Shown here: positions 1-64,000 of the stretch, piece by piece
Layout: every line of letters starts with the position of its first letter
How positions within the stretch are numbered: the stretch's first letter is position 1
Assembly (NCBI RefSeq): GCF_004155535.1
Contig: NZ_RYUH01000017.1
Location: 1-64,000, forward strand
Source of the DNA: Bifidobacterium pseudolongum subsp. globosum
Lineage (GTDB): Bacteria; Actinomycetota; Actinomycetes; Actinomycetales; Bifidobacteriaceae
DNA length: 64,000 nucleotides
Direction: 5' to 3'
The notes under the pieces: model-generated
What the model was told of the DNA's origin: nothing
Database searches by the model: none
The model's input: the letters and a program-made list of their open reading frames with translations, nothing else
Translations under genes and position numbers: made by a program

Positions 1-54
1 AGCCATGAGCGGCAGCAAGAGAAAAACCTACACCAACCCCCACCACAACACAAC

Positions 55-116
55 CCACCGGCGTGTCGCAACCCCCACAACCCAACAACCACAACACATC
101 CACCGGCGTGTCGCAA
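55..116. repeat. 17-nt direct repeat pair upstream of the sirtuin gene
   Basis: The 17-mer CCACCGGCGTGTCGCAA occurs at 55-71 and again at 100-116, a 45-nt period, inside a C/A-rich segment lacking G-rich coding character. The rest of 1-224 shows no convincing gene; it ends with the Shine-Dalgarno of the sirtuin gene. The function of the repeat is unknown, and it may continue to the left of the window. Confidence 0.6.
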
Positions 117-224
117 ACACCCACAACCCACAATCACGCCCTACGCACTTCTTCCCCACCACCGCGTCATCCGTGGTAAGCCTGTACATAGGCAGACCAT
201 AGACAGATCGAACAGGAGCAACCG

Positions 225-980
225 ATGGCACAGAAACAAATCATGGTCCTCACGGGGGCCGGCATCTCCACGTCCGCTGGAATCCCGGACTTCCGCGGGC
301 CCGACGGCGTATGGACCAAGCACCCCGACCAGATGCAGGTGTACGACATCGACGCCTTCCTGACCGACAAAGCGGCACGCGAATACTCGTGGCGCTGGCA
401 GAAGGAGTCCCCGGTATGGAACGCGAAACCAGGCAAGGCGCATTACGCGCTCGTCGACCTGGAGAAAGCCGGCATGCTGAGCCTCATCGCCACGCAGAAC
501 TTCGACGCGCTGCACGAAAAGGCCGGCAACAGCCCGGACAAGATCGTCAATCTGCACGGCACCATCGGTACATCGCACTGCATGAAGTGCCACGCGAAGT
601 ACGACACCGCGGACATCATGGCGCGCCTCGACGAAGAGCCCGACCCGCACTGCCACCGCCGCCTGCCGTACAAGGGGAACATGCCATGCAACGGACTGCT
701 CAAGACAGACGTCGTGTATTTCGGCGAAATGCTGCCCGAAGGCGCAATGGAACGCTCGATCCGCGCCGCCCAACGCGCGGACGAGCTGTGGGTGATCGGC
801 TCGACACTCGAAGTCTTCCCCGCCGCGTCGATTGTGCCCGCCGCCGCACAGGCCGGCGTGCCGATCACGATCATGAACATGGGCCGCACGCAGTACGATT
901 CGCTCGCCGACCGGCTGATCCACGACGACATCGCCGTGGCACTCCCCGAGCTCGTGGAGCAGACGATCGCACAGGAGTGA
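225..980 (+). CDS. cobB: Sir2-family NAD-dependent protein deacylase (sirtuin)
   Basis: Removes acyl groups from lysines using NAD+, giving nicotinamide and O-acyl-ADP-ribose; cytosolic. The 251-residue protein shows the Rossmann NAD motif GAGIS (11-15), PDFRG (21-25), TQNFD (90-94) and the catalytic His in NLHG (H111). Zinc ligands appear to be C119 and C122, then C143 and C155. The second pair is spaced by 11 residues rather than the usual 2-4, with a basic insert between them. The C-terminal half has the expected GST and nucleotide-binding segments. The ATG at 225 follows an AGGAG at good spacing. The gene is monocistronic and converges on ilvA through a shared hairpin. The symbol is by family; target proteins cannot be read from sequence. 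Confidence 0.92.
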   Translation: MAQKQIMVLTGAGISTSAGIPDFRGPDGVWTKHPDQMQVYDIDAFLTDKAAREYSWRWQKESPVWNAKPGKAHYALVDLEKAGMLSLIATQNFDALHEKAGNSPDKIVNLHGTIGTSHCMKCHAKYDTADIMARLDEEPDPHCHRRLPYKGNMPCNGLLKTDVVYFGEMLPEGAMERSIRAAQRADELWVIGSTLEVFPAASIVPAAAQAGVPITIMNMGRTQYDSLADRLIHDDIAVALPELVEQTIAQE

Positions 981-993
981 CGCGCATATACCA

Positions 994-1025
994 GAGCGGC
1001 GGGATTCACCGGAATCCCGCCGCTC
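994..1025. terminator. Bidirectional hairpin between sirtuin gene and ilvA
   Basis: Arms GAGCGGCGGGATTC (994-1007) and GAATCCCGCCGCTC (1012-1025) are exact complements around a 4-nt loop. The hairpin lies 14 nt after the sirtuin stop and 17 nt after the end of the convergent ilvA, so it can serve both. No strong T-tract follows on either side. Confidence 0.8.
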
Positions 1026-1041
1026 GTGCGTCATGCGCGCG

Positions 1042-2307
1042 TCAGTAGATGCGCTTCGGCGTATACCCCGCCTCGCGCATCATCTGCAGCACCTGCTCGA
1101 TGTGCTCGGGGCCGTTCGTCTCGACCGTCACGCCGAGCGCGACGGAGTTCGTGTAGTGGCCGTTCGCCTTGAACTGGTCGTGGTCGAGCGCGATGACGTT
1201 CGCACGCGCCTTCGCCAGGATTGTGGCGACCTTGACGAGCTGGCCGGGGGTGTCGGGCAGTTCCACTTCGAAATTCATGATGCGGCCGCGCGCGATCATG
1301 CCCTTCTGGATGACGGCGCCGATGGTGACGGTGTCGATGTTGCCGCCCGACATGATCGGGACGACGACGTGGTCGCCCTCCGCCTCCGCGAACTTGCGCG
1401 AACGCAGATTGAGGTGCTCGAGCGCGGCAAGCGACACCGCGCCGGCCGCCTCGACGACCATCTTGTGTTTTTCGAGCATGAGCAGAATCATCTCGTTGAT
1501 GTCGCGCTCGGATACCTCGACAAGGTCGTCGAGGAACTCATTGAGCAGCGCGAAGGTCAGGTCACCGGGGCGGCGCACGGCCACGCCTTCGGCCGAGGTG
1601 ACGACCTTGTCGGCCGCCATCACGCGGCCCGTGTCGAGCGACTTACGCCAGGCGGGCGAGCCTTCGGGGATCGCGCCGATGACGCGCACATCCGGGCGGA
1701 AGGTCTTGATGGCGAGCGCCACGCCCGCGCCGAGGCCGCCGCCGCCGAGCGGCACCACCACGTCGGTGACGTTGGGCACATCTTCGAGGATTTCCATGCC
1801 GATCGTGCCCTGTCCGCACAACACCTCGTAGTCGTCGAACGGCGGCACGTACGTCATGCCCTCGTTTTGGCTCAGCTCGATCGCGTACGCGGCGGCCTCG
1901 TCGAAGACCTCGCCGTGCAGCACGACTTCCGCGCCATACGCCTTGGTGGCGTCCACCTTGAGCGGCGGGGTGATTTCCGGCATGAGGATGGTTGCCTTGG
2001 CGCCGCGCTCACGCGCCGCATACGCCACGCCCTGCGCGTGGTTTCCAGCAGAGGCCGTGACGATGCCGCGCTCGAGTTCCTCTTCGGTGAGCGAGGCGAT
2101 CTTGTTGTATGCGCCGCGGATCTTGAACGAGCCGGTCACCTGCAGGTTTTCCGGCTTGAGCAAGATAGTGTGGCCGGTCATCTCGGACAGCACCGGCGAG
2201 GCGATGATCTGCGTGTGCTTCGCGGTTCCGTCCAGACGGCTGGCGGCCAGTTTCAATTCGGCGGCATGGTCATGCCGCATTGCTTGCAACACATCTTTCT
2301 GTTCCAT
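1042..2307 (-). CDS. ilvA: Threonine ammonia-lyase (threonine deaminase) with C-terminal ACT domain
   Basis: PLP enzyme that converts L-threonine to 2-oxobutanoate and ammonia, the first step toward isoleucine. In the 421-residue protein the PLP lysine is K62 in SFKIRGAYNK, followed by the glycine-rich phosphate-binding loop GGGGLGAG. Residues from about 325 form a single ACT regulatory domain starting near MNFEVELPDTPGQLVK. It is shorter than the two-ACT biosynthetic IlvA of enterobacteria (about 510 residues) and longer than ACT-less TdcB, so it belongs to the single-ACT type common in Gram-positives. The start ATG has no Shine-Dalgarno; a TACAAT hexamer ends 8 nt before it, suggesting a leaderless mRNA. 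Not in an operon: the next gene upstream ends 178 bp away. Confidence 0.93.
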   Translation of the reverse strand: MEQKDVLQAMRHDHAAELKLAASRLDGTAKHTQIIASPVLSEMTGHTILLKPENLQVTGSFKIRGAYNKIASLTEEELERGIVTASAGNHAQGVAYAARERGAKATILMPEITPPLKVDATKAYGAEVVLHGEVFDEAAAYAIELSQNEGMTYVPPFDDYEVLCGQGTIGMEILEDVPNVTDVVVPLGGGGLGAGVALAIKTFRPDVRVIGAIPEGSPAWRKSLDTGRVMAADKVVTSAEGVAVRRPGDLTFALLNEFLDDLVEVSERDINEMILLMLEKHKMVVEAAGAVSLAALEHLNLRSRKFAEAEGDHVVVPIMSGGNIDTVTIGAVIQKGMIARGRIMNFEVELPDTPGQLVKVATILAKARANVIALDHDQFKANGHYTNSVALGVTVETNGPEHIEQVLQMMREAGYTPKRIY

Positions 2308-2315
2308 AAGCCGCT

Positions 2316-2344
2316 ATTGTAGGGTTCCGCACGGCAACTGCCAG
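2316..2344 (-). promoter_or_regulatory. Probable promoter of ilvA (leaderless)
   Basis: On the minus strand, -35 CTGGCA (2344-2339), a 17-nt spacer and -10 TACAAT (2321-2316). Transcription would start at or within a base or two of the ATG at 2307. Confidence 0.6.
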
Positions 2345-2438
2345 CGCCGCGTCCGCTTAGTGGCCGCACGCATGAGATGGGCGGGTGAACGATGGGAGCT
2401 GCGGGGCTCAGCCCGGAGCGCGCCTTTCGCCGGCAGCA

Positions 2439-2453
2439 TGTTTCACGGGAAAC
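2439..2453. other. parS-like site, copy 1
   Basis: TGTTTCACGGGAAAC matches the first 15 bases of the ParB-binding consensus TGTTTCACGTGAAACA except for one base (G for T at position 10). It lies in the non-coding gap between the cassette gene ending at 2486 and ilvA. The identical 15-mer recurs at 57911-57925 on the other strand. The recurrence plus the nearby parAB genes support a centromere role; binding is not shown. Confidence 0.55.
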
Positions 2454-2485
2454 CTTTTGTGTGCCACGCGGCACGGACCCCGCTT

Positions 2486-3892
2486 CTACCGCTTGTCCGC
2501 CGCGTCCTTGCCGTATTTCCACAGGAGCAGTTCATTCACCGTCGTCAACACCGACGGGCCGAAATCCTTCTTGTCCAAATGCACCGACTCCAGGAAATCC
2601 TCGTTCTTCGAGAACGCGTTGCCCAGCAGCCTGCGATCAGTGTCGTCGATGTCGATCTTGTACAGCAGATTGGCCAGCGAGACAATGGCCTCGCTATGCT
2701 TCTTGTCAAAGTACTTTCCTGTGGAGAGCCCGAACTCGGTCAGGTCTTCTGGTGTGACCTTCGGCTGCAGTCCCAGAATCGGATTCACCAGCAATTGCGT
2801 GGAGGCGTTCATCAGATTCACATACGAACCAAGTTCGTACTGCTGGGCTTCGGTCATCTGGTTGTAGTCCAACCCGAACGACTTGGCGCGCGCAATGGCT
2901 TCCTCGAGACGGGGATTCTCGTCGTCTATGCGCACAATGCGTTCCTTGAGCTCCGTTTCCGCCAGCTTGTACGACTTGGTGTCGCGTTTGCCGATCAAGG
3001 TGAACACATTCTCGAGCTTCTTCTTCTCTTCGTTGCCCTTGTACAGCAAGAAGCCGCTGCCCAGCAACGCAACGCCGGCGATTGTCCAACCGATCGGCCC
3101 GCACATGGCCAGAAACGCATTGCCGGCGGCCATACCACCGCCGCCAGCCGCCAACGCACCGCCACCGAGCCAAGCGAGCGCCGCGTTGGTCGCCGCGGCG
3201 CCGCTCAACGCGGAGATGGCGGTGCCGGTGGATGCCACGCCGAACGTGGTGGCGATGCCCATCGCGGCGGTGGGAGCGAGCGCCGCAAAGGCCACGCCGG
3301 CGCTTACGCCGGCAGCACCCGCACCGGCGTTCTTCAGCGTTGCTTTCTTGTAATCATCTTCGATCTTCTGCGCCCGCTGCTTCCATTCAAGGCGAATCTT
3401 CTTCAGCTCCTCGTACTGGAGACGCTGCTCAGCGGGAATGTTCCTGATGGCGTCGAAGCAGGCTTGGATCTCGTTGAGGTTGTCGAAGAGCCGTGCGTCA
3501 CGTTCACCCAGCTCGACGATCTGCTTGTTCACCTTGTCCAACGCGTGCTGCGCTTCAGTGCGCGCCTCTTCCATCTTCGAGGGTTTCTTCTCGAAGGCGC
3601 CTTGGATGTTGCGGTTGATGTCCCCGGCGGTTTTGGAGACGTTCTCCCCCACTTGTGAGGCAAAGGCGCCCACGTTGTGCGACACGTTTTCCGCGGCGGA
3701 CGAGACGTTGCGCCCCACATCACCCGCGAAATTGTTGATGTTGCGGCCCGCCTCGCCTGCGGCCCGGGAGATGTTGCCACCCACATCGCCGGCGGCCTTG
3801 CCGACATTGTTCACCACGTCCCCTGTGGCTTTGCTTACGTTCTTGCCGATCTCGTTGAACGCATTGCCCATATTGTCGAAGAAATTGCTCAT
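2486..3892 (-). CDS. Unknown protein with eight tandem 11-residue amphipathic repeats and a glycine-rich hydrophobic segment
   Basis: Function not recognised. The 468-residue protein begins with eight back-to-back 11-residue repeats (residues 9-96) of the form x-x-A/F-A-G-D-V-G-x-N-V/I, for example GKAAGDVGGNI and NNFAGDVGRNV. Such 11-mers are typical of amphipathic helices that lie on lipid surfaces and of LEA-like proteins. A charged, coiled-coil-like stretch follows (about 100-190). Then comes a long Gly/Ala-rich hydrophobic region (about 190-285, with GWTIAGVALLGSGFLLY near its end), perhaps a membrane hairpin, and a soluble C-terminal region. No signal peptide. The ATG has AGGAG at 6-nt spacing. 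It starts 8 nt after the stop of the upstream gene on the same strand, so the two are an operon and likely act together. Confidence 0.75.
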   Translation of the reverse strand: MSNFFDNMGNAFNEIGKNVSKATGDVVNNVGKAAGDVGGNISRAAGEAGRNINNFAGDVGRNVSSAAENVSHNVGAFASQVGENVSKTAGDINRNIQGAFEKKPSKMEEARTEAQHALDKVNKQIVELGERDARLFDNLNEIQACFDAIRNIPAEQRLQYEELKKIRLEWKQRAQKIEDDYKKATLKNAGAGAAGVSAGVAFAALAPTAAMGIATTFGVASTGTAISALSGAAATNAALAWLGGGALAAGGGGMAAGNAFLAMCGPIGWTIAGVALLGSGFLLYKGNEEKKKLENVFTLIGKRDTKSYKLAETELKERIVRIDDENPRLEEAIARAKSFGLDYNQMTEAQQYELGSYVNLMNASTQLLVNPILGLQPKVTPEDLTEFGLSTGKYFDKKHSEAIVSLANLLYKIDIDDTDRRLLGNAFSKNEDFLESVHLDKKDFGPSVLTTVNELLLWKYGKDAADKR

Positions 3893-3900
3893 GGTCGCTC

Positions 3901-5334
3901 CTAGTTGTTGAAATATGCGTCGATGTCGGGTTTGGACGCCAGAATGCGGCCCTCCGGCACCTTGCGCAGTTGCGCCAACTGCACGGATTTTTCGAATGCG
4001 CGCTCATATGGCGCGCTGCGTTTGAAGTCTTCGGTGAAATCAACCAAGTGGCGGTCGTCGTACAACCTGCCAAGTTCGCGCAGACCATCAAGATAGTCTT
4101 CAACAATCGTGCGCTCGCGCCTCGCGAATTCCGCGTTTGGACCGGCGGTCTGCAATGCCACCGCCCGCATGCCCTCGCCGTACAGGCTGATGGCGAACCG
4201 GCCGGCCCCCACCAGGTTGAGCCGCATCACGAACTCCCGCACGTTGAATGTGCCGACGCCGGCAGCAGCGCCCCGGATTGCGGCATCCGTGGTGTCCAGC
4301 AGGCAGAACGTGCCATGCGCCACCGTGAGCATGCGCTGCACAGTCGAATTGGAGAATGGCTCGCACGCCTCCCACATGGCTTGCATGGAAAACTCAGCGG
4401 GATCGGTGGAACTGGCGTAAGCAAACAATCGCCGGACGGCGTAGAACAGCCGGGTGAGGGCCTCGTTGAGCAAGACCGGAACGGATTGCGCGGCGAAGAA
4501 CCGAACGTCATACCCCTGTGCGTAGATCTGATTGGCGAGCTGCTGGAAACGCTCAAGGAACTTGGGTGCGGGCAGCGGGACGTCCCGGGCGTGCATGGCG
4601 TATTGGTTGATCATGGTCCACACCGGCGTGGGGATGCCCAGCGCGGGCAGCGTCTGCTGCATGGCCTCAACGACATCGTCCCGGCCGAACAACTGGTAGC
4701 CAAGCCAATTGACGATGCCGCAGAACAGCTTCTCTGCAGGTGTATTGCCGTGCAAACCGGCGCCTGCATCCTTGTCATGCACAAAGTGGAGTTTGCCCGC
4801 ATCCCCGGCAGGGGCCGTGTTGGCGAATTCACCGAGAATGGCGAAGAAGACGCCGAACAACGACGGTTCGCGGCCGAATGCACGGAACGACCTGCTCCGG
4901 CTTTCCGGATCGATGTCTTCATCGAACAGCAGGCCGAGTTTCCGGGCATGTGGGGAATCAGCATCGGCAAGGAACTTGGTTGCGAGGAATGCCACGGCCG
5001 ACTGGATGCCGGATTGTTCGCCGTTCCAACCACACAGTTTCGCAAACGTCACCGTAGTGCGGCGCATCCACTGGAGCGCGGGCTCCTGCAGTTTCGAATC
5101 CCCTGGCGCCCCTACACAGAAGATGTCGATCACGCCGCAGAGTGCACCCGAGCCGGCCGCCAACGCATAGTCGAGTTGATCACATTCCGGCTGCAGCCGT
5201 TCGGCCAAAGCGATGATGTCATTCAGCTGGTTCAATTCCGCTTGCGCGACCTCGGCAGCCTGGGCGATGTACGAGCCGAATGCATAGTCGTCACCATTGC
5301 CGATGGTCAGGTCAAGTACAGCTGCGTCGCCCAT
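3901..5334 (-). CDS. Unknown protein, first gene of the two-gene cassette
   Basis: Function not recognised. The 477-residue protein has no signal peptide and no clear membrane span. It is rich in helix-forming segments, with a hydrophobic stretch near residues 50-65 (GSGALCGVIDIFCVG) and a central aromatic region around KLFCGIVNWLGYQLFG. No catalytic motif I know is visible. The ATG at 5334 follows GAGGGG at about 7 nt; an upstream in-frame ATG at 5361 lacks a Shine-Dalgarno. The next gene, with the 11-residue repeats, starts 8 nt after its stop, so one mRNA probably encodes both. Upstream is a non-coding segment full of inverted repeats. Confidence 0.75.
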   Translation of the reverse strand: MGDAAVLDLTIGNGDDYAFGSYIAQAAEVAQAELNQLNDIIALAERLQPECDQLDYALAAGSGALCGVIDIFCVGAPGDSKLQEPALQWMRRTTVTFAKLCGWNGEQSGIQSAVAFLATKFLADADSPHARKLGLLFDEDIDPESRSRSFRAFGREPSLFGVFFAILGEFANTAPAGDAGKLHFVHDKDAGAGLHGNTPAEKLFCGIVNWLGYQLFGRDDVVEAMQQTLPALGIPTPVWTMINQYAMHARDVPLPAPKFLERFQQLANQIYAQGYDVRFFAAQSVPVLLNEALTRLFYAVRRLFAYASSTDPAEFSMQAMWEACEPFSNSTVQRMLTVAHGTFCLLDTTDAAIRGAAAGVGTFNVREFVMRLNLVGAGRFAISLYGEGMRAVALQTAGPNAEFARRERTIVEDYLDGLRELGRLYDDRHLVDFTEDFKRSAPYERAFEKSVQLAQLRKVPEGRILASKPDIDAYFNN

Positions 5335-5380
5335 ATGTGAATCCCCTCGTATTGGACACACTCGTTATGATTACCCAACA

Positions 5381-5523
5381 TTGTAGTGGCTGGGTGCCTG
5401 CGCCATACCCATCTCGGCTGGGAAGGAGCATTTTCTTGGGGTGGAGCCAGTAGAAGCCACTACAAATGGCCGTGTTCCAGCCTTCATACTCGAGGGTGCC
5501 CCGGAAAATGCTCCTCCCCAGCC
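5381..5523. repeat. Nested inverted repeats in the gap before the two-gene cassette
   Basis: Two overlapping inverted repeats. TTGTAGTGGCT (5381-5391) pairs exactly with AGCCACTACAA (5455-5465). The 19-nt arm GGCTGGGAAGGAGCATTTT (5416-5434) pairs with 5505-5523 with one mismatch. Arms of the two pairs interleave, so the RNA could switch between two folds. Together with the terminator at 5541 this fills the 253-bp gap 5335-5587; no gene is seen in it. Confidence 0.75.
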
Positions 5524-5540
5524 AAAATAGGTGCGGACAT

Positions 5541-5575
5541 ACTACAAAACCGGCCCCAAGGGCCGGTTTTGTAGT
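5541..5575 (-). terminator. Terminator of the GH13 gene
   Basis: Arms ACTACAAAACCGGCCC (5541-5556) and its exact complement (5560-5575) enclose a 3-nt loop. It sits just after the stop of the minus-strand GH13 gene at 5588. Each arm contains a TTTT/AAAA run, so it may work in both directions. Confidence 0.85.
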
Positions 5576-5587
5576 GCTTGAGCGACG

Positions 5588-7408
5588 TCACAGCTGCACA
5601 ACGACGCCTTCCCACTCGGAAAGCTCACCCTTGGCGATGGACTTGACACTGTGGATCGCGTCATAGGTGCTCAGCACCACATGGTCTTCCGTCACACCAT
5701 TGCGCAGCAGTTCCTGCGCATGCGCAGGCAGCGTGGCATGGCGTCCGCTCAGGTTGATCATGACGAGCATGCGGTCCTCCCCCAACGTGCGCGTGAACGC
5801 GTACACGGCCTCATCGTTGTCGTCGACGAGTTCCCACTCACCGGCCGCCACGACGGGGCTGTTGTGCCGCAGGTTGACGAGCTTCTTGTAGAACGCATAG
5901 ACGGAGTCCGGGTCGTCGAACTGCGCGGCGGCATTGATCTCCACATGGTTCGGGTTGACGGAGATCCACGGCTCTTTCGGTGCGTCGGCTGCGGTGAATC
6001 CGGCATACTTCGAGCCGTCCCACTGCATTGGCGTACGGGCGTTGTCACGGCCGAACATCGCGAGCGCATCCATCATCGACTCGCCCGACTGCACCTTCGC
6101 CTCGGTGACGCGCTGGCGGTAGGCGTTGATCGATTCGAGGTCGCGGTACTGGCCGAGCTCGGTGAAGTGCGCGCCGGTCATGCCGAGTTCCTCGCCTTGG
6201 TAGATGTAGGGGGTGCCGCGGTGCAGGTGCACGAGCATGCCAAAGGCCTTCGCGGAGTGCGCGCGGTTCTCTTCGGTCGAATCGTCGCCCCAGCGCGTCA
6301 CGACGCGCGGCTGGTCGTGGTTGCAGGTGAACAGGCTCGCCCAGCCGCGCTCGTGCACGGCTTCCTGCTGTTCCTTGAGGCGCTCGCGCAGGTGGCGCAC
6401 GTCGAACTGCACGACGTCCCACTTGGAGTCTCCCTGGTCGATGCCCACGTGGTCGAAAAGGAACAGCATGTCGAGTTCCTTGTGTGCGGGGTCGGTGATG
6501 TATTCGTTGCGCGAGGCGTCCACACCGGGGGCCTCGCCCACGTTCATGTAACCGCCGCGCTGTTCGAAGACCTCACGGCGCATTTCGGCGAGGAACTCGT
6601 CGACGCGCGGGCCGTCGGAGCAGAACGGGTATGGCGAGGAATAGCCTTCCGGACCGGCCGGATAATCCTCGATTTCGGAACCGGGCTCACCGGGCAGGCG
6701 TCCGTGCGAGTCGACGACCTTGGAGATCTGGGTGATCACGTCCATGCGGAAGCCGTCGATGCCGCGGTCCATCCACCAGTTCATCATCTGGTAGACGGCT
6801 TTGCGCACCTCGGGGTTCTCCCAGTTGAGGTCGGGCTGCTTCTTGGAGTATTGGTGGAAGAAGTATTCGCCGCGCTGCTCGTCGTATTGCCACGCGGAGC
6901 CACCGAAGTACGATCCCCACTCGTTCGGTTCGGCGCCGGGTTCGCCGGGCGTCTTGCCTTCGCGCGCGGGGCGCCACCAGTACCAGTCGGCCTTGGCGGA
7001 GTTCGGGTCGCGCGACTCCTGGAACCATGCGTGCTCGTCGGACGTGTGGTTGACAACAAGGTCCATGATCACCTTGATGCCGCGGGCGTGGGCCTGCTCG
7101 AGCAGTTCGTCCATGTCTTCCATCGTGCCGAAGAGCGGGTCGATCGCCTGGTAGTCGGAGATGTCATAGCCGTTGTCGTCCTGCGGCGACTGGTAGACGG
7201 GGCTCAACCAAATCACGTCCACACCCAGGTCGGCGATGTAGTCGAGGCGGCTCGTGATGCCTTTGAGGTCGCCGATGCCGTCGCCATTGGAATCCTGGAA
7301 GCTGCGCGGGTAGATCTGGTAGACGACCGCGTTCGCCCACCACGGGTTCGGCGTCGCGCCGTTCGTGCGCACGTCGTCGGGGATGGCGGGCCGGTTGAGT
7401 GTTGTCAT
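5588..7408 (-). CDS. GH13 alpha-glucosidase / oligo-1,6-glucosidase
   Basis: Cytosolic retaining alpha-glucosidase that releases glucose from the non-reducing end of oligosaccharides. The 606-residue protein has the GH13 (beta/alpha)8 barrel. Conserved regions include DLVVNHTSDEH, nucleophile D223 in GFRMDV, acid/base E292 in NVGEAPG and D365 in CNHDQPR. The calcium-loop-like DSNGDGIGDL near residue 40 is typical of the oligo-1,6-glucosidase subfamily. No signal peptide. ATG 7408 follows AAAGGAG at 9 nt; an ATG ten codons upstream (7438) lacks one. It lies downstream of the GH36-type gene on the same strand, 110 bp apart. In this cluster it may hydrolyse the sucrose or isomaltose-like part of imported sugars; the exact substrate cannot be fixed from sequence. 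Confidence 0.9.
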   Translation of the reverse strand: MTTLNRPAIPDDVRTNGATPNPWWANAVVYQIYPRSFQDSNGDGIGDLKGITSRLDYIADLGVDVIWLSPVYQSPQDDNGYDISDYQAIDPLFGTMEDMDELLEQAHARGIKVIMDLVVNHTSDEHAWFQESRDPNSAKADWYWWRPAREGKTPGEPGAEPNEWGSYFGGSAWQYDEQRGEYFFHQYSKKQPDLNWENPEVRKAVYQMMNWWMDRGIDGFRMDVITQISKVVDSHGRLPGEPGSEIEDYPAGPEGYSSPYPFCSDGPRVDEFLAEMRREVFEQRGGYMNVGEAPGVDASRNEYITDPAHKELDMLFLFDHVGIDQGDSKWDVVQFDVRHLRERLKEQQEAVHERGWASLFTCNHDQPRVVTRWGDDSTEENRAHSAKAFGMLVHLHRGTPYIYQGEELGMTGAHFTELGQYRDLESINAYRQRVTEAKVQSGESMMDALAMFGRDNARTPMQWDGSKYAGFTAADAPKEPWISVNPNHVEINAAAQFDDPDSVYAFYKKLVNLRHNSPVVAAGEWELVDDNDEAVYAFTRTLGEDRMLVMINLSGRHATLPAHAQELLRNGVTEDHVVLSTYDAIHSVKSIAKGELSEWEGVVVQL

Positions 7409-7518
7409 GACTGAAGGCTCCTTTGCTTGGCATTTCAACGGTTTCGAGATGTGCCCATACTAGTCGGCGGTGAATTAGTTTCCCATTCGCTGTGCGCTGT
7501 GGGCGTGTGGGAAAGTAT

Positions 7519-9351
7519 TTATGCGCGGGCCAAGGCGAGCACGGCGTATTCGCCGTACCGCAGTTCGATGGCGAAGGACTCCCCTGCGCCGATCTGCGTG
7601 CATGCGCCGGTTTCGAGGTTTTGCACCGTGCATGCCGCCTCGTCTGCGTGGATGTGTGCGGTCTGCCGTGCATCTGCGTTCAGCCCGATGAACATCACGA
7701 CCTCTTCGCCACGGAAGGTGTTGCGGACGCCAAGGGGCACAGTGGAATGCACCGGATCGGCGAGCAGACTATCTATGACCGGTACACCCACGCCGTCGGG
7801 ATGTGTCAGCACGCCGTCTTCGTCGAAGAACGGCTTCAACGTCTCCGGATCGGTTTCGCCGAGCGCGTCGGAGCAGTATATCGGACCACCGCTGAACCAG
7901 CGCAGCCATGCGTGCACGCGCGCGTCGGGGTGCCGGGTCCAGAACATGTCCCAGTCGCAGTGGTAGAGGCAGCCCATGAGCAGTGAGCAGTAGGCGTTCT
8001 CGATCGCGTGTTCGGGCAGCGATTCAGGGATGCGCGGGAAGAAGTCGTCGCTTGTGCGCGTGATCGGCGAATACGGGCGCCGCCAATAGTCTTCGGGCGC
8101 CATGCCCATGCAGTTGATGAGCGCGTTATGGAAGAATACGGACGCCGCAAGATCGACCGCACGGTGCCGCATGAGCAGCGTACCGTACGATTGCGCACCC
8201 CGCGTGAGCACCGACATCGTGCTCTGCGAATCCACCTTCACAAAGTCGACGCCAGCGTTGGCGAGCTCTTCACCCCAACGCCACCAGAACCGTTCGCAGC
8301 CGAACTCGGCCAGGCATTCGCCGTCCACGAACACATCCCATGCCGGCTGGGCGGATGGCACGGTCATGCCACCCGGCAATGTCTCGAACATGTATCTGCG
8401 CTCTTTGAACGCATCGGAATCGGGGTCGACGCCTCCCCAGTACCCTTGGAACGCCTGCCATACGCCCACGTAGTGCACGCCGTAGTCCTGTTTGAGCACG
8501 TCGATGGTGTGCGCAAGGCCTTGGGGGAAGCGTGTGGGATCGGTTCCGAAACCGGTCAGCTTGTTGTTGCGTGTCTGCGACCAACCATCATCGATCAGCA
8601 CCCACGAGACCGGCACCTGTTTCGCCTTGAACTCATCCATTTTTGCAAGGATGCCGCTTTCGCTCACGTTCTGCCCCAACGAGTCCCACGTACACCAACC
8701 GAAGCCGCGCAACGCCTCCGGGAACCGGCGCAAGGACTTCGGCCCTACCGGCAGTCGCCACCACGTTGCAGTCACGCATTGTTCGATGAGCGCATACGGG
8801 TCGCTGCCGCGGGCATACAGCAGCGCAAGGCCGTCCAGGTTCGTCTGGCCGACGCGATTCGTCGAGCTATCGACGGCCAGCGTCCCGCCTGCCGCATCCG
8901 CCGCGCAACCGCGGATATCGGCACGGCAGTCCCCGTCGCTCACCGCGAGCAGCACATGCCATTGCTCGCGAATCTGGCCCCTGTATGCCCTCCGCGTCTT
9001 CCACACGAGCATCTGCGTGCGCTCCGGCACATCAGCAAAACAGCTGACCCACGTGGGCCGCATCCACCACTCCTTGTGCTGGTACAGGCACAGGATCGGC
9101 GTTCCCTGCGCGGGCCGCGAGTACCTGGGCAGCGCGCATGACACCGTGAGCGAGCATCCCGGCTGGAATGTCGCGTGCTCGAGGATGGGGTTCTCAACGG
9201 GCAGCTGCGCGTGCACGGAGATCTCGATGAGGTTGCGGGTCTTATGCAGTTCGGCCGCGCCGAGCGGCAATGGCATGTCACTGCGTTCGCCCGTGGGCCC
9301 ACATTCCGTGTGGGCCGTCACCGACGTGATTTCCAACAGTCGTCTCGTCAT
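7519..9351 (-). CDS. GH36-type alpha-galactosidase of the raffinose synthase/Sip1 branch
   Basis: A 610-residue glycoside hydrolase clan-D protein. Diagnostic segments are GFGWCTWDSLGQN, VLIDDGWSQ, the nucleophile region FVKVDSQST (D374) and an acid/base region ITRTSDDFFPRIPES (D435/D436). These match the plant raffinose synthase/Sip1-like branch of GH36, which contains both hydrolases and galactosyltransferases. Bacterial members are usually alpha-galactosidases, so hydrolysis is the likelier activity, but transfer is not excluded. No signal peptide. ATG 9351 follows AAGGAGG. It is distinct from the classical GH36 enzyme at 14778-17015, so the locus carries two alpha-galactoside enzymes of different branches. 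Upstream lies the toxin-antitoxin remnant on the other strand. Confidence 0.8.
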   Translation of the reverse strand: MTRRLLEITSVTAHTECGPTGERSDMPLPLGAAELHKTRNLIEISVHAQLPVENPILEHATFQPGCSLTVSCALPRYSRPAQGTPILCLYQHKEWWMRPTWVSCFADVPERTQMLVWKTRRAYRGQIREQWHVLLAVSDGDCRADIRGCAADAAGGTLAVDSSTNRVGQTNLDGLALLYARGSDPYALIEQCVTATWWRLPVGPKSLRRFPEALRGFGWCTWDSLGQNVSESGILAKMDEFKAKQVPVSWVLIDDGWSQTRNNKLTGFGTDPTRFPQGLAHTIDVLKQDYGVHYVGVWQAFQGYWGGVDPDSDAFKERRYMFETLPGGMTVPSAQPAWDVFVDGECLAEFGCERFWWRWGEELANAGVDFVKVDSQSTMSVLTRGAQSYGTLLMRHRAVDLAASVFFHNALINCMGMAPEDYWRRPYSPITRTSDDFFPRIPESLPEHAIENAYCSLLMGCLYHCDWDMFWTRHPDARVHAWLRWFSGGPIYCSDALGETDPETLKPFFDEDGVLTHPDGVGVPVIDSLLADPVHSTVPLGVRNTFRGEEVVMFIGLNADARQTAHIHADEAACTVQNLETGACTQIGAGESFAIELRYGEYAVLALARA

Positions 9352-9510
9352 GGGCGCCCTCCTTCGCGTGCCGGCGTTGCCAAGGTTGTCGACATGGTAG
9401 CCGACCTTGCCCTGCACTACAAGCACGCCTGCGTGCCGCCCGCCACGGCGCCATCCATACGGTATGCAGGCGAGAAATCTTCTGAATGAATCACGATTGC
9501 CAGACCCCAA

Positions 9511-9540
9511 TGTAAGACATATACATATTATTGTCTTACA
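9511..9540 (+). promoter_or_regulatory. Operator/promoter of the antitoxin gene
   Basis: Inverted repeat TGTAAGACA (9511-9519) and TGTCTTACA (9532-9540), perfect 9-bp arms around 12 nt. A -10-like TATTAT (9526-9531) lies inside. The antitoxin ATG is 18 nt downstream. RelB/DinJ antitoxins characteristically bind such palindromes to repress their own operon. Confidence 0.75.
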
Positions 9541-9558
9541 ACAGAGATTGGAGTCGTT

Positions 9559-9828
9559 ATGGCTATGGCATCTGTGACCGTCCGTGTCGACGCACACACC
9601 AAAGAGCAGGCCGCCAACATCGCAGAGGATTTCGGACTTGACCTCTCCAGTGTGACCCGCGCGTTCTACCGGCAGATTGTTCGCGAGCATAGGATCCCGC
9701 TGAATCTCTCCTACCCCGACGTGCCCCAAGAGACCGTTGAGGCACTCGACGAGGCCCGCGCCATCGCCAGCAAGAAGTCGGCGCGTTTCGACAACGCCGA
9801 CGAGATGTTCGAGTCACTGGATATCTGA
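9559..9828 (+). CDS. dinJ: RelB/DinJ-family antitoxin
   Basis: The 89-residue antitoxin has a ribbon-helix-helix N-terminus (ASVTVRVDAHTKEQAANIAEDFGLDLSS..., DNA binding and dimerisation) and a C-terminal toxin-binding region ending in FDNADEMFESLDI. In intact systems it neutralises a YafQ-type mRNA-cleaving toxin and represses the operon. Its stop codon overlaps the start of the toxin reading frame (TGATG at 9826-9830), the usual coupling. Here the toxin is broken, so the antitoxin is an orphan that may act only as a regulator or protect against related toxins. The Shine-Dalgarno is weak (GGAG about 6 nt upstream); an alternative ATG lies two codons in. Confidence 0.88.
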   Translation: MAMASVTVRVDAHTKEQAANIAEDFGLDLSSVTRAFYRQIVREHRIPLNLSYPDVPQETVEALDEARAIASKKSARFDNADEMFESLDI

Positions 9829-10125
9829 TGTTGGCCATCGATTATGCCGCCGCTTTCGAACGCGACATCAAGCGCCTGAAACGCAGGCATACGGACCTCG
9901 CCGGATTACGCGAGGTCATTCTCGATTAGCGGCTGAAGATACAACGGAGTCCAAGGAAACGTTACGCCGCAGGCATCGCGCACACAGACTGCGGGGAAAG
10001 AAATGGGATGGCGTAGTGGAATGCCATGTTGGCAATGCTGGAGATTGGCTTACATTTGGCTGACCGAAGATGGCACGGCAGTTTTCCTGCGTACAGGAAC
10101 ACACACGGAGATGTTCGGTGCATAA
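9828..10125 (+). pseudogene. yafQ: YafQ/RelE-family toxin, inactivated by two frameshifts
   Basis: Starts as MLAIDYAAAFERDIKRLKRR..., the typical YafQ beginning, and runs into TAG at 9927-9929 after 33 codons. The homologous reading continues in the next frame (LAAEDTTESKETLRRRH... then RGKKWDGVVECHVGNAGDWL) until about 10045. It then resumes in a further frame as YIWLTEDGTAVFLRTGTHTEMF, the conserved catalytic C-terminus with its final T-H-x-x-x-F signature, ending in TAA at 10123-10125. All parts of a full-length toxin can be recognised, but no single frame encodes it, so toxic activity is very unlikely. Decay looks recent, since each fragment is well preserved. Confidence 0.85.
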
Positions 10126-10138
10126 TGCCCTGTACAAC

Positions 10139-10173
10139 GGTTGGCCGCACTCGGGGATCGAGTGCGGCCAACC
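10139..10173. terminator. Hairpin between toxin remnant and sugar permease gene
   Basis: Arms GGTTGGCCGCACTC (10139-10152) and the exact complement 10160-10173 with a 7-nt loop. It lies between the convergent toxin remnant and the permease operon ending at 10209. No T-tract. Confidence 0.75.
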
Positions 10174-10208
10174 ACATAGGGGGTGATCAGGACACCATCG
10201 CCGCCGCC

Positions 10209-11093
10209 CTACTTCACGGCGCCGCGCATCACACCGCCTACAACCCACTTCTGGGCGAAGATGTAGACGACGAGCACCGGCGCCATTGCCATGAGGTAGC
10301 TCGCGAAGGCCTGCGGGTAGTTCGTGGCGAACTGCGAACTGAACACATACTGCGCGAGCGGGATCGTCTGGTCATGTTGGTTCGTGAGGATGATGAGCGG
10401 CAGCAGGAAGTCGTTCCATGCCCACAGCGCCGTCATGATCGCGATCGTCGCGTTGATCGGCCCCATGAGCGGGAAGATGATCTTCCAGAAGATGCGCCAG
10501 GTGCCCGCGCCGTCGATGCGCGCGGCTTCCTCGAGCGAGACCGGGATCGAGCGGATGAAGCCGGTCGCGATGAACAGGTTCGTGCCAAGGCCGAGGATCA
10601 CGTACAGGACGATCAGGCCGGCCTGGTTGTCGAGATGCCACGAGCCCATCTGCTTGGCGAGCGGCAGCATGACAACGGGGAACGGCACGAACATCGCGGC
10701 GATGAAGAAGTAATAGAGGAAGCGGAAGAACCGCTTGTCCATATTGCGCGCGATCGCGTACGCCACGAAGGTGTTGGTCACAAGCGTGAGCGAGACGGCG
10801 AGCACGGTGATGATCGCCGAGTTGAGCGCGGCGCGCGGGTAGTCGACCTTCGCGGACGCGGCGGCGAAGTTCCCCCACTGCCAGCTCGAGGGCAGGCTGA
10901 AGGAGCCCGCTTCGGCCGGCGTCTTCAAGGCGGTGACGACCGTGAAATACAACGGCACGAGGATCGTCAGGCTGAAGACGGCGACGACCGCGGTGAGCCA
11001 CCAGTTGATGCGCCTGTCCTTGCGGAACTTCGTGGGCGCGGCGGTGGCGGGACGGTTGGCTGTTGGTTGGATGGTGGTGGTTGCGGTGGTCAT
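10209..11093 (-). CDS. Carbohydrate ABC transporter permease (MalG type)
   Basis: One of two membrane subunits of a sugar importer. The 294-residue protein has six predicted spans beginning near WWLTAVVAVFSLTILVPLYF. It carries the EAA cytoplasmic loop EAARIDGAGTWRIFWKIIFPLMGP (positions about 190-213), which docks on the ATPase. It starts 4 nt after the stop of the MalF-type gene and is the last gene of the operon binding protein-MalF-MalG. No ATPase gene is present in the operon; the MsmK-type ATPase at 29229-30359 is a good candidate. The context of two alpha-galactosidases and an alpha-glucosidase suggests raffinose-family sugars as the load. Confidence 0.92.
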   Translation of the reverse strand: MTTATTTIQPTANRPATAAPTKFRKDRRINWWLTAVVAVFSLTILVPLYFTVVTALKTPAEAGSFSLPSSWQWGNFAAASAKVDYPRAALNSAIITVLAVSLTLVTNTFVAYAIARNMDKRFFRFLYYFFIAAMFVPFPVVMLPLAKQMGSWHLDNQAGLIVLYVILGLGTNLFIATGFIRSIPVSLEEAARIDGAGTWRIFWKIIFPLMGPINATIAIMTALWAWNDFLLPLIILTNQHDQTIPLAQYVFSSQFATNYPQAFASYLMAMAPVLVVYIFAQKWVVGGVMRGAVK

Positions 11094-11097
11094 GGTC

Positions 11098-12090
11098 TCA
11101 CACCTTCTCTTTGCTGCCGAAGAACTTGAGCTGGATGAACGCGATGATCGCGAGGATGATGAAGAACAGCACGGCGTTCGCGGTCTGGTACGCGTACTCG
11201 CCGCCGGTCAGGCCGCCCTTCCAGATGAGGTAGGTGACCGTCTCCGTCTTGGAGTTCGGGCCACCGTCGGTGAGCGCCACGACCTGGTCGAAGGTGCCGA
11301 GCGCGTTCTTCATGGTGAGCACGAGGTTGATGGTGAAGAAGGGCCCGATGAGCGGGAATGTGATCTTCCAGAATTTCTGCCACGCGTTGACACCGTCGAT
11401 TGCGGCGGCCTCATAGACCTGCGTGTCCACGGTCTGCAGGCCCGCGAGGTAGATCAGCACCGAATAGGCGACGCCCTGCCATACGGCCAGGAAGACGATC
11501 GGGATCCATGCGTAGCGTTCGCTCGTCAACAGTGACTCGCTCAGCCAGCCGATGCCGAGCGCCTTGCCCAGCGCGGGCAGCGGCTGCATGAAGATGTACT
11601 TGAACACATAGCCGATGACGAGCACGGCGAGCGTGTACGGGATGAAGTAGATCGCGCGGAATCCGTTCTTGCAGGCGATCTTGCCGTTGAGCGCGACCGA
11701 AAGGAACAACGCGATCACATTGATCAGCACGGTGATCGCGATGGCGATCAGGAACGTGAACAGATAGGCGTGCCCCACACGCTCATCGCGGAACAGCGCG
11801 AGGTAGTTGTTGAATCCGATCCACTTGTAGCTGCCGTAGCCCTGCGAGTTGGTGAACGAATACATAATCCCCCGGATGAACGGCACGTACAGGAACACGG
11901 CGAAGATCACCGCGGCCGGAACGGCCATCCAGTAGTAGGCATGGTCCACCTTGCGGCTGGAGAACGCAGACGTCTTCTTCCTGCGCGGCGGTTTGTTCGC
12001 GGGCCTGCGGGAGTGGTGGGTGTCGATGTCGTTGGCAAGCACGTCCTCCATTGCGCGTGCCTGCTGACCGGCATTGGTCAACGCAGTCAT
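11098..12090 (-). CDS. Carbohydrate ABC transporter permease (MalF type)
   Basis: Partner permease of the sugar importer, 330 residues. A hydrophilic, basic N-terminal tail (about 50 residues, with KPPRRKKTSAFSSRK) precedes six predicted spans, the first near YYWMAVPAAVIFAVFLYVPF. The EAA loop is EAAAIDGVNAWQKFWKITFPLIGP. ATG 12090 follows GGAAGG at 7 nt. It lies between the solute-binding protein gene (25 bp upstream) and the MalG gene (4 bp downstream), so the three are co-transcribed. Confidence 0.92.
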   Translation of the reverse strand: MTALTNAGQQARAMEDVLANDIDTHHSRRPANKPPRRKKTSAFSSRKVDHAYYWMAVPAAVIFAVFLYVPFIRGIMYSFTNSQGYGSYKWIGFNNYLALFRDERVGHAYLFTFLIAIAITVLINVIALFLSVALNGKIACKNGFRAIYFIPYTLAVLVIGYVFKYIFMQPLPALGKALGIGWLSESLLTSERYAWIPIVFLAVWQGVAYSVLIYLAGLQTVDTQVYEAAAIDGVNAWQKFWKITFPLIGPFFTINLVLTMKNALGTFDQVVALTDGGPNSKTETVTYLIWKGGLTGGEYAYQTANAVLFFIILAIIAFIQLKFFGSKEKV

Positions 12091-12115
12091 TTCTGGCCTT
12101 CCTTTCCTTGCAATC

Positions 12116-13411
12116 TCATTCGCTGAAGTCGCGGGCTTGCACTTTGTCCCACTCGTTCTGCATCGAATCGACGAACTGGTTCACGTCCCCGCTCATGATC
12201 GCGGACTGCAGGTAGCCGCCGATGTTGATGGATGACGGGATGTAGTGGTCGCAGAAATCGGCCACGCGGTTGCTTTCGAAGAACGGCCGCACCGTTTCGA
12301 GCGCCGGATTGCCGAAGTAGGTGTCTTTGAGCGGTGTGATCGCGGACTGCGCACGCGCGTAGTCCTCAAGCTGTTGCTTGCCCATCAGGAACTTGATGAA
12401 GCGCATGGCCTGCTGAGGGTGCTTGCTGTTGGCGCCCATCGTGAGCATCACGTCGTCGCCGGCGGTGAGGATCTGCCCTTCGGCGTCATTCGTGGCCGGC
12501 AGCTGCGCGAAGCCGAGGTCGATGTCTTTGTTGATCATCGTGATCTGCGGGATCGCGTACGTGCCGAGCGGGATGATCGCCGCGGCGCCCTTGGCGAAGT
12601 TCTGCGTGCCCTGCTGGTACGTGACGCCCTTCTCCCCGTCCGCATACGTGAACAGTTCGATCTCCTTGGTCACCGGTTCCGTCCAGATCTGCTTGAACGT
12701 CGTGGCGCCGTCCTTGAGCTTCGCGTAGTCGCTTTCCGGCACGAGCGTGCCCGCAAGCGAGGCGAGCGGCGCCTGCGTGGTCCATGCGTCGGCGAGCGTC
12801 GCCTGCACCGGGTCGATGCCGGCGTCGCGGAAGGTCTGCAACATCGCCGTGAACTCATCCCACGTCTGCGGCGGGTTCTCCGGATCGAGGCCGACCTTGC
12901 GGAACAGGTCCTTGTTGTAGATGTAGCCGGACGCGTTGCCCGCGAACGGCAAGCCATACAGCCGCTTCTTCGCCGGGTCGTTGGTCTGCACAAGGTTCTT
13001 CGCAATGTCGACCATGCCTTCGTTCAGGTCGTCGACAATCGGATCGTCGGTGAAATCGTGGAAGACACCGCTCGCGGCGAACATGCCGAAGCTGTAGTCG
13101 CCGTTGAACGTGATGACGTCCGGGATGCGGTCCTTGACGAAGCGCGTGCGCAGATCGGTCTGCGCATTCGCGGAATTGTTGATGTTGATCGTGATGTCCG
13201 GATTCTGGCGTTCGAATTCCTCGGCCGCCTGCTTGAACCAGTCCGCGGCCTCGGCCTTGAACTGGAAGAAATCGAGTGCGACCTGCCCCGTGCCGCTGTC
13301 GGCGCCGCAAGCCGCCGATCCCAGGCCGACCACGACCGCGCATATGGCGGCCCCGATTCCTTTCCATGCGCGCCGCAGCGCCGTGCGTCTGGCGTTCGTA
13401 GCGTACTTCAT
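12116..13411 (-). CDS. Sugar-binding lipoprotein of the ABC importer
   Basis: Extracellular solute-binding protein, 431 residues, family 1. A twin-basic N-region and hydrophobic core end in the lipobox GSAACG, so signal peptidase II would cut before the cysteine at about residue 35 and anchor the protein to the membrane. The mature part begins with beta-strand [24 protein letters not shown], typical of oligosaccharide binders. It is the first gene of the transport operon, divergent from the ROK regulator with 154 bp between. ATG 13411 has GAGGGAG nearby. The ligand is inferred from the neighbouring alpha-galactosidases only. Confidence 0.92.
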
Positions 13412-13545
13412 AGTGACTCCCTCGTCCGTTGTCCTGTTCCTCAGTGCGCCCGGCGCTCCTTCACGCCGGCCGGTACGCAGTCAGTGTAGGAATCCGCGGT
13501 TTTCATTCCCACCGCCCCGCGCGTCCAAAAACGAAGTAAGAAAAT

Positions 13546-13567
13546 GGGCGTATATTTATATACCCAT
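13546..13567. promoter_or_regulatory. AT-rich palindrome at the ROK gene start
   Basis: TGGGCGTATA and TATATACCCA form imperfect arms (8 of 10 pairs) around TT and run into the ROK start codon. The centre contains TATATT, a -10-like hexamer at 13551-13556 about 9 nt before the ATG. It stands out in GC-rich surroundings and could be an operator for the ROK protein, for itself and the divergent transport operon. Confidence 0.45.
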
Positions 13568-14768
13568 GGAAACAAATTCGGATTCGCTCGAGTTCCCGCA
13601 CTGGTTCAGCAAGTCGGATGCCACGCACGACGTTGCGCGCGGCATCATGCAATACGGCCCGATCGCGCGCACGCCGCTCGCGCAGATCTTCAATCTGTCG
13701 CAGGGCGCGCTCTCGCGCATCACGAGCGACCTCATCTACGACGGCGTCATCGAGGAGATGCCCGCAGGCTCCGCGCAGACGGGCACACTGCCGGAAGGGT
13801 TCGCCGTCCACGATGCGAGCGGCAGGCGTGGACGCCCGCAGACGGCACTGCGCATCCGCGAGGACTCCCACACGTTCATCGGCGTCAATATCCACGACGG
13901 CGCGATCACTGTCTCCGAAGTCAATGCGATGTGCCGCCCGATCGGCGGCGAGATCACCGAAAGCATCACCGACCGTTCGCCCGGCGCGATCACCGCGCAG
14001 ATCGCGCGCATGGTCCGCGCGGCGGTCTCCCCCGATGCGCCGGCGCCGACCGCGATCGGGCTTTCGCTCGGCGGCCACATCGACGACGACCGTTTTGTCA
14101 CATTCGCGCCGTTCCTGTACTGGGATTCGGTCGTGGACCTGGGCGCGCTCGTGCAGCAGGCGACCGGCATCCCCACGCGCGTGTTCAACGACCTCGATTC
14201 GATCCTGCTGTACGAATGCTGGTTCGGCGACGCGATCGGCGTCCCCCGGTTCGCCGTCATCACGATGGGCGCGGGCGTGGGCTATTCGCTCTCCGACCGC
14301 GGCAATCCCATCGACAATCCGGACAAAAGCTATGGCCTGGCCGGCCATGTACTGATCGACCCGGAGGGCCCGCGCTGTTCGTCCGGCCACGTGGGCTGCT
14401 CGCAGTGCCTCACGTCGGATTCGATCGCCGAGGAGTACTCGTCGATCGTCGGCCGCGTGACCACGTTCGAGGAATTCGCACGCGACCTGCACGCGAACAC
14501 GCCACAGGCACGGCGCTTGGGCGAACGCACATGCTTCCGCCTGGGCGTGCTCGTCGCGACCGTCTCCAACCTCGCCATGCCCACGACGGTGCTCATCAGT
14601 GGCGAAAGCTCGTTCATCGCCAAGAAGAACCGCGAGTTCATCCGCAAAGGCATCGACACCTACCGGCACAGCCAGGCCGCGCCGGTCTCGTTCTCGATCC
14701 CCGAGTTCAGCTGGCGCCTGTGGTCGGATTCCGCGGCCGCGCGCGCGATTGCCGCGTTCATCAGCTGA
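13566..14768 (+). CDS. ROK-family transcriptional regulator
   Basis: Likely sugar-responsive repressor of the surrounding cluster. The 400-residue protein has an N-terminal winged helix-turn-helix (about 20-65, GPIARTPLAQIFNLSQGALS) and a C-terminal ROK sugar-binding domain. This includes GLSLGGHID, the ATTMGAG-like phosphate segment VITMGAGVGYS and the zinc-binding signature CSSGHVGCSQCL. ATG 13566 has no Shine-Dalgarno and sits about 9 nt after a -10-like TATATT, so the mRNA may be leaderless. It diverges from the importer operon and converges on the GH36 gene with 9 bp between the stops. The regulated set probably includes both neighbours; the inducer is unknown. Confidence 0.88.
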   Translation: METNSDSLEFPHWFSKSDATHDVARGIMQYGPIARTPLAQIFNLSQGALSRITSDLIYDGVIEEMPAGSAQTGTLPEGFAVHDASGRRGRPQTALRIREDSHTFIGVNIHDGAITVSEVNAMCRPIGGEITESITDRSPGAITAQIARMVRAAVSPDAPAPTAIGLSLGGHIDDDRFVTFAPFLYWDSVVDLGALVQQATGIPTRVFNDLDSILLYECWFGDAIGVPRFAVITMGAGVGYSLSDRGNPIDNPDKSYGLAGHVLIDPEGPRCSSGHVGCSQCLTSDSIAEEYSSIVGRVTTFEEFARDLHANTPQARRLGERTCFRLGVLVATVSNLAMPTTVLISGESSFIAKKNREFIRKGIDTYRHSQAAPVSFSIPEFSWRLWSDSAAARAIAAFIS

Positions 14769-14777
14769 CCGGCGCGG

Positions 14778-17015
14778 CTACACGCGCGTGGCGCTGAACA
14801 ACACGGCGTTTGCCGGGTGGATGCACGGCGGGCGCAGGCCGAACGCGGCGAGCGCCCCGCCGTTCATGACGATGCCTTGGCTGTTCCACCAGCCGAGCTC
14901 GCTCTGCCCGCTGCCGATCTGCGTGAACGGCTCGCCGCTGCCGATATTGCATGCGAGCGGTTGGATCAGGTAGTCGGCGTCCGGGTCGAGTCCAAGCAGG
15001 CGCACTGGCGCCGCCGGGTAGGTCTGCGATGTCGTCAATTGCGTGAAGCGGTAGACGGCGCGCTCTCCGCCGGCGCTGACCACGCCGTCGACGCGCACCG
15101 CGGGATCGGCCTCGTCACCGTGGATCACAGTGCCGTGCGCGAAGTCCGCGCGGTGCCGCTTGTATGCGTCGACCCATACGCCGAGTTCGTCGAGCGCCGA
15201 CTGCGGTTCCTTGAGCAGGTTCCATTCGATGCCCAGATGCCCGAAGAACGCCATCGCCATGCGCATCTGCTGGCTCGTCGCGCGATGGGTGGAGTGCGCG
15301 GGGCTTGCGCCCACATGCTCGCCGATCATCTCGGGCGGCACGAGCAGCGACGTGTAGCGCTGGATGTCCGCGCGTTCGACCGGATCTACGCAGTCCGACG
15401 CCCAGATGCGGTCGGCGAGCGAGAGGATCGCGAGGTCGACGCGGCCGCCGCCGGACGAGCAGCTTTCGATCTCCAGACCGGGATGCGCGGTTTTGAGGTC
15501 GTGGAAGATGCGGTAGACGGCAAGTGTCTGCCCGTGCACGGCCGGGCGGCCGGTGCGTGGCGACACCGCCTCGGTCACGTATTTGTTGTGGTCCCACTTG
15601 ATGTAGTCGATGCCGAGTTCGGTGACCAGTGCGTCCATGCAGCCGTACACATAGTCGTAGGCCTGCGGGTTCGTCAGGTCGACGACCTGCTGGTTGCGCC
15701 CCTGCATCGGCAGGCGGTTGGCCGTGGGGCGCAGTACCCAGTCGGGGTGCTCGCGGTACATGGCCGAGTCGGGGTTCACCATCTCGGGCTCGAACCACAG
15801 GCCGAATTCCATGCCTTTGGCGTGCACGTAGTCGGCGAGCGCCTTGAGCGAGTGGGCGCCGTCGGGCCACACATCCTGCGAGACCCACCAGTCACCCAGG
15901 CCCGCGGTGTCGTCACGCCGGCCGCCGAACCAGCCATCGTCCACGACGAAGCGCTCCACGCCGCTTGCGGCGGCCTTGTCGGCGAGCGCCTGCAACGTGC
16001 CGAAATCATGCTGGAAATACACGGCCTCCCACGTGTTGAGGATCACGGGGCGCGGTTTTTCGGGCACGCCGAGTTCGGCGCGCCACTGCGCGTGCGTTGT
16101 GCGCAGTTCGGTGTGGAAGCGCGCGGCGACCTCGTTGAGCCCTTCGCCGTACGCTCCGTACAACCACGGCGTGGTGTAGCGCTCACCATCGTCGCCGGCG
16201 CCATCCTGCGCGCGCAATGTCACTTCGCCGCCGGCGAGCGCCTCCGCGCCGCCGATCAGTCCGGATGGGTACGGCAGGCGTTCCGCGGCCATCAGTGAGT
16301 TGCCGCTCCAGGCCACGTGCACGGAATAGACGTCGCCATGGGTGAAACCGAAACCGGGACGCCCCACGTTCAGCAGGAGCGTGGAATCGAAATCGGGGCG
16401 CCCGACGAGGCTCGCCTTCTGGAACCGACCGATGGTGAAGGGCTGGCGCTGCGGCGAGCGTTCGCGCAGGTGGTGGCCGGTCGTCGTGAGGATCTCGGTC
16501 ATGTCCGCGGGCACGGGGAACGCGAGCTCCACCGTGCCGATTTCCAGCTCGTCGGAGCGCATGTTGACGACCGTCATGCGCTGGCGCACGAGGCCGCTTT
16601 CGCGCAGTTCGCACCGCCACAGGATGCGCACGCCCTGCTCGGCGTCGTGCGCGTCGACCGTCACGCCGTCATCGTCGATGCGCACGTCGGTCACAGCGAA
16701 ACGGCAGAACAGCTCCACGCCGCCGGCGCGCACAACGAAGCGCGGCGAGCCGGTCCATGCCTCGGCCTGCGTGGGCAGGATGCTCGGCCAGGCCGTCTCG
16801 TCGAGCGCGCCGGAGACACGCTGCGGGCGCAGCGCGTCGACCGCCGCGACGAGTGTGCGCGGGTCGGCGAGCGGACGCCCCCAGTGCACGATGCGCGGCA
16901 GTTCGCCCGCCACGATCGCGAACGCGAACGCGGACCGTGCGGCGCGCTGCTCGCAATACACGACGCGGACCTCTTCGCCGCGGCCCGAAGTCCCGTGGAA
17001 ATCCATGTTTGCCAT
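14778..17015 (-). CDS. Alpha-galactosidase, GH36
   Basis: Releases terminal alpha-1,6-galactose from melibiose, raffinose and stachyose; retaining mechanism; cytosolic (no signal peptide). The 745-residue protein has the N-terminal beta-supersandwich and the catalytic barrel. Motifs include VVDDGWFGGR, FGLWFEPEMVNPDS, nucleophile D475 in IDYIKWDHNKY and acid/base D541 in IWASDCVDPVER, plus the cysteine-glycine loop SCSSGGGRVDL. The length fits the tetrameric bacterial GH36 subgroup. ATG 17015 has GAGAGGG at a usable distance; an ATG ten codons upstream (17045) is possible. It converges on the ROK gene and follows tadA on the same strand. Confidence 0.94.
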   Translation of the reverse strand: MANMDFHGTSGRGEEVRVVYCEQRAARSAFAFAIVAGELPRIVHWGRPLADPRTLVAAVDALRPQRVSGALDETAWPSILPTQAEAWTGSPRFVVRAGGVELFCRFAVTDVRIDDDGVTVDAHDAEQGVRILWRCELRESGLVRQRMTVVNMRSDELEIGTVELAFPVPADMTEILTTTGHHLRERSPQRQPFTIGRFQKASLVGRPDFDSTLLLNVGRPGFGFTHGDVYSVHVAWSGNSLMAAERLPYPSGLIGGAEALAGGEVTLRAQDGAGDDGERYTTPWLYGAYGEGLNEVAARFHTELRTTHAQWRAELGVPEKPRPVILNTWEAVYFQHDFGTLQALADKAAASGVERFVVDDGWFGGRRDDTAGLGDWWVSQDVWPDGAHSLKALADYVHAKGMEFGLWFEPEMVNPDSAMYREHPDWVLRPTANRLPMQGRNQQVVDLTNPQAYDYVYGCMDALVTELGIDYIKWDHNKYVTEAVSPRTGRPAVHGQTLAVYRIFHDLKTAHPGLEIESCSSGGGRVDLAILSLADRIWASDCVDPVERADIQRYTSLLVPPEMIGEHVGASPAHSTHRATSQQMRMAMAFFGHLGIEWNLLKEPQSALDELGVWVDAYKRHRADFAHGTVIHGDEADPAVRVDGVVSAGGERAVYRFTQLTTSQTYPAAPVRLLGLDPDADYLIQPLACNIGSGEPFTQIGSGQSELGWWNSQGIVMNGGALAAFGLRPPCIHPANAVLFSATRV

Positions 17016-17134
17016 ATTCCGTCCCTCTCTGTGTGGATGCGTCATTGCACCAGTTGATGCGATCTTGCGACCATCCTAGGGATTCCCGGATTCCTTGCCA
17101 CGGTTCGGAGTGTTCCCTGCACCACGCAAGAAAA

Positions 17135-17638
17135 TCACGTGCGGCGCTCGCGGAAGAAGTCGGTGAGCACACGCGCGCACTCCTCTTCGCGCACGCCGCC
17201 GATGACTTGAGGCTCATGGCCCACATGCGGGTCGCGCGGCAGGTCCCACACCGAGCCGCACGCGCCAAGCTTCGCGTCCCACGCGCCGAACACGATGCGC
17301 CCGATGCGCGTCTGCAGGCACGCCCCCGCGCACATCGGGCACGGTTCCAACGTGACGACGAGTGTGCAGCCCTCCAGATTCCAGTCGCCGCGCATGCGTG
17401 CGGCCGCGCGCATCGCCTCCACTTCGGCGTGCGCGAGCGGGTCGCCGTCGCGTTCGCGCAGATTGCGGCCCGCGCCGATGAGCCGGCCCTGCTCGTCGAT
17501 CACGACGGCGCCGACCGGCACATCGCCGGCGAGCGCCGCCAACGCTCCTTGGTCGAGCGCCGCCTCCATCGCCTCGTCGAGTGTCAGCGGGGCGAGCGGC
17601 GGCGGTGTGGGCTGTGCGGGATTCACGGAATCGGTCAT
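17135..17638 (-). CDS. tadA: tRNA-specific adenosine deaminase (cytidine/deoxycytidylate deaminase fold)
   Basis: Converts wobble A34 of tRNA-Arg(ACG) to inosine. The 167-residue protein shows the zinc motifs HAEVEAMRAA (His and catalytic Glu) and PCPMCAGAC (two Cys). A C-terminal segment (FGAWDAKLGACGSVWDLPRD) is typical of TadA. The N-terminus has a Pro-rich extension before LDEAMEAALDQ. The ATG has no Shine-Dalgarno; CACAAT ends 6 nt before it, so it may be leaderless. It is divergent from the antiporter gene, 86 bp between starts. Confidence 0.9.
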   Translation of the reverse strand: MTDSVNPAQPTPPPLAPLTLDEAMEAALDQGALAALAGDVPVGAVVIDEQGRLIGAGRNLRERDGDPLAHAEVEAMRAAARMRGDWNLEGCTLVVTLEPCPMCAGACLQTRIGRIVFGAWDAKLGACGSVWDLPRDPHVGHEPQVIGGVREEECARVLTDFFRERRT

Positions 17639-17724
17639 GGGTTCATTGTGGCACCACCCGTGGCGCGCGGCACTCTGCTTGGTATTCTGGATTTCTCAGT
17701 GGTCGGCGAGCGAGGAGGATGGTT

Positions 17725-19797
17725 GTGCCCACATTCGAGTTGATTCTGTGCATCATCGCGGCGGTCGTGCTCTCCTCGTTCCTCAGCCGGTTCATCCCCA
17801 AGGTCTCCACGCCGCTCGTGCAGATCGCGCTCGGTGTGCTCGCCTCGCAACTGCCGTTCTTTCCGGACACCGAACTCGACCCGGAATTGTTCATGGTGCT
17901 GTTCATCGCACCACTGCTGTATCTGGAGGCGCATGAGATCGACAAAGGCTCGTTGCTCAAATCGTTGAAGCTCTCGCTTTCGCTTGCCGTGGGGCTGGCC
18001 ATCGCGACGATGGTGGGCGTGGGCTTCACGCTGCACGCGGCATGGCCGGTCGTGCCGCTCGCCGCCGCGCTTGCGCTCGGCGCGGCGCTTGGCCCGACCG
18101 ACGCCGTGGCGGTGAGCTCGCTGAGTCACGAGGCGTCGCTTTCGCAACGCCAGGTGGGGGTGCTCAAAGGCGAATCGTTGTTCAACGACGCGTCGGGCAT
18201 CGTCGGATTCCAGTTCGCCATCGCCGCCGCCGTCACCGGCACGTTCGAGGTGGGCGAGGCGATCGGCGAGTTCTTCATCTCGTTCTTCGGCGGCGCGATC
18301 GTGGGCGTTGTGCTCGGCCTGGCCATCAACTGGCTGTTCGAGACGGTGCGCTCGCTCGGCTGGGAGACGACGACCACGCGCGTGTTGATGGAGCTGTTCC
18401 TGCCGTTCCTGCTGTACCTGGGCGCCGAGGCGATCCACGTCTCGGGCATCCTTTCGGTTGTGGCGGCCGGCCTGATCATCCGCTTCGACCGCTCCGGCGT
18501 GGGGCCGAATGTGGCGCGCACGAACATCGTCGCGTCCAGCGTGTGGTCGGTGCTGTCGTTCGCGTTGAACGGCGCGGTGTTCATCTTGCTCGGCATGCTG
18601 CTGCCCGACGCGATGGAGGCGAGCTGGAACGACCAGCAGATCAGCAATCTCACCCTGCTCGCCACAATCCTCATCGTAGCCGCCGTGGTGGTGGGCATGC
18701 GGTTCGCGTGGGTGGCCGCCATGCTGCGCATCACGCGCCACGAAGTGACGCGCGAACGCCGGCGCATGACGAAGGAACGCTGGCGCTCGGCCGCCGTCAT
18801 GACCTTCGGCGGGCCGAAGGGCACCATCACGCTTTCGCTGATGTTCACGATCCCCTATACGCTCGCGAACGGCGAATGGTTCCCGATGCGCGACGAACTG
18901 ATCTTCATCGCCGGCGGCGTCATTGTGGTCACGTTGCTGCTCGCGAACTTCCTGCTGCCCGTGGTGGCGCCGAAGAAGAGCACCGACGATTCGCGCGCGA
19001 TCACCGAAGCCTCGATCGAGGTGCTGCGCCGCACCGTCGAGGAGCTCGCCGAGCGCGTGACGCCCGACAACCGCCGCGCCGTCATGGCCGTCATCGACTC
19101 GTACACGAAGCGCATCACGCGCCTCAAGCACCGGCTGGGCGCGATCGACCCGATCGGGTTCTCGGAACTGCAGATTGCCGCGCTCGAGTGGGAGAAGGAC
19201 TATGTGAAGGGCCGGCTCGCGGCCACGAAAGCGCAGACCGGCGAACAGTCCGTGGACCGTGACCTCGAAATCGAGGCGTGCGAGCGCCTGCTCGACCAGA
19301 TCATGACGTCACTGCGCCACGCGGTCACCGACCACGATTCCGCGCACGCGATCTGGCAGATCAAGGGTCGCATGCGGTCGCTGCAGCGGCGCATCAAAAT
19401 CCTGTCGAGCCGTGTGAACAACCTGATCCGCAAGAACACGCCGATGCTGAGCGAACACCAGATCTACGCGCACATGCGCACCGTGCAGACGGCGGCGATC
19501 GACAATGTGATCGACCACCTGTACGACGAGATGGGCAAATCGACGTACAACACCGAGTATTGCTCGGCGCTGCTGCTCGACTACCGCCGCGCGGAGGCGA
19601 CGCTCAAAGCGCGCCCGAACATGGGCGCCACCACCGAGATGATCACGCAGATCGAGGAGATCAAGCGCGAAAGCTACGGCATCGAGCTCAGCGTGATCCA
19701 AGACATGTTCGAGGCGGACGAGATCACGCGCGCGCAGGCGCGCCAGCTACGCAAGAACGTGTATGTGATGAACGTGGCCGCCGATTCCAGCATCTGA
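17725..19797 (+). CDS. Na+/H+ antiporter of the CPA1 family
   Basis: Membrane cation/proton exchanger, 690 residues. About 12 predicted spans fill residues 1-420. Conserved features are ALGAALGPTDAVAVSSL, the ion-binding GESLFNDASGIV, and a later FGGPKGTITLSLMF. A long hydrophilic helical C-terminal domain (about 425-690) follows, probably regulatory. A GTG at 17725 lies 6 nt after AGGAGG and is preferred; the in-frame ATG at 17719 touches the Shine-Dalgarno directly. Role: sodium extrusion and pH homeostasis, inferred from the family. It is followed by a clear terminator. Confidence 0.9.
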   Translation: MPTFELILCIIAAVVLSSFLSRFIPKVSTPLVQIALGVLASQLPFFPDTELDPELFMVLFIAPLLYLEAHEIDKGSLLKSLKLSLSLAVGLAIATMVGVGFTLHAAWPVVPLAAALALGAALGPTDAVAVSSLSHEASLSQRQVGVLKGESLFNDASGIVGFQFAIAAAVTGTFEVGEAIGEFFISFFGGAIVGVVLGLAINWLFETVRSLGWETTTTRVLMELFLPFLLYLGAEAIHVSGILSVVAAGLIIRFDRSGVGPNVARTNIVASSVWSVLSFALNGAVFILLGMLLPDAMEASWNDQQISNLTLLATILIVAAVVVGMRFAWVAAMLRITRHEVTRERRRMTKERWRSAAVMTFGGPKGTITLSLMFTIPYTLANGEWFPMRDELIFIAGGVIVVTLLLANFLLPVVAPKKSTDDSRAITEASIEVLRRTVEELAERVTPDNRRAVMAVIDSYTKRITRLKHRLGAIDPIGFSELQIAALEWEKDYVKGRLAATKAQTGEQSVDRDLEIEACERLLDQIMTSLRHAVTDHDSAHAIWQIKGRMRSLQRRIKILSSRVNNLIRKNTPMLSEHQIYAHMRTVQTAAIDNVIDHLYDEMGKSTYNTEYCSALLLDYRRAEATLKARPNMGATTEMITQIEEIKRESYGIELSVIQDMFEADEITRAQARQLRKNVYVMNVAADSSI

Positions 19798-19807
19798 CTA
19801 TGCGCGC

Positions 19808-19836
19808 GGGGTGCGGTCTGGAAGAAGCCGCACCCC
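19808..19836 (+). terminator. Terminator of the antiporter gene
   Basis: Arms GGGGTGCGG (19808-19816) and CCGCACCCC (19828-19836), followed within a few bases by a run of six T. It serves the plus-strand antiporter and perhaps also the convergent gene. Confidence 0.85.
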
Positions 19837-19858
19837 ACATGTTTTTTCATTCACTGCT

Positions 19859-21394
19859 TCACTGCGTGCCAGCGCCTGTGTCGGTGCCAGTGCCAGTGCC
19901 AGTGGTTGTGTCAGGGGTTGCACCGGCACCGGTATTGCCGGCATTGGCATTGGCGTCATTGCCCTCTGGTTGCTGCGGCTGCGGCTGTTGCTGAACCGGC
20001 TGTTGCTGTTGGGCCTGCTGTTGCTGCTGCAATGCCTGCTGTTGCTGCTGGAGGGCCTGTTGCTCCTGAAGCGCCTGCTGCTGGGCCTGCTCCTGCTGCA
20101 GCTGCTGTTGGCGCAGGGCCTCCTGCGCGGCGGCGGCGTTCGCTTCGGCCAGCGCGTTTTCGGATTCGACCACCGCGTTCACCGCGTTGGTCAGCTTCTC
20201 CTTTGCGGTATCCACCGCAGCCTTGTCGAGCGATGGCTTGTCTGCGATTGTCTGGGCCTCGCCGATTGCCTGCTGCAGGGCCGTGCGCGTCTGCTCGTCG
20301 GCAACCGCGTTCGCGGATTCGTCGTACGTGGTCTGCGCGTCGGCGATCGCCTTGGTGAGGTCGTCCTTGAGGCTCTTCGTGCTCTTTGCGTCACGCGACG
20401 CGGTCAGCGCATCGGCGTCAGACTTGAGCTGCTTCGTGGCGCTCTCCACACCGTCGATCTGCTCGTCCATGCGCTGCGCGTTCTGCTCGAGCTTCTCGCG
20501 CGAATCCGCCATGTTGCACGCCACAACGGCCTCGTCCTTCTTCTGCTGCAGCTCATCAGCCGCCTTGCTCGACTTCTGGAACGCCTGCAACGTGGCTGCG
20601 TCGGCCACCGCGGAGTCCTTGGTCTGTGCCAATGGCTTCGTCTTCGATATCTGCTTGTCGAGCTCCGTGTACGCGGTCTGCAGTGCGGTGTGCGCGCGCT
20701 CACAGCTTTCCACCGCCGCATCGTGCGAACGATTCTCCTGCGCCGAACGGTTGCGCTGCCACAGCACGACGCCACCGGCGGCCAACGCGACCACGACGAC
20801 GGCCGAGACCACGCCGATGATGATCTTCTTGCGCTTGCCGTTGCCCCCGTTGTCCGGAGCCTCATGGTCGGGGGACCCACCATCGCCGTCGCCGCCCATC
20901 GGGGCAAACGAAGCAGGTCCCTTGGGCTCGGGGAGGGCAGTATGTGTTTCATTGACGTCGTTGACCACCGTGCGCGCAGGCCCATCCTGCGCGATGAGCT
21001 GTGTGCGTTCCACGGTCGTGCTGTCAATCGCGGGCATGGCGGTCGTCGCGCGCTGTGCGGCCTCGGCCGGAGTGAACAATTGCGTCGGCTCGTCGGCGTT
21101 GGAAGTGGCGTCGCCCGCGCCCCACACCGGCAGATCGAATCCGTCTCCGTCCGTGGTGCGCTCGGACTGTGCCGACTTCGCCGTGGGCTTCGCGGCCTTC
21201 GCTGACCGGCGTGCCTTCGCCGGCGGCTGCGGCGGCTGCGCTGGCGCGGTGTGCTGCGGCTCGTCCGCGTCGCCCACCGCCGGGAACAGCAACGTCGAGC
21301 TGTCGAACGACGTCAGCTCGTCCTGCTGTGCGTCATGGTTGCCGTCGTTCCCTGCGTCCGGAAACTGCAGGTCTGATTGGTCTATGTTTCCCAT
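19859..21394 (-). CDS. Single-span membrane protein with extracellular coiled coil and glutamine-rich tail
   Basis: Function not recognised. The 511-residue protein has a disordered acidic/Pro-rich cytoplasmic N-terminus (1-190) and one membrane span (KIIIGVVSAVVVVALAAGGV, about 197-217). An external helical region of Lys/Ala/Asp-rich repeats follows (about 220-420). Next is a Gln-rich low-complexity block (about 425-475, runs of LQQQQQ) and a Gly/Thr tail ending in TGTGTGTDTGAGTQ. The arrangement resembles bifidobacterial cell-surface proteins, but no enzymatic domain is visible. The CAG/CTG-rich coding of the tail makes slippage likely. Two adjacent ATGs (21397, 21394) lie after GGGGAGGGG; the second is better spaced. 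The gene follows dcd on the same strand (35 bp). Confidence 0.75.
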   Translation of the reverse strand: MGNIDQSDLQFPDAGNDGNHDAQQDELTSFDSSTLLFPAVGDADEPQHTAPAQPPQPPAKARRSAKAAKPTAKSAQSERTTDGDGFDLPVWGAGDATSNADEPTQLFTPAEAAQRATTAMPAIDSTTVERTQLIAQDGPARTVVNDVNETHTALPEPKGPASFAPMGGDGDGGSPDHEAPDNGGNGKRKKIIIGVVSAVVVVALAAGGVVLWQRNRSAQENRSHDAAVESCERAHTALQTAYTELDKQISKTKPLAQTKDSAVADAATLQAFQKSSKAADELQQKKDEAVVACNMADSREKLEQNAQRMDEQIDGVESATKQLKSDADALTASRDAKSTKSLKDDLTKAIADAQTTYDESANAVADEQTRTALQQAIGEAQTIADKPSLDKAAVDTAKEKLTNAVNAVVESENALAEANAAAAQEALRQQQLQQEQAQQQALQEQQALQQQQQALQQQQQAQQQQPVQQQPQPQQPEGNDANANAGNTGAGATPDTTTGTGTGTDTGAGTQ

Positions 21395-21429
21395 CATTCC
21401 CCTCCCCTTCGTCAATGGTCGTTGGTGAG

Positions 21430-22011
21430 TCAGTCGTCGATGTGCGCGCGGTAGAAACGCTCGTACGAGCGCGACGGCGTCGGTCCGCGCTGGCCCTGGT
21501 AATGCGATCCTGTGCCGGCGGACCCATACGGGTGCTCAGCCGGCGAGCTCAGCTGGAAGAAGCACATCTGCCCGATCTTCATGCCCGGCCACAGTTTGAC
21601 CGGCAGCGTGGAGACATTCGACAGCTCGAGCGTGATGTGCCCTTCGAAGCCCGGGTCGATGAACCCGGCGGTCGAATGCGTGAGGATGCCGAGTCGCCCG
21701 AGCGAGCTTTTGCCCTCCAAGCGGGCGGCGAGCGTCGCGTCGAGCTTGACGTACTCCCACGTGGAGCCGAGCGCGAATTCGCCCGGGTGCAGGATCCACG
21801 GCTCATCAGGGGCCACCTCGAACTGCTCGGTCAGCTCGCCTTGGTTTTCCGCGGGATCGACGTACGTGTATGCGTGGTTGTTGAAGAGCCGGAAGAAGCG
21901 GTCGAGGCGCACGTCGATGGAGGCCGGCTGGACCATCTCGGGAGTCCACGGTTCGAGCGAAATATGCCCTTCGGCCTGAGCGGCCAGAATATCGCGGTCG
22001 GACAGCAGCAT
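21430..22011 (-). CDS. dcd: dCTP deaminase
   Basis: Deaminates dCTP for dTMP synthesis. The 193-residue protein carries [16 protein letters not shown], the active-site block [34 protein letters not shown] and the C-terminal [13 protein letters not shown] closing segment. Sequence and length are close to the actinobacterial enzymes shown in mycobacteria to perform both deamination and dUTP hydrolysis (dUMP-forming), so bifunctionality is plausible. ATG 22011 follows an AGGAG; the upstream extension in this frame lacks features. Confidence 0.95.
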
Positions 22012-22130
22012 CGGCAAGCATCTCCTAGCGCCGGCGCCCGATCGGCCCGGCAACGACAACAGTTCGGTTCCAGTGTAGCCACAGGGCGGCACACGCATGC
22101 ATGAGCCCCGCGCGCGTGTATGGTGGAGGC

Positions 22131-22901
22131 ATGACTACTGATGCGCAGGCAATGCAACCGGAGCCGCTCGTCGGCCGCCCCTCGCCCGTGGTGCCGGGCA
22201 GGTTCGGGGAGCCGCTCGAAGTCACACAGACGCGTGTGTCACGCGGGGGCGGCGCGGCACAGCCGAACCGGCCGCTGTTCGTGTGCCTGCACGGCTGGGG
22301 GTCGAACGAAGACGACCTGGCCGGCATGATGCAATACGTGGCGCCCTACAACGACTTCGTGTCGCTGCGCGCGCCGATCACGCTGCAGGAGCCGTCCAAT
22401 GGCGGGTTCTTCGCACAGCCGGGCGCGTATTCGTGGCTGCACGACGCCGTGCCGAGCGGCGAGGACCTGGATTACGACGCCTATGCAGCGGCACAGGCGA
22501 TCGACACATGGGTCGCCGGCAATGTGCCGGCGGAGCGCGACGTGGTGCCGATCGGCTTCTCTCAGGGCGGATTGTTGGCCATCCAACTGCTGCGCGTGCA
22601 CCCGGAACGGTACCGCGCCTCGATCTGCCTTTCCGGTTTTGTGGCGCCGGGTGTCGTGCCGGGCACGCACCCGGCCGACAAGCGCCTCGCCTCGCTCGAC
22701 ATCCCCGTCTTCTATGGCTATGGCACGAACGACACGGTGATTCCGAAGTTCCTGGTGAACGAGACGCTGGCATGGCTCGAAGAGCACACATGGCTCACCG
22801 CGCATGCATACCGTGGGCTCGACCATTCAGTGAGCCTCGACGAGTTCGCCGACCTGCGGCAGTGGCTCCTCGACCACAACATCGCCTCCGGCATGATGTG
22901 A
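22131..22901 (+). CDS. Phospholipase/carboxylesterase-family alpha/beta hydrolase
   Basis: A small cytosolic serine esterase, 256 residues. The oxyanion region is [15 protein letters not shown]. The nucleophile elbow is GFSQGG, followed by [16 protein letters not shown] (acid) and RGLDHSVS (His), completing the triad. The family hydrolyses short acyl or lysophospholipid esters; the true substrate is unknown. ATG 22131 directly follows GTGGAGGC, a tight Shine-Dalgarno; a TATGGT hexamer also lies close upstream. A later in-frame ATG at 22152 is possible. It is divergent from dcd. Confidence 0.85.
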
Positions 22902-23061
22902 CGCGGCCGGCACAACTCTAACGCATATCGATTCCCCTCATCACGTCACCGTCACCTATACTGCGACTATCAACGACAATTCGCCGCTGACCATTGAGAT
23001 TGACTCTCTTGGGCCACATATGGAGGATAAAGTATCCGCAACCTACAAGCCGGCCGAATAA
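22897..23061 (+). other. Open 54-codon segment without a start codon, possible gene remnant
   Basis: After the esterase gene one frame stays open from the TGA at 22894-22896 to TAA at 23059-23061. Its translation contains HVTVTYTATINDNSP and LTIEIDSLGPHMEDKVSATY, with a plausible beta-strand amino-acid pattern. Base composition is clearly less GC-rich than neighbouring genes. No usable start or Shine-Dalgarno precedes it, so it is at best a decayed fragment. Confidence 0.3.
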
Positions 23062-23123
23062 TGCTTTGGCAACGGTCCGCTGTCGTACTCCGTTACTCGC
23101 AGCCGCGAGTGGTGCAGGCCACC

Positions 23124-23218
23124 GGTTCGCCGTTTCCGTCGCTGTTTTCGCTGTTTTCGTCATAAATCAGACCAAAAAGTGACGATAACAGCGAAAACAG
23201 CGACGGAAACGGCGAATC
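23124..23218. repeat. Long inverted repeat, 38-nt arms
   Basis: Arms at 23124-23161 and 23181-23218 match in 36 of 38 positions around a 19-nt spacer. Each arm contains the phrase CAGCGAAAACAGCGACGG or its complement. It is far longer than the terminators in this window and lies in the 412-bp gene-free gap between the esterase and the P-ATPase. It could be a decayed mobile-element end pair or a structured RNA. Confidence 0.85.
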
Positions 23219-23255
23219 TTCGCAAAGATAGCGGTGACACACTCACCGGCACAGC

Positions 23256-23296
23256 ACAATGGGGGTCCGGTTCACATGGAACCGGACCCCCATTGT
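23256..23296. terminator. Terminator of the P-type ATPase gene
   Basis: Exact 17-bp arms (ACAATGGGGGTCCGGTT at 23256-23272 and its complement at 23280-23296) with a 7-nt loop. It lies 17 nt beyond the stop of the minus-strand ATPase gene. Confidence 0.85.
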
Positions 23297-23313
23297 CATT
23301 CAGTATGGCTGCA

Positions 23314-26304
23314 TCACTTCTTTGCGCGCATGCGCAGGAAGACCTTGCGGATCTCCGAGGCGACAAGCACGAAGAACGCCAGGCCGATGCACTCGAGCCA
23401 TGCCATCGGCGGCAGCGGCGTGGTGCCGAACGCGGTGTTGAGGAACGGCACGTAGATCACGAGCAGCTGCAGCACGATCGACAGGCCGATCGCGCCCCAC
23501 AGCCACTTGTTCGAGAACAGGCCCACGAAGGCGCTCTGCAGGTGGCTGCGCGAGGCAAGCGCATTGAACAGCTGGGCGAACACGAGGATCGTGAAGCCCA
23601 TTGTGCGGGCCTCCACCATCTGTGCGTCATGGCCCATCGCGTCCACGGAGCGGTCGGTGAACAGGCCGCCGGTCAGGTGCATATCCATGCCGATCAGCGT
23701 CACGGCCGCCATGATGATGCCGATGTAGATGATGTCACCCCACATCGCGCCGTCGATCACGCGGTCGGTGAGCTTGCGCGGCTTGCGGTTCATCACGTCT
23801 TCGGTCATCGGGTCGACGCCCATCGCGAGCGCCGGTGCGGCGTCGGTGAGCAGGTTGATCCACAGCAGCTGCGTGGCGAGCAGCGGCACGGTCACGCCCA
23901 CGGACTCCGGGTTCTTGATGCCGAGCCAGCCGGCGAGCACCACGCCGAAGAACACGGTGAAGACCTCGCCCACGTTGGAGCTGAGCAGGTAGCGCAGGAA
24001 CTTGCGGATGTTGTCGAAGATGCCGCGGCCTTCGCGCACGGCGGCCACGATGGTGGAGAAGTTGTCGTCGGCCAGGATCATCTTCGCCGACTGCTTGGTC
24101 ACCTCGGTGCCGGTGATGCCCATCGCCACGCCGATGTCCGCGGACTTGACGGCCGGGGCGTCGTTGACGCCGTCGCCGGTCATGGCCGCGATGTTGCCTT
24201 GGCGTTGCAGCGATTCGACGATCTTGAGCTTGTGCTCGGGCGCCACGCGCGCGTACACGGAGACTTCGGAGGTCGCCTTGTCGAGCTGTGCCTCGTCCAT
24301 CGCGTCGAGCTCGTCACCGGTGAGCGCCTTGCCGTCCTTGGCGATGATGCCGAGGTCGGAGGCGATGCGGGCGGCGGTGAGCGGGTGGTCGCCGGTGATC
24401 ATGACCGTGCGGATGCCCGCGCGGTGCGCTTCGGCGACCGCATCGCGCACTTCGGTGCGCGGCGGGTCGATGATGCCGACCATGCCGCACCAGACCAGAT
24501 GGGCTTCGATCGCCTCGGCCTGCTCGGAGATGTCGGAGATCTCACCGGCGGAGTTCGTGCGGATGCCCGGGATCTGCGCGAGTGAATCGGTCTCGAGCGG
24601 GCGGAATGCCTCGCCGAGCGTACGGTATGCCTCACGTGACAGGCGCTCGACGGTGTCGAGGATGTCCTGGCGGTCGCCTTCGGTGAGCTTGCGGATCGCG
24701 CCGTTCACGTAGATGCGGTCGCAGTAGCTCAGCAGCACGTCCGGCGCTCCCTTCGCGAACACGGTGAGCTTGCCGGCGTCGGTCGCGTTGCGCGCGATGA
24801 CGGACATGCGCTTGCGCTCGGACGTGAACGGGATTTCAGCCACGCGGTCGAAGTGCGCGAACTTCTTGTCCGCATGCGTCTTGCGCGCGGCCACGACGAG
24901 CGAGACCTCGGTCGGGTCACCCACGATTTCCCATGTGCCGGGCTTCTCGCCGGCGCGCAGTTCGCCGTCGTTCGCGAGCGTGCCCGCGCCGAGCGTGGCG
25001 AGGACTTCGTTCGCGATGTTCTCGGGGACTGCGGAGCCATCGATGGAGACCATGTCGCCTTCCGGCGCATAGCCGGTGCCGGTCAGTTCGACTTCGCCCG
25101 ACGGCACGACCACGCGCTCGACGGTCATCTCGTTGCGCGTGAGCGTACCGGTCTTGTCAGAGCAGATCACCGAAGCGGAGCCCAGCGTCTCCACCGAGTG
25201 CAGCTTCTTGACGATCGCGTGGTGCGCGGCCATGCGTTGCACACCGAGCGCGAGCACCACGGTCAGGATGGCGGCGAGGCCTTCAGGCACGGCCGCGACA
25301 GCGAGCGACACGGCGAGCAGCAGCGAGTCGATCACGTCGTGCACGCTGTGGAAGCCTTCGAGGACCGCGAGCGCGAGCAGCACGACCACGGCGATGATGC
25401 ACACGGCGATGCCGAGGATCTTGGAGACGTGGTTCATCTCCTTCTGCAGCGGCGTGGCCTCGTCTTCGGTGGACTGGAGCAGGTCGGCAATCTTGCCCAC
25501 CTGCGTGTTCATGCCGGTGCCGGTCACAATGGCGCGGCCGGTGCCCTGCGTCACGGACGTGCCGTTGAACACCATGTTCGCGCGGTCGCCGAGCGCCTTC
25601 GCGCTATCGAGCGTAGCGGGCTTCTTGCCCACCGGCACCGATTCGCCGGTGAGCGACGCCTCGGCGATGCGCAGGCTCGCGGCGGCGAGCAGTCGGCCGT
25701 CGGCCGGCACGGTGTCGCCTTCGCCGAGCACCAGGATGTCACCGGGCACGATGTCGGTCGTGTTGATGCGTTCCACACGGCCGTTGCGCAGCACATTGGA
25801 CGTCGGCGCCGTCATCTCAGACAGCGCGTTGACGGCCTCTTCCGCCTTCGCTTCCTGCATGTAGCCCAGCACGGCGTTGACGATCAGGATCAGCACGATC
25901 ACGATGGAGTCGAACGGCAGCGCCTCGCCGCCTTCGGCGCCGGGGGCCGCGTTGGCTTTCTCGATGATCCACGCCACAAGCGAGATGGCGGTGGCGGCCA
26001 GCAGCAGGTAGACGAGCGGGTCCTGGAACTGCTGCAGGAACTTCTTCCACTTGGGGACCGGCGGTGCGCTGGCCAGCTCATTGGGGCCGAACTTGTCGAG
26101 TCGGCGCTTGGCTTCGTCGGAACTCAGGCCGGTGCGCGGGTCTACATTGAGCGCCTGCGCCACCTGGTCGGCATCGGTGAGCGACGGGTCAACGTCGTTC
26201 AGCAGGGCTTGCTGCGCCTTCACCTCCTGGGTTTCCTTGGCATCCTCTGGTTCCACGTGGGGTTCGCGCGAAAGAGCGGATGGATCTATGATGCGATCAT
26301 CCAT
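23314..26304 (-). CDS. Cation-transporting P-type ATPase, P2 (Ca2+-type)
   Basis: A 996-residue membrane pump. The order is: N-terminal cation-ATPase domain with LSSDEAKRRLDKFGPNEL, two spans, actuator domain with LTGESVPVGK, then a span pair with the cation-site PEGL. The phosphorylation site is D383 in SDKTGTLT, followed by the nucleotide-binding domain with FAKGAPDVLL, MTGDGVNDAPA, and six C-terminal spans. The architecture matches SERCA-like Ca2+ or Na+/K+-type pumps; calcium export is most likely, but Mn2+ or Na+ cannot be excluded. It stands alone between a terminator and the divergent methyltransferase gene. Confidence 0.93.
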   Translation of the reverse strand: MDDRIIDPSALSREPHVEPEDAKETQEVKAQQALLNDVDPSLTDADQVAQALNVDPRTGLSSDEAKRRLDKFGPNELASAPPVPKWKKFLQQFQDPLVYLLLAATAISLVAWIIEKANAAPGAEGGEALPFDSIVIVLILIVNAVLGYMQEAKAEEAVNALSEMTAPTSNVLRNGRVERINTTDIVPGDILVLGEGDTVPADGRLLAAASLRIAEASLTGESVPVGKKPATLDSAKALGDRANMVFNGTSVTQGTGRAIVTGTGMNTQVGKIADLLQSTEDEATPLQKEMNHVSKILGIAVCIIAVVVLLALAVLEGFHSVHDVIDSLLLAVSLAVAAVPEGLAAILTVVLALGVQRMAAHHAIVKKLHSVETLGSASVICSDKTGTLTRNEMTVERVVVPSGEVELTGTGYAPEGDMVSIDGSAVPENIANEVLATLGAGTLANDGELRAGEKPGTWEIVGDPTEVSLVVAARKTHADKKFAHFDRVAEIPFTSERKRMSVIARNATDAGKLTVFAKGAPDVLLSYCDRIYVNGAIRKLTEGDRQDILDTVERLSREAYRTLGEAFRPLETDSLAQIPGIRTNSAGEISDISEQAEAIEAHLVWCGMVGIIDPPRTEVRDAVAEAHRAGIRTVMITGDHPLTAARIASDLGIIAKDGKALTGDELDAMDEAQLDKATSEVSVYARVAPEHKLKIVESLQRQGNIAAMTGDGVNDAPAVKSADIGVAMGITGTEVTKQSAKMILADDNFSTIVAAVREGRGIFDNIRKFLRYLLSSNVGEVFTVFFGVVLAGWLGIKNPESVGVTVPLLATQLLWINLLTDAAPALAMGVDPMTEDVMNRKPRKLTDRVIDGAMWGDIIYIGIIMAAVTLIGMDMHLTGGLFTDRSVDAMGHDAQMVEARTMGFTILVFAQLFNALASRSHLQSAFVGLFSNKWLWGAIGLSIVLQLLVIYVPFLNTAFGTTPLPPMAWLECIGLAFFVLVASEIRKVFLRMRAKK

Positions 26305-26558
26305 AATTATTGTTCTCCTCGGTCAGCCGCGGAGTAGTCAGTCGAGTCGTCGGCGCAACACAAGCCGGTGGCCGCTACAGGACTGCGCGGTTATTGGCAC
26401 GGCCCCGCAAGCGCGGCGCCGCATTCGGTTGCCATTATTCCATAGCCGTTTGTCTACCAGCGGACACGGCTGCGTCGTGTACCCTATATGCGCAATCCGC
26501 GCCATTGCATGCGGGGAGACCGGCGTTTTTGGCGCGGGGTGCTGAAAGAATTGGACGC

Positions 26559-27554
26559 ATGGTTAGCAAGAAAGGACCGACCAAGGGGTCGGGCGGCAAG
26601 CATCGCAACAAACTCAAGGGTAAGGGCCCCACTCCCAAAGCCGAGGACCGTGTGTACCACAAGGCGTTCAAGGCCAAGAAGCAGGCGGAGAAGCGCCAGC
26701 GTTCCGACCCGCGTCTGGCGGCCCGCCGCCGCGTGGCGAAGTTCACTTCGGATTCCGACGATCTGGTCATCGGCCGCAACGCGGTGCTCGAGGCGTTGCG
26801 CGTCGGCGTGCCGGCGAGCACGCTGTATGTGGCATCGCGGCTCGAGCATGACGACCGCACGCGCGAAATCGTGCGCTTGGCCGGCACGAACGGCCTGAAC
26901 CTGCTCGAGGCGGACCGCTTGGAGATGGACCGCATCGCGCGCTCCACAAACCATCAGGGTGTCATCATGAAGGCACAGCCGTTCCAGTATTCGTCGCTCA
27001 TCGAACTCGCCGAGCGCGCCGAGCGAAAGGCGAAGGCGATGGAGGCGGCGAACTCGGCGGCCGCGCGCATCGCCGCACGCCCGCTGTTCATCGCGCTCGA
27101 CGGCATCACCGACCCGCAGAACCTCGGTGCGGTCATCCGTTCGGCCGCCGCGTTCGGCGCGAACGGCGTGATCCTGCCCGAACGCCGTTCCGCCTCGGTC
27201 AACGCGACCGCGTGGAAGGTGTCCGCGGGCGCCGCCGCACACATGCCGGTGGCGCGCGTCGTCAATCTGACGAAGGCGATCGAGGCGCTCAAGGAGCGCG
27301 GCTACTACAGCGTCGGGCTCGACGGCGGCGGCAGCGCGCTCGTCGGCGAGACCGGTTTCGAGACCGACCCGCTCGTCATTGTGCTCGGTTCGGAAGGCAA
27401 GGGTCTGAGCCGCCTCACGCGCGAGGCGTGCGATTGCATCGCGGGCATCCCAATGACCAATGCGGTGGAATCGCTCAACGCGTCGGTCGCGGCCGGTATC
27501 GCGATGTACGCGGCGGATCGCGCGCGCCGCGAGGCCGCAGCGGCGTCCAAGTAG
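26559..27554 (+). CDS. rlmB: TrmH/SpoU-family RNA 2'-O-ribose methyltransferase (RlmB-like)
   Basis: A SPOUT methyltransferase, probably for 23S rRNA Gm2251. The first 75 residues are a basic, Lys/Arg-rich tail (KKGPTKGSGGKHRNKLKGKG) typical of actinobacterial homologues. Then comes the SpoU substrate-binding domain from VIGRNAVLEALR and the catalytic knot domain. The latter has the motifs ITDPQNLGAVIRSAAAFG, VLGSEGKGLSR and IPMTNAVESLNASVAAGI. 331 residues. The start ATG has only a weak Shine-Dalgarno. It could instead modify tRNA (TrmH); the GEGKGL-like motif fits RlmB better. It converges on the DUF4032 gene. Confidence 0.88.
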   Translation: MVSKKGPTKGSGGKHRNKLKGKGPTPKAEDRVYHKAFKAKKQAEKRQRSDPRLAARRRVAKFTSDSDDLVIGRNAVLEALRVGVPASTLYVASRLEHDDRTREIVRLAGTNGLNLLEADRLEMDRIARSTNHQGVIMKAQPFQYSSLIELAERAERKAKAMEAANSAAARIAARPLFIALDGITDPQNLGAVIRSAAAFGANGVILPERRSASVNATAWKVSAGAAAHMPVARVVNLTKAIEALKERGYYSVGLDGGGSALVGETGFETDPLVIVLGSEGKGLSRLTREACDCIAGIPMTNAVESLNASVAAGIAMYAADRARREAAAASK

Positions 27555-27580
27555 GCGGCGGCGCCCGGGATCATAGGCAA

Positions 27581-27616
27581 AGGCGGGGCGTGGTTCGATG
27601 TGAACCACGCCCCGCC
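27581..27616. terminator. Bidirectional hairpin after rlmB
   Basis: AGGCGGGGCGTGGTTC (27581-27596) pairs with 27602-27616 around a 5-nt loop. It sits between two convergent genes, 26 bp and 14 bp from their ends. Confidence 0.85.
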
Positions 27617-27630
27617 CTGCGTCTACGGCG

Positions 27631-29052
27631 TCACTGCGCCCAGACGGCGGCGTCCTGATCGTATTCGGGATTGTAATCGTCGTCATGCGCGGTGTCGTCA
27701 CCGTAGGTGGACTGCTCGTCGATCACACCGGAGTCGGCTTCGGCGTTGAGCTCGTCGAGCTCTTTGGAATCGAGCTTCTGCGTGGGCAGGATGTCGCGCA
27801 CATAGCTTTCCACCGCGACCGGCATCGGCACATCGTGGCCGGCCTTTTCGGCCATGTACCAGCGGTGGTCGAGGACCTCATGGAAGAACTGGGCGGGGTC
27901 GATCTGCGCGCGGTATTCCTGCGGAATCATGCGCACGGTCGGTTCGAACACCTCGCGCATCCAGTCGGTCGCCACAATCTCCAGATCCTCGCCGTCGCGC
28001 CATGTGGAGGCACGGTAGGCGTCCAGGTCGTTGAGCAGGCGGCGCGCCTGGTTCTCCTGCACGTCGAGGCCGGTCAGGCGCAGCAGTTTGCGGTTCGCAT
28101 AGCCGGCGTCCACCACGCGCGGGCGCACGAGCACGCGCTTGCCGTCGTCGGTCGTGTTCATCTCGAGCTCGTCGACGTCAAAGCCGAGTTCGTTGAGGCG
28201 GTTGACGCGCTTCTCGATCTTCCACATCTCGTTCGGGTTCAGGTTGTCGGTGTCGGTGAGCGCGCTCCACAGCGAATGGTAGCGGTCCACGAGCCGGTTG
28301 CCCACCTCGATCTCGTCCACGTCGGGCGGCAGCAGCTGGCCCGAGCTCAGATCCATGAGTTCGCCGATGATGTTGGTGCGCGCCAGATCGATGTCGTATT
28401 CGCGCTGGCCTTCGGTCAGGTTGATCTGCAATTCGCCGGTCTCGGCGTCCACAAGGAACGCGGAGAACGCGTCGGCGTCTTTGAGGAACAGCACGTTCGA
28501 CAGGGAGACGTCGCCCCAGTAGAAGCCGGCGAGATGCAGGCGCACCATGAGCACGGCCAGGGCGTCGATGAGCTTTTCGGCGGTGTCTGGGCGCAGCGTA
28601 CGGGCGAAGAGCGCGCGGTACGGCATGGAGAAGCGCAGATGATTCGTCACCAGAATGGCTTCGAGCGGCTCGCCCTGGTCGTCGTGCCGGCCGGTGACCA
28701 CGGCGATCGGCTGCACGGTGGGCAGATTGAGCTTCTGCAGCTGACGCAACAGCTCGTATTCGCGTTCGGCGACGCTGCGCGTGATCTCCTTCATCGCGTA
28801 CACCTGGTCGCCCACGCGCACAAAGCGCACAATGTGGCGGGAGATGCCGCGGGGCAGATTGACGAGCAGATCGGTCGGCCACGTGGACAACGGCTTTTCC
28901 CAAGGCAGCATGAACATCTTGGGGTCCGCGCTGGCGGAAGTGATCTTCAGCGAGGACGGTTCATCCGCGTCCGACGTGGAGTCGGTGGCCTTGACTGACG
29001 TGGCTTTCAGCGCACGGGGATCCAGCTGGCCGTTGTTGTCGCTCAAACTCAT
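27631..29052 (-). CDS. DUF4032 / lipopolysaccharide-kinase-like protein
   Basis: A 473-residue cytosolic protein of a family common in Actinobacteria and lacking an established role. Kinase-fold features can be read. VRFVRVGDQVYAMKEIT has the lysine strand, VLMVRLHLAGFYWGDVSLSNVLF resembles the catalytic loop (GDVSLSN in place of HRDxxxxN), and AFLVDAETGE resembles a metal-binding strand. The C-terminal half (from about 290) is the DUF4032 region. It ends in an acidic tail. The gene stands alone, with hairpins on both sides. Phosphotransfer is an inference from the fold. Confidence 0.8.
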   Translation of the reverse strand: MSLSDNNGQLDPRALKATSVKATDSTSDADEPSSLKITSASADPKMFMLPWEKPLSTWPTDLLVNLPRGISRHIVRFVRVGDQVYAMKEITRSVAEREYELLRQLQKLNLPTVQPIAVVTGRHDDQGEPLEAILVTNHLRFSMPYRALFARTLRPDTAEKLIDALAVLMVRLHLAGFYWGDVSLSNVLFLKDADAFSAFLVDAETGELQINLTEGQREYDIDLARTNIIGELMDLSSGQLLPPDVDEIEVGNRLVDRYHSLWSALTDTDNLNPNEMWKIEKRVNRLNELGFDVDELEMNTTDDGKRVLVRPRVVDAGYANRKLLRLTGLDVQENQARRLLNDLDAYRASTWRDGEDLEIVATDWMREVFEPTVRMIPQEYRAQIDPAQFFHEVLDHRWYMAEKAGHDVPMPVAVESYVRDILPTQKLDSKELDELNAEADSGVIDEQSTYGDDTAHDDDYNPEYDQDAAVWAQ

Positions 29053-29124
29053 AGTCGCTACTCTACCTCACTATGCGTGCGGCGCGCATGCACCGCGCAT
29101 CACTCGAAACTTTGGCCCATAAAC

Positions 29125-29224
29125 GCCGAAACCCCGCTGCAACGCGGGGCTTCGGTCACAAGGTGACAAGAGAGAGAGAAAGGACCTTGTGTTGTTCATT
29201 GGCGGGGCACAGCAATCCCCGCCA
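29125..29224 (-). terminator. Two hairpins downstream of the sugar-import ATPase gene
   Basis: TGGCGGGG (29200-29207) with CCCCGCCA (29217-29224) lies 5 bp beyond the ATPase stop. A second near-perfect hairpin at about 29125-29155 (ACCCCGC / GCGGGGC, loop TGCAA) follows. The segment 29156-29199 between them contains an AG-rich run and no gene. Confidence 0.7.
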
Positions 29225-29228
29225 AGCA

Positions 29229-30359
29229 TCAGTTTAGACGCAGCTCTGTAGAAGGAGCGAACAGGTGCATCTTGGCCGGGTTGACCTTGATCTTGACGGT
29301 GTCGCCGACTTTCGGCAGCACGCGCGGGTTCACGCGGATCGTGGTCAGCTTGTTCTGGTCGGACATCATGGAGGTCTGCTCGGCGGCCACGGAGTCATCG
29401 GTGATGATGTTGCCGTAGATGTAGCCGTCGGAGCCGAGGTCTTCGACGTTCACGACCTTGAGGGAGAACGCATTGTCCTCATCCGGAGCGGCGAGCGTGG
29501 CGTCTTCCGGACGGAAGCCGACGACGATCTCGTTGTTGTCTTCCGGAGTCAGCTTGTCGAGGGCTTCCTTCGGCAGCTCCATGGTGTCGGCGCCGATCTG
29601 GGCCTTGCCGTTCACCACCGGGTGGGTGTTGAGGTTCATGGACGGCGAGCCGATGAAGCCCGCGACGAAGACGTTCGCCGGGCGGTCGTACAGCTCGGTC
29701 GGCGCGCCGACCTGCTGCAGGATGCCGAGCTTAATGACGGCGATGCGGTCGCCCATCGTCAGGGCCTCGGTCTGGTCGTGGGTCACGTACAGGGTGGTGA
29801 CGCCCAGCTGGCGCTGCAGGGCGGCGATCTGGGTACGGGTCTGCACACGGAGCTTCGCATCGAGGTTCGAGAGCGGCTCATCCATGAGGAAGACCTTCGG
29901 CTCACGCACGATTGCACGGCCCATGGCCACGCGCTGGCGCTGGCCACCGGACAGTGCCTTCGGCTTGCGGTCGAGGAACTCAGTCAGATCGAGGATCTCA
30001 GCGGCCTTCTCGACGCGCTTGCGGATCTCCTCCTTCGGGGTGCCGGCGATCTTCAGGGCGAAGCCCATGTTGTCGGCGACGGTCATGTGCGGGTACAGAG
30101 CATAGTTCTGGAACACCATGGCGATGTCGCGATCCTTCGGCTGCATCGTGGTGACGTCCTTGCCACCGATGAGGATGCGGCCCTTGTTGACCTCTTCGAG
30201 GCCCGCGAGCATACGGAGGGTGGTCGACTTGCCGCAGCCGGAAGGACCGACGAGCACAAGGAACTCGCCATCCTTGATATCGAGATTCAGGTCATCCACC
30301 GACGGCTTGTCGTTGCCCGGGTAGATACGCGTGACGTGGTCGAAAATGACTTCTGCCAT
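29229..30359 (-). CDS. msmK: Sugar ABC importer ATP-binding protein (MsmK/UgpC type)
   Basis: ATPase of CUT1 sugar importers, 376 residues. Walker A GPSGCGKST, Q-loop VFQNYALYPH, signature LSGGQRQR, Walker B VFLMDEP and H-loop VTHDQ are all present. The C-terminal TOBE/MOB regulatory domain includes GFRPEDATL. ATG 30359 is chosen because AAGG lies 9 nt upstream and the length matches the family; an upstream ATG (30368) sits on the Shine-Dalgarno. The gene stands alone, as expected for the shared multitask ATPase that energises several sugar importers lacking their own. The importer at 10209-13411 is such a case. Confidence 0.93.
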   Translation of the reverse strand: MAEVIFDHVTRIYPGNDKPSVDDLNLDIKDGEFLVLVGPSGCGKSTTLRMLAGLEEVNKGRILIGGKDVTTMQPKDRDIAMVFQNYALYPHMTVADNMGFALKIAGTPKEEIRKRVEKAAEILDLTEFLDRKPKALSGGQRQRVAMGRAIVREPKVFLMDEPLSNLDAKLRVQTRTQIAALQRQLGVTTLYVTHDQTEALTMGDRIAVIKLGILQQVGAPTELYDRPANVFVAGFIGSPSMNLNTHPVVNGKAQIGADTMELPKEALDKLTPEDNNEIVVGFRPEDATLAAPDEDNAFSLKVVNVEDLGSDGYIYGNIITDDSVAAEQTSMMSDQNKLTTIRVNPRVLPKVGDTVKIKVNPAKMHLFAPSTELRLN

Positions 30360-30640
30360 TTTGTTCATCCTTTCATCGGCAGGTACGTGCCGAACGATCC
30401 GTTGTGAGGGGACTACTTGTATTGTGGTGTTTCCATCTGCAGCCGTCGACATCGACGCGGCAACAAACTTCTACGTTCGCCCATCATGGATTCTCCATGT
30501 TCATCATGAATAACCACGACGAACTGTTGGTTCAGTTTACACGAGGGGCCGAACTTGTCAATCGTCCGGGAGTTTCGCCCGCCCGCGGCCCGACCTGTTC
30601 ACCCGTGCCTGAGCCCGCGCCACAGCCGCGCATCCACTCG

Positions 30641-30646
30641 TACAAT
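30641..30646 (+). promoter_or_regulatory. -10 element of the K+ channel gene (leaderless)
   Basis: TACAAT lies 7 nt before the channel ATG, and no Shine-Dalgarno is present between them. No good -35 is visible 16-18 nt upstream. The 294-bp gap 30360-30653 otherwise holds the msmK upstream region and no gene. Confidence 0.55.
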
Positions 30647-30653
30647 CGACAGT

Positions 30654-31574
30654 ATGACTCTTGAGAAATGGGAACGGATCACGAACATACCGCTGTTCAT
30701 CCTGTCGGCGGTGTTCCTGTTCGCATACTCATGGCAGATCCTCGCGCAGACCCATCTGCAGGGCTGTTTCATCGCGATCAACGCGGTGTGGGTCGTGTAT
30801 GGCGTCGACTACGTGGTGGAGCTGTTCCTGGCGCCGAACAAATGGCTGTGGTTCCGCAAGAACATCCTGCTGCTGCTGACGCTCGCACTGCCGATTTTCC
30901 GCCCGCTGCGCATGCTGCGCCTGATCCCGATGCTGCACATCTTCAACCGCAGCGCCGGCGCCATGACCCGCGGGCGCATCACGCTCTACGCCACGAGCGC
31001 CATCCTCATGCTCATCTACGTGGGCGCGCTCGCCGAATACTCCGCCGAGCATCTGGCGCCGAACGCCACGATCACCACGTTCCCGCTTTCGCTGTGGTGG
31101 GCGTTCGTGACGGTGACGACCGTGGGCTACGGCGACGTCTACCCCGTGACCGACACCGGCAAGATCGTGGCCGTGGGGCTCATGCTCACTGGCATCGCCC
31201 TCATCGGTATTGTGAGCGCCATGATCTCGTCGTGGATCATCGACCAGGTCAATGTGACAAAGAAACCGGACGGCGACGACGACTCGTCTGCCGCTGCATA
31301 CAACGGCGCGGAGATGCGCCTCATGCGCGCGGAGATGCTGCGCCTGGCGGACTCGGTGAGCCAGCTGAACGCCGAGCTCAAGCGCACACACCGCATCACC
31401 ACGAAGAAACACCACTTCCACGGGACGACGCACCACGACGGCCTTTCGCCCGTGCGCTCCGCACTGGTCGACGAACTCGACCCCTCGCTCGACGCGCCAA
31501 CGCCACCGCAGGGCAGCCCCGCGCCACCGGCCACCGGCGCCGCCGCGCACACCCCCACGGGCCAGGATCAGTGA
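30654..31574 (+). CDS. Voltage-gated-type potassium channel
   Basis: A 306-residue ion channel subunit that forms a tetramer in the membrane. Spans S1-S4 lie at about 10-110; the S4-like segment is PIFRPLRMLRLIPMLHIF with regularly spaced arginines, the feature of a voltage sensor. S5, the pore helix SLWWAFVTVTTVGYGDVYP (K+ filter TVGYGD, 156-161) and S6 follow. The last 100 residues are cytosolic, with a short coiled coil and a disordered Pro-rich end. There is no RCK domain. The start lacks a Shine-Dalgarno. It is followed 54 bp later by the Ser/Thr kinase gene in the same direction. Confidence 0.9.
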   Translation: MTLEKWERITNIPLFILSAVFLFAYSWQILAQTHLQGCFIAINAVWVVYGVDYVVELFLAPNKWLWFRKNILLLLTLALPIFRPLRMLRLIPMLHIFNRSAGAMTRGRITLYATSAILMLIYVGALAEYSAEHLAPNATITTFPLSLWWAFVTVTTVGYGDVYPVTDTGKIVAVGLMLTGIALIGIVSAMISSWIIDQVNVTKKPDGDDDSSAAAYNGAEMRLMRAEMLRLADSVSQLNAELKRTHRITTKKHHFHGTTHHDGLSPVRSALVDELDPSLDAPTPPQGSPAPPATGAAAHTPTGQDQ

Positions 31575-31614
31575 ACATACCGTGAACAATCCGCGCAATT
31601 GTGCGCGCAAACCG

Positions 31615-31620
31615 TACGAT
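31615..31620 (+). promoter_or_regulatory. -10 element of the Ser/Thr kinase gene (leaderless)
   Basis: TACGAT ends 8 nt before the kinase ATG with no Shine-Dalgarno in between. A small hairpin (CGCGCA / TGCGCG, 31592-31607) lies just upstream and may end the channel transcript. Confidence 0.45.
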
Positions 31621-31628
31621 AGAACATT

Positions 31629-33623
31629 ATGAGTGATTTGCACGCGTTGAATCTGGAGCCCGGCGACATCGTCGGTGGATACACGCTCGTCTCACGCCTC
31701 GGCAGGGGCGCGATGGGATCGGTGTGGCGCGTTGTGGACGGCGGCGGCACGAACTACGCGATGAAGATCCTGCGCGACTCGCTCGACGACGAAGACACCG
31801 CCTCGCAACGCGCGCAGGCCACCGCCCGCGAGCGCCTGCGCCGCGAGGCGATGGCGCTCAAACGCATCAAGGACCCGGGGGTGTGCAGCATCGTCGACAT
31901 GGAGATCGACGACGCGCTCGCGTTCATCGTGACCGAACTGATCGAAGGCAAGAACCTGCGCGAAGACGTGATGCAGAATGGCCGGTATGTGGGCGAGGAC
32001 CTCGAGCGGCTCGCCTCGAAACTGATCGACGCCGTGCGCGCGGTGCATGCGGCGGGCATTGTGCACCGCGACATCAAACCGACCAATGTGATGATCTCGG
32101 TGACGGGGCCGGTGCTCGTCGACTTCGGCATCGCGATGGGCGAAGGCGAAAGCCACGTGACGAGCACAGGCCTCGTGATGGGCACGCCGGGGTTCATCGC
32201 CCCGGAGATCATCGAAGGCACCGAGGCGAACGACGCGACCGACTGGTGGTCCACGGCGTCCGTGCTCGCATTCGCCGCAACGGGCGCGCCGGTGTTCGGC
32301 ACGCAGCCGATGATGGCGGTGCTGCAGCGCGAGGCCGCCGGCAACGCGAACCTGCAGGGGCTGCCCCCGCGCACATTGCAGGCGTTCCGCGCGGCGCTCG
32401 ACCCGAATCCGCGCCAGCGGTGCACGCCGGCGCAACTGCTCGAGGCCATCCAAGCGGACGCATGGCAGACACCGGAGCCGATGCCCCCTTTTGATTCCCC
32501 CGCTCCCATGAGCGGAGCGGCGCTGAGGAAAAACCAGTATGTAGACAATCCGCGCCGCCTGTGGCGCGCGCAATCGATGCCGACGACGATGATCAGCTAC
32601 GATCCGGCCGAGCTGCACGCATCCGCGCCGGCGCAAGGCGAAATCGAGGATCCTGTGCCGACGGTCGCGGTGCCTGCACCACCCGCACCATCTGCACAAC
32701 CGGCCGAAGCGGCCACGCAGGCCCTGCCGCAGGGTGCGCGCACCGTGCCGGCCGCCGCGCACACCACGGCCCTGCCGCAGGAGCAGCCCGAGGAGCGCAC
32801 CCAGGTCTTCGCGCCACCACTGCCACCCGCGCAGCCGTTGCAGCGGTTACAGCCACAATATGATGCGGCGAACGCGGCGGTTGCGCCCGCGACGGCGGCC
32901 CCCGCGCAACCGCTTCCGGCCGCGCAGCCCGACCCACTGGCCGCCGCGTTCATCGACCCGCGCCCGCGTCTCACCGCGCGCGGGAGGCTCGCATGCGCGG
33001 CGCTCGCGGTGCCACTCGCGCTGTGCGCGGCGTCGATGCCGCTCATCGCATTGATCGCCGCGTCGATGCTCATGTGGCTGCTCATCGCCTTCGGCCTCGA
33101 CGCGAGCGCCCAGACCATGCGCGTGCTGCGCCGCGCGGGCCAGACGCGCACATCGGACGGCGCGTTGCGCGTCCTGACCTTGCCGTGGCACGCGCTCAAA
33201 GCGGCCGCGGTCGCCCTGCCGCGCATGCTGGCGATGTGGCTCGTCTATGCGCTCATGCTCGCCCTCGCCACAGTCGGCGCCGGTCTGCCGACCACCGACA
33301 TCGCGGTGGCGCTGTGGGATTGGACCGTGCAGGTGCCAGTGCCCTACGACGTGCCGCAGTCGGCGGCGGGCGCGGCGGCAGCGGCGGTGATGGCGGTGTC
33401 GTGGCTCGCGTGTGCGCTCGGCCCGAAGTCGCAGCAGCTGCGGCTGGGAGCCGGCTGGGCGATCGGCCTGACGCGGCGCCAGAACAGCACATTGACGGGG
33501 TCCGCGTGCGCAAATCACCGCCAGTTCGTCTGGCTCGCCGTGACGGTGGCGTGCGTGCTCGCCGCGGCCGTCAATCTCGAGGTGGCGCCGGTGATGGACT
33601 GGTTCCCCTTGCCCACATGGTGA
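31629..33623 (+). CDS. Membrane Ser/Thr protein kinase (PknB/Hanks type)
   Basis: Phosphorylates proteins on Ser/Thr. The 664-residue protein has an N-terminal kinase domain (about 18-280). It shows the glycine loop GRGAMGSVW, K46 in YAMKIL, catalytic D148 in HRDIKPTNVM, metal-binding D165 in VDFGIA and APEI in the activation segment. All catalytic residues are present, so it should be active. A Pro/Ala/Gln-rich linker follows (about 330-430). Four predicted spans (about 445-660) end the protein. This is unlike mycobacterial PknB: there is no PASTA domain, and sensing would have to occur through the membrane part. Likely leaderless. Confidence 0.9.
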   Translation: MSDLHALNLEPGDIVGGYTLVSRLGRGAMGSVWRVVDGGGTNYAMKILRDSLDDEDTASQRAQATARERLRREAMALKRIKDPGVCSIVDMEIDDALAFIVTELIEGKNLREDVMQNGRYVGEDLERLASKLIDAVRAVHAAGIVHRDIKPTNVMISVTGPVLVDFGIAMGEGESHVTSTGLVMGTPGFIAPEIIEGTEANDATDWWSTASVLAFAATGAPVFGTQPMMAVLQREAAGNANLQGLPPRTLQAFRAALDPNPRQRCTPAQLLEAIQADAWQTPEPMPPFDSPAPMSGAALRKNQYVDNPRRLWRAQSMPTTMISYDPAELHASAPAQGEIEDPVPTVAVPAPPAPSAQPAEAATQALPQGARTVPAAAHTTALPQEQPEERTQVFAPPLPPAQPLQRLQPQYDAANAAVAPATAAPAQPLPAAQPDPLAAAFIDPRPRLTARGRLACAALAVPLALCAASMPLIALIAASMLMWLLIAFGLDASAQTMRVLRRAGQTRTSDGALRVLTLPWHALKAAAVALPRMLAMWLVYALMLALATVGAGLPTTDIAVALWDWTVQVPVPYDVPQSAAGAAAAAVMAVSWLACALGPKSQQLRLGAGWAIGLTRRQNSTLTGSACANHRQFVWLAVTVACVLAAAVNLEVAPVMDWFPLPTW

Positions 33624-33707
33624 GCATTGCGTGAATGTTCGCCCATGCGGGTGCCAATGACCCGGCGGGCGCATACACTGCCTAACAGGATTTAGGAAAG
33701 GAACCCG

Positions 33708-34670
33708 ATGGCACAGAAATCGCAGGAGCCGCACAGGCAGACGCACGCCGAGCGCCGCGCCGAACAGCGGGCGAAGGCGCAGGCGCGCGCCGAACAGCAG
33801 GCAAAGGAACGCAAACAGCAGACGATCATCGGCGTCATTGTGATCGCCGTCGTGGTCGCCCTGCTTGCAGTGGCGGGCGTGGCGGTCTACCGCAGCCTGC
33901 ACCCACAGGCGTCGGGCGGCGAATCGTCAGGCACCGACCTGACGGTCGAGCAGGCGCACGAGCAGCTCAAGACGCTCGATTCACGCCCCACCAACGCCGA
34001 CGACGAAGGCGGCATCCTCATCTCGAAGGACGGCTACGGCAAGGCCGTGGAGAACGTGCCGACGATCGGCATCTACATGGACTTCATCTGCCCGGGCTGC
34101 GGCAGCGTGAACCGCCAGCTCGACGCCAACCTGACGAAACTCGTGGACGCCGGGCAGATCAACCTCGACCTGCACTTCATGGCGTTCATGGACCGCTTCT
34201 CGACCGACGACTACTCGTCGCGTGCGGCGAACGCGATCCTGTACGTGAGCGACCACGACAGCAACCCGGACCACCTGCTGCACGCCGTGCAGAACCTGTA
34301 CGCCGAAGGCTTCCAGCCGCAGGAGGGCAGCGCGTATGTGCCGGTGAGCGACGAGCAGATCAAGGAACAGCTCACCAACGCCGGCGTGCCCGAGGAAGTG
34401 GCCGGCAAGGCCGCCACACGCAGCTATGACGATTGGCTCAACGCGGTGTTCGGCTACACGCCGCACCAGGAGAACCTGCAGAACTCCGAGGGGCAGATGT
34501 CCACGCCGACCGTGACGATCAACGGCCACCGTTGGGACATGAACTCGGCGGGCGGCAGCGCCACAATGTTCGACGCGCTGCTCAATGCGATCGGCCTCAA
34601 GCCCGACCAGGTAGGTGTGGAGGGCGACCTGCCGTCCATCGGCGCCGAAGGCAAGCCGATCACCGAATAG
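33708..34670 (+). CDS. Membrane-anchored DsbA-like thiol oxidoreductase
   Basis: A 320-residue protein. The N-terminus is Arg/Glu/Ala-rich with one span (TIIGVIVIAVVVALLAVAGVAVY, about 42-64). An extracytoplasmic thioredoxin-fold DsbA domain follows, with active site C128-P-G-C131 in DFICPGCGSVN and a cis-Pro loop STPTVTINGH. It likely forms or exchanges disulfides in secreted proteins. The family is common in Actinobacteria, including bifidobacteria. A GGAAAGGA Shine-Dalgarno precedes the ATG. A hairpin terminator follows 13 bp after the stop. Confidence 0.9.
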   Translation: MAQKSQEPHRQTHAERRAEQRAKAQARAEQQAKERKQQTIIGVIVIAVVVALLAVAGVAVYRSLHPQASGGESSGTDLTVEQAHEQLKTLDSRPTNADDEGGILISKDGYGKAVENVPTIGIYMDFICPGCGSVNRQLDANLTKLVDAGQINLDLHFMAFMDRFSTDDYSSRAANAILYVSDHDSNPDHLLHAVQNLYAEGFQPQEGSAYVPVSDEQIKEQLTNAGVPEEVAGKAATRSYDDWLNAVFGYTPHQENLQNSEGQMSTPTVTINGHRWDMNSAGGSATMFDALLNAIGLKPDQVGVEGDLPSIGAEGKPITE

Positions 34671-34683
34671 CGTGGCCGTGGAC

Positions 34684-34727
34684 AGGCGAATCGCGGAGGA
34701 ACGCGCGGGTTTTTCCGCGATTCGCCT
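34684..34727 (+). terminator. Terminator of the DsbA-like gene
   Basis: Exact 14-bp arms AGGCGAATCGCGGA (34684-34697) and TCCGCGATTCGCCT (34714-34727), loop ending in TTTT. It abuts the -35 element of the tRNA promoter. Confidence 0.75.
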
Positions 34728-34754
34728 TGACCATTCCACATTTGCTGCTATGCT
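34727..34754 (+). promoter_or_regulatory. Promoter of tRNA-Thr
   Basis: -35 TTGACC (34727-34732), 16-nt spacer, -10 TATGCT (34749-34754). The tRNA starts 45 nt further on. Confidence 0.7.
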
Positions 34755-34798
34755 GTTCTTTCGTCTGTGCATAACAGGCATGAGCAGCGAAGACCAAC

Positions 34799-34872
34799 GC
34801 CTCCTTAGCTCAGATGGCCAGAGCGGCCGCCTTGTAAGCGGCAGGTCGTCGGTTCGATCCCGACAGGAGGCT
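34799..34872 (+). tRNA. tRNA-Thr (anticodon UGU)
   Basis: Full cloverleaf: acceptor GCCTCCT/AGGAGGC, D stem GCTC/GAGC, anticodon stem GCCGC/GCGGC with loop CTTGTAA (anticodon TGT), and T stem GTCGG/CCGAC with TTCGATC. CCA is not encoded. Reads ACA and related threonine codons. A single gene, not clustered. Confidence 0.95.
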
Positions 34873-35035
34873 CGATTTGCGTTGACTCGATTCTCCGTGT
34901 ACACTATTTGCCGTGCATGGTTGATAATTCAACAGCAATATAATTCTTACCTCTGAGTAAGTAAATCCAGAGGGCTCCCCCAACTTAAGCCTTCTGGTGC
35001 GGGAGAAGCATCCCCCCAACCAGCTTCCTCCCGCC

Positions 35036-35068
35036 GGGGGCGAGAACATCCCCTTCTCTCTCGCCCCC
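35036..35068 (+). terminator. Terminator downstream of tRNA-Thr
   Basis: GGGGGCGAGA (35036-35045) pairs exactly with TCTCGCCCCC (35059-35068), followed by a C run and TTCTTTTTCTTG. The 345-bp gap 34873-35217 also holds a short AT-richer piece (about 34910-34975) and the promoter region of the next gene, with TACAAT at about 35171. No gene is seen there. Confidence 0.7.
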
Positions 35069-35217
35069 ACCCCCCTTCTTTTTCTTGCCCCGCCGGGTGA
35101 TTGCAGACGAGCCGCTGACCGGGCGTGGACAGGCCGATGAGACGGGCGGTGGGTTGGCGCAGCGCCTGCGTACAATCTAAGGACAGCTGTTTTGTTCACA
35201 CAACCCAAAGGGGAACC

Positions 35218-36744
35218 ATGGCCAGACGATGGACTCCGCAACGATTCACTGCCCTGCGGCGGCTCCGCGTGGTGATCTGCGCGCTTGCCACGTTCGCGTT
35301 GTGCGCCACGTTCTTCCTGTGCACCACACGCAAGGCCGTGGCCCTGAGCGTGAACGGCGAGACACGGCATGTGACGACCTACGCCACCACAGTGACCGGC
35401 CTGCTGCGCGAGCAGGGCGTGGACGTCAAGACGCACGACTTGGTGCAATCCACATCCGCCGGCGCGTTGACCAACCATGATGTGGTCACGGTGAAAAGCG
35501 CCTACCAGACCACCATCAGCATCGATGGCCAGGAAGTGCCCTTCTGGACCGTGGCCGACAGCGCCGAACAACTGCTGAGCTTCTTCGAACAGAACGAGGT
35601 GGCCGCCTCACGCGTGCGCGTGGACATCAGGAACGTCTACAACCAACTCACCGGCGGGTTCGTGGTCAACGCGGACGGCCCGGTGACCGTGGTGGCCGAC
35701 GGCAAGACCTCGGTGGCTCCGAACGGCAAACTGCCCGCCGCGTCGATCCTGGATTCCAAGAGCATCGTGCTAGGCAAGGACGACCGCGTGAGCGTCGAAA
35801 AAGACGGCGGCAAGACGGTCCTGCGCGTAGAACGCGTGACCTACGGCGACGAGACCGCGACCGAATCGATCCCGTACGTCACGCGCCTCGTGACCGACGC
35901 CTCGCTCGCGCCGGGCGAGACGCGCGTGGAGCAGGCGGGCGTGAACGGCGAGAAGAGAATCACCTACCGTGTGACGTATGTGGACGGCAAGGCGCAGACG
36001 CGCGAACAGACCGACGAGACGGTGACGAAGGTCGCGCTCGACAAGGTGATCGCGGTCGGCCCTGAGGCCCCCGCAAAGACCGACGACGACGCGGACACCG
36101 GCGCCAACGCCGGCGATGACGCCGATGACGGCGCCGTGGATGACAACAGCGGTGACGATGGCAACGCCACGGACGACAGCACAGGCGACCCCACGGCGGA
36201 CACAAGCAGTCCCGAGCCGAGCGAGACGCAGACACCCGAACCGGATCCGGAACCGAGCACAAGCGAGCCAACGCAGCAGCCAACGCAGGCCCCGACCCAG
36301 ACCCCGACACAGCAGCCGAAGCCGACACAGACCCCCACCCAACAACCGACGCAGAAACCGACGCCGACCCAACAGCCGACACAGCAACCGACCCAACAGC
36401 CGTCGAATCCGGCCGCAGGCAGCCGCTTGTACCGGCCGACGGCCGCCGCCGCGCAGGCATACGCCGCCGGCGCCGCCGCGCAATACGGCTGGACCGGCAA
36501 GAATTGGCAGAATCTGGTGAACCTGTGGAACCGCGAATCAGGCTGGCGTTGGAACGCGGAGAACCCGTGGTCGGGCGCGTACGGCATTCCGCAGTCGCTG
36601 CCGCCGAGCAAAATGGCCGCGTTCGGCGCCAATTACCGCGATGACGCCGCCGCGCAGATCGATTGGGGCCTGAGCTACATCGCCGGCCACTACGGCTCGC
36701 CCAACAAGGCTTGGGAACACTCGGAAAACTACGGCTGGTACTAG
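35218..36744 (+). CDS. Secreted Rpf/lysozyme-like muralytic protein with DUF348 and G5 domains
   Basis: A 508-residue cell-wall hydrolase resembling resuscitation-promoting factor B. A membrane/signal segment (about 18-40, VVICALATFALCATFFLC) is followed by ubiquitin-like DUF348 repeats beginning at LSVNGETRHVTTYATTVTGLL. A G5 domain spans about 205-285 (...TRVEQAGVNGEKRITYRVTYVDGK). A Thr/Pro/Gln linker with TQQPTQ repeats (about 340-400) leads to a C-terminal transglycosylase-like domain with LWNRESGWRWNAENP and AYGIPQSLPPSKM (catalytic Glu in RESGW). The following rsmA and ispE give the same order as mycobacterial rpfB-ksgA-ispE, which supports the assignment. Shine-Dalgarno AAAGGGG. Confidence 0.9.
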   Translation: MARRWTPQRFTALRRLRVVICALATFALCATFFLCTTRKAVALSVNGETRHVTTYATTVTGLLREQGVDVKTHDLVQSTSAGALTNHDVVTVKSAYQTTISIDGQEVPFWTVADSAEQLLSFFEQNEVAASRVRVDIRNVYNQLTGGFVVNADGPVTVVADGKTSVAPNGKLPAASILDSKSIVLGKDDRVSVEKDGGKTVLRVERVTYGDETATESIPYVTRLVTDASLAPGETRVEQAGVNGEKRITYRVTYVDGKAQTREQTDETVTKVALDKVIAVGPEAPAKTDDDADTGANAGDDADDGAVDDNSGDDGNATDDSTGDPTADTSSPEPSETQTPEPDPEPSTSEPTQQPTQAPTQTPTQQPKPTQTPTQQPTQKPTPTQQPTQQPTQQPSNPAAGSRLYRPTAAAAQAYAAGAAAQYGWTGKNWQNLVNLWNRESGWRWNAENPWSGAYGIPQSLPPSKMAAFGANYRDDAAAQIDWGLSYIAGHYGSPNKAWEHSENYGWY

Positions 36745-36792
36745 AACCGCCGCCCGCCCTGCACACCCACAGACCCACCACAAGGACCGACC

Positions 36793-37704
36793 ATGACCGA
36801 ACCCGCATCCGCATCGCCAACACCTGCCCAAGCCGCCGGCAGGCTGCTTGGCGCGGCTGACATCCGCCGCATCGCCGCAGACGCCGGCATCAGCCCCACG
36901 AAGAAGTTCGGCCAGAACTTCGTGATCGACCCGGGCACCGTGCGGCGCATCGTGCGCGAGGCCGGTGTGCAGCCCACCGACCATGTGCTCGAAGTGGGCC
37001 CGGGCCTCGGCTCGCTCACGCTGGCGATCCTGGAGACCGGCGCGCGCATGACGGCCGTCGAGATCGACCCGCCGGTGGCCGAACGCCTGCCGCGCACGGT
37101 CGCCGAATTCATGCCCGACGCCGCGGGCCGCCTGCGTGTCGTCAACGCGGACGCGTTGACGCTCACGCCGCAGTCGCTGCCCGATTTCAACGATGACGAC
37201 CGCTTTGTGCTCGTGGCCAACCTGCCGTACAACGTGGCCACGCCGATTGTGCTGACGCTGCTCGAACGCTTTGCGAACCTCGATACGTTCCTGGTGATGG
37301 TGCAGAAAGAGGTGGCGGACCGCCTGGCCGCCCAGCCCGGCACTAAGATCTACGGCACCCCAAGCGTCAAACTGGCATGGTACGGCACCGCGCAGGCCGT
37401 GGGCGCAATCGGCCGCAACGTGTTCTGGCCCGCGCCGAACGTAGACTCCGCGCTTGTGCTGTTCCGCCGCCACCCGGCGGGCGCCGCGCCGGCCGATCGT
37501 GCTGGTGTGAGCCGCGAGACGGTGTTCCGCCTGGTCGACGCCGCGTTCGGCCAGCGCCGCAAGACGCTGCACGCGGCGCTCAAGAAGATTGTGCCGCCCG
37601 AAGCGTACGATCGCGCCGGCATCGACGCCACGCGCCGCGGCGAGACACTGTCGATCAACGAGTTCGTGCAGCTCGCCGCCGCGCTTGAGGGGGCACGGGC
37701 ATGA
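36793..37704 (+). CDS. rsmA: 16S rRNA dimethyladenosine transferase
   Basis: Dimethylates two adjacent adenosines (A1518, A1519 in E. coli numbering) near the 3' end of 16S rRNA. The 303-residue protein has KKFGQNFVIDPGTV, the SAM motif LEVGPGLGSLT, the acidic ribose-binding strand AVEIDPP and the catalytic motif IV NLPYNVATP, then the C-terminal rRNA-binding domain (RRKTLHAALKK). AAGGA lies 6 nt before the ATG. Its last four bases overlap the start of ispE (ATGA), so the two are translationally coupled. Confidence 0.95.
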   Translation: MTEPASASPTPAQAAGRLLGAADIRRIAADAGISPTKKFGQNFVIDPGTVRRIVREAGVQPTDHVLEVGPGLGSLTLAILETGARMTAVEIDPPVAERLPRTVAEFMPDAAGRLRVVNADALTLTPQSLPDFNDDDRFVLVANLPYNVATPIVLTLLERFANLDTFLVMVQKEVADRLAAQPGTKIYGTPSVKLAWYGTAQAVGAIGRNVFWPAPNVDSALVLFRRHPAGAAPADRAGVSRETVFRLVDAAFGQRRKTLHAALKKIVPPEAYDRAGIDATRRGETLSINEFVQLAAALEGARA

Positions 37705-38588
37705 CCACGGTGCAGGTGCAGTGCCCTGCCAAAACGAACCTGACGCTGCATGTGGGCGCGCGCCACGAGGAATGGGGCGGCCGGCATGCGCTCGAAACGG
37801 TGTATTGCGCGATCGGACTCTACGACACGGTCATCGTGACCGGCAAGCGCCCCGGCGCCGGCTTTTCGCTCGAACTCGCCGGGCAGCACCTGGGCGACCT
37901 CGCGTCGTCGGCGAGCGACATGCGCCGCAACCACGCCGTGCGCGCGCTGTTCGCGCTCGCGCAGGCGGCGGGTGTGGAGCCGGACGCCGGCATCCGCATC
38001 GAAAAGAACATCCCTGTGGGCGCAGGGCTCGGCGGTGGGTCGGCCGACGCCGCCGGCACACTGCTTGCGCTCAACGAACTGTGGGGCCTGCATTGGCCAG
38101 TGGAACGGCTGAGCCCGATCGCCGCGACGCTCGGCGCCGACATGCCGTTCTGCCTGTGCGGCGGCTACGCGCTCGGCACGGGCTTCGGCGAGCGCGTCGA
38201 GCCGCTCGCCGAAGACGACACACGCGTGCTCTCCCTGCGCGCCGGTGGCTGCACGGGCAGCGTGCTCGTGGGCGCCTACCGCGCCCAGCTGAGCACGCCC
38301 GAGGTCTATGCGGCGTTCGACGTGCTTGGCCCCGGCGGCGGCCCGAACGACCTGCAGCAGGCGGCCATCTCACTGCACCCGCGCAGCGGTGTGGCGGTCG
38401 ATGCGGCGCTCGGCGCCGGCGCGAGCGCGGCGTTCGTCTCGGGCTCCGGCCCCTCGGTCGTGGCGTTCGTGCCGGATGAGCAAGCTGCGCAGGCGGTGCA
38501 GCGCGCATGGCTACAGGCGGACGCGGTGGACCGCCTCACCCTCGCCGACGCCCCGGCGCAGCCGATTGTGCGCGTGCAGGCGGCCTGA
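37701..38588 (+). CDS. ispE: 4-diphosphocytidyl-2-C-methyl-D-erythritol kinase
   Basis: GHMP kinase of the non-mevalonate isoprenoid pathway, 295 residues. Signature features are the N-terminal CPAKTNLTLHVG, the ATP loop IPVGAGLGGGSADAA and the C-terminal SGSGPSVVAFV. It overlaps rsmA by 4 bp. Its presence indicates the methylerythritol phosphate route for isoprenoids; the other pathway genes lie outside the window. Confidence 0.95.
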   Translation: MTTVQVQCPAKTNLTLHVGARHEEWGGRHALETVYCAIGLYDTVIVTGKRPGAGFSLELAGQHLGDLASSASDMRRNHAVRALFALAQAAGVEPDAGIRIEKNIPVGAGLGGGSADAAGTLLALNELWGLHWPVERLSPIAATLGADMPFCLCGGYALGTGFGERVEPLAEDDTRVLSLRAGGCTGSVLVGAYRAQLSTPEVYAAFDVLGPGGGPNDLQQAAISLHPRSGVAVDAALGAGASAAFVSGSGPSVVAFVPDEQAAQAVQRAWLQADAVDRLTLADAPAQPIVRVQAA

Positions 38589-38692
38589 TACGCCGTCTCG
38601 CACGGGGCGCGTCAACGGTGGAAAATAGGGGGCGGAGCGTCAGCCATATGGGTTATGCTCGTCTCTAGTCAGCTCGCGAACAAGGAACAGGT

Positions 38693-39319
38693 ATGGCCCA
38701 GAACAACGAGGTGCGTGAAGCACGCAAACGCTATGTGCGCAAACGTCAGACAGTCGTTTTTGGTATCTGCGGCGTCGTCCTGGTGGCGGCGCTTGTGGCG
38801 TCGCTGCTCGTGTTCTTCCATGTGGGCGGCCTCGGCGAGGTCAAATCGGCGGCCGTGGAGGCGAACTACGGGCGCACGGCGCCGTGCGTCTCGCCGGCGG
38901 CGGACGGTTCGAAGCCGAAGTACCCGGAGAACCGCGCGGTCACGGTGCGCGTGCTCAACGGCACGAAGTTCACGGGGTTCGCGAATGCCGTGGGCCAGGC
39001 GCTTGAGAATCGCGAGTTCGTGGTGCAGGGCGTCGACAACTACGACAGCGCGAAGGTGGAGCGCACGCAGATCGTGTTCGGCAAGAACGCAATCGTGCAG
39101 GCATACACGATCGCAAGCAATTTCCCCGACGCGCAGCTGGTGATGGACGACCGTGAGGACAAGCTCGTCGACATCATCCTCGGCGCCACGTTCAAGGACC
39201 TCGAAGAGACCGACCAGCTGCCGAAGACCGGCTCGGAGATCCCGAACGTGGAAGGCTGCAAGCCGGCCGACCAGCTCACCAACGTACCGAAGGCACCAGA
39301 GCACACGCCGGTCGGCTGA
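38693..39319 (+). CDS. LytR_C-domain membrane protein
   Basis: A 208-residue protein with a basic cytoplasmic N-terminus (NNEVREARKRYVRKRQ) and one span (VVFGICGVVLVAALVASLLVFF, about 19-40). An external LytR_C domain (about 75-170) includes VRVLNGTKFTGFANAVGQAL and DNYDSAKVERTQIVFG. In Actinobacteria such proteins occur alone or at the end of LytR-CpsA-Psr ligases, so a cell-envelope role is likely but not specified. The Shine-Dalgarno AGGAACAGG is close to the ATG. It converges on cca with only 16 bp between stops. Confidence 0.85.
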   Translation: MAQNNEVREARKRYVRKRQTVVFGICGVVLVAALVASLLVFFHVGGLGEVKSAAVEANYGRTAPCVSPAADGSKPKYPENRAVTVRVLNGTKFTGFANAVGQALENREFVVQGVDNYDSAKVERTQIVFGKNAIVQAYTIASNFPDAQLVMDDREDKLVDIILGATFKDLEETDQLPKTGSEIPNVEGCKPADQLTNVPKAPEHTPVG

Positions 39320-39335
39320 CCTGTAGGCTCATCTT

Positions 39336-40754
39336 CTACTGCTGCTGGGCGTCGTACCAGCGGCGCAGCTCGGCGAGCGCCTCCTCACGCCCCACCGGCC
39401 CGTTGTCGAGCCGGTAATCGAGCATGTGGCGGTACGCGGCGCCCACCTGCGGGCCGGGTTCGAGCCCGAGTTCCTGCATGATCTCGTTGCCGTTGAGGTC
39501 GGGGCGGATCGCGTTGAAGTCCTCTTGCTCCTTGAGCGCGCGCACGCGCTCTTCCATCTCGTCCATCGCGGTTTTGAACACAAGCGCCTTGCGGCGGTTC
39601 TGCGTGGTGGCGTCGGCGCGTGTCAGGCGGTTGAGCCGCTCATACAGCGGGCCCGCATCCTTGACATAGCGGCGCACGGCGGCGTCGGTCCACGGTTCGT
39701 CCACATAGCCGTGGAAGCGCAGGTGGAGGTTCACCAGTTCGCTCACGTCGTCGACCACATGGTGGTCGAAGCGCAGCGCCTTGAGGCGCTTGCGCGTCAT
39801 CTTGGCGCCCACGGCGTCGTGGTGGTGGAAGCTGACCTTGCCGCCCGCTTCGAAACGGCGCGTCTTCGGCTTGCCGATGTCATGCATCAGCGCGGCGAGG
39901 CGCAACGTCAGGTCCGGCGCCGGCACGGGTCCGTCGGGGCCGGTTTCGAGCGCCACCACGCGGTCGATCACGATCATCGTGTGCTCGAACACGTCTTTGT
40001 GGCGGTGATGTTCGTCGATCTCGAGCTGCAGCGCGGGGATCTCGGGGAACACCACGTCGGCGAGGCCCGAGTCGACGAACGCCTCGATGCCCGCGCGCGG
40101 GCGGTCGCTCAACAGCAGCTTCACGAGCTCGTCACGCACGCGTTCGGCGGAGACGATGCCGAGGCGGTCGGCCATCGTGCAGATCGCCTCGGCCGTCTCG
40201 GGTTCGATGCCGAAGCCGAGCTGCGCCACGAAGCGCACGGCGCGCATCATGCGCAGCGGGTCGTCGTCGAACGACTGGCGCGGGTCGACCGGTGTGCGCA
40301 GCACGCGCTTCGACAGGTCGTTCGCGCCGCCGAAGGGGTCGACGAACTCGAGGTCGGGCACGCGCAACGCCATCGCGTTCACGGTGAAGTCGCGGCGCGA
40401 CAGGTCGCCTTCGAGCGAATCGCCGTAGCTCACTTCGGGCTTGCGTGAGTCCGGATCGTATTCGTCGGAACGGTATGTGGTAATCTCCACCTGCACCTCG
40501 GTGCCGTCGGGGCGGCGGCGCATGGCGCCCAGCGTGCCGAATTTGCGCCCCATGTCCCAGAAGCCGTCGTGCCCCCAACGCCGCAGGATCGGTTCGAACT
40601 GCTCGGGGCGCGCCGAAGTGCAGAAATCGAGGTCGTGCGAACGGCGGTGCAGCAGCAGGTCGCGCACCGGCCCGCCCACGAGCGCCAGTTCGTAGCCTTC
40701 CTCGGCGAACATCTCTCCCAGCTCAATGGCTTCTGGCCACACTTCGAAATCCAC
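39336..40754 (-). CDS. cca: CCA-adding tRNA nucleotidyltransferase / poly(A)-polymerase-type protein
   Basis: Adds or repairs the 3' CCA of tRNAs, needed here because the tRNA gene in this window lacks encoded CCA. The 472-residue protein has the nucleotidyltransferase motif LVGGPVRDLLLHRRSHDLDF with the catalytic DxD, the RRDFTVNAMA segment, and the RRMMRAVRF-like neck. A central HD domain follows (LAALMHDIGKPKTR, HHHDAVG). The actinobacterial enzymes carry this HD extension. GTG 40754 is preferred because AAAGGGA lies about 6 nt upstream; an ATG at 40778 has no Shine-Dalgarno. It is divergent from the Nudix gene, as in mycobacteria (pcnA/mutT4). Confidence 0.93.
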   Translation of the reverse strand: MDFEVWPEAIELGEMFAEEGYELALVGGPVRDLLLHRRSHDLDFCTSARPEQFEPILRRWGHDGFWDMGRKFGTLGAMRRRPDGTEVQVEITTYRSDEYDPDSRKPEVSYGDSLEGDLSRRDFTVNAMALRVPDLEFVDPFGGANDLSKRVLRTPVDPRQSFDDDPLRMMRAVRFVAQLGFGIEPETAEAICTMADRLGIVSAERVRDELVKLLLSDRPRAGIEAFVDSGLADVVFPEIPALQLEIDEHHRHKDVFEHTMIVIDRVVALETGPDGPVPAPDLTLRLAALMHDIGKPKTRRFEAGGKVSFHHHDAVGAKMTRKRLKALRFDHHVVDDVSELVNLHLRFHGYVDEPWTDAAVRRYVKDAGPLYERLNRLTRADATTQNRRKALVFKTAMDEMEERVRALKEQEDFNAIRPDLNGNEIMQELGLEPGPQVGAAYRHMLDYRLDNGPVGREEALAELRRWYDAQQQ

Positions 40755-40861
40755 GGTTTCCCTTTCGTGCTCTCGCATCACACACGCGTGCCGCGCTGCT
40801 TTTCTGCCCTTCAAGCATACCGTTACCCCATCTGCATAAAAACATGAGTAAGGTGGAGTAC

Positions 40862-41623
40862 ATGATTACACCCGCAGACGTTGCACGCATGCATGCCAAC
40901 GCTGCGGTTCACCATACCCCGAACGAGGCCGATCCGCTCGAACCGGACGAACTGCTGTACACCTCGCAGTCGGCAGGGTTGCCTCAGGGTGAATCCCTGG
41001 GCAATTCGATCCCCACACCCGCACAGTTGCGCGAGCGCCTGGCCGCGGCGGCCGCGCACGCGAAGCCGGCCGTGCCGGGCCCGCACGCCCAGGCCGATGC
41101 CGCGAGCGCCACGCCGACGCCGGCGATGATGCCGCGCAGACGCACAAGCGACCGCCCCACCACATTCGCCTCGCTCGACGCGCAGGAACTGCCCGTGGTG
41201 CGCGAATACTCGGCTGGCGGCCTCGTGTTCGACGACCACGGCCGTGTGGCGATCATCGCGCGCCATTCGCGCAGCGGCCACTTGGAATGGTGCCTGCCGA
41301 AGGGGCACATCGAAAAGGGCGAGACGCCGCAACAGACCGCCGTACGCGAAGTGCACGAGGAGACGGGCATCCTGGGCGAGGTGGTCGATTCAATCGCCAC
41401 GATAGACTATTGGTTCACTGGAACCAGCCAGCGCGTGCACAAACTCGTGCACCACTTCGCTCTGCGGCAGATCGGCGGCGAGCTCACGGTGGAAGGCGAC
41501 CCCGACCATGAGGCCGAAGACGCCATCTGGGTGGACTTCGCCGACCTCGACGACGTGCTCAGTTACCCCAATGAGCGTAAGATTGCATGGCTGTACGCAA
41601 GGAAACTGAACAGGCAGGGCTGA
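40862..41623 (+). CDS. Nudix hydrolase
   Basis: Hydrolyses nucleoside diphosphates linked to another moiety. The 253-residue protein has a long disordered Ala/Pro-rich N-terminus (about 1-110). The Nudix domain begins at REYSAGGLVFDDHGRVAIIARHS and contains the Nudix box GHIEKGETPQQTAVREVHEETGI. It corresponds in position to mycobacterial mutT4. ATG 40862 follows AAGGTGGAG; another ATG at 40844 in the same frame is possible. The stop is just before the start of the next gene, indicating an operon with the DUF6049-type gene and murJ. Confidence 0.88.
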   Translation: MITPADVARMHANAAVHHTPNEADPLEPDELLYTSQSAGLPQGESLGNSIPTPAQLRERLAAAAAHAKPAVPGPHAQADAASATPTPAMMPRRRTSDRPTTFASLDAQELPVVREYSAGGLVFDDHGRVAIIARHSRSGHLEWCLPKGHIEKGETPQQTAVREVHEETGILGEVVDSIATIDYWFTGTSQRVHKLVHHFALRQIGGELTVEGDPDHEAEDAIWVDFADLDDVLSYPNERKIAWLYARKLNRQG

Positions 41624-41625
41624 CC

Positions 41626-43857
41626 GTGAACCATCCGCACACCACTGGACGCATCTACGGCGGTGTCGGGTGCACCATTGCGGTGCTGCTCGCGGTGCTG
41701 CTCACGCTGTTCGCGCCGCTCGGCGCCGCGCCCGCGTGGGCGCAGGAGCCCACCGACGGCGTCACGCAGCCAAGCGCCTCCCCTGTGGCGCTGCAGATCG
41801 AGGAAATCACGCCCGTCGTCACCGATTCTTCGGGATTCGCCGTGCGCGTCACCATAGAGAACCACGGTACGGCCGCCATCGAGCACGCGCGTCTCGCCGT
41901 GCGCACGAACGCCCAATACAATTTCGTCTCGCGCTCCGACGTGCAGGCGTGGGCCGAAGGCACCGCGATGATCCCCACCCCGGACGAACTGCTCACGCTC
42001 GACGTGGGCACGGTCGAGGCGGATGGCGAGCGCACCGTGCACGGCGAACTGCACGCAGACGCCGGGCAGTTGCGGGCGCTGACCGCATGGGGCCCACGCC
42101 CGCTCACGCTTGAGCTCATCGGCGAGGACGGCGGCGCGCTGCCCGGCACCACCCCTCTGCAGACGTTCCTGACGCGCAGCCAGACGGGCCTGCACGGCGA
42201 GCGCACGCCCGCGATCAACCTGACCGTGGCGATGCCGCTGACGTCGCACGACTGGAAGACGAACACCGCCGTGACGGACGGGCTGCTCTCCTCTGGCTCG
42301 GGCAGCGTGCGCCCAAGCGACGCGGTGACGCTCGGCGCCGACGATGTGCGCGCGCTGAAGGCGAAAGACGAGCTGGCCGCGCGCTTCGAACACCTGCAGA
42401 TTGTGGGCGACCCGCTCGTGTTGCGCGCGGTCGGCACGCCGCATGTGCAGGCGATCAGCCAGCCGGGCATGTTCGACGTGACGACGTATGCGCGCGTCGG
42501 GGAGGCGGGCGCCTACACGCGCGCCGGCATCAGCGACCAGAGTTGGCGCGCCGGGACCGGCGTCAACCTGCTGCGCTCGGCCCTCGGCGACGAAGGCGCC
42601 CAAACGCGCGCGATCGCATGGCAGGGCGAGGGCAGCTGGACGATGCAGGCGCTGAACACCGCGCGTGCGCAAGGCTACGAGACCGTTGTGGCCACGCGTG
42701 ACTTCGCGCTGCAAGACGACGCGACGGCCACGACGGAGACCTACCGCGTACCGACCGACCACGGCGAGGTGACGGTGCTGACCGCGCAATCCACGCTGTC
42801 CGCGCTCGCGCAACAACAGCCCACAAGCGCGCAGGCGAGCGCCGAGCAGACCGATGCGGGGCGTCTGCAGCGGCTGATCGCGCAGTCCGCGTTCTACCAG
42901 ATGGAACAGCCGTACGAGTCGCGGTCACTGCTGGTCTGCCTTGACGAATCCACGAACAGCACGTTCGTCACCTCGCTCATGACCGCGCTCAACAGCGCGA
43001 GCTGGGTCCATCTCGCCTCGATCGACGAGCTCGCGACCGCCGAATCCGCAATCGAGCCCAGCCAGATGCCCGGCCTGATCAACCAATACGTCGGCCAGCA
43101 GATGCCGGCCGTCTCAACCGCGCTTGAGGCGCTCAACGCGCTGGCCCGCAGCCGCGACGACATCGAGCGGTTCAACACGTCGATCCTCGTCGCCGGGCAG
43201 TCCGCGCAGGCGGCCGATGGGTCGAGCCCGTCCGCTGCTGCGCAGGAGTCCGGCACGGCGAGCCCGCAGGCGCCGCCATCCGCTTCCCCATCCGCGTCCG
43301 CTCAGGCCAGTGCCCGACTCAGCGCGGACGCGTGGGCGCAGTACCTGCTGCAGGCGCATGACGCGTTCGCACTGCCCGCGCTCTCGCCGCATGCCTCAGC
43401 GCGCACGGCGATGGTGGACGGCGCGCAACGCTTCGCCGACGCGCTGCTGAGCCGCATCACGCTCGTGCCTTCGGGCAGCCTCAACGTCGTCTCCGAAACG
43501 GCGTCGATGCCCGTCACGGTGAGCAACAAACTGCCCTACCCGATCAGTGTGCGCGTCTCGTCACTCACCGATTCGATGGAGATCGTCACATCGCGGTTGA
43601 GCGATGTGGAAGTGGCCCCCAACAGCGAGGCCCAGACGTCGTTCGTCGTGCGTGTCTCCACGTCCGGCACCACGGTGGCGCGCGAACAACTGCTCGACCG
43701 GCACGACCAGCCGTTCGGCGCGGTACAGCAGACCACCATCACCAGTTCGCTGCAGCTGAGCGACAAAAGCGGCATCGCGATCATCGCGTTCGCGATCGTG
43801 CTTGGGTTGCTGGGCCTGTGGCGCCAGTTCCACCGCAAGAAGGATCCTGACGAATGA
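41626..43857 (+). CDS. Secreted membrane-anchored protein next to murJ (DUF6049 type)
   Basis: A 743-residue envelope protein. It has a signal peptide (IYGGVGCTIAVLLAVLLTLFAPLGAAPAWA), a large extracytoplasmic region and one C-terminal span (IAIIAFAIVLGLLGLWRQF) followed by a short basic tail. Beta-rich segments near the end (AETASMPVTVSNKLPYPISVRV) look like an Ig-like domain. It occupies the same place as mycobacterial Rv3909 between Nudix and MurJ genes, so a role in lipid II translocation or wall assembly is plausible but unproven. GTG 41626 follows AGGCAGGG; an ATG at 41587 inside the Nudix gene is the alternative. It overlaps murJ by 4 bp. Confidence 0.85.
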   Translation: MNHPHTTGRIYGGVGCTIAVLLAVLLTLFAPLGAAPAWAQEPTDGVTQPSASPVALQIEEITPVVTDSSGFAVRVTIENHGTAAIEHARLAVRTNAQYNFVSRSDVQAWAEGTAMIPTPDELLTLDVGTVEADGERTVHGELHADAGQLRALTAWGPRPLTLELIGEDGGALPGTTPLQTFLTRSQTGLHGERTPAINLTVAMPLTSHDWKTNTAVTDGLLSSGSGSVRPSDAVTLGADDVRALKAKDELAARFEHLQIVGDPLVLRAVGTPHVQAISQPGMFDVTTYARVGEAGAYTRAGISDQSWRAGTGVNLLRSALGDEGAQTRAIAWQGEGSWTMQALNTARAQGYETVVATRDFALQDDATATTETYRVPTDHGEVTVLTAQSTLSALAQQQPTSAQASAEQTDAGRLQRLIAQSAFYQMEQPYESRSLLVCLDESTNSTFVTSLMTALNSASWVHLASIDELATAESAIEPSQMPGLINQYVGQQMPAVSTALEALNALARSRDDIERFNTSILVAGQSAQAADGSSPSAAAQESGTASPQAPPSASPSASAQASARLSADAWAQYLLQAHDAFALPALSPHASARTAMVDGAQRFADALLSRITLVPSGSLNVVSETASMPVTVSNKLPYPISVRVSSLTDSMEIVTSRLSDVEVAPNSEAQTSFVVRVSTSGTTVAREQLLDRHDQPFGAVQQTTITSSLQLSDKSGIAIIAFAIVLGLLGLWRQFHRKKDPDE

Positions 43858-46800
43858 GTTCTTCCGTAGGCCGCAATTCGCTCATCATGGCGTCGGGCAC
43901 CGCCGCGTCGCGCATCACCGGGCAGATCCGCACGATCCTGCTCGCGGCGGCGATCGGCACGACCGGCCTGGCCGCCAACGCCTACCAGGCGGGCTCGATG
44001 ATCCCACAGGTCATCTACACGCTTGTGTCGGGCGGCATCTTCAACGCGGTGCTCGTGCCGCACATCGTGCGCACGCTCAAGGCCGACAACGCCGAAGAGC
44101 AGCTCAACAAGATCGTCACGTTCGCCGTGACGCTGCTGGCCGCCGTGACCGTGCTGATGGGCGTGCTGACCCCGTGGATCACACGGCTGTACGTGAACGG
44201 CAGCCCCGAGCTGATCTCGCTCACATGCGCGTTCACGCTGTGGTGCACGCCGCAGATCTTCTTCTACGGGCTCTACACCGTGCTCGGGCAGATCCTGGCC
44301 GTCAAGAACCGCTTCGGCGCCTACGCGTGGAGCTCGGTGGGCGCCAATGTGATCAGCTGCATCGGCTTCACCGCGTTCATCGTGATCTTCGGCAACCACG
44401 CGCAGTCGTCGGCGGGCCAGTGGACCACGCCGAAGATCGCGCTGACCGCGGGCGCATGGACGCTTGGCGTGGCGTTCCAGGCGATCATCCTGTTCATCCC
44501 GCTGTTCAGACTCGGGTTCCGCTTCCACTGGAAGTTCGGCGTGCGCGGCATCGGCCTGCGCACGATGGGCCCGATCGCCGCATGGAGCCTCGGCATCGTG
44601 GTCATCGACCAGATCGCCAACATCATCACGACGCGCGTGCTGACGGGCGCGCCCTCGCTCGCCGAACGCACGATGCACCTCAACCAGTTCGACGTGGCCG
44701 GCAACGCCACCTACCAAAACGCGTACACGATCTACATGCTGCCGTATTCGCTGATCGCCGTCTCGGTGGCCACGGCGATCTTCCCGCAGATCTCGCAGGC
44801 GCTCGCGAACCGCGACATGGCCGGCGCGCGCGACGACCTGAGTCGCGCGCTGCGCACCGTGGGCACAATCATGTGCTTCTTCACCGCCGCGTTCATCGTC
44901 ATGCCGCTCGCGATCACGCGCTCGCTGCTGCCGACCGTGGCCGTGCCGCAAGCGATCCTCATGTGCGGGCCGCTCATGGGCCTGAGCGTCTGCCTGCCGC
45001 TCGCGAGCGCGTACCTGATCATCCAGCGCACGTTCTACGCGTTCGAAGACGGCCGCTCGCCGTTCACGTTCATGCTCATCATGTACATGCTGCAGCTCGG
45101 GCTGATCCTCACCGGCACACGCCTGCTGCCGCCCACGCAATGGGCCGGCATGATCGCCGTGTGCGTGTCCGCCGCCTACCTGATCTCGTTCATCCCGCTC
45201 GTGCGCATGCTGCGCCGGCGTTTCGGCGGATCGCTCGACGGCAAACGCATCGCCTCCACCTACGTGAAGGCGATCGCCGCCACCGTGGTGGCGGTCGTCG
45301 TCGGCCTCGGCGCGCGCATCCCCATCTACGCGTGGCTGCACGTGACCGACCCCGGCCAATCGGGCATCGCCGCATGGCTGTTCAACGTGCTCGCCGCCGT
45401 GGTGCTGGGCGTGCTGATCCTCATCGCGTACATCGCCACACTGTGGATCGTGCGCTCGCAGGAACTGCTGCAGATCGTCGACGCCCTGGGGCGCCGCCTG
45501 CACCGCGCACCTGCCGGCGGCCCCGCGCAGGCCGAGGAGCCGGACGACACGCGCGTCATCGCGCCGATCGCCGCCGCGGCCGGCGTGGACGACCCCGACG
45601 AGACGCGTGTGATCCCGCTGCCCCAGCCGATCAACGAACTCGAACAGCTCGACCCGCCAGTGCCGAGCGAACTCGCCGAAGCACCGATTGCGCTCACCGG
45701 CAACGGCGCCGGCGAAGCGCCGCGCACGACCAGTGCGGCCGGTAGAATGACGGGAGCATCGTCCATGCCATACATATCAGGGGAAACTATGAGGCCGCAC
45801 TTAGGAGATACCGTTCTCAACAGGTACACGTTGGTGTCGCCGTTGCGTGAGGAGGCGGGTCTGCAGGCATGGAAAGCCAACGACCGCGTGCTCTCGCGCG
45901 ACTGCCAGCTCTTCATCGTCAGCAACAAGGCCGTGCTCGACAGCACGAACGCGCTCGCCGGCACGCTCGCCTCGTCGAAGGACGCGCGGTTCACCCCCGT
46001 CATCCAGCTGCAGCACGACGGCCAGATCGCCGTGGTGCTGACGCAACTCGACGCTGGCGTCTCCCTGACCGAATACATGCACGGCCACGGCCCGCTGAGC
46101 TACGAGGCGATGCGCACGATCATCGCCGAGGCCACGGCCGCCATCAAGGCGCTGCAGGCGGACAGCCTCACGCACCACGCCCTGTCGACCGACACCGTGC
46201 GCCTCACGCGCAGCGGCGTGCAGCTCGCCGATACGCCGGTGAGCGAGGCGCTCGCCGACACATCGAACGCGCAGCCGGGCGACAATCCCGCACGCCGCGC
46301 GATCCGCCAGCTCGCGGGCGTGCTGTACGGCATGCTCACACGCACGCCGTCCACAATGAACCCGCAGTTCTCGCTCGACGCGCTGCCTGCGGACACACCG
46401 ACCGAACTGCGCGTCATCGTCAAGCGCGGACTCGAACTGCCCGAAGACGGCGCGCCCGCGGTGCCGCTCGTCACACTCGCCGAACTCGAGATGCTGCTCG
46501 GGCCGGTCAAGCAGTTCCCGGTGCTGACGCGCCACGACCTGCGCCTGACCGGTGTGGAGGGCGCGTGCTCGATCGTGCGCGCGATGATCAGCCCCGCGCT
46601 GCCCGCCGACATCCTGCCGATCCCCGAATCGCTCGCTTCGTCGCAGACGCTGCCCACGATCCCGTTCGCGCATATGGATGTGGACGACGAGGAGGACATC
46701 GAGGACGAGGAGCTCGGCGCGCAGACGCAGGCGCTCAACGCCGGCTCGCTCAAGGCGCTGTGGAGCCACAGCAAGGCGCTCATGGAAGGCGAGGACTACA

Positions 46801-47759
46801 CGGGCGCCTCGAGCCAGATCCCGGAACTGCAGCCCGAAGACGCCACCGAGATGTTCTCGGCGTTCGACCCGAACAACCCGCTGGAGCCGCCGCTGCAGCC
46901 GCAGCGCATGACCGTGCCGATCGATGTGTCGAAGCTGCGCGACGGGTCGGCGGACCCGACCGACGGCGTGGGCGCGACCGGACGCATCCCGATCATCGAC
47001 GACCAGGGCAACGAAGTGCCCGACGGGTCGGCCTCGCAGCGCGCGCTCGAACAGGAGCGCGCCGACATCGACGCCACGTATGTGATGGGCGCGCCGGCGC
47101 TGCCGCCGAGCTTCGCCCCGCAGGACAACCATGAGCCTTCGAGCGCCGACAAGGCGGCGTTCGAGGAGCGCAAGTCGTCGAAGACGAAGAAGGCGGCCAT
47201 CATCGTGGCCATTGTGGCAGTGGCCGTGGCACTCGGCTTCGCCGTGCACAGCATCGCCACGACCGGCTCGCTGTTCGGCATCAACCGCCAGCAACAGAAC
47301 TACTGGCCCAACATGGACCTCGACGACGTGCCGTTCGGCCAGCGCAAGGGCGACGACGTCCAGTCGCCGCAGAACAACACGACCCCCGAACCCACCGAGA
47401 CGAAGACACAGACGCCAAAGCCGCAGAACACCACGGCCTACCCGGTGGCGAGCCAGACCTTCCTGGACCGCCCCAACGGCCAGCAGGGCTACGGCTACTA
47501 CCTGCACCTCGAGAAGAAAGAGGACGTCTCGCGCATCGTCGTGAAGATCCGCTCCTCCGGGGGCAAGGGGTATGTGCGTGTCAACACGGCCGGCGACCCG
47601 ACCGCCGGCGAACAGGTGGCCGAGTTCACGTTCGCCGACGGCGGCACGACCGAGGTGAAGTTCACCAAGCCGGTCGACACGCAGGACATCGTGATGTGGG
47701 TGCCGATGGACAGCCTGCCCGGCAACCAGCTGTTCATCGATTCGGTGCAGGCCTTCTAG
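43854..47759 (+). CDS. murJ: MurJ lipid II flippase fused to a pseudokinase and an external carbohydrate-binding-like domain
   Basis: Moves lipid II across the membrane for peptidoglycan synthesis. Residues 1-530 form the MurJ domain with about 14 spans, starting NSLIMASGTAASRITGQIRTILLAAAIG. A disordered linker (530-640) leads to a pseudokinase (about 645-870, from LGDTVLNRYTLVSPL). Its lysine and HRD/DFG motifs are missing (THHALSTDTVRL stands where the catalytic loop belongs), so it should not phosphorylate. One span (about 1112-1133, AAIIVAIVAVAVALGFAVHSI) and an external beta-rich domain (about 1180-1301) complete it. The layout equals mycobacterial MviN (Rv3910), whose pseudokinase binds FhaA. 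An in-frame ATG at 45789 behind AGGGGAAACT could give a separate pseudokinase product. It ends overlapping the convergent kinase gene by 4 bp. Confidence 0.93.
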   Translation: MSSSVGRNSLIMASGTAASRITGQIRTILLAAAIGTTGLAANAYQAGSMIPQVIYTLVSGGIFNAVLVPHIVRTLKADNAEEQLNKIVTFAVTLLAAVTVLMGVLTPWITRLYVNGSPELISLTCAFTLWCTPQIFFYGLYTVLGQILAVKNRFGAYAWSSVGANVISCIGFTAFIVIFGNHAQSSAGQWTTPKIALTAGAWTLGVAFQAIILFIPLFRLGFRFHWKFGVRGIGLRTMGPIAAWSLGIVVIDQIANIITTRVLTGAPSLAERTMHLNQFDVAGNATYQNAYTIYMLPYSLIAVSVATAIFPQISQALANRDMAGARDDLSRALRTVGTIMCFFTAAFIVMPLAITRSLLPTVAVPQAILMCGPLMGLSVCLPLASAYLIIQRTFYAFEDGRSPFTFMLIMYMLQLGLILTGTRLLPPTQWAGMIAVCVSAAYLISFIPLVRMLRRRFGGSLDGKRIASTYVKAIAATVVAVVVGLGARIPIYAWLHVTDPGQSGIAAWLFNVLAAVVLGVLILIAYIATLWIVRSQELLQIVDALGRRLHRAPAGGPAQAEEPDDTRVIAPIAAAAGVDDPDETRVIPLPQPINELEQLDPPVPSELAEAPIALTGNGAGEAPRTTSAAGRMTGASSMPYISGETMRPHLGDTVLNRYTLVSPLREEAGLQAWKANDRVLSRDCQLFIVSNKAVLDSTNALAGTLASSKDARFTPVIQLQHDGQIAVVLTQLDAGVSLTEYMHGHGPLSYEAMRTIIAEATAAIKALQADSLTHHALSTDTVRLTRSGVQLADTPVSEALADTSNAQPGDNPARRAIRQLAGVLYGMLTRTPSTMNPQFSLDALPADTPTELRVIVKRGLELPEDGAPAVPLVTLAELEMLLGPVKQFPVLTRHDLRLTGVEGACSIVRAMISPALPADILPIPESLASSQTLPTIPFAHMDVDDEEDIEDEELGAQTQALNAGSLKALWSHSKALMEGEDYTGASSQIPELQPEDATEMFSAFDPNNPLEPPLQPQRMTVPIDVSKLRDGSADPTDGVGATGRIPIIDDQGNEVPDGSASQRALEQERADIDATYVMGAPALPPSFAPQDNHEPSSADKAAFEERKSSKTKKAAIIVAIVAVAVALGFAVHSIATTGSLFGINRQQQNYWPNMDLDDVPFGQRKGDDVQSPQNNTTPEPTETKTQTPKPQNTTAYPVASQTFLDRPNGQQGYGYYLHLEKKEDVSRIVVKIRSSGGKGYVRVNTAGDPTAGEQVAEFTFADGGTTEVKFTKPVDTQDIVMWVPMDSLPGNQLFIDSVQAF

Positions 47760-48736
47760 GCCCCGAACCTGGCACGGATCTGCGCCGGCGTGCCGTACGA
47801 GGCCTGCGCGCCGCGACCGGTGGCCGCATAGGCGGAGACGTAGGCGGCGGCGCGCGCCGAAGCCGCGAGCGACCATCCGGACGCGAGCCCGGCGAGCACG
47901 GTGCCCATGAACGAGTCGCCGCAGCCGGTCGTGTCGACGGCGTCCACGCGCACCGGCGCGATACGCGTCACATGTTCGTCGGCGGTGGCGTCGAGCACGA
48001 CCGAACCGTCGGCGCCGAGCGTCACGACGGCCTGCCGGATCCCGATCGCCTCAAGGCGTTCGAGCGCGAGCGGCCAGTCGAACGTGGACCAGTCGTCGTC
48101 CACGGGCGCCTGCAGGTCGAGCAGCTGCGCCATCTCGATCTCGTTGACGAGCAGAATATCGGTGTGCCCGATCAACTCCGCGGGCAGGTCGGCGGTGAAT
48201 GGCGAATCGTTGAGCAGCACGCGCACGCCGGCCTCATGGCACATGCGCGCGCACGCCGTCACGGTCTCGATCGGGCTTTCCAGGCACAGGCCCAGCACGT
48301 CGGAGCCGGTCAGTTCGCCGATCTTCGATTCCACGTAGTCCACGCTCACCTGCGCGTTCGAGCCGGCGGAATAGACGATTGTGTTTTCGGCGGAGGCGTC
48401 GACGGTGATCACGGTCAGGCCGCTCGGGCCGTCCACGTGCCGCACATGCGACGTGTCGACGCCGGCTGCGGCCAGATGGTCGAGCAGGAAGTCGGCGTTG
48501 CTGTCCGAGCCGACAGCGCCGAACATGCGCACGTCGGCGCCGAGCAGCGCAGCGGCCGAGGCCTGGTTGCCGGATTTGCCGCCGGGCAGCAGCTCGAGCG
48601 GGCCGCCGGCGACCGTCTCGCCGGGTTCGGGCAGGCGCGTGGTGGTGATCGTGTAATCCACGTTCATGGAGCCGACCACGGCAACGGTGCCGTGCATGTG
48701 TTCCAGTAGTTGCAGGGGGAATGATGTGGTGTCCAT
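47756..48736 (-). CDS. PfkB-family carbohydrate kinase (ribokinase-like)
   Basis: Phosphorylates a sugar, probably ribose released from nucleosides. The 326-residue protein shows VVGSMNVDYTI, the substrate-binding GGKSGNQASAAALLGA and the catalytic DTTGCGDSFMG (catalytic Asp in CGDS). It is the last gene of a minus-strand set nucleoside hydrolase-MFS-kinase. GGAAAGGA precedes ATG 48736. A nucleoside kinase role is possible, since some PfkB enzymes phosphorylate nucleosides directly. Its stop overlaps the murJ stop. Confidence 0.88.
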   Translation of the reverse strand: MDTTSFPLQLLEHMHGTVAVVGSMNVDYTITTTRLPEPGETVAGGPLELLPGGKSGNQASAAALLGADVRMFGAVGSDSNADFLLDHLAAAGVDTSHVRHVDGPSGLTVITVDASAENTIVYSAGSNAQVSVDYVESKIGELTGSDVLGLCLESPIETVTACARMCHEAGVRVLLNDSPFTADLPAELIGHTDILLVNEIEMAQLLDLQAPVDDDWSTFDWPLALERLEAIGIRQAVVTLGADGSVVLDATADEHVTRIAPVRVDAVDTTGCGDSFMGTVLAGLASGWSLAASARAAAYVSAYAATGRGAQASYGTPAQIRARFGA

Positions 48737-48835
48737 GGTGGTGCGCGTCCTTTCCGGTGGGCGGGTGAACAGGTGCAATGGTACGGAAGACGAGTGGGCC
48801 CGCGCCGGCAACGGGTGCCGCGCGGGCCCATGGGG

Positions 48836-50284
48836 TCAGGCTTCGACCGGGCCTGGCTCGTGTTCTTCGGCCTTCGTCTCGCCTGCGTAGACCTTGCGGC
48901 GGATCAGCAGGAAGACCACGAGGCCGGCGGCGAGCACAAGGCCGCCGATGAGCAGCAGGTTGGCGTAGCCGGCGGACGAGCCGGAGGCGCCGGTGAACGA
49001 CGAGCCGGCGAGCGCCTGCGTGGTCATGAGGCCACCGAAGATGGCGATGCCGATCGAGGCGGTCACGTTCATCACGAGGTCGTTCATGCCCACACCACGG
49101 CCGGACTGGTCGACCGGCAGGGTGTCGAGCACGGTGGCCACGAGCGGCGAATACATGAGGCCGCAGCCGGCGTAGTAGACGCATGCGCACAGCGTGAGCA
49201 CCCAGAATCCGGCGTTGACGGCGAACGCGGAGCCGACGAACCCGGCGATCATGAGGCACGCGGCGACCACGATCGAGGCGGTCTGGCCGATGCGGCCGAC
49301 GATGGCGCCCGAGCTCGTGCCCATGACGGTGGCCACGACGAAGGCCCACACGATGTACGCGGAGACCTGGCCGGTGCTCATGCCGTACACGTCAGCACCG
49401 ATCGCGTTGAAGATCGGCGAGATGCAGTAGTTCGTGAAGTAGAACAGCAGGATCAGGCTGATCGCGAGGAGCCAGCGCACGTTCTTGAAGAACGCGGGGG
49501 TGATGAACGGGTTGCGGGCCTTGGCGATGTAGACACCGAACGCGATGAACAGCACCGCGGCCACGATGAGCATCCACCAGCTCATGTACGAGAAGAAGAG
49601 CGTCAGGAACGCCACGGCCACGCCGAAGACGGTGAAACCGACCCAGTCGATGCGGTCGCCGCTCGTGCCATGGCCGGGCAGCCACTTCATCAGGAACGGC
49701 AGGAACACGATCGATACGGCGGGAATCAGGAACAGGTACTGCCACGCCACCGAGCTGAGCAGGCCGGCGGCGAACACGCCGATGGCTGCGGAGAGCTGGT
49801 ATCCGGCGGTGAACAGGCCGAAGAAGATCACCTTGAGGTGTGTGGCGAGGTACTTGGTGGCCATGACGAGGTACACCGAGCCGGCCACCTGGCCGCCGAT
49901 CGTCTGCAGCATGCGGGCGATGATGACGACCCACAGACCGCCGTCGATGAAGTACGAGGCCACGAAGCCGAAGACGGAACCCACGAACAGCGTGAGCACC
50001 CCGAACACGACCATGCGGCGCAGTGAGACGAAATCGCTGAGCGACCCGTAGATGAACGAGACGATGCCGAGCACGATGCTCGGGATGGCGGTGATCAACG
50101 ACGCCTGGTCGGCGGCGCCCACGTCGGCGCCGATCTGCACGAAGACGAGGTTGAACCCCTGCAGGCACAACGTGCCCATGATGAACGTGATGAGCAGCAT
50201 GATGAGCGCCTTGACGGCGGTGCGGCTCGCGGTGCCCGGATCGGCATACGGGTCGATGGCACCCTTGGTGGTTGCGGTGGTCAT
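48836..50284 (-). CDS. MFS transporter, likely nucleoside or pentose importer
   Basis: A 482-residue membrane protein with about 14 predicted spans (DHA2-like size). The A-motif-like loop is GSLSDFVSLRRMVVFG and the motif-C-like region is QTIGGQVAGSVYLVMATKYL. The family is mostly known for drug efflux, but the position between nucleoside hydrolase and sugar kinase, downstream of a LacI operator, argues for nucleoside or ribose transport. GAAAGGA precedes ATG 50284, 12 bp after the hydrolase stop. The direction of transport cannot be read from sequence. Confidence 0.85.
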   Translation of the reverse strand: MTTATTKGAIDPYADPGTASRTAVKALIMLLITFIMGTLCLQGFNLVFVQIGADVGAADQASLITAIPSIVLGIVSFIYGSLSDFVSLRRMVVFGVLTLFVGSVFGFVASYFIDGGLWVVIIARMLQTIGGQVAGSVYLVMATKYLATHLKVIFFGLFTAGYQLSAAIGVFAAGLLSSVAWQYLFLIPAVSIVFLPFLMKWLPGHGTSGDRIDWVGFTVFGVAVAFLTLFFSYMSWWMLIVAAVLFIAFGVYIAKARNPFITPAFFKNVRWLLAISLILLFYFTNYCISPIFNAIGADVYGMSTGQVSAYIVWAFVVATVMGTSSGAIVGRIGQTASIVVAACLMIAGFVGSAFAVNAGFWVLTLCACVYYAGCGLMYSPLVATVLDTLPVDQSGRGVGMNDLVMNVTASIGIAIFGGLMTTQALAGSSFTGASGSSAGYANLLLIGGLVLAAGLVVFLLIRRKVYAGETKAEEHEPGPVEA

Positions 50285-50296
50285 CGTACTGTCCTT

Positions 50297-51253
50297 TCAG
50301 GCGGCGTTGGCGGCCAACGTGGAGATGCGGGTCATGAATTCGTCGAGGAAGCGCGGCACGTCGACGCCGACGGCGGCGTCCATCGTCTTGACGGGGTCGT
50401 TGAGGCGGGTCTCGTCACCGATTGTGCGGCCGCGGGTGGGGCCTTCCACGTCCACCTTCATGTTGATCGGCAGCGTGGTCACAAGCGTCGGGTCGACGGC
50501 CACGCCCACGGCGAGCGGGTCGTGCAGGCCGCAGCCGCCCAAGTGCGGGGCGGTCGTCTCGTAGGCCTTGATGTAGAAATCGGTCATGTCGGCCAGGAAT
50601 GCGCCCGCCGGGGTGCCCAGGTCACGCCAACGCTGCGTCTCCTTGTAGGTGAGCAGCGTCTGCAGCGTCACGTCGAGGCCGACCATCGTGGCCGGGATGC
50701 CCGAGCGGAACACGCGGTTCGCGGCGTCCGGGTCCTGCGAGATGTTCGCCTCGGTCCAGGCGTTCACATTGCCGGGCACGGTGAGCGCGCCGCCCATCAG
50801 TACCACGCGGCCGATCTCATCGACGATTTCTGGGGCGCGGGCGATCGCAGCGTCGAGGTTCGTCAGCGGGCCGGTCGGCACATACACGAGGTCCTTGCCG
50901 TAGGTCTTCACGGCGTCGATGATGAAGTCGACGCCCGGGGTGCTCTCCGCCTCGCGCGTCGAGTCGGCGATGATGGCCTCCCCGATGCCGTTCTGGCCGT
51001 GGATGAAGCTCGAGATCTCGAGCACCTGGAACGAATCCGTGGTGCTGGAGTGGTCAAGGCCGCGGTAGACCTTGACTTCGGGGTGGCCGAGCAGTTCGGT
51101 GATCGCGAGCGCGTTGCGCACGCCCTGCTCCATCAGCACATTGCCGTAGGTGCCGGTGATGCCAATGAGTTCCACTTCCGGACTGCCAAGCGCGTACGAA
51201 ATGGCAAGCGCATCATCGACGCCAGTGTCCAGATCAAGAATCATCTTCTTCAT
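50297..51253 (-). CDS. Ribonucleoside hydrolase (inosine/uridine-preferring type)
   Basis: Cleaves nucleosides to base and ribose. The 318-residue protein begins MKKMILDLDTGVDDALAI, the DxDxGxDDA calcium-binding signature, and has further family segments VYVPTGPLTNLDAAI and GGCGLHDPLAVGVA (second metal Asp and catalytic His). Cytosolic. It is the first gene of the operon, and its start lies 47 bp from the LacI-type operator. Specificity (purine or pyrimidine) is not determined. Confidence 0.92.
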   Translation of the reverse strand: MKKMILDLDTGVDDALAISYALGSPEVELIGITGTYGNVLMEQGVRNALAITELLGHPEVKVYRGLDHSSTTDSFQVLEISSFIHGQNGIGEAIIADSTREAESTPGVDFIIDAVKTYGKDLVYVPTGPLTNLDAAIARAPEIVDEIGRVVLMGGALTVPGNVNAWTEANISQDPDAANRVFRSGIPATMVGLDVTLQTLLTYKETQRWRDLGTPAGAFLADMTDFYIKAYETTAPHLGGCGLHDPLAVGVAVDPTLVTTLPINMKVDVEGPTRGRTIGDETRLNDPVKTMDAAVGVDVPRFLDEFMTRISTLAANAA

Positions 51254-51300
51254 GGGTCCGTCCCTTCCTCATTGAAGTGGATCCGGCTGAGCCGGTCGGA

Positions 51301-51320
51301 GTGATAAAACGTTTTATCAC
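51301..51320. promoter_or_regulatory. Perfect 20-bp LacI-type operator
   Basis: GTGATAAAAC directly followed by its exact complement GTTTTATCAC, with the central CG typical of LacI/GalR operators and an AT-rich sequence unlike its surroundings. It sits upstream of the nucleoside hydrolase operon and downstream of the LacI regulator gene, so it should control the operon. Confidence 0.88.
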
Positions 51321-51426
51321 TGCATTAACTTCATCATATCCCTTTCACGGGGCCCGTCAAATCCGTCAGCTGTCAGCGTGTTGCGCGCGCAGGCGGCACA
51401 GCCATGCGCTACACGCCTTGCAAGGG

Positions 51427-52464
51427 TCAGCGCAGGTCGCGCACGCTGCCTTTGTCCACAAGGTGCGGCGCAAGCACCCGCGTGCGCGGCTCGCCGAGCC
51501 ACGGGTGGCCTTCGCCGGGCGCCCCGATGCGCGCCGAGAGCAGCTCCCATGCGGCGCGTGCAAGCTGCGCCACATCCTGCTCGACCGTCGTCACCTCGAT
51601 CTGCATGCCGAAGCGTTCCATGATGTTGTCGTAGCCAATCACCGACATGTCCGCGGGCACGGAGAGCCCGCGTTCGCGCAGACCGCGCAGCAGGCCCATC
51701 GCCATCAGGTCGTTGCAGCAGAACACCGCCGTGGCGCCGTTGCCCACCATGGCGGCCGTGGCGGCGTACCCGCCGTCGAAACGGTAGTCGCCGGCCACGT
51801 CGAGCTCGGGGTCGAGCGGCACGCCGGCCTGCTCGAGCACGTCGGCGAACCCGCGCCGGCGGCGGTTGGCGCTGCCTTCGCGCCCGTCGCCCGAAATGCA
51901 CCCGATGCGCGTATGCCCCGCCTCGAGCAGCCGGCGCGCGGCCAGGGCGCCGCCGAGCACATTGTCGAACCCCGCGCCGTCGCACCACTGTGCGGACACC
52001 AGACGGTCAATCAGCGTCACCGGGCACGGCACACGGCGCACATCCTCGCGCAGGCCCACCTCGTCGGCGTATGATTCGCGCGCGGGGATCAGGAACAGGC
52101 CGTCCACGCCGCGCGCCACCACATGCTGCAGCAGGTCGCGCTCCACCGCGCGCCGGTCGTTCGAATTCGCGATGACGAGCTCGTAGCCGGCCGCCTGGCA
52201 CGATTCCTCGAGGCAGCGCGCGAGCGCGGCGAAGAACAGGTTCTCGATGTCGGGCACGATGAGCGCGATGAGCATCGTGCGCTTGGTGAGCAGGCTGCGC
52301 GCGTTCTGGTTGGGCACATACCGCAGCCGTTTGGCGGTTTCGATGATCTGCGCGCGTGTATCGTCGGAGACGCGCGCCAGCCGGTTGTTGAGCACAAGCG
52401 AGACGGTGGTGACCGAAACGCCCACTTCGTGCGCGATGTCGCGCAGGGTCGTGCGATGCGCCAT
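51427..52464 (-). CDS. LacI-family transcriptional regulator of the nucleoside locus
   Basis: A 345-residue repressor. The N-terminal helix-turn-helix is TLRDIAHEVGVSVTTVSLVLNN with hinge RYVPNQNARSL. The C-terminal periplasmic-binding-type effector domain includes ALIVPDIENLFFAAL and SVIGYDNI. ATG 52464 is preceded by GGAGGAGGA. It is transcribed toward the operon it likely represses, with the operator in between. The effector is probably ribose or a nucleoside, by context only. It is divergent from trxB. Confidence 0.92.
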   Translation of the reverse strand: MAHRTTLRDIAHEVGVSVTTVSLVLNNRLARVSDDTRAQIIETAKRLRYVPNQNARSLLTKRTMLIALIVPDIENLFFAALARCLEESCQAAGYELVIANSNDRRAVERDLLQHVVARGVDGLFLIPARESYADEVGLREDVRRVPCPVTLIDRLVSAQWCDGAGFDNVLGGALAARRLLEAGHTRIGCISGDGREGSANRRRRGFADVLEQAGVPLDPELDVAGDYRFDGGYAATAAMVGNGATAVFCCNDLMAMGLLRGLRERGLSVPADMSVIGYDNIMERFGMQIEVTTVEQDVAQLARAAWELLSARIGAPGEGHPWLGEPRTRVLAPHLVDKGSVRDLR

Positions 52465-52590
52465 GGCTCCTCCTCCCGCCGCGCGGTATGTGCAGGCGTA
52501 CCCACATTATAGGGAGCGGCATGGGGCCCGGCGCATGAGCTGTGAGTGGAACCGCGGAACAAGCGGGCCGGCGGGCCTATTGTTGGGAGC

Positions 52591-53544
52591 ATGAGTGAAA
52601 TTCGTGACGTCATCATCATCGGATCCGGCCCCGCCGGATACACCGCAGCCATCTACCTGGGCCGTGCAGGACTCAAGCCGCTCGTCGTGGCGGGCGCGCT
52701 CACCCCGGGCGGCCAGCTCGTCAACACCACCGAAGTGGAGAACTTCCCCGGCTTCCCCGACGGCATCATGGGCCCCGACCTCATGGAGAACATGCAGCGC
52801 CAGGCCGAACGCTTCAATGCCGAGATCGTGTTCGACGACGTTGAATCCACGCGGCTCGACGAGACGATCAAGACGGTCACCTGTTCGGGCGGCGACGTCT
52901 ACCAGGCGCGCGCCGTGATCATCGCCACCGGCTCGTACTACCGGCACCTCGATGTGCCCGGCGAAGAGGAATACTCCGGCAAGGGCGTCTCGTTCTGCGC
53001 CACATGCGACGGCTTCTTCTTCCGCGGCAAGCCGATCGTCGTGGTCGGCGGCGGCGACTCCGCGATGGAGGAGGCCGGATTCCTCAGCCGCTTCGGGTCG
53101 TCGGTCACGCTGCTGCACCGGCGCGACCAGTTCCGCGCCTCGCGGATCATGGTCGACCGCACGCTCGAGAACCCGGCGATCGACGTGATGATGAACACCA
53201 TGGTGGAGCGCATCAACGGCGACGGCAAGGGCGTCACCTCGGTGAGCATCCGCAACGTCGTCAGCGGGGAGACGGGCGAACTGCCCGCGAACGGCGTGTT
53301 CATCGCCGCCGGCCAGGTGCCGCAGACCGGCTTCCTTGGCGGCGCGGTCGAACTCGACGACCACGGGTACGTCGTCGTCGAAGGCGCCTCCACGCACACC
53401 AATGTACCGGGCGTGTTCGCGGCCGGCGACTGCGCCGACCCGGTCTACCAGCAGGCGATCAGCGCCGCGGGCACCGGCTGCCGAGCCGCGCTCGACGTGC
53501 AGGCGTACCTCGAGTCGCTTGTGGTCGAGGCCGCGGAGGCGTAG
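52591..53544 (+). CDS. trxB: Thioredoxin reductase
   Basis: NADPH-dependent flavoenzyme that keeps thioredoxin reduced. The 317-residue protein has the FAD motif IIIGSGPAGYTAAIYLGRAG, the redox-active C136-A-T-C139, the NADPH motif VVGGGDSAMEEAGFL and the C-terminal FAD-binding GVFAAGDCADP. It is in the conserved actinobacterial position between murJ and parB, but neither sigM nor a thioredoxin gene accompanies it. GGGAG lies next to the ATG; TATTGT 7 nt upstream of the start is also present. Confidence 0.95.
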   Translation: MSEIRDVIIIGSGPAGYTAAIYLGRAGLKPLVVAGALTPGGQLVNTTEVENFPGFPDGIMGPDLMENMQRQAERFNAEIVFDDVESTRLDETIKTVTCSGGDVYQARAVIIATGSYYRHLDVPGEEEYSGKGVSFCATCDGFFFRGKPIVVVGGGDSAMEEAGFLSRFGSSVTLLHRRDQFRASRIMVDRTLENPAIDVMMNTMVERINGDGKGVTSVSIRNVVSGETGELPANGVFIAAGQVPQTGFLGGAVELDDHGYVVVEGASTHTNVPGVFAAGDCADPVYQQAISAAGTGCRAALDVQAYLESLVVEAAEA

Positions 53545-53562
53545 GACACCCACCGCCGTGGC

Positions 53563-54632
53563 TCAGCTCGCCGGCATGATCCACTGGGCCATGCCGGCGA
53601 GCGCTGTGAGCCAGAGCGGCGTGAGCAGCACACACAGCACGACCACCTGCCGCTTGCGCGTCATGACGACGAACGCGATGAACTCGCGCAGCATCGCGTT
53701 GAGTGAGAAATACCATGTGGCCGCCGAGCCGTAGCCGACGGCGTCCATATGCAGCCGCTTGGAGATGAGCAGCGCGCGCAGCACGTGGTACCGTGTCGAG
53801 ACGATTGCCGTCTTCCCGGTGGGGTCGGGGAACAGCCGTGCCGAGTATGCGAGATTCTCCTCGGTGTTGCGCGAGCGTTCTTCCGCGATCGTCCGCGACG
53901 GGTCCGCCCCGTGCTCCAGCGCCCACGCCATCATCGCGCGTCCTTCGGGGATGTCTTCGCCGGGCCCTTGGCCGCCGGAAAGGATGAGCACGGCGTGCGG
54001 GGCGTCATGCTGCAGCTGGATGCCTTTTCGGATGCGGTTGCCCAGCAGCGGCGGCACAGCCGTCCCGAAGATGCCCGAGCCCAGCACCACGATCTGTCTG
54101 AGTCCCTCGGCTTGCCCACATGCGCCAGATTGACGAACGCCGACAGGCAATAAATCGCGAGCTGCGCGGAGAAGAACAGCACACACGCGGACGCGAGCGC
54201 GAACAGCCACGTGGCCGCCGCATTGTGCACGAGCGACGCAAGATACGGGATGAGCGTCAGGTCCAACAGCACAAAGAGGCCGGCCGCAAGCGAAAGGCAA
54301 TTGGCGGGCGACACACCCTCCCTGCGCAGCAGGCGGCAGCCCTCCGCGGTCAGGAACGCACCCAAGAGCACGGGGAAGGCGACGATGACGGCGGCCGCGA
54401 GCAGCCCAATCCACAGCATCACCGTGCGGATCCACTGGCTTGGCACAAGGTCCATCGTGTCGACGAAGAGGCACGCCGCGGTCACGCCGACCGTCATGAT
54501 GAGCACGAACAGCGCGAACCCTGACCACAGCGAGCGGCGGTCGAACCGCACGATGAGCGCGAGGAACGCAAGCGCGCACAGCTGTGGGGCCCAAAGGAAC
54601 ACGTATGGCGGCGCCAACCACGCGGAATGCAT
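53563..54632 (-). pseudogene. YdcF-family membrane protein, split by a one-base frameshift
   Basis: The N-terminal membrane part starts MHSAWLAPPYVFLWAPQLC at 54632 (GGAGG 9 nt upstream) and runs in one frame to ...AFVNLAHVGKPR. The DUF218/YdcF domain continues in another frame as GLRQIVVLGSGIFGTAVPPLLG, then SGGQGPGEDIPEGRAM, NTEENL and STRYHVLRALL, and ends with two spans. The join is the short G run (CCC at 54104-54106 on the plus strand); adding one G restores a full-length protein of about 355 residues. This is either a real inactivating mutation, a switchable site or a sequencing error. It lies 23 bp after parB on the same strand. YdcF proteins are thought to act on envelope precursors. 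Confidence 0.82.
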
Positions 54633-54655
54633 CAAGGCATGCCTCCAGCCGCCGC

Positions 54656-56011
54656 TTACTGCGGGTCGAGGAGTGTGATGATGCGTTCCATCTCCTCCGG
54701 CGACGAGAACACGATCTCGATGCGCCCATGCTGTTCGGAGCCCTTGATGGAGACCTTGGTGTCGAAGCGCTTCTCCAGATTGAGCTGGATCGGCGACCCC
54801 GCCCATGGATTGTGCTTGTTCGCCTTCGGTTTCTTCGGCTGGTCGGCCGTCTGCATGGAGACGATCTCCTCGACGCTGCGCACGGAGAGACCCTCGTCCA
54901 CAATGCGCTGGGCGAGCTTCTCCATGGCCGCGTCATCGGGCAGGCCGAGCAGCGCGCGCGCATGACCCGCGGAGATCTGCCCCGCCACCACGCGCTTCTG
55001 CACGCTCGCCGGCAGGTTCATCAGGCGCAGCGTGTTCGCGATCTGCGGGCGTGACTTCGACACCGACTTCGCAAGCTGCATCTGTGTGAGGCCGAACTCG
55101 TCGATCATCTGCTGGTATGCGGCCGCCTCTTCGAGCGGATTGAGCGCCACGCGGTGCAGGTTCTCGAGCAGGGCGTCGCGCAGCATGTAATCGTCCGCGG
55201 TCGTCTTGACGATCGCTGGGATCGTCTCCATGCCGGCGAGCTGCGATGCGCGCCAGCGGCGCTCGCCCATGATGAGCTCGTATTCGCTGTCCATGCGGTC
55301 GGCGAAGCGGTCGCCGCCCTCCTGCCGCGGCTGCGCGTGCACCGCGCGGATCTGCTCCACCGGGCGTTTGCGCACCACAATCGGCTGCAGCACGCCGACT
55401 TCCTTGATCGACTCCGCGAGCTCCTGCAGCTCGTCGTCGTTGAACACGGTGCGCGGCTGGTGCAGGTTCGGCCCGATCTGCGCGGTCTCGAGTTCCACAA
55501 GATAGCCGCCTTCGACCGGCTTGAGCCGCGGCTCGTCCGCCTGCTTCGCGTTGGCGTCGGCCTTCGTCACGATCGGCGTGCCGTCGAAGAACATGTCGCT
55601 TGGGTGGGCCATGTCGCCGATCGCCGGCATCGCGGCGCGCTTCGCGGACTTGGCTGCCGGTGCCTTGGCCTGCGGCTTGGCGGGTGCCTGCGCCACCGGC
55701 TTGTGCTCGGCGGCTTCCGGCTGCAGCGTCATCGGCGCCGCGAGCTTCGAGACGGTCTCCGCATGGCGCGTCATCTCGCCCATCGACGGAATCGTCGATT
55801 CGAGGGGCGAGATCGGGCCTGCCGGCTTGTCCGCTTCGTCGGGCTGCGCCTTGCGTGCGCGCGTGGGCTGCGCGGCGGCCGCACGCTTGCGCGCCGGCTG
55901 TGGCGCGGGCACCGCCGGCTCAGCTTCGGCGGCCGGCTTGGCCGGCTCTTCGCCCGGCAGTGACGGAAACAGCGCACCGAGCCCTCGGCCCAAACGTGAT
56001 TTCGATGCCAT
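54656..56011 (-). CDS. parB: Chromosome partitioning protein ParB
   Basis: Binds parS and spreads as a CTP-dependent clamp to segregate the origin. The 451-residue protein opens with the conserved ParA-activating peptide SKSRLGRGLGALF. A long Ala/Pro/Lys linker (about 20-185) separates it from the core: IGPNLHQPRTVF, the CTP-binding motif GERRWRAS, ENLHRVALNPLEEA, and the helix-turn-helix TQMQLAKSVSKSRPQIANTLRL. The C-terminal dimerisation domain ends ...ERIITLLDPQ. The linker is longer than in most ParB proteins. ATG 56011 lies 2 bp after the parA stop; parA-parB form an operon. Confidence 0.95.
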   Translation of the reverse strand: MASKSRLGRGLGALFPSLPGEEPAKPAAEAEPAVPAPQPARKRAAAAQPTRARKAQPDEADKPAGPISPLESTIPSMGEMTRHAETVSKLAAPMTLQPEAAEHKPVAQAPAKPQAKAPAAKSAKRAAMPAIGDMAHPSDMFFDGTPIVTKADANAKQADEPRLKPVEGGYLVELETAQIGPNLHQPRTVFNDDELQELAESIKEVGVLQPIVVRKRPVEQIRAVHAQPRQEGGDRFADRMDSEYELIMGERRWRASQLAGMETIPAIVKTTADDYMLRDALLENLHRVALNPLEEAAAYQQMIDEFGLTQMQLAKSVSKSRPQIANTLRLMNLPASVQKRVVAGQISAGHARALLGLPDDAAMEKLAQRIVDEGLSVRSVEEIVSMQTADQPKKPKANKHNPWAGSPIQLNLEKRFDTKVSIKGSEQHGRIEIVFSSPEEMERIITLLDPQ

Positions 56012-56013
56012 AA

Positions 56014-56985
56014 TCAGTTCTCGTTTCTCCTCGATGCAAGGGTTTCCAGGACCACCGTGGACCGGCTGTTGAGTTCGTACGCGGCTTCGCGGTACGAGAC
56101 CGCGCCTTTGCCGCGCGGATCGTACGAGATCACACTCTGGCCGAAGCTCGGCGCCTCCGAGATCTTGACCGTGCGCGGGATCGTCGTGTCGAGCACGATG
56201 CTCGGGTAGTGCGTTTTGACTTCCTCGTACACTTCGCGGCTGAGCAGCGTACGGCGGTCGAACATCGTCACGAGCATCGTGGAGACGAGCAGTTCGGGGT
56301 TGAAGTTCGACTGCACGAGGCCGATCGTGTTGATGAGCTGGCCCAGGCCTTCGAGCGCGTAGTATTCCGCCTGGATAGGGATGAGCATCTCGTTGACCGC
56401 GCACATCGCGTTGATCACGAGCAGGCCGAGGCTCGGCGGGCAGTCGACGAACACATAGTCGTAATGCACGGGCGTCTGCTCCAGGAACGCGTTGAGCGCG
56501 TTGCGCATCAGGTTGTTGCGGTCGGGCATGTCGGCGAGCTCAAGGTCGGCGCCGGAAAGGTCGATCGAGGCCGGCACCACCTGCAACGTCTCGAATTCGG
56601 GGCACGTCTGCATCACGTCGGCGATCGTGGCGCGACCTTCGATCACGTCGTAGACGGACGGGTCGCCCGAGTTGTGCTTGGCGCCGAGCGCGGTGGAGGC
56701 GTTGCCTTGCGGATCCATGTCCACCACGAGTACGCGCATGCCGGCGAGGGCCAGCGCCGCCGCCACGTTCACCGCGGTGCTCGTCTTGCCCACGCCGCCC
56801 TTCTGGTTCGCCACCGCGATGCGGCGCGTCTGGGCCGGCGGGTCGAACACGGCTTCGTTGATGCGCTCGTAGCGCGCCGAAAGCCCGGCGATCTCCGAGC
56901 CGACGCCGGACTGGTCGTCGGAGAAGATGCGTGCGATGGTTTCGGTTGCGCTTTCCATGCCGGGGGTGTTCCCTTGCTGAGTCAC
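56014..56985 (-). CDS. parA: Chromosome partitioning ATPase ParA/Soj
   Basis: A 323-residue deviant Walker ATPase that binds DNA and drives movement of ParB-parS complexes. An N-terminal extension (about 1-54) precedes the ATPase core: RRIAVANQKGGVGKTSTAVN (62-68 holds KGGVGKT with the signature lysine), VLVVDMDPQGNAST and the YDYVFVDCPPSLG Walker B. The start is GTG at 56985 behind AGAGGAGG at 9 nt. DnaA boxes lie immediately upstream, linking partition and replication control. Confidence 0.96.
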   Translation of the reverse strand: MTQQGNTPGMESATETIARIFSDDQSGVGSEIAGLSARYERINEAVFDPPAQTRRIAVANQKGGVGKTSTAVNVAAALALAGMRVLVVDMDPQGNASTALGAKHNSGDPSVYDVIEGRATIADVMQTCPEFETLQVVPASIDLSGADLELADMPDRNNLMRNALNAFLEQTPVHYDYVFVDCPPSLGLLVINAMCAVNEMLIPIQAEYYALEGLGQLINTIGLVQSNFNPELLVSTMLVTMFDRRTLLSREVYEEVKTHYPSIVLDTTIPRTVKISEAPSFGQSVISYDPRGKGAVSYREAAYELNSRSTVVLETLASRRNEN

Positions 56986-57084
56986 GAAGACGGACCTCCT
57001 CTAAGTCGCAATACGTTACAGTCTCTTCACTCGTATGGACAGATTCACGGGGTGTTTCACGGTTTCACACCCTTGTGGATTGGA

Positions 57085-57238
57085 TGTGGATAACTGTGGA
57101 TGATGTGTGGATATACTGCGTGGCCAGCATATTGCACGGTGAGTGAAACCGCAATGATTCCAATAGGTTGCGGGTATTTCGATTTCATCTTCCACCGATT
57201 GTGGATAACTTTTTCAGCCACACAAAACCTGTGGATAA
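57085..57238 (-). other. DnaA-box cluster between parA and rsmG
   Basis: Perfect boxes TGTGGATAA at 57085-57093, 57200-57208 and 57230-57238, plus near matches TGTGGATGA (57095-57103) and TGTGGATAT (57106-57114), all in the same orientation. The 293-bp gap 56986-57278 is AT-richer than its flanks and has no gene. It may be an accessory part of the origin, a DnaA-titration site, or the control region of parAB. Confidence 0.85.
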
Positions 57239-57278
57239 CTCATGTGAATCCACACCATGCACACCACTCGCGCTCCAC

Positions 57279-58013
57279 TCAGCGCTTATCGACGATCACC
57301 ACTTGCGTCGATTCGAAGCCATCGGCAACCGGCGCGGTCACCACGCGCGGCTTGATGCCGCCGAAACGCTTGATCATCGGCTTCGCCTTGTCGATCTCGG
57401 CCTGCGCGGAACGGCCTTTGAGCGCCACAAGCGCACCCTTCGGCTCCACGAGCGGCAACGCCCATCCGGCGAGCTTCGTCATCGGCGCCACTGCGCGGCA
57501 TGTCACTACGGCGAACGGGTGCGTGACCGACTGGTACATGCCATCGGTCACCGCCACTTTTCCACGGCCCTGGCCGTTGTGCACGCGCAGCGAGGCGATC
57601 GCCTCTTCGGCGCGGCCACGCACGACCTTCACGTTGGCCAGCCCCATGGCGTCCACACATTCGTTGAGCCATTCTATGCGCCGCTCCATCGGTTCGATCA
57701 GGGTGACCATACGGTCAGGCAGCATCGCGGCGATCACAAGCCCCGGGAATCCCCCACCGCTGCCCAGGTCGGCCACGGTCTTGAATTGGCGCCCTTCGGT
57801 CTTTTCCGCCACAAACGGCACGATCGCGGCGGAATTGAGCAGATGGCGCTCCCAGAGGATGTCCACGTCACGCGGGCCGATCAAACCACGCTCCTCGCCT
57901 TCGGCCTGCAGTTTCCCGTGAAACACCTCGATTTTCGGCAGCGCCTCGCCGAACACGGCCTGCAGCACAGGCGAATTGGCGAGCTGCCCGTCGGTATGGA
58001 TCTCAACACTCAT
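57279..58013 (-). CDS. rsmG: 16S rRNA (guanine527-N7)-methyltransferase
   Basis: Methylates G527 in the 530 loop of 16S rRNA. The 244-residue protein carries [17 protein letters not shown], the SAM-binding [27 protein letters not shown] and the later [19 protein letters not shown]. The position before parAB is conserved in many bacteria (gidB). AGGATGG precedes ATG 58013. A parS-like 15-mer lies inside the coding region near the 5' end. Confidence 0.95.
57911..57925. other. parS-like site, copy 2, inside rsmG
   Basis: GTTTCCCGTGAAACA is the exact complement of the 15-mer at 2439-2453. It differs from the palindromic parS consensus at one position. parS sites in or near this gene are known in other bacteria, which supports the call. 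Confidence 0.65.
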
Positions 58014-58062
58014 AACGCACCATCCTACCGCGAGCCGGCCTTGAGTGCGCAACGCCGCGCAT

Positions 58063-58148
58063 GTCAAGCCATCTTGACACGCCAAAGTCAACTCGACTTG
58101 ACACAACCGCACAGACGGCCCACACTCAAAGGGTCAAGTTCACTTGGC
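58063..58148 (+). promoter_or_regulatory. Promoter with three operator-like inverted repeats before the small membrane protein/Xre operon
   Basis: Three 16-bp sites share the form GTCAAG-N4-CTTGAC: 58063-58078 (perfect), 58087-58102 (GTCAA...TTGAC) and 58133-58148 (one mismatch). The second overlaps the -35 TTGACA (58098-58103), which is 17 nt from CACACT (58121-58126), a weak -10. Binding there would block the promoter. The likely ligand is the Xre regulator encoded second in the operon. Confidence 0.75.
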
Positions 58149-58171
58149 ATTTCCGTTTGGAGGCGATTAGC

Positions 58172-58378
58172 ATGAAGACCAAGGAAGAGACCCTCAAGGC
58201 AGCCCAGCAGAACCAGGACACGACGTCATTCAAGGGCCGCAAGCGCGACGACGAACGCGCGCAGGCGATTCGCTATCAATCGTTCAGAACGGCGTGGATC
58301 GCCGGGGGCATCGCCCTGATCGCATTCTCCGTACTCGCGATGCTGGGTATGCACTCCCCCGCCTCGATCTTCCACTGA
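58172..58378 (+). CDS. Small single-span membrane protein
   Basis: Function not recognised. The 68-residue protein has a charged, Lys/Gln/Asp-rich cytoplasmic N-terminus (MKTKEETLKAAQQNQDTTSF), a single span (AWIAGGIALIAFSVLAMLGM, about 41-60) and a short outer end. GGAGG lies 8 nt before the ATG. It is the first gene of a two-gene operon with the Xre regulator, 11 bp apart. Such pairs of a tiny membrane protein and a compact regulator are common in Gram-positive bacteria. Confidence 0.85.
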   Translation: MKTKEETLKAAQQNQDTTSFKGRKRDDERAQAIRYQSFRTAWIAGGIALIAFSVLAMLGMHSPASIFH

Positions 58379-58389
58379 TGGAGGCGGCC

Positions 58390-58644
58390 ATGAACTCACA
58401 GCTCGTACTCATCAACCACCTGCGCGAACTACGCACCGCACGCCACCTTTCGCAGAAAGAGCTCGCACAGATGGTCGGCGTCTCGCGCCAGACGATCAAC
58501 TCGATCGAAAACACCCAATACAACCCCACGGCAAAGCTTGCGCTGCTGCTGTGCATCGCGCTCGACTGCAAGTTCGAAGATCTGTTCGCCTTCGAGTGCC
58601 CCATGCACAAGGCGCCCCGGTACCGCGGTACCGGGGCGCCTTGA
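58390..58644 (+). CDS. Xre-family transcriptional regulator (compact HTH)
   Basis: The 84-residue protein has a Cro/C1-type helix-turn-helix in LRELRTARHLSQKELAQMVGVSRQTINSIEN, followed by QYNPTAKLALLLCIALDCKFEDLF, the usual tail of the short YgzD-like regulators. ATG 58390 has GGAGG 5 nt upstream; an ATG four codons earlier overlaps the previous stop. Probable autorepressor of its operon through the three upstream inverted repeats. The last 12 codons lie inside the terminator hairpin. Confidence 0.9.
   Translation: MNSQLVLINHLRELRTARHLSQKELAQMVGVSRQTINSIENTQYNPTAKLALLLCIALDCKFEDLFAFECPMHKAPRYRGTGAP
58609..58642. terminator. 34-bp perfect palindrome overlapping the end of the Xre gene
   Basis: AAGGCGCCCCGGTACCG and its exact complement abut with no spacer (58609-58642). 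The palindrome encodes the C-terminal residues of the Xre protein and lies just before the end of the convergent khpB gene at 58664, so it can stop transcripts from both sides. Confidence 0.8.
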
Positions 58645-58663
58645 TGCGCATACGGCCAAGCCG

Positions 58664-59209
58664 TCAGTCCTCGACGACATACTCCTCGTCGTCCTCGAAT
58701 TCGTCGTCGTCCACGGCCTCGTGCTTGAGGTAGACGGTCACGTAGCGCTTCGGCTCCTCGCCGTGCGAACGCGAGCGCAGGCCCTCGTCGCGCACCACAT
58801 CGTGGATGATCTTGCGCTCGAACGAGTTCATCGGCTTCAGGTCCACCGGTTCACCGGTCTCGCGCACATCGTCGACCGCGTCGAGCGCCATGTCGCGCAG
58901 GATCTGGCGGCGGCGCTTCAAAAAGCCGTCCACATCCACGATCAGGTGCGAGCGTTCGCCGGTCTGCTGCTGCACCGCCAGGCGGCACAGCTGCTGGAGC
59001 GCGTCGACCACTTCGCCATTGCGCCCGATCAGGTGCTTGATGTCGGTGTCGTCGTCGGCCACGATCTGCACCATCGGGCGGTTGTTGCGCACGCCCATCT
59101 CGATGTCGCCTTCGTAATCGGCCACGTCGAGCAGTCCCTCGAGGTAGTCTGCGGCGATGTCCGCCTCTTCATTGAGCTGTTCGATCGTCTTTTCGTCGTC
59201 CTGCACCAT
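58664..59209 (-). CDS. khpB: KH/R3H RNA-binding protein Jag (KhpB)
   Basis: A 181-residue RNA-binding protein usually encoded beside yidC, with roles in cell division and elongation in Gram-positives. It has a KH domain (DTDIKHLIGRNGEVVDALQQLCRLAVQQ, GRNG loop) and an R3H domain (about 115-165, PMNSFERKIIHDVVRDEG). The tail is acidic. The Jag-N domain found in firmicutes is absent. ATG 59209 follows AAGGAG at 6 nt. Here it is separated from yidC by a 679-bp gap that holds a tandem repeat array. Confidence 0.92.
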   Translation of the reverse strand: MVQDDEKTIEQLNEEADIAADYLEGLLDVADYEGDIEMGVRNNRPMVQIVADDDTDIKHLIGRNGEVVDALQQLCRLAVQQQTGERSHLIVDVDGFLKRRRQILRDMALDAVDDVRETGEPVDLKPMNSFERKIIHDVVRDEGLRSRSHGEEPKRYVTVYLKHEAVDDDEFEDDEEYVVED

Positions 59210-59322
59210 AACTGCTCCTTCGTTCATAGCCCGGACATGGGGTCTTTAGGCGCGCCCGGGCCGATGTGCGCGGGCGCCCGTACTTACACAGGTCGTTCCA
59301 AGTGTAAAACAACGGTATGGAA

Positions 59323-59348
59323 CAACACGCACCGGCATCAAAATATCC
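59323..59348. repeat. Outlying copy of the repeat-array end sequence
   Basis: The 26-mer starting CAACACGCACCGGCATCA matches 59807-59832 (the last array unit plus the start of the yidC terminator) at 23 of 26 positions. It therefore flanks the 52-nt array on the other side in direct orientation. Confidence 0.7.
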
Positions 59349-59489
59349 GGCATATGGGGCGCGACGTGGTGGTTGCGCTGCGGGTGTGCCGTTGCGGCAG
59401 AGATCGCGCCGAGGAGCTCCCCCACCCTCCCGTCTATAGCCTCGTTACGCGGAATTCGCATCAACCACATGGGACACGCATGCACGGAA

Positions 59490-59832
59490 GTCATGCAATA
59501 CGCACCGGCGGATGACAAAACTCTAGGCAGTACCGAGGAAAGTCATGCAGCAAGCACCGCCGGATGACGAACGTCAGAATGGTACTGACAAAAGTCATAT
59601 CCAAGGCCCCTAGGCATGACAACCGTCTGCGACCCCACGCGGCAGCAATGCGGGATGTTGCCGAGTATGACCAACCTCTGCACCTCTTCGAGGATAGTCA
59701 TGCGATACGCACTGTCGAATGAGAAACCTCTAAGCAGTACCGAGGAAAATCATGCAGCAAGCACTGCCGGATGACGAACGTCAGGATGGCACTGGTGGAA
59801 GTCATGCAACACGCACCGGTATTAGAATATCC
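59490..59832. repeat. Tandem array of about seven 52-nt units
   Basis: Unit starts (GTCATGCA or close) fall at 59490, 59542, 59594, about 59646 (degenerate), 59697, 59749 and 59801, a nearly strict 52-nt period. Units share GTCATGCA, ACGCACC, GGATGAC and, in alternate units, GCAGTACCGAGGAA. Units 1-2 resemble units 5-6 more than their neighbours, so a 207-nt block seems to have been duplicated. 52 is not a multiple of three and no frame stays open, so it is non-coding. The rest of the gap (59210-59489) shows no gene. Its role is unknown. Confidence 0.85.
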
Positions 59833-59866
59833 CCGCGCCCATCGGGTGACGGGCGCGGGGATATTC
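59825..59866 (-). terminator. Terminator of the yidC operon
   Basis: Exact 16-bp arms GAATATCCCCGCGCCC (59825-59840) and the complement (59851-59866), loop of 10 nt, 22 bp beyond the yidC stop. Confidence 0.88.
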
Positions 59867-59888
59867 GTGGATTCGCAGCGGACGGCGC

Positions 59889-60893
59889 TTACTTCTTGCG
59901 GCGGTTCTTGCGCTGCGGCTGCTGGCGCTGATGGCCCTGCGAGGCCTTGCGCTCGGCCTCCTGCTTGGCCTCGATGAGCTTCTCCTCCTCGATCGACGGC
60001 AGGCCCTTGGCGGCGCGGCGCTTGTTCTCGTTGTCGTGGTCGCGCTTCTCCTTGTCCTCGGCGGCCGGCGAGCCCGGGGTCGGGAACTCGTGCAGCTGCC
60101 AGAACGAACGCAGCAGGTTGCAGATGTTGTTGGCGAGCCAGTAGACGAGCACGGCGAACGGCATGGCCACACCGGAGAAGATGTACATGACCGGGAACAC
60201 CCACAGCATCATCTTCTGCATGCGTTCGGTCTGCTTGTTCATCGAGGCGGGCGCGGTGTTGCGGCGCATCGTGTTCCACTGCATGTACCACAGGCACGCA
60301 CACATGGCGAACACGAAGATGCCAATGACGATCTTGCCGCTTGTGCCGGCCGTGGTGAACGTGTCGGAGACCTTGGTGCCGAAGAACGTGGTCGAGGAGA
60401 ACTCCTGCGCGGTGGCCACGTCAAAGGCGCCCAGTGGCGCACGCTTGCCGCGGGCGATGTACGGAATGGCCGAAAGCACGTAGAACATGCACATGAAGAC
60501 CGGGCCCTGGATGAGCATCGGAAGGCACGACCCCGCCGGATTGGCGTTGTTGTCCTTGTAGAGCTTCATCATCTCGCGCTGCATCGCCTCTTTGCTCGCG
60601 GGATCGTTCTTGCCCTTGTACTTGTTCTGGATCTTCATCATCTTCGGCTGGATCGCCTGCATGCCGCGCATCGACTTCATCTGCTTGTAGAACAGCGGGA
60701 AGACGCAGGCCTGCACCACAATCACGAGGAAGATGATCGAGAGCACCCAGGAAAGGCCCACGGCCGGCATGCCGATGAGCGTGAGCAGTTTGTGGAACCA
60801 GTACATGACCTGCGTCATGAGCCACTCCACCGGGGTCAGCAGCTTGTACAGCCACCCCCAGAATCCGCTATCCAAAAGAAAATTATCCGACAT
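59889..60893 (-). CDS. yidC: Membrane protein insertase YidC/Oxa1
   Basis: Inserts and folds membrane proteins, alone or with Sec. The 334-residue protein has an N-terminal span, then the 60KD_IMP domain. This includes IIFLVIVVQACVFPLFYKQMKSMRGMQAIQPKMMKIQNKYK with the conserved charged cytoplasmic loop, and further spans to about residue 240. The C-terminal tail is Lys/Arg/Gln-rich (QRQQPQRKNRRKK), which helps ribosome binding. It lies 10 bp downstream of yidD on the same strand. Confidence 0.95.
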   Translation of the reverse strand: MSDNFLLDSGFWGWLYKLLTPVEWLMTQVMYWFHKLLTLIGMPAVGLSWVLSIIFLVIVVQACVFPLFYKQMKSMRGMQAIQPKMMKIQNKYKGKNDPASKEAMQREMMKLYKDNNANPAGSCLPMLIQGPVFMCMFYVLSAIPYIARGKRAPLGAFDVATAQEFSSTTFFGTKVSDTFTTAGTSGKIVIGIFVFAMCACLWYMQWNTMRRNTAPASMNKQTERMQKMMLWVFPVMYIFSGVAMPFAVLVYWLANNICNLLRSFWQLHEFPTPGSPAAEDKEKRDHDNENKRRAAKGLPSIEEEKLIEAKQEAERKASQGHQRQQPQRKNRRKK

Positions 60894-60903
60894 ATCTGGC
60901 CGT

Positions 60904-61212
60904 TCACTCCTTCTCGTCGTGAGGCAATGGGGTCAGCCGCGGCTCTTCGTGCGCGCGTGACCAAGAAAATCTGTAGAACAATGAGAACCGCTGCGGCACA
61001 TCATCGATGCCACCCGCACTCCATGGACGGCAGCGCAGCAGGCGCAGTGCGGCAAGCAGGCCGCCGCGGAACGCCCCGTACCGGCCGATGGCCTGGAGCG
61101 CGTAGTTGGAACATGAGGGGTAATAACGACATGAGGGCGGGGTATTCGCCGAAATCCGCCGTTGGTACCAGCGGATGCAGCGAATCATCACCTGCCCTGC
61201 ATGTAATGTCAC
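60904..61212 (-). CDS. yidD: Membrane protein insertion efficiency factor YidD
   Basis: A 102-residue peripheral membrane protein of the rpmH-rnpA-yidD-yidC group. It carries the family signature [31 protein letters not shown] with its cysteines, and [16 protein letters not shown]. Its start overlaps the rnpA stop by 4 bp (ATGA), indicating coupled translation. Confidence 0.93.
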
Positions 61213-61583
61213 GATTGGCCTGCCGACTGATCCGTCTTCTTATGCACCGCGCGGAACAGCTGCGCCATCTGCGCGTCGAGTGACGCGAACTGCGCGCCCG
61301 CCGCGCTCGGCTTGGCGCGCAATACGATGTCGCATTGCCCGGGCAGCTCATGTTCGTACCGCCGGGCGAGCACGCGAAAGCGACGTTTGACCGCGTTGCG
61401 CGTGACCGCGTTGCCCACTGCCTTGGAAACGGCCAGACCGACGCGCGCGTCCGGCCCCACGTTGCCGCGGGTGCGCTCACCTGCGGCGCGCATGCGGTAA
61501 TGCAGCACGATGTCGTGGCTTGACACGCGGTGGCGGTGGCGCAGGACGGCTACGAATTCGCGGTGGCTCTTGAGCCGTTCCAC
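61209..61583 (-). CDS. rnpA: Ribonuclease P protein component
   Basis: Protein subunit of RNase P, which matures the 5' end of tRNAs. The 124-residue basic protein starts [19 protein letters not shown] and contains the family signature [20 protein letters not shown]. The start is taken as GTG at 61583; no ATG is available close by, and the Shine-Dalgarno is weak (GGCGAA). It follows rpmH by 17 bp, the universal order. Confidence 0.93.
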
Positions 61584-61600
61584 TTCGCCGTCAGATGGAA

Positions 61601-61735
61601 TCAGGCGGAGAGGGTCTTGCGGCCCTTGGAACGACGACGATTGATGATGGCGCGGCCGGCGCGGGTGCGCATGCGGGCGCGGAAGCCGTGCTTCATGTGA
61701 CGGCGGCGGTTGTTCGGCTGGAAGGTCCTCTTCAT
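61601..61735 (-). CDS. rpmH: 50S ribosomal protein L34
   Basis: The 44-residue protein [20 protein letters not shown]... is the standard L34, ending in GRKTLSA. Shine-Dalgarno GGGAG lies 8 nt upstream of the ATG. The 5' leader contains a hairpin GCGCCATG / CATGGCGC (61761-61783). Confidence 0.97.
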
Positions 61736-61934
61736 GGTTGATGCTCCCGTTAAAACGTACGCGCCATGTTTCACGCATGGCGCTTCTTGACACAATCCCT
61801 ACTAATCTACCGATACCCCTACCCCGCGGGGAGGGCGGCTCCAAGTCAGCCTACGACACAGCCGCAACCGCGGTGGATGCGCGGGGCGGAAAATCCACAG
61901 AATCGTTGCAATCTATGGGGAAACTCGCGCGGAG

Positions 61935-62000
61935 TTATCCACAAACTACACCAATGTTATTCACAAATCCAGTGTTTTCAACACGCAAGCATGTGGATAA
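61935..62000. other. DnaA boxes in the rpmH-dnaA gap
   Basis: TTATCCACA (61935-61943), TTATTCACA (61957-61965) and the reverse box TGTGGATAA (61992-62000). They sit 63-130 bp upstream of the dnaA start in the 327-bp divergent gap 61736-62062, consistent with autoregulation of dnaA and an accessory origin part. The gap also holds the rpmH leader hairpin (61761-61783) and no gene. Confidence 0.88.
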
Positions 62001-62062
62001 CTTCCTTCAGTCGGAGTAAATATATGCTGTTAGGTTTTTCTGATGACAGTGGAGATGCAGCT

Positions 62063-63655
62063 ATGAGCGGAGACAATCTCGATCCGGGCACCCAATCGGC
62101 CCTGATCTGGTCGAACACGCTTACCCTTCTACGCGGCAACGCGACACTGTCCACCCGGCAGAAGGGGTGGTTCGAAGGCGTACTGCCCGAGGCGATCTAC
62201 GGCACCACAATCATTCTGGCCGTGGAGAACAACGAAACTCAGCGCATGCTGCAGACCGACCTCAACTCCGTGCTGCTGCAGGCGCTCAAAGTGGCCAACG
62301 GCGGCATCGAACTGTTCCCCGCGTTCAAGATCCTGCAACCCTCCGCGCGCGCCCCGCAGCCCGAGGCGCAGGCCGAGCCGCGCATCCCCGAGGCCGAACG
62401 CGCGCCGAGCCGCGCGAAGCCGGCCGCGGACGAGGCCGCGCCGCGCGGTTCCGCCGCCCCGGCCAAGCCCGCCACGCATTACGACGAGGCCGTGGTGCAG
62501 ACCTTCGAAGACATCATGCCCGGCACGAACTTCGACATGCCCGCATCCACCGGCTCGTTCCAGCAGGTGCCGATGAAGGACCGCCAGCGCAAGCCGTCGC
62601 TCGACCCGGAGACGCACCTCAACCGCAACGACACGTTCGACACCTTCGTGCCCGGCGATTCGAACCGTTTCGCGCGCACCGTGGCGCTCGCCGTGGCGGA
62701 AGGCTCGGGCCAGGACTTCAACCCCTTGTGCATCTACGGCGGATCGGGCCTGGGCAAGACCCATCTGCTCAACGCGATCGGCAACTACGCGCTGCTCAAG
62801 CAGCCCGGCACGCGCGTGCGCTATGTGACGAGCGAGGAGTTCACCAACGAGTTCATCGACTCGCTGCGCGCCGACAAGGCGAGCGGAGAAAGCCGCATCA
62901 ACGAGTTCAACCGCAAATACCGCGAGATCGACGTGCTGCTCATCGACGACATCCAGTTCCTGGGAGACAAGGAGTCGACGCTTGAGCAGTTCTTCCACAC
63001 GTTCAACTCGCTCTACCAGAACAACAAGCGCATCGTCATCGCGTCCGACGTGCCGCCGAAGAACCTCAAGGGCTTCGAATCACGCCTCATCTCGCGCTTC
63101 GAACAGGGCCTGACCGTCGACGTCAAGCCGCCGGACCTCGAGACGCGCATCGCGATCCTGCGCATGCTCGTCTCCACGAACGGCACATATGTGCCCAACG
63201 ACGTGCTGGACCTGATCGCCGAGCGGTTCACCGACAACATCCGCGAGCTCGAGGGCGCGCTGAACCGTGTGACGGCGCTCGCCTCGCTCAACAACCAGCC
63301 GGTCACGCGCATCCTCGCCGAGCAGACGCTGCAGGACTTCTTCTCGACCGACATCGAGCTCAAGCCGACCGACATCATCGGCCGTGTGGCGAAGTATTTC
63401 CACCTCACATTCGACGACCTCGTGGGCCCCACCCGCACCAAGAACGTGACAATCGCACGCCAGATCGCCATGTACCTGACGCGCGACCTGACGAGCATGA
63501 GCCTCGTGAACATCGGCCAGGTGTTCGGCGGGCGTGACCACACCACGGTCATGCATAACTGCAAGACGATCTCGGAAGGCATGAAAGACAATCCGCAGAT
63601 TTACACGTATGTCACCGAGCTGACACTGCAGCTGCGCCAGCGCATCAGCGAATAG
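62063..63655 (+). CDS. dnaA: Chromosomal replication initiator protein DnaA
   Basis: Binds DnaA boxes and opens oriC. The 530-residue protein has an N-terminal helicase-loading domain and a Pro/Ala-rich linker (about 90-190). The AAA+ ATPase has Walker A GGSGLGKTH (226-234), Walker B LLIDDIQF, and IASDVPPKNL with sensor 1. The C-terminal DNA-binding domain holds the box-recognition signature VGQVFGGRDHTTVMHNC (as IGQVFGGRDHTTVMHNC). The ATG at 62063 follows GTGGAG; an in-frame ATG at 62024 would add 13 residues and has less support. Confidence 0.97.
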   Translation: MSGDNLDPGTQSALIWSNTLTLLRGNATLSTRQKGWFEGVLPEAIYGTTIILAVENNETQRMLQTDLNSVLLQALKVANGGIELFPAFKILQPSARAPQPEAQAEPRIPEAERAPSRAKPAADEAAPRGSAAPAKPATHYDEAVVQTFEDIMPGTNFDMPASTGSFQQVPMKDRQRKPSLDPETHLNRNDTFDTFVPGDSNRFARTVALAVAEGSGQDFNPLCIYGGSGLGKTHLLNAIGNYALLKQPGTRVRYVTSEEFTNEFIDSLRADKASGESRINEFNRKYREIDVLLIDDIQFLGDKESTLEQFFHTFNSLYQNNKRIVIASDVPPKNLKGFESRLISRFEQGLTVDVKPPDLETRIAILRMLVSTNGTYVPNDVLDLIAERFTDNIRELEGALNRVTALASLNNQPVTRILAEQTLQDFFSTDIELKPTDIIGRVAKYFHLTFDDLVGPTRTKNVTIARQIAMYLTRDLTSMSLVNIGQVFGGRDHTTVMHNCKTISEGMKDNPQIYTYVTELTLQLRQRISE

Positions 63656-63722
63656 CTTGGGCGCGCCGTATACTGGGTTGTTCGTGTGCCCATCCACAGG
63701 CCGCCGTGGATGTTCCGCCGGC

Positions 63723-63746
63723 GCGACACACCGGCGGGTGTGTCGC
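63723..63746 (+). terminator. Hairpin after dnaA
   Basis: GCGACACACC (63723-63732) pairs exactly with GGTGTGTCGC (63737-63746) around GGCG, followed by CGAAAAAAG. Probable terminator of dnaA just before the origin. Confidence 0.7.
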
Positions 63747-63757
63747 GGCGAAAAAAG

Positions 63758-63989
63758 TTATCCACATGGTTATGCACATATGTGGGTAACTTCAGGGGAT
63801 AACCCGTGGAAAACTGCCAAAATTGCGTGGATGCACCGTGGATGAATCCACAAAAAATGTGGATAATTCGCCTGCCTTCTTGCAATGGTGGATAACTCGA
63901 CTATTTATCCACATTATCCACAGCGGTTATCCACATATGCAAGTTGTCCACGATCCCCATGGTGGAAAGGCTTTCGCAGGTTATCCACA
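63758..63989. other. Probable oriC: DnaA-box-rich region downstream of dnaA
   Basis: Boxes on the plus strand: TTATCCACA at 63758, 63905, 63914, 63927 and 63981, and TTATGCACA at 63770. Reverse boxes: TGTGGATAA at 63858, TGTGGGTAA at 63781 and GGTGGATAA at 63887. The tandem 63905/63914 pair is directly adjacent. The region is AT-richer than the genes and reaches the window end, where dnaN would be expected. This density and its place after dnaA match actinobacterial origins. Confidence 0.92.
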
Positions 63990-64000
63990 AATCCACAGCC

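Follow-up and report, generated by a model that had tools for sequence, protein, structure and literature searches.

The two genes at positions 2486-5334 of the window, by which we mean the whole stretch of 64,000 nucleotides from Bifidobacterium pseudolongum subsp. globosum that was analysed, are a real and coherent system, a new Bunzi-type variant with a PDC-M09A effector. The reading that we favour from the sequences, and hold to be rather probable, is that of a divergent Bunzi-type anti-phage module in which protein A would be a membrane effector under the control of protein B, with eight 11-residue repeats in A acting as a tether. The defence reading is based on the distribution of the pair (plasmids, phage, integrative elements and loci with other defence genes) and on the matches of the two proteins to the BnzB and PDC-M09A models of PADLOC. 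The mechanism of Bunzi is listed as unknown in reviews (PMC12926258), and the B-A pair links Bunzi with the candidate system PDC-M09.

Locus layout and insertion site

Both genes lie on the minus strand, B first and then A. Gene B (3901..5334) encodes 477 aa from its ATG, with an alternative GTG start possible at 5361, and its product is assigned to the BnzB family by the PADLOC match and proposed as sensor/regulator. Gene A (2486..3892) encodes 468 aa, assigned to the PDC-M09A family and proposed as membrane effector on account of its PADLOC match and its position directly 3' of B. The first-pass annotation had described two coupled genes here, and both open reading frames were confirmed. Only 8 nt separate the end of B from the ATG of A, and the TAG stop codon of B falls inside the Shine-Dalgarno-like sequence of A (AACTAGGAGCGACCATG; overlap at 3893..3903, minus strand). 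Translation of A is likely coupled to that of B.

The copy in the window stands alone, with housekeeping genes on both sides. In most relatives examined the genes for alpha-glucosidase (agl) and ilvA adjoin directly with no cassette, and the cassette is found between them in the window clade and, in reversed orientation, in the Bifidobacterium genome G007. Between the window and G007 the flanks are 87-93% identical, compared to 74% for the core of A and 47% for B. The G+C content of the cassette is 60%, versus 65% for the window.

An inverted-repeat element with 34-nt arms (5407..5532, no strand assigned) lies between B and the alpha-glucosidase gene. Sequences resembling it recur at several further sites of the genome (contigs C1, C9 and C23), and the element, MITE-like or regulatory, is conserved in both subspecies of B. 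pseudolongum. The idea that it marks the end of a mobile unit was considered, but the far side of the cassette yielded no second copy, and the element is probably unrelated to the B-A pair.

Distribution and mobility of the pair

A survey of 112 genomes of the genus found relatives of A in 24 and relatives of B in 12. The separate pair is present in four Bifidobacterium genomes (the window genome, G034, G062 and G007). Fusions of B and A in a single chain of about 750-820 aa occur in seven others of the genus, where they measure about 780-820 aa, and in G221 and G392. These natural fusions make physical contact between the partners likely. In G001 (L047:4413-9233) such a fusion gene is split by two genes resembling an IS21-type transposase pair.

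Scanning of GTDB contigs yielded 70 B loci in Bacillota, Actinomycetota, Bacteroidota and Spirochaetota. A is present in 68 of them; in 66 it shares the strand of B and either abuts or overlaps it, so that co-occurrence of the pair, which had been put forward as a check of the original observation, is borne out across four phyla. The pair was located on plasmids of Lactiplantibacillus and Latilactobacillus (B 44% identical over 99%), in the genome of phage NatCom_3357 and, on two contigs with a viral label, beside serine recombinases. In a quick tree of B, families and phyla are intermixed, and identical or nearly identical copies are shared by Ruminococcus and Blautia and by Lysinibacillus and a Clostridiaceae MAG. 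The Bifidobacterium copies form a single supported group (SH-aLRT 97) nested in Bacillota, with a very long branch. The B-A pair is thus a mobile cassette, and it has spread among gut and dairy bacteria via plasmids and mobile elements. The intact natural copies on plasmids of lactic acid bacteria are testable in laboratory strains. Defence genes are modestly enriched near the Bacillota copies, where about 10 of the 145 neighbours listed gave strong PADLOC matches (E 1e-50), the figure for random regions of pair-carrying genomes being 2 of 135 proteins (one-sided Fisher P 0.023, with the gene count being approximate).

Plasmid, phage and recombinase contexts, tight coupling of two genes and a hydrophobic A would also suit a toxin-antitoxin system that stabilises its plasmid or element, with A as membrane toxin, B as protein antitoxin and phage defence incidental or absent. 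We regard this as unlikely: B is large, its invariant His/Asp motifs extend to canonical BnzB, chromosomal copies of the pair are common, and the existence of B and A as one chain in several genomes would be unusual if the antitoxin had to be lost for the toxin to be freed.

Relation to Bunzi and PDC-M09

The second protein had been described as belonging to no recognised family, which does not hold, as both proteins match PADLOC defence models. B matches BnzB with an E value of 4.9e-55 over profile positions 141-471 of 504, and a Bacillota copy of B does so at 7.5e-105; A matches PDC-M09A at 2.5e-77. Neither B nor A gave a family above cut-off in Pfam or NCBIfam. The first interpretation was to be given up if both proteins confidently matched a characterised family, and half of this was found, BnzB being a member of a tested system and PDC-M09 a PADLOC phage defence candidate only. 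Canonical BnzA-BnzB pairs on Lactococcus and Vibrio plasmids match their PADLOC models over the full length, which indicates that the Bunzi models work as expected.

Like Bunzi, the B-A pair consists of two adjacent genes, one of them related to BnzB, and one partner carries a Gly/Ala-rich hydrophobic stretch. The pair differs from Bunzi in that its second component is PDC-M09A and not BnzA, and B differs from the BnzB model in being without the N-terminal ~140 positions and in having an extra C-terminal tail. A did not match the PADLOC BnzA model at E 1 or better, and hhalign of the A profile against the BnzA alignment, with a probability of 7.5%, lent no support to homology of A and BnzA. 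Since A matches BnzA neither by model nor by profile, the pair is best described as a BnzB relative whose second component is a different one. A TerB domain is a feature of the Bunzi system (PMC10952713), and a Pfam search detected none in A, in B or in those Bacillota homologues of the two that were scanned. This is a weak criterion for Bunzi, however, because two canonical BnzA proteins also miss the Pfam TerB model. With PDC-M09 the pair shares a second component of the PDC-M09A family and, in B, the last 34 residues of PDC-M09B only; the body of the partner is BnzB-like and not PDC-M09B.

Conserved residues and C-terminal tail of B

The model of B is mostly helical. In 53 B proteins of the Bacillota type H148, H149, H155 and H213 are invariant; H148, H155 and H213 are also kept in the aligned BnzB row, and all four in the B-A fusions. 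In the window these residues are replaced (H148R, H149S, H155R and H213Y). The NHH...GHNP site of other members (residues 147-156; 4867..4896, minus strand) reads SRSFRAFGRE here, with all three His replaced, and at the NW.GH...SD site (residues 209-220; 4675..4710, minus strand) the His has become Tyr and D220 aligns only with a gap. D126 is kept, as are 92 of the 125 strongly conserved columns, and the B of G007 retains all four His. B may perhaps have been a metal-binding enzyme ancestrally, and it is fair to suppose from the substitutions that a metal or catalytic site has been lost in the window copy. In view of the HxxxD-like motifs of B, a zinc-dependent phospholipase or phosphatase was considered; this found no profile or fold support, and only the description as a possible metal site was kept.

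Among the three closest genomes dN/dS is 0.19-0.28 for B and 0.10-0.12 for A, compared to 0.01-0.04 for the flanking genes, and in B. pseudolongum subsp. pseudolongum DSM 20099 (G062, L183:4322-5752) an in-frame TGA is found at codon 25 of B. The B gene may be eroding in the window clade. Carried further, the loss of the four His, the very long branch, the stop codon that one of the clade's three genomes carries and the raised dN/dS could mean that the locus is the remnant of a working Bacillota system, in which the function of B has been lost in Bifidobacterium and the locus is drifting or A is being reused. It seems doubtful that the locus is such a remnant, given that dN/dS of both genes is still well below 1, that the C-terminal tail and most of the strongly conserved columns are kept and that both B and A have open frames in G034 as well as in the window.

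According to PADLOC, the last 40 residues of B match PDC-M09B. When 56 B sequences were set against the PADLOC profile and two sequences of PDC-M09B, this was narrowed to the conserved tail of residues 444-477 (3904..4005, minus strand), where the last 34 residues of B and the last 34 of PDC-M09B are 35% identical (profile-profile E 1.6e-5) and C-terminal in both; outside the tail, profile-profile comparison of B with PDC-M09B gave no match. The tail is absent from canonical BnzB and from the B-A fusions. It tracks the effector and not the body of the partner, and it does not occur where the two form a single chain, which suggests that it could be a docking element for A. One may tentatively extend this to a plug-in architecture, somewhat less probable than its opposite, in which PDC-M09A would be recruited by unrelated BnzB- or PDC-M09B-type partners via a common 34-residue tail, or by fusion, the Bifidobacterium version having an 11-mer lipid tether and a pseudoenzyme partner. 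The system would gain in interest if the docking idea were true, and the candidate tail and the set of conserved His/Asp residues are testable targets.

Core of protein A

The structure of A was modelled with AlphaFold2 using 57 homologues. Coiled-coil helices were predicted at residues 106-148, 154-191 and 287-338 with pLDDT mostly above 90. Residues 106-191 (3320..3577, minus strand) are the start of the conserved core and are conserved in the 57 homologues; pLDDT is mostly above 70 over this stretch and above 90 at 131-160. They are followed by the Gly/Ala-rich hydrophobic segment (residues 195-284; 3041..3310, minus strand), identified by hydropathy, in which two candidate membrane helices are located around residues 205 and 268. 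This segment is the most conserved stretch of the family, and the model has low confidence there. The coiled-coil and Gly/Ala-rich parts noted initially were thus both recovered, the latter with this reservation. A long helix (residues 287-338; 2879..3034, minus strand) then leads to a C-terminal helical domain (residues 345-468; 2489..2860, minus strand), which is present in the Bacillota homologues of the pair and mostly missing from the PDC-M09A of G005. A degenerate TerB was considered for this domain and discarded, as comparison with TerB gave no similarity.

Foldseek and VIA-align gave no significant structural relative for either protein, nor one for A among viral proteins; the models are of moderate quality (mean pLDDT 68 for A and 74 for B), so that a new fold should not be read into the lack of a match. 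PDB sequence profiles gave no match for the cassette proteins. Weak matches to ZorA, SMC and apolipoprotein were put down to coiled-coil or repeat composition. In layout, the long helices around a hydrophobic hairpin recall alpha-helical pore-forming proteins such as ClyA; the Foldseek E value of 2.9 is not significant, the VIA Z score of 5.5 applies to the 11-mer helices only and model confidence in the hydrophobic part is low. The proposal of a membrane-sensing or pore-forming pair stands in part, in that there is good support for two paired genes of which one encodes a membrane-associated protein, and pore formation is still among the likelier roles of A; lipid coating or stress protection as main function, proposed with it, is unsupported.

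The 11-residue repeats of A

The eight 11-mers of A run uninterrupted from residue 9 to 96 (3605..3868, minus strand), in agreement with the first-pass annotation. Identity at lag 11 is 0.385, while none of 5000 shuffles exceeded 0.26 at lags 5-24. The hydrophobic moment is 0.459 at 98.2 degrees, compared to at most 0.249 in the same number of shuffles. Repeat positions 3, 4, 7 and 11 are nonpolar in at least seven of the eight copies and position 10 is Asn in all of them. The region is modelled by AlphaFold2 as two long helices (2-47 and 52-99) with low to middling confidence.

The weight that was laid on the repeats at the outset was misplaced. The extension is found only in Bifidobacterium copies of the pair, including that of G007 with about ten 11-mers, and is absent from relatives outside the genus. 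Among the measurable A proteins from other genera the conserved core motif begins 18-57 residues in from the N-terminus, compared to about 120 residues in the window and other B. pseudolongum copies. By this comparison the ancestral A is taken to be a protein of ~366 aa without repeats, conserved as such, to which the 11-mers are a Bifidobacterium-specific N-terminal addition. A similar helix is carried C-terminally by the TerB-domain protein of a three-gene arrangement in about nine Bifidobacterium genomes, and N-terminally by a TerB-BnzB protein of G412. Because they are found on other proteins of related systems, such 11-mer helices look like a movable accessory. The strength of the repeat differs between members, the moment in L028 being not significant.

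The simplest reading of the 11-mers is that they are probably a membrane tether. With the helices of perilipin, apolipoprotein and synuclein they have in common the 11-residue period, a weakly hydrophobic face (Ala/Val/Ile) and the predicted helix. Homology to these is unsupported, the Pfam apolipoprotein-type models scoring far under their cut-offs (ApoLp-III 20 bits, cut-off 36.3; Apolipoprotein 19.2, cut-off 90), and A differs further in having 88 repeat residues only, joined to a coiled-coil membrane protein. In perilipin 4 a weakly amphipathic 11-mer helix coats lipid droplets, although a 66-residue stretch stayed cytosolic and longer stretches were required (PMC5889406). By analogy, membrane tethering by the 88 residues of A is plausible.

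The same textbook amphipathic helix, the sub-threshold apolipoprotein matches and the perilipin 4 precedent are what might speak for a lipid-coating or envelope-stress pair, in which the 11-mers would cover membrane or storage lipid and be protective under stress. All relatives of A outside Bifidobacterium are without the repeat, the distribution is patchy and mobile and the partner is a BnzB, and we consider such a function improbable.

Proposed mechanism

In the anti-phage reading preferred here, the effector would be A, a coiled-coil protein with a Gly/Ala-rich hydrophobic hairpin, held by B and docked through the 34-residue C-terminal tail. B would sense infection, change state and free A, which would then enter the cell's own membrane, so that the cell is killed or arrested and the infection stopped. 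In the Bifidobacterium branch the 11-mers may tether A at the inner face of the membrane, leaving less movement to be made upon activation. The window clade amounts to a natural experiment, a clade without the conserved histidines whose effector appears to have acquired an 11-mer anchor.

Related arrangements in other genomes

Several further arrangements were observed. In about nine Bifidobacterium genomes (L028, L030-L037) a PDC-M09B-like protein, with weak PADLOC matches, is encoded together with a TerB protein and a short PDC-M09A-like protein; the TerB protein carries the C-terminal 11-mer helix, and a nitrilase-like gene adjoins in several of the genomes. This three-gene cassette is possibly a further unnamed system. 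At L027:5929-8210 (G050) the protein encoded after a 499-aa relative of PDC-M09A has 261 aa, in which no partner domain was recognised. A 460-aa protein at L044:6979-8361 (G091), detected only via the repeat, has a C-terminal 11-mer helix without the PDC-M09A core. At L064:6675-8612 (G412) an N-terminal 11-mer-like helix, a TerB domain and a BnzB domain are joined in one protein of 645 aa.

Follow-up and report, generated by a model that had tools for sequence, protein, structure and literature searches.

Tandem 52-bp dyad repeats between khpB and yidC in Bifidobacterium pseudolongum belong to a dispersed and apparently lineage-specific repeat family

A regular array of 52-bp repeats lies close to dnaA in the genome of Bifidobacterium pseudolongum subsp. 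globosum, and its position raises the question of whether it serves the origin or a neighbouring gene, or is one member of something more widely distributed. The window analysed here is a stretch of 64,000 nucleotides (contig NZ_RYUH01000017.1, positions 1 to 64,000), in which the array occupies positions 59481-59832 and comprises six full units and a truncated one. The full units, each a 45-bp dyad on the minus strand, lie at 59481-59525, 59533-59577, 59585-59629, 59636-59680, 59688-59732 and 59740-59784, with spacings of 52, 52, 51, 52 and 52 bp, while the seventh (59792-59832, minus strand) lacks one arm. The third unit gives the best match to other loci in this genome and its relatives, the fourth is the most degenerate, and the fifth and sixth are copies of the first and second, displaced by 207 bp. 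Self-alignment of the array gives identity peaks of 0.76 (displacement 207), 0.52 (52) and 0.50 (155), whereas 200 shuffles never exceeded 0.40. The original prediction, of seven units at a 52-nt period, thus holds for the period and needs correcting on the count; the 207-nt block duplication that it proposed is confirmed by 86% identity over 110 bp between the units at 59481/59533 and those at 59688/59740, and its view of the array as non-coding is borne out by ORF calls, which put essentially all arrays of this type between genes. Excessive divergence among the units presumably explains why Tandem Repeats Finder did not detect the khpB-yidC array. Elsewhere in the window, a 46-bp tandem repeat of 2.3 copies occurs at 34-137.

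The gap that holds the array is bounded by khpB (jag; 58664-59227, minus strand), in an order conserved among relatives, and by yidC (59889-60893, minus strand), which was used to locate the site in other species. Two 26-bp direct repeats, at 59323-59348 and 59807-59832, are 88% identical and begin 484 bp apart; the truncated seventh unit runs into the second of these. The first had been taken for a stray copy of the end of the array, a repeat that does exist but is better described as one flank of a 484-bp insertion. Two type strains, B. pseudolongum subsp. globosum LMG 11569 and subsp. pseudolongum DSM 20099, share these genes and the hairpin downstream of yidC but have no array, in keeping with the expectation that the gap would be short in relatives, and their clean empty site (L099/L214) has a single 26-bp sequence where the window has two. 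The alignment of window positions 59228-59348 with G075 and G007 (93%) ends at the direct repeat. Outside the array, the inserted DNA includes 132 bp (59349-59480) with no other match in its own genome or four relatives; GC content is 57% in the insertion and 53% in the array, compared with 65% in the window. The hairpin (59825-59866, minus strand; inverted repeat of 19 nt, 95%) resembles an intrinsic terminator, occurs also in the array-free relatives, and appears from this comparison to predate the insertion. The absence of the array from the two type strains could reflect deletion between 26-bp repeats in those strains rather than insertion here, but the array is missing from this site in more distant species as well, and a recent insertion between direct repeats is for that reason more likely than loss. 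Since close relatives offer both the empty and the filled state of the site, the mechanism of insertion is directly testable.

The array is not unique. Comparison of its DNA with its own genome (G000) revealed five further loci, and a covariance model trained on 26 units gave 83 matches at about 24 loci. In all, 75 dyad units were found in some 24 intergenic arrays of one to six units each, with a unit spacing throughout the genome of 52 bp (51-53). Several arrays adjoin tRNA genes (Glu, Ser, Gly, Ala), mostly on the 3' side, and two come after sequence judged by eye to be 5S-rRNA-like; the orientation of units relative to neighbouring genes and their transcription is mixed. Several arrays are close to the ends of contigs C3, C4, C5, C6, C20 and C21, at distances of some hundreds of bases up to a few kb, so that the repeats probably broke the assembly and the copy number given for this genome is a lower bound. 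At L084:200-350, L076:3090-3260 and L080:2470-2620, many copies of a short palindrome, GCACTACCCGTAGC / GCTACGGGTAGTGC, accompany the 52-bp arrays.

The consensus of the 75 units, CAGA[C/G]G-N3-GTCATG-N15-CATGAC-N3-C[G/C]TCTG, describes a 45-bp imperfect inverted repeat followed by 7 variable bp. The GTCAT/ATGAC boxes and the outer GA/TC are mostly conserved at about 90% or above, the centre and linker are not, and a few units are near-perfect palindromes. Arms are of two types: CAGACG-AAA-GTCATG (55 arms, in which C goes with A) and CAGAGG-TTT-GTCATG (40 arms, G with T). A unit often contains one arm of each type, read inward, so that its two non-pairing triplets read alike on one strand (columns 8 and 38 are A/A or T/T in 39 of 66 units). 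The inner loop of GTCAT-N17-ATGAC was exactly 17 in all 37 exact cases, and palindromic GAC-N4-GTC cores alternate at distances of 31 bp (57 times) and 21 bp (37 times), a regularity to be read with the caveat that units were gathered with a fixed-length pattern, their neighbourhoods being rescanned without it. These distances approximate three and two helical turns, and the full period about five. Neighbouring units share only 60% of their positions overall (45% at variable columns), so that spacing has been kept far better than sequence; this strictness in the face of divergence is the strongest hint of constraint in the family.

A second family, here called type B to distinguish it from the type A units described above, has the unrelated dyad sequence TATCTGTCYGAAAAAnCG...CCGTTTTTTCGGACAGATA and adjoins type A at several loci. 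Its period is 52 bp in every case but one (53), and it is present in G000, G075, G007 and G027 only. Type B tracts (TGTCYGAAAAA...TTTTTTCGGACA) abut type A at L085:3012-3111, L086:96-247, L079:2896-3000 and L074:2838-2989, often near tRNA genes. That two unrelated sequences (A: GTCAT/ATGAC; B: CTGTC/GACAG) should have one period in common is the main unexplained observation of this study.

Among 189 Bifidobacteriaceae genomes, tandem matches to type A numbered 35 in G000, 8 in G075, 3 in G007 and 2 in G074. The remaining matches were isolated, with two mismatches, and look like chance; many are the same sequence recurring within one other genus. The 77 genomes from 15 other Bifidobacteriaceae genera yielded no true array, and the covariance model finds one unit in G027. 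The search suggested at the outset across Bifidobacterium genomes thus places related arrays in no more than a few close relatives, those of the B. pseudolongum group. Within it, as had been anticipated, unit number differs between close relatives: L070:2767-2973 has four units in G000 and G075 and two in G007, where 102 bp are lost, L084:5353-5663 has about six units versus one, and L077 five versus one or two. Because of these differences between close relatives, use of the arrays in strain typing is plausible, and if they vary between strains they would provide ready markers. A different history is suggested by the array at L070:5608-5763, which with its flanks (L070:5349-6023) is about 97% identical by alignment in the more distant G074; other matches in that genome reach 73-91%, and the excess suggests recent, horizontal transfer of this stretch. 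In orthologous arrays, changes stood at 9/210 for conserved and 18/315 for variable columns (P 0.55), so that present-day purifying selection was not detected in a small test of low power.

Could the maintained feature be a structured RNA, a small RNA or 3' untranslated region produced when transcription reads through from an upstream gene, as had been envisaged for yidC? Many of the arrays are situated 3' of genes for tRNA, rRNA or protein, and the minus strand of the khpB-yidC array folds more favourably than shuffled versions (z -7.2). However, the plus strand does so as well (z -6.2), as dyad-rich DNA would, and both folded stretches take in the flanking hairpin. The array sits behind this strong hairpin as seen from yidC, units are in mixed orientation relative to neighbouring genes, and Rfam has no match for the array. 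The proposed covariation test on aligned units, moreover, disclosed no compensatory changes: covariation was absent or negative (columns 8/38, z -4.2; 9/37, z -2.5; 5/41, z -2.1), inner column pairs from 15/31 to 20/26 were paired in 23-40% of units with none clearly above shuffles, and after removal of near-duplicates the arms paired at 9.05 of 15 positions versus 9.62 when arms were re-dealt, none of 2000 shuffles being as low. It follows that an RNA hairpin or cruciform is not generally what is maintained; an RNA function is unlikely, and the read-through model in particular very improbable, while a function at the level of DNA is possible. A guide-RNA array with box C motifs was also considered and set aside, RTGATGA occurring in only 1 of 66 dyads. 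The position beside dnaA had invited a link to the origin or DnaA, which is rejected: no TTATNCACA-type DnaA boxes occur at 59323-59870, and the repeat is present at some 24 other places, so that its location appears incidental. A cluster of four TTATCCACA-type DnaA boxes and one TTTTCCACA within 140 bp does occur at L077:2381-2522 (G000:C17); this contig is not the one carrying dnaA, and a 52-bp array lies about 150 bp away. A functional array might instead bind some other protein, cooperatively, on GAC-N4-GTC palindromes placed two and three turns apart along one DNA face, and thereby shape the nucleoid or insulate neighbouring transcription units. Core spacings of 21 and 31 bp kept despite 40% divergence of adjacent units, conserved arms around variable loops, and the identical period of type B all accord with this proposal; against it, arrays come and go, and change in copy number, freely among close relatives, the type strains do without the array between khpB and yidC, conserved columns are no slower in substitution in the low-power test noted above, and no binder is known. 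We regard it as a doubtful reading but one worth entertaining. If helical spacing does reflect a bound protein, the arrays would point to a new DNA-organising factor. Its extension to both families, as scaffolds for a single protein system gauging DNA length in helical turns (a nucleoid factor, or a transposase-less mode of spreading that makes units of fixed length), is more speculative and rather improbable.

Mobilisation by a dedicated enzyme is a separate proposition. Spread as REP/REPIN elements by a RAYT (IS200/IS605-like) transposase is suggested by short, dispersed extragenic palindromes, often downstream of genes, and by CGTC, varied to TGTC or CCTC, at the end of the right arm (columns 40-43: C72 G62 T94 C97; C30 at column 41, T22 at column 40), a feature shared with the CGTC REPs described in PMC3733652. 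Nevertheless, the units have neither a GTAG tag nor a stem of 8-9 bp with a loop of 4-5 nt, and Y1_Tnp was found in none of five genomes (G000, G007, G075, G027, G074) in a search whose control was positive. A resident RAYT is thereby refuted; a past or external one is possible, and the explanation as a whole has very little to recommend it. Even harder to credit are attC-like or res-like sites for a site-specific recombinase. Arms of two boxes separated by 3 nt that mostly do not pair, around a centre that varies, would be in character, and the TGTCYGA that begins the type B arms resembles resolvase half-sites, a likeness that serves as a lead only. On the other side, serine recombinase was absent from G000 and G074, no cassettes lie between units, and linkers of 7 bp are too short to hold them. 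Searches for Y1_Tnp and serine recombinase thus identified no mobilising enzyme for the family. A phage or viral origin was likewise discarded, viral contigs having no exact match to a dimer.

Taken together, we put at roughly 70% the probability that what lies between khpB and yidC is a single member of a largely neutral, REP/MIRU-like family of interspersed tandem palindromic repeats specific to this lineage. Blocks of several units would be copied into dispensable intergenic gaps, which may often be those that follow terminators or the 3' ends of tRNA or rRNA genes; the arrays would afterwards grow or shrink by recombination between units, and interspersed minisatellites of this kind would be largely neutral in behaviour. 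As for the helical spacing and the dyad arms, the copying machinery may recognise them, or they may be a pattern of DNA-protein contacts. Spacing this strict at such divergence exceeds what neutral minisatellites predict, so that the arrays may serve, or may once have served, some function.

The searchable literature contains no account of such repeats in bifidobacteria. Among known systems, CRISPR arrays are also regular series of short repeats with variable parts, but units here are palindromic, diverged (adjacent ones about 60% identical) and spread over some 24 loci; near-identical repeats with unique spacers do not occur, the Rfam CRISPR-DR match is sub-threshold (16.8 bits against 35), and on these grounds a CRISPR identity is not supported. 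With CGTC REPs (Di Nocera 2013, PMC3733652; including Neisseria dRS3) the family has in common short extragenic palindromes, a terminal CGTC, TGTC or CCTC at one end with AT beside the tag, frequent heterotypic dimers and the lack of a known dedicated transposase. It differs in having no stem of 8-9 bp with a 4-5 nt loop beside the tag, in a flank of mostly TG plus 7 variable bases where those elements have a CCA-like unpaired tail, and in strict head-to-tail arrays rather than head-to-head dimers; the main text of that paper names no Actinobacteria or bifidobacteria. Imperfect, heterotypic palindromes have been suggested to escape SbcCD cleavage (PMC3733652), an escape that would fit the imperfect dyads described here. 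REPIN/BIME elements (PMC3116915, PMC2817692) are likewise lineage-specific intergenic palindromic repeats in composite arrays, but the 52-bp family lacks a RAYT, numbers tens rather than hundreds of copies, and has CAGA[C/G]G NNN GTCATG as its arm in place of the GTAG/GGAG tag at the hairpin foot of REPINs and GTAG REPs. The MIRU of Mycobacterium tuberculosis (PMC3635867) are also actinobacterial; they too are tandem repeats, roughly 50 bp long and variable in copy number, at dispersed sites, and their description as dispersed intergenic arrays of 40-100 bp units applies here (24 arrays, 52 bp). MIRU copy number is polymorphic within a species, and here unit number differs between close relatives; the likeness is one of description, and the 52-bp unit differs in being a dyad, its copies diverged and its phasing strict. 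The family appears to be an undescribed, lineage-specific one for which membership in neither REP/BIME nor MIRU is claimed, and which resembles both in behaviour.
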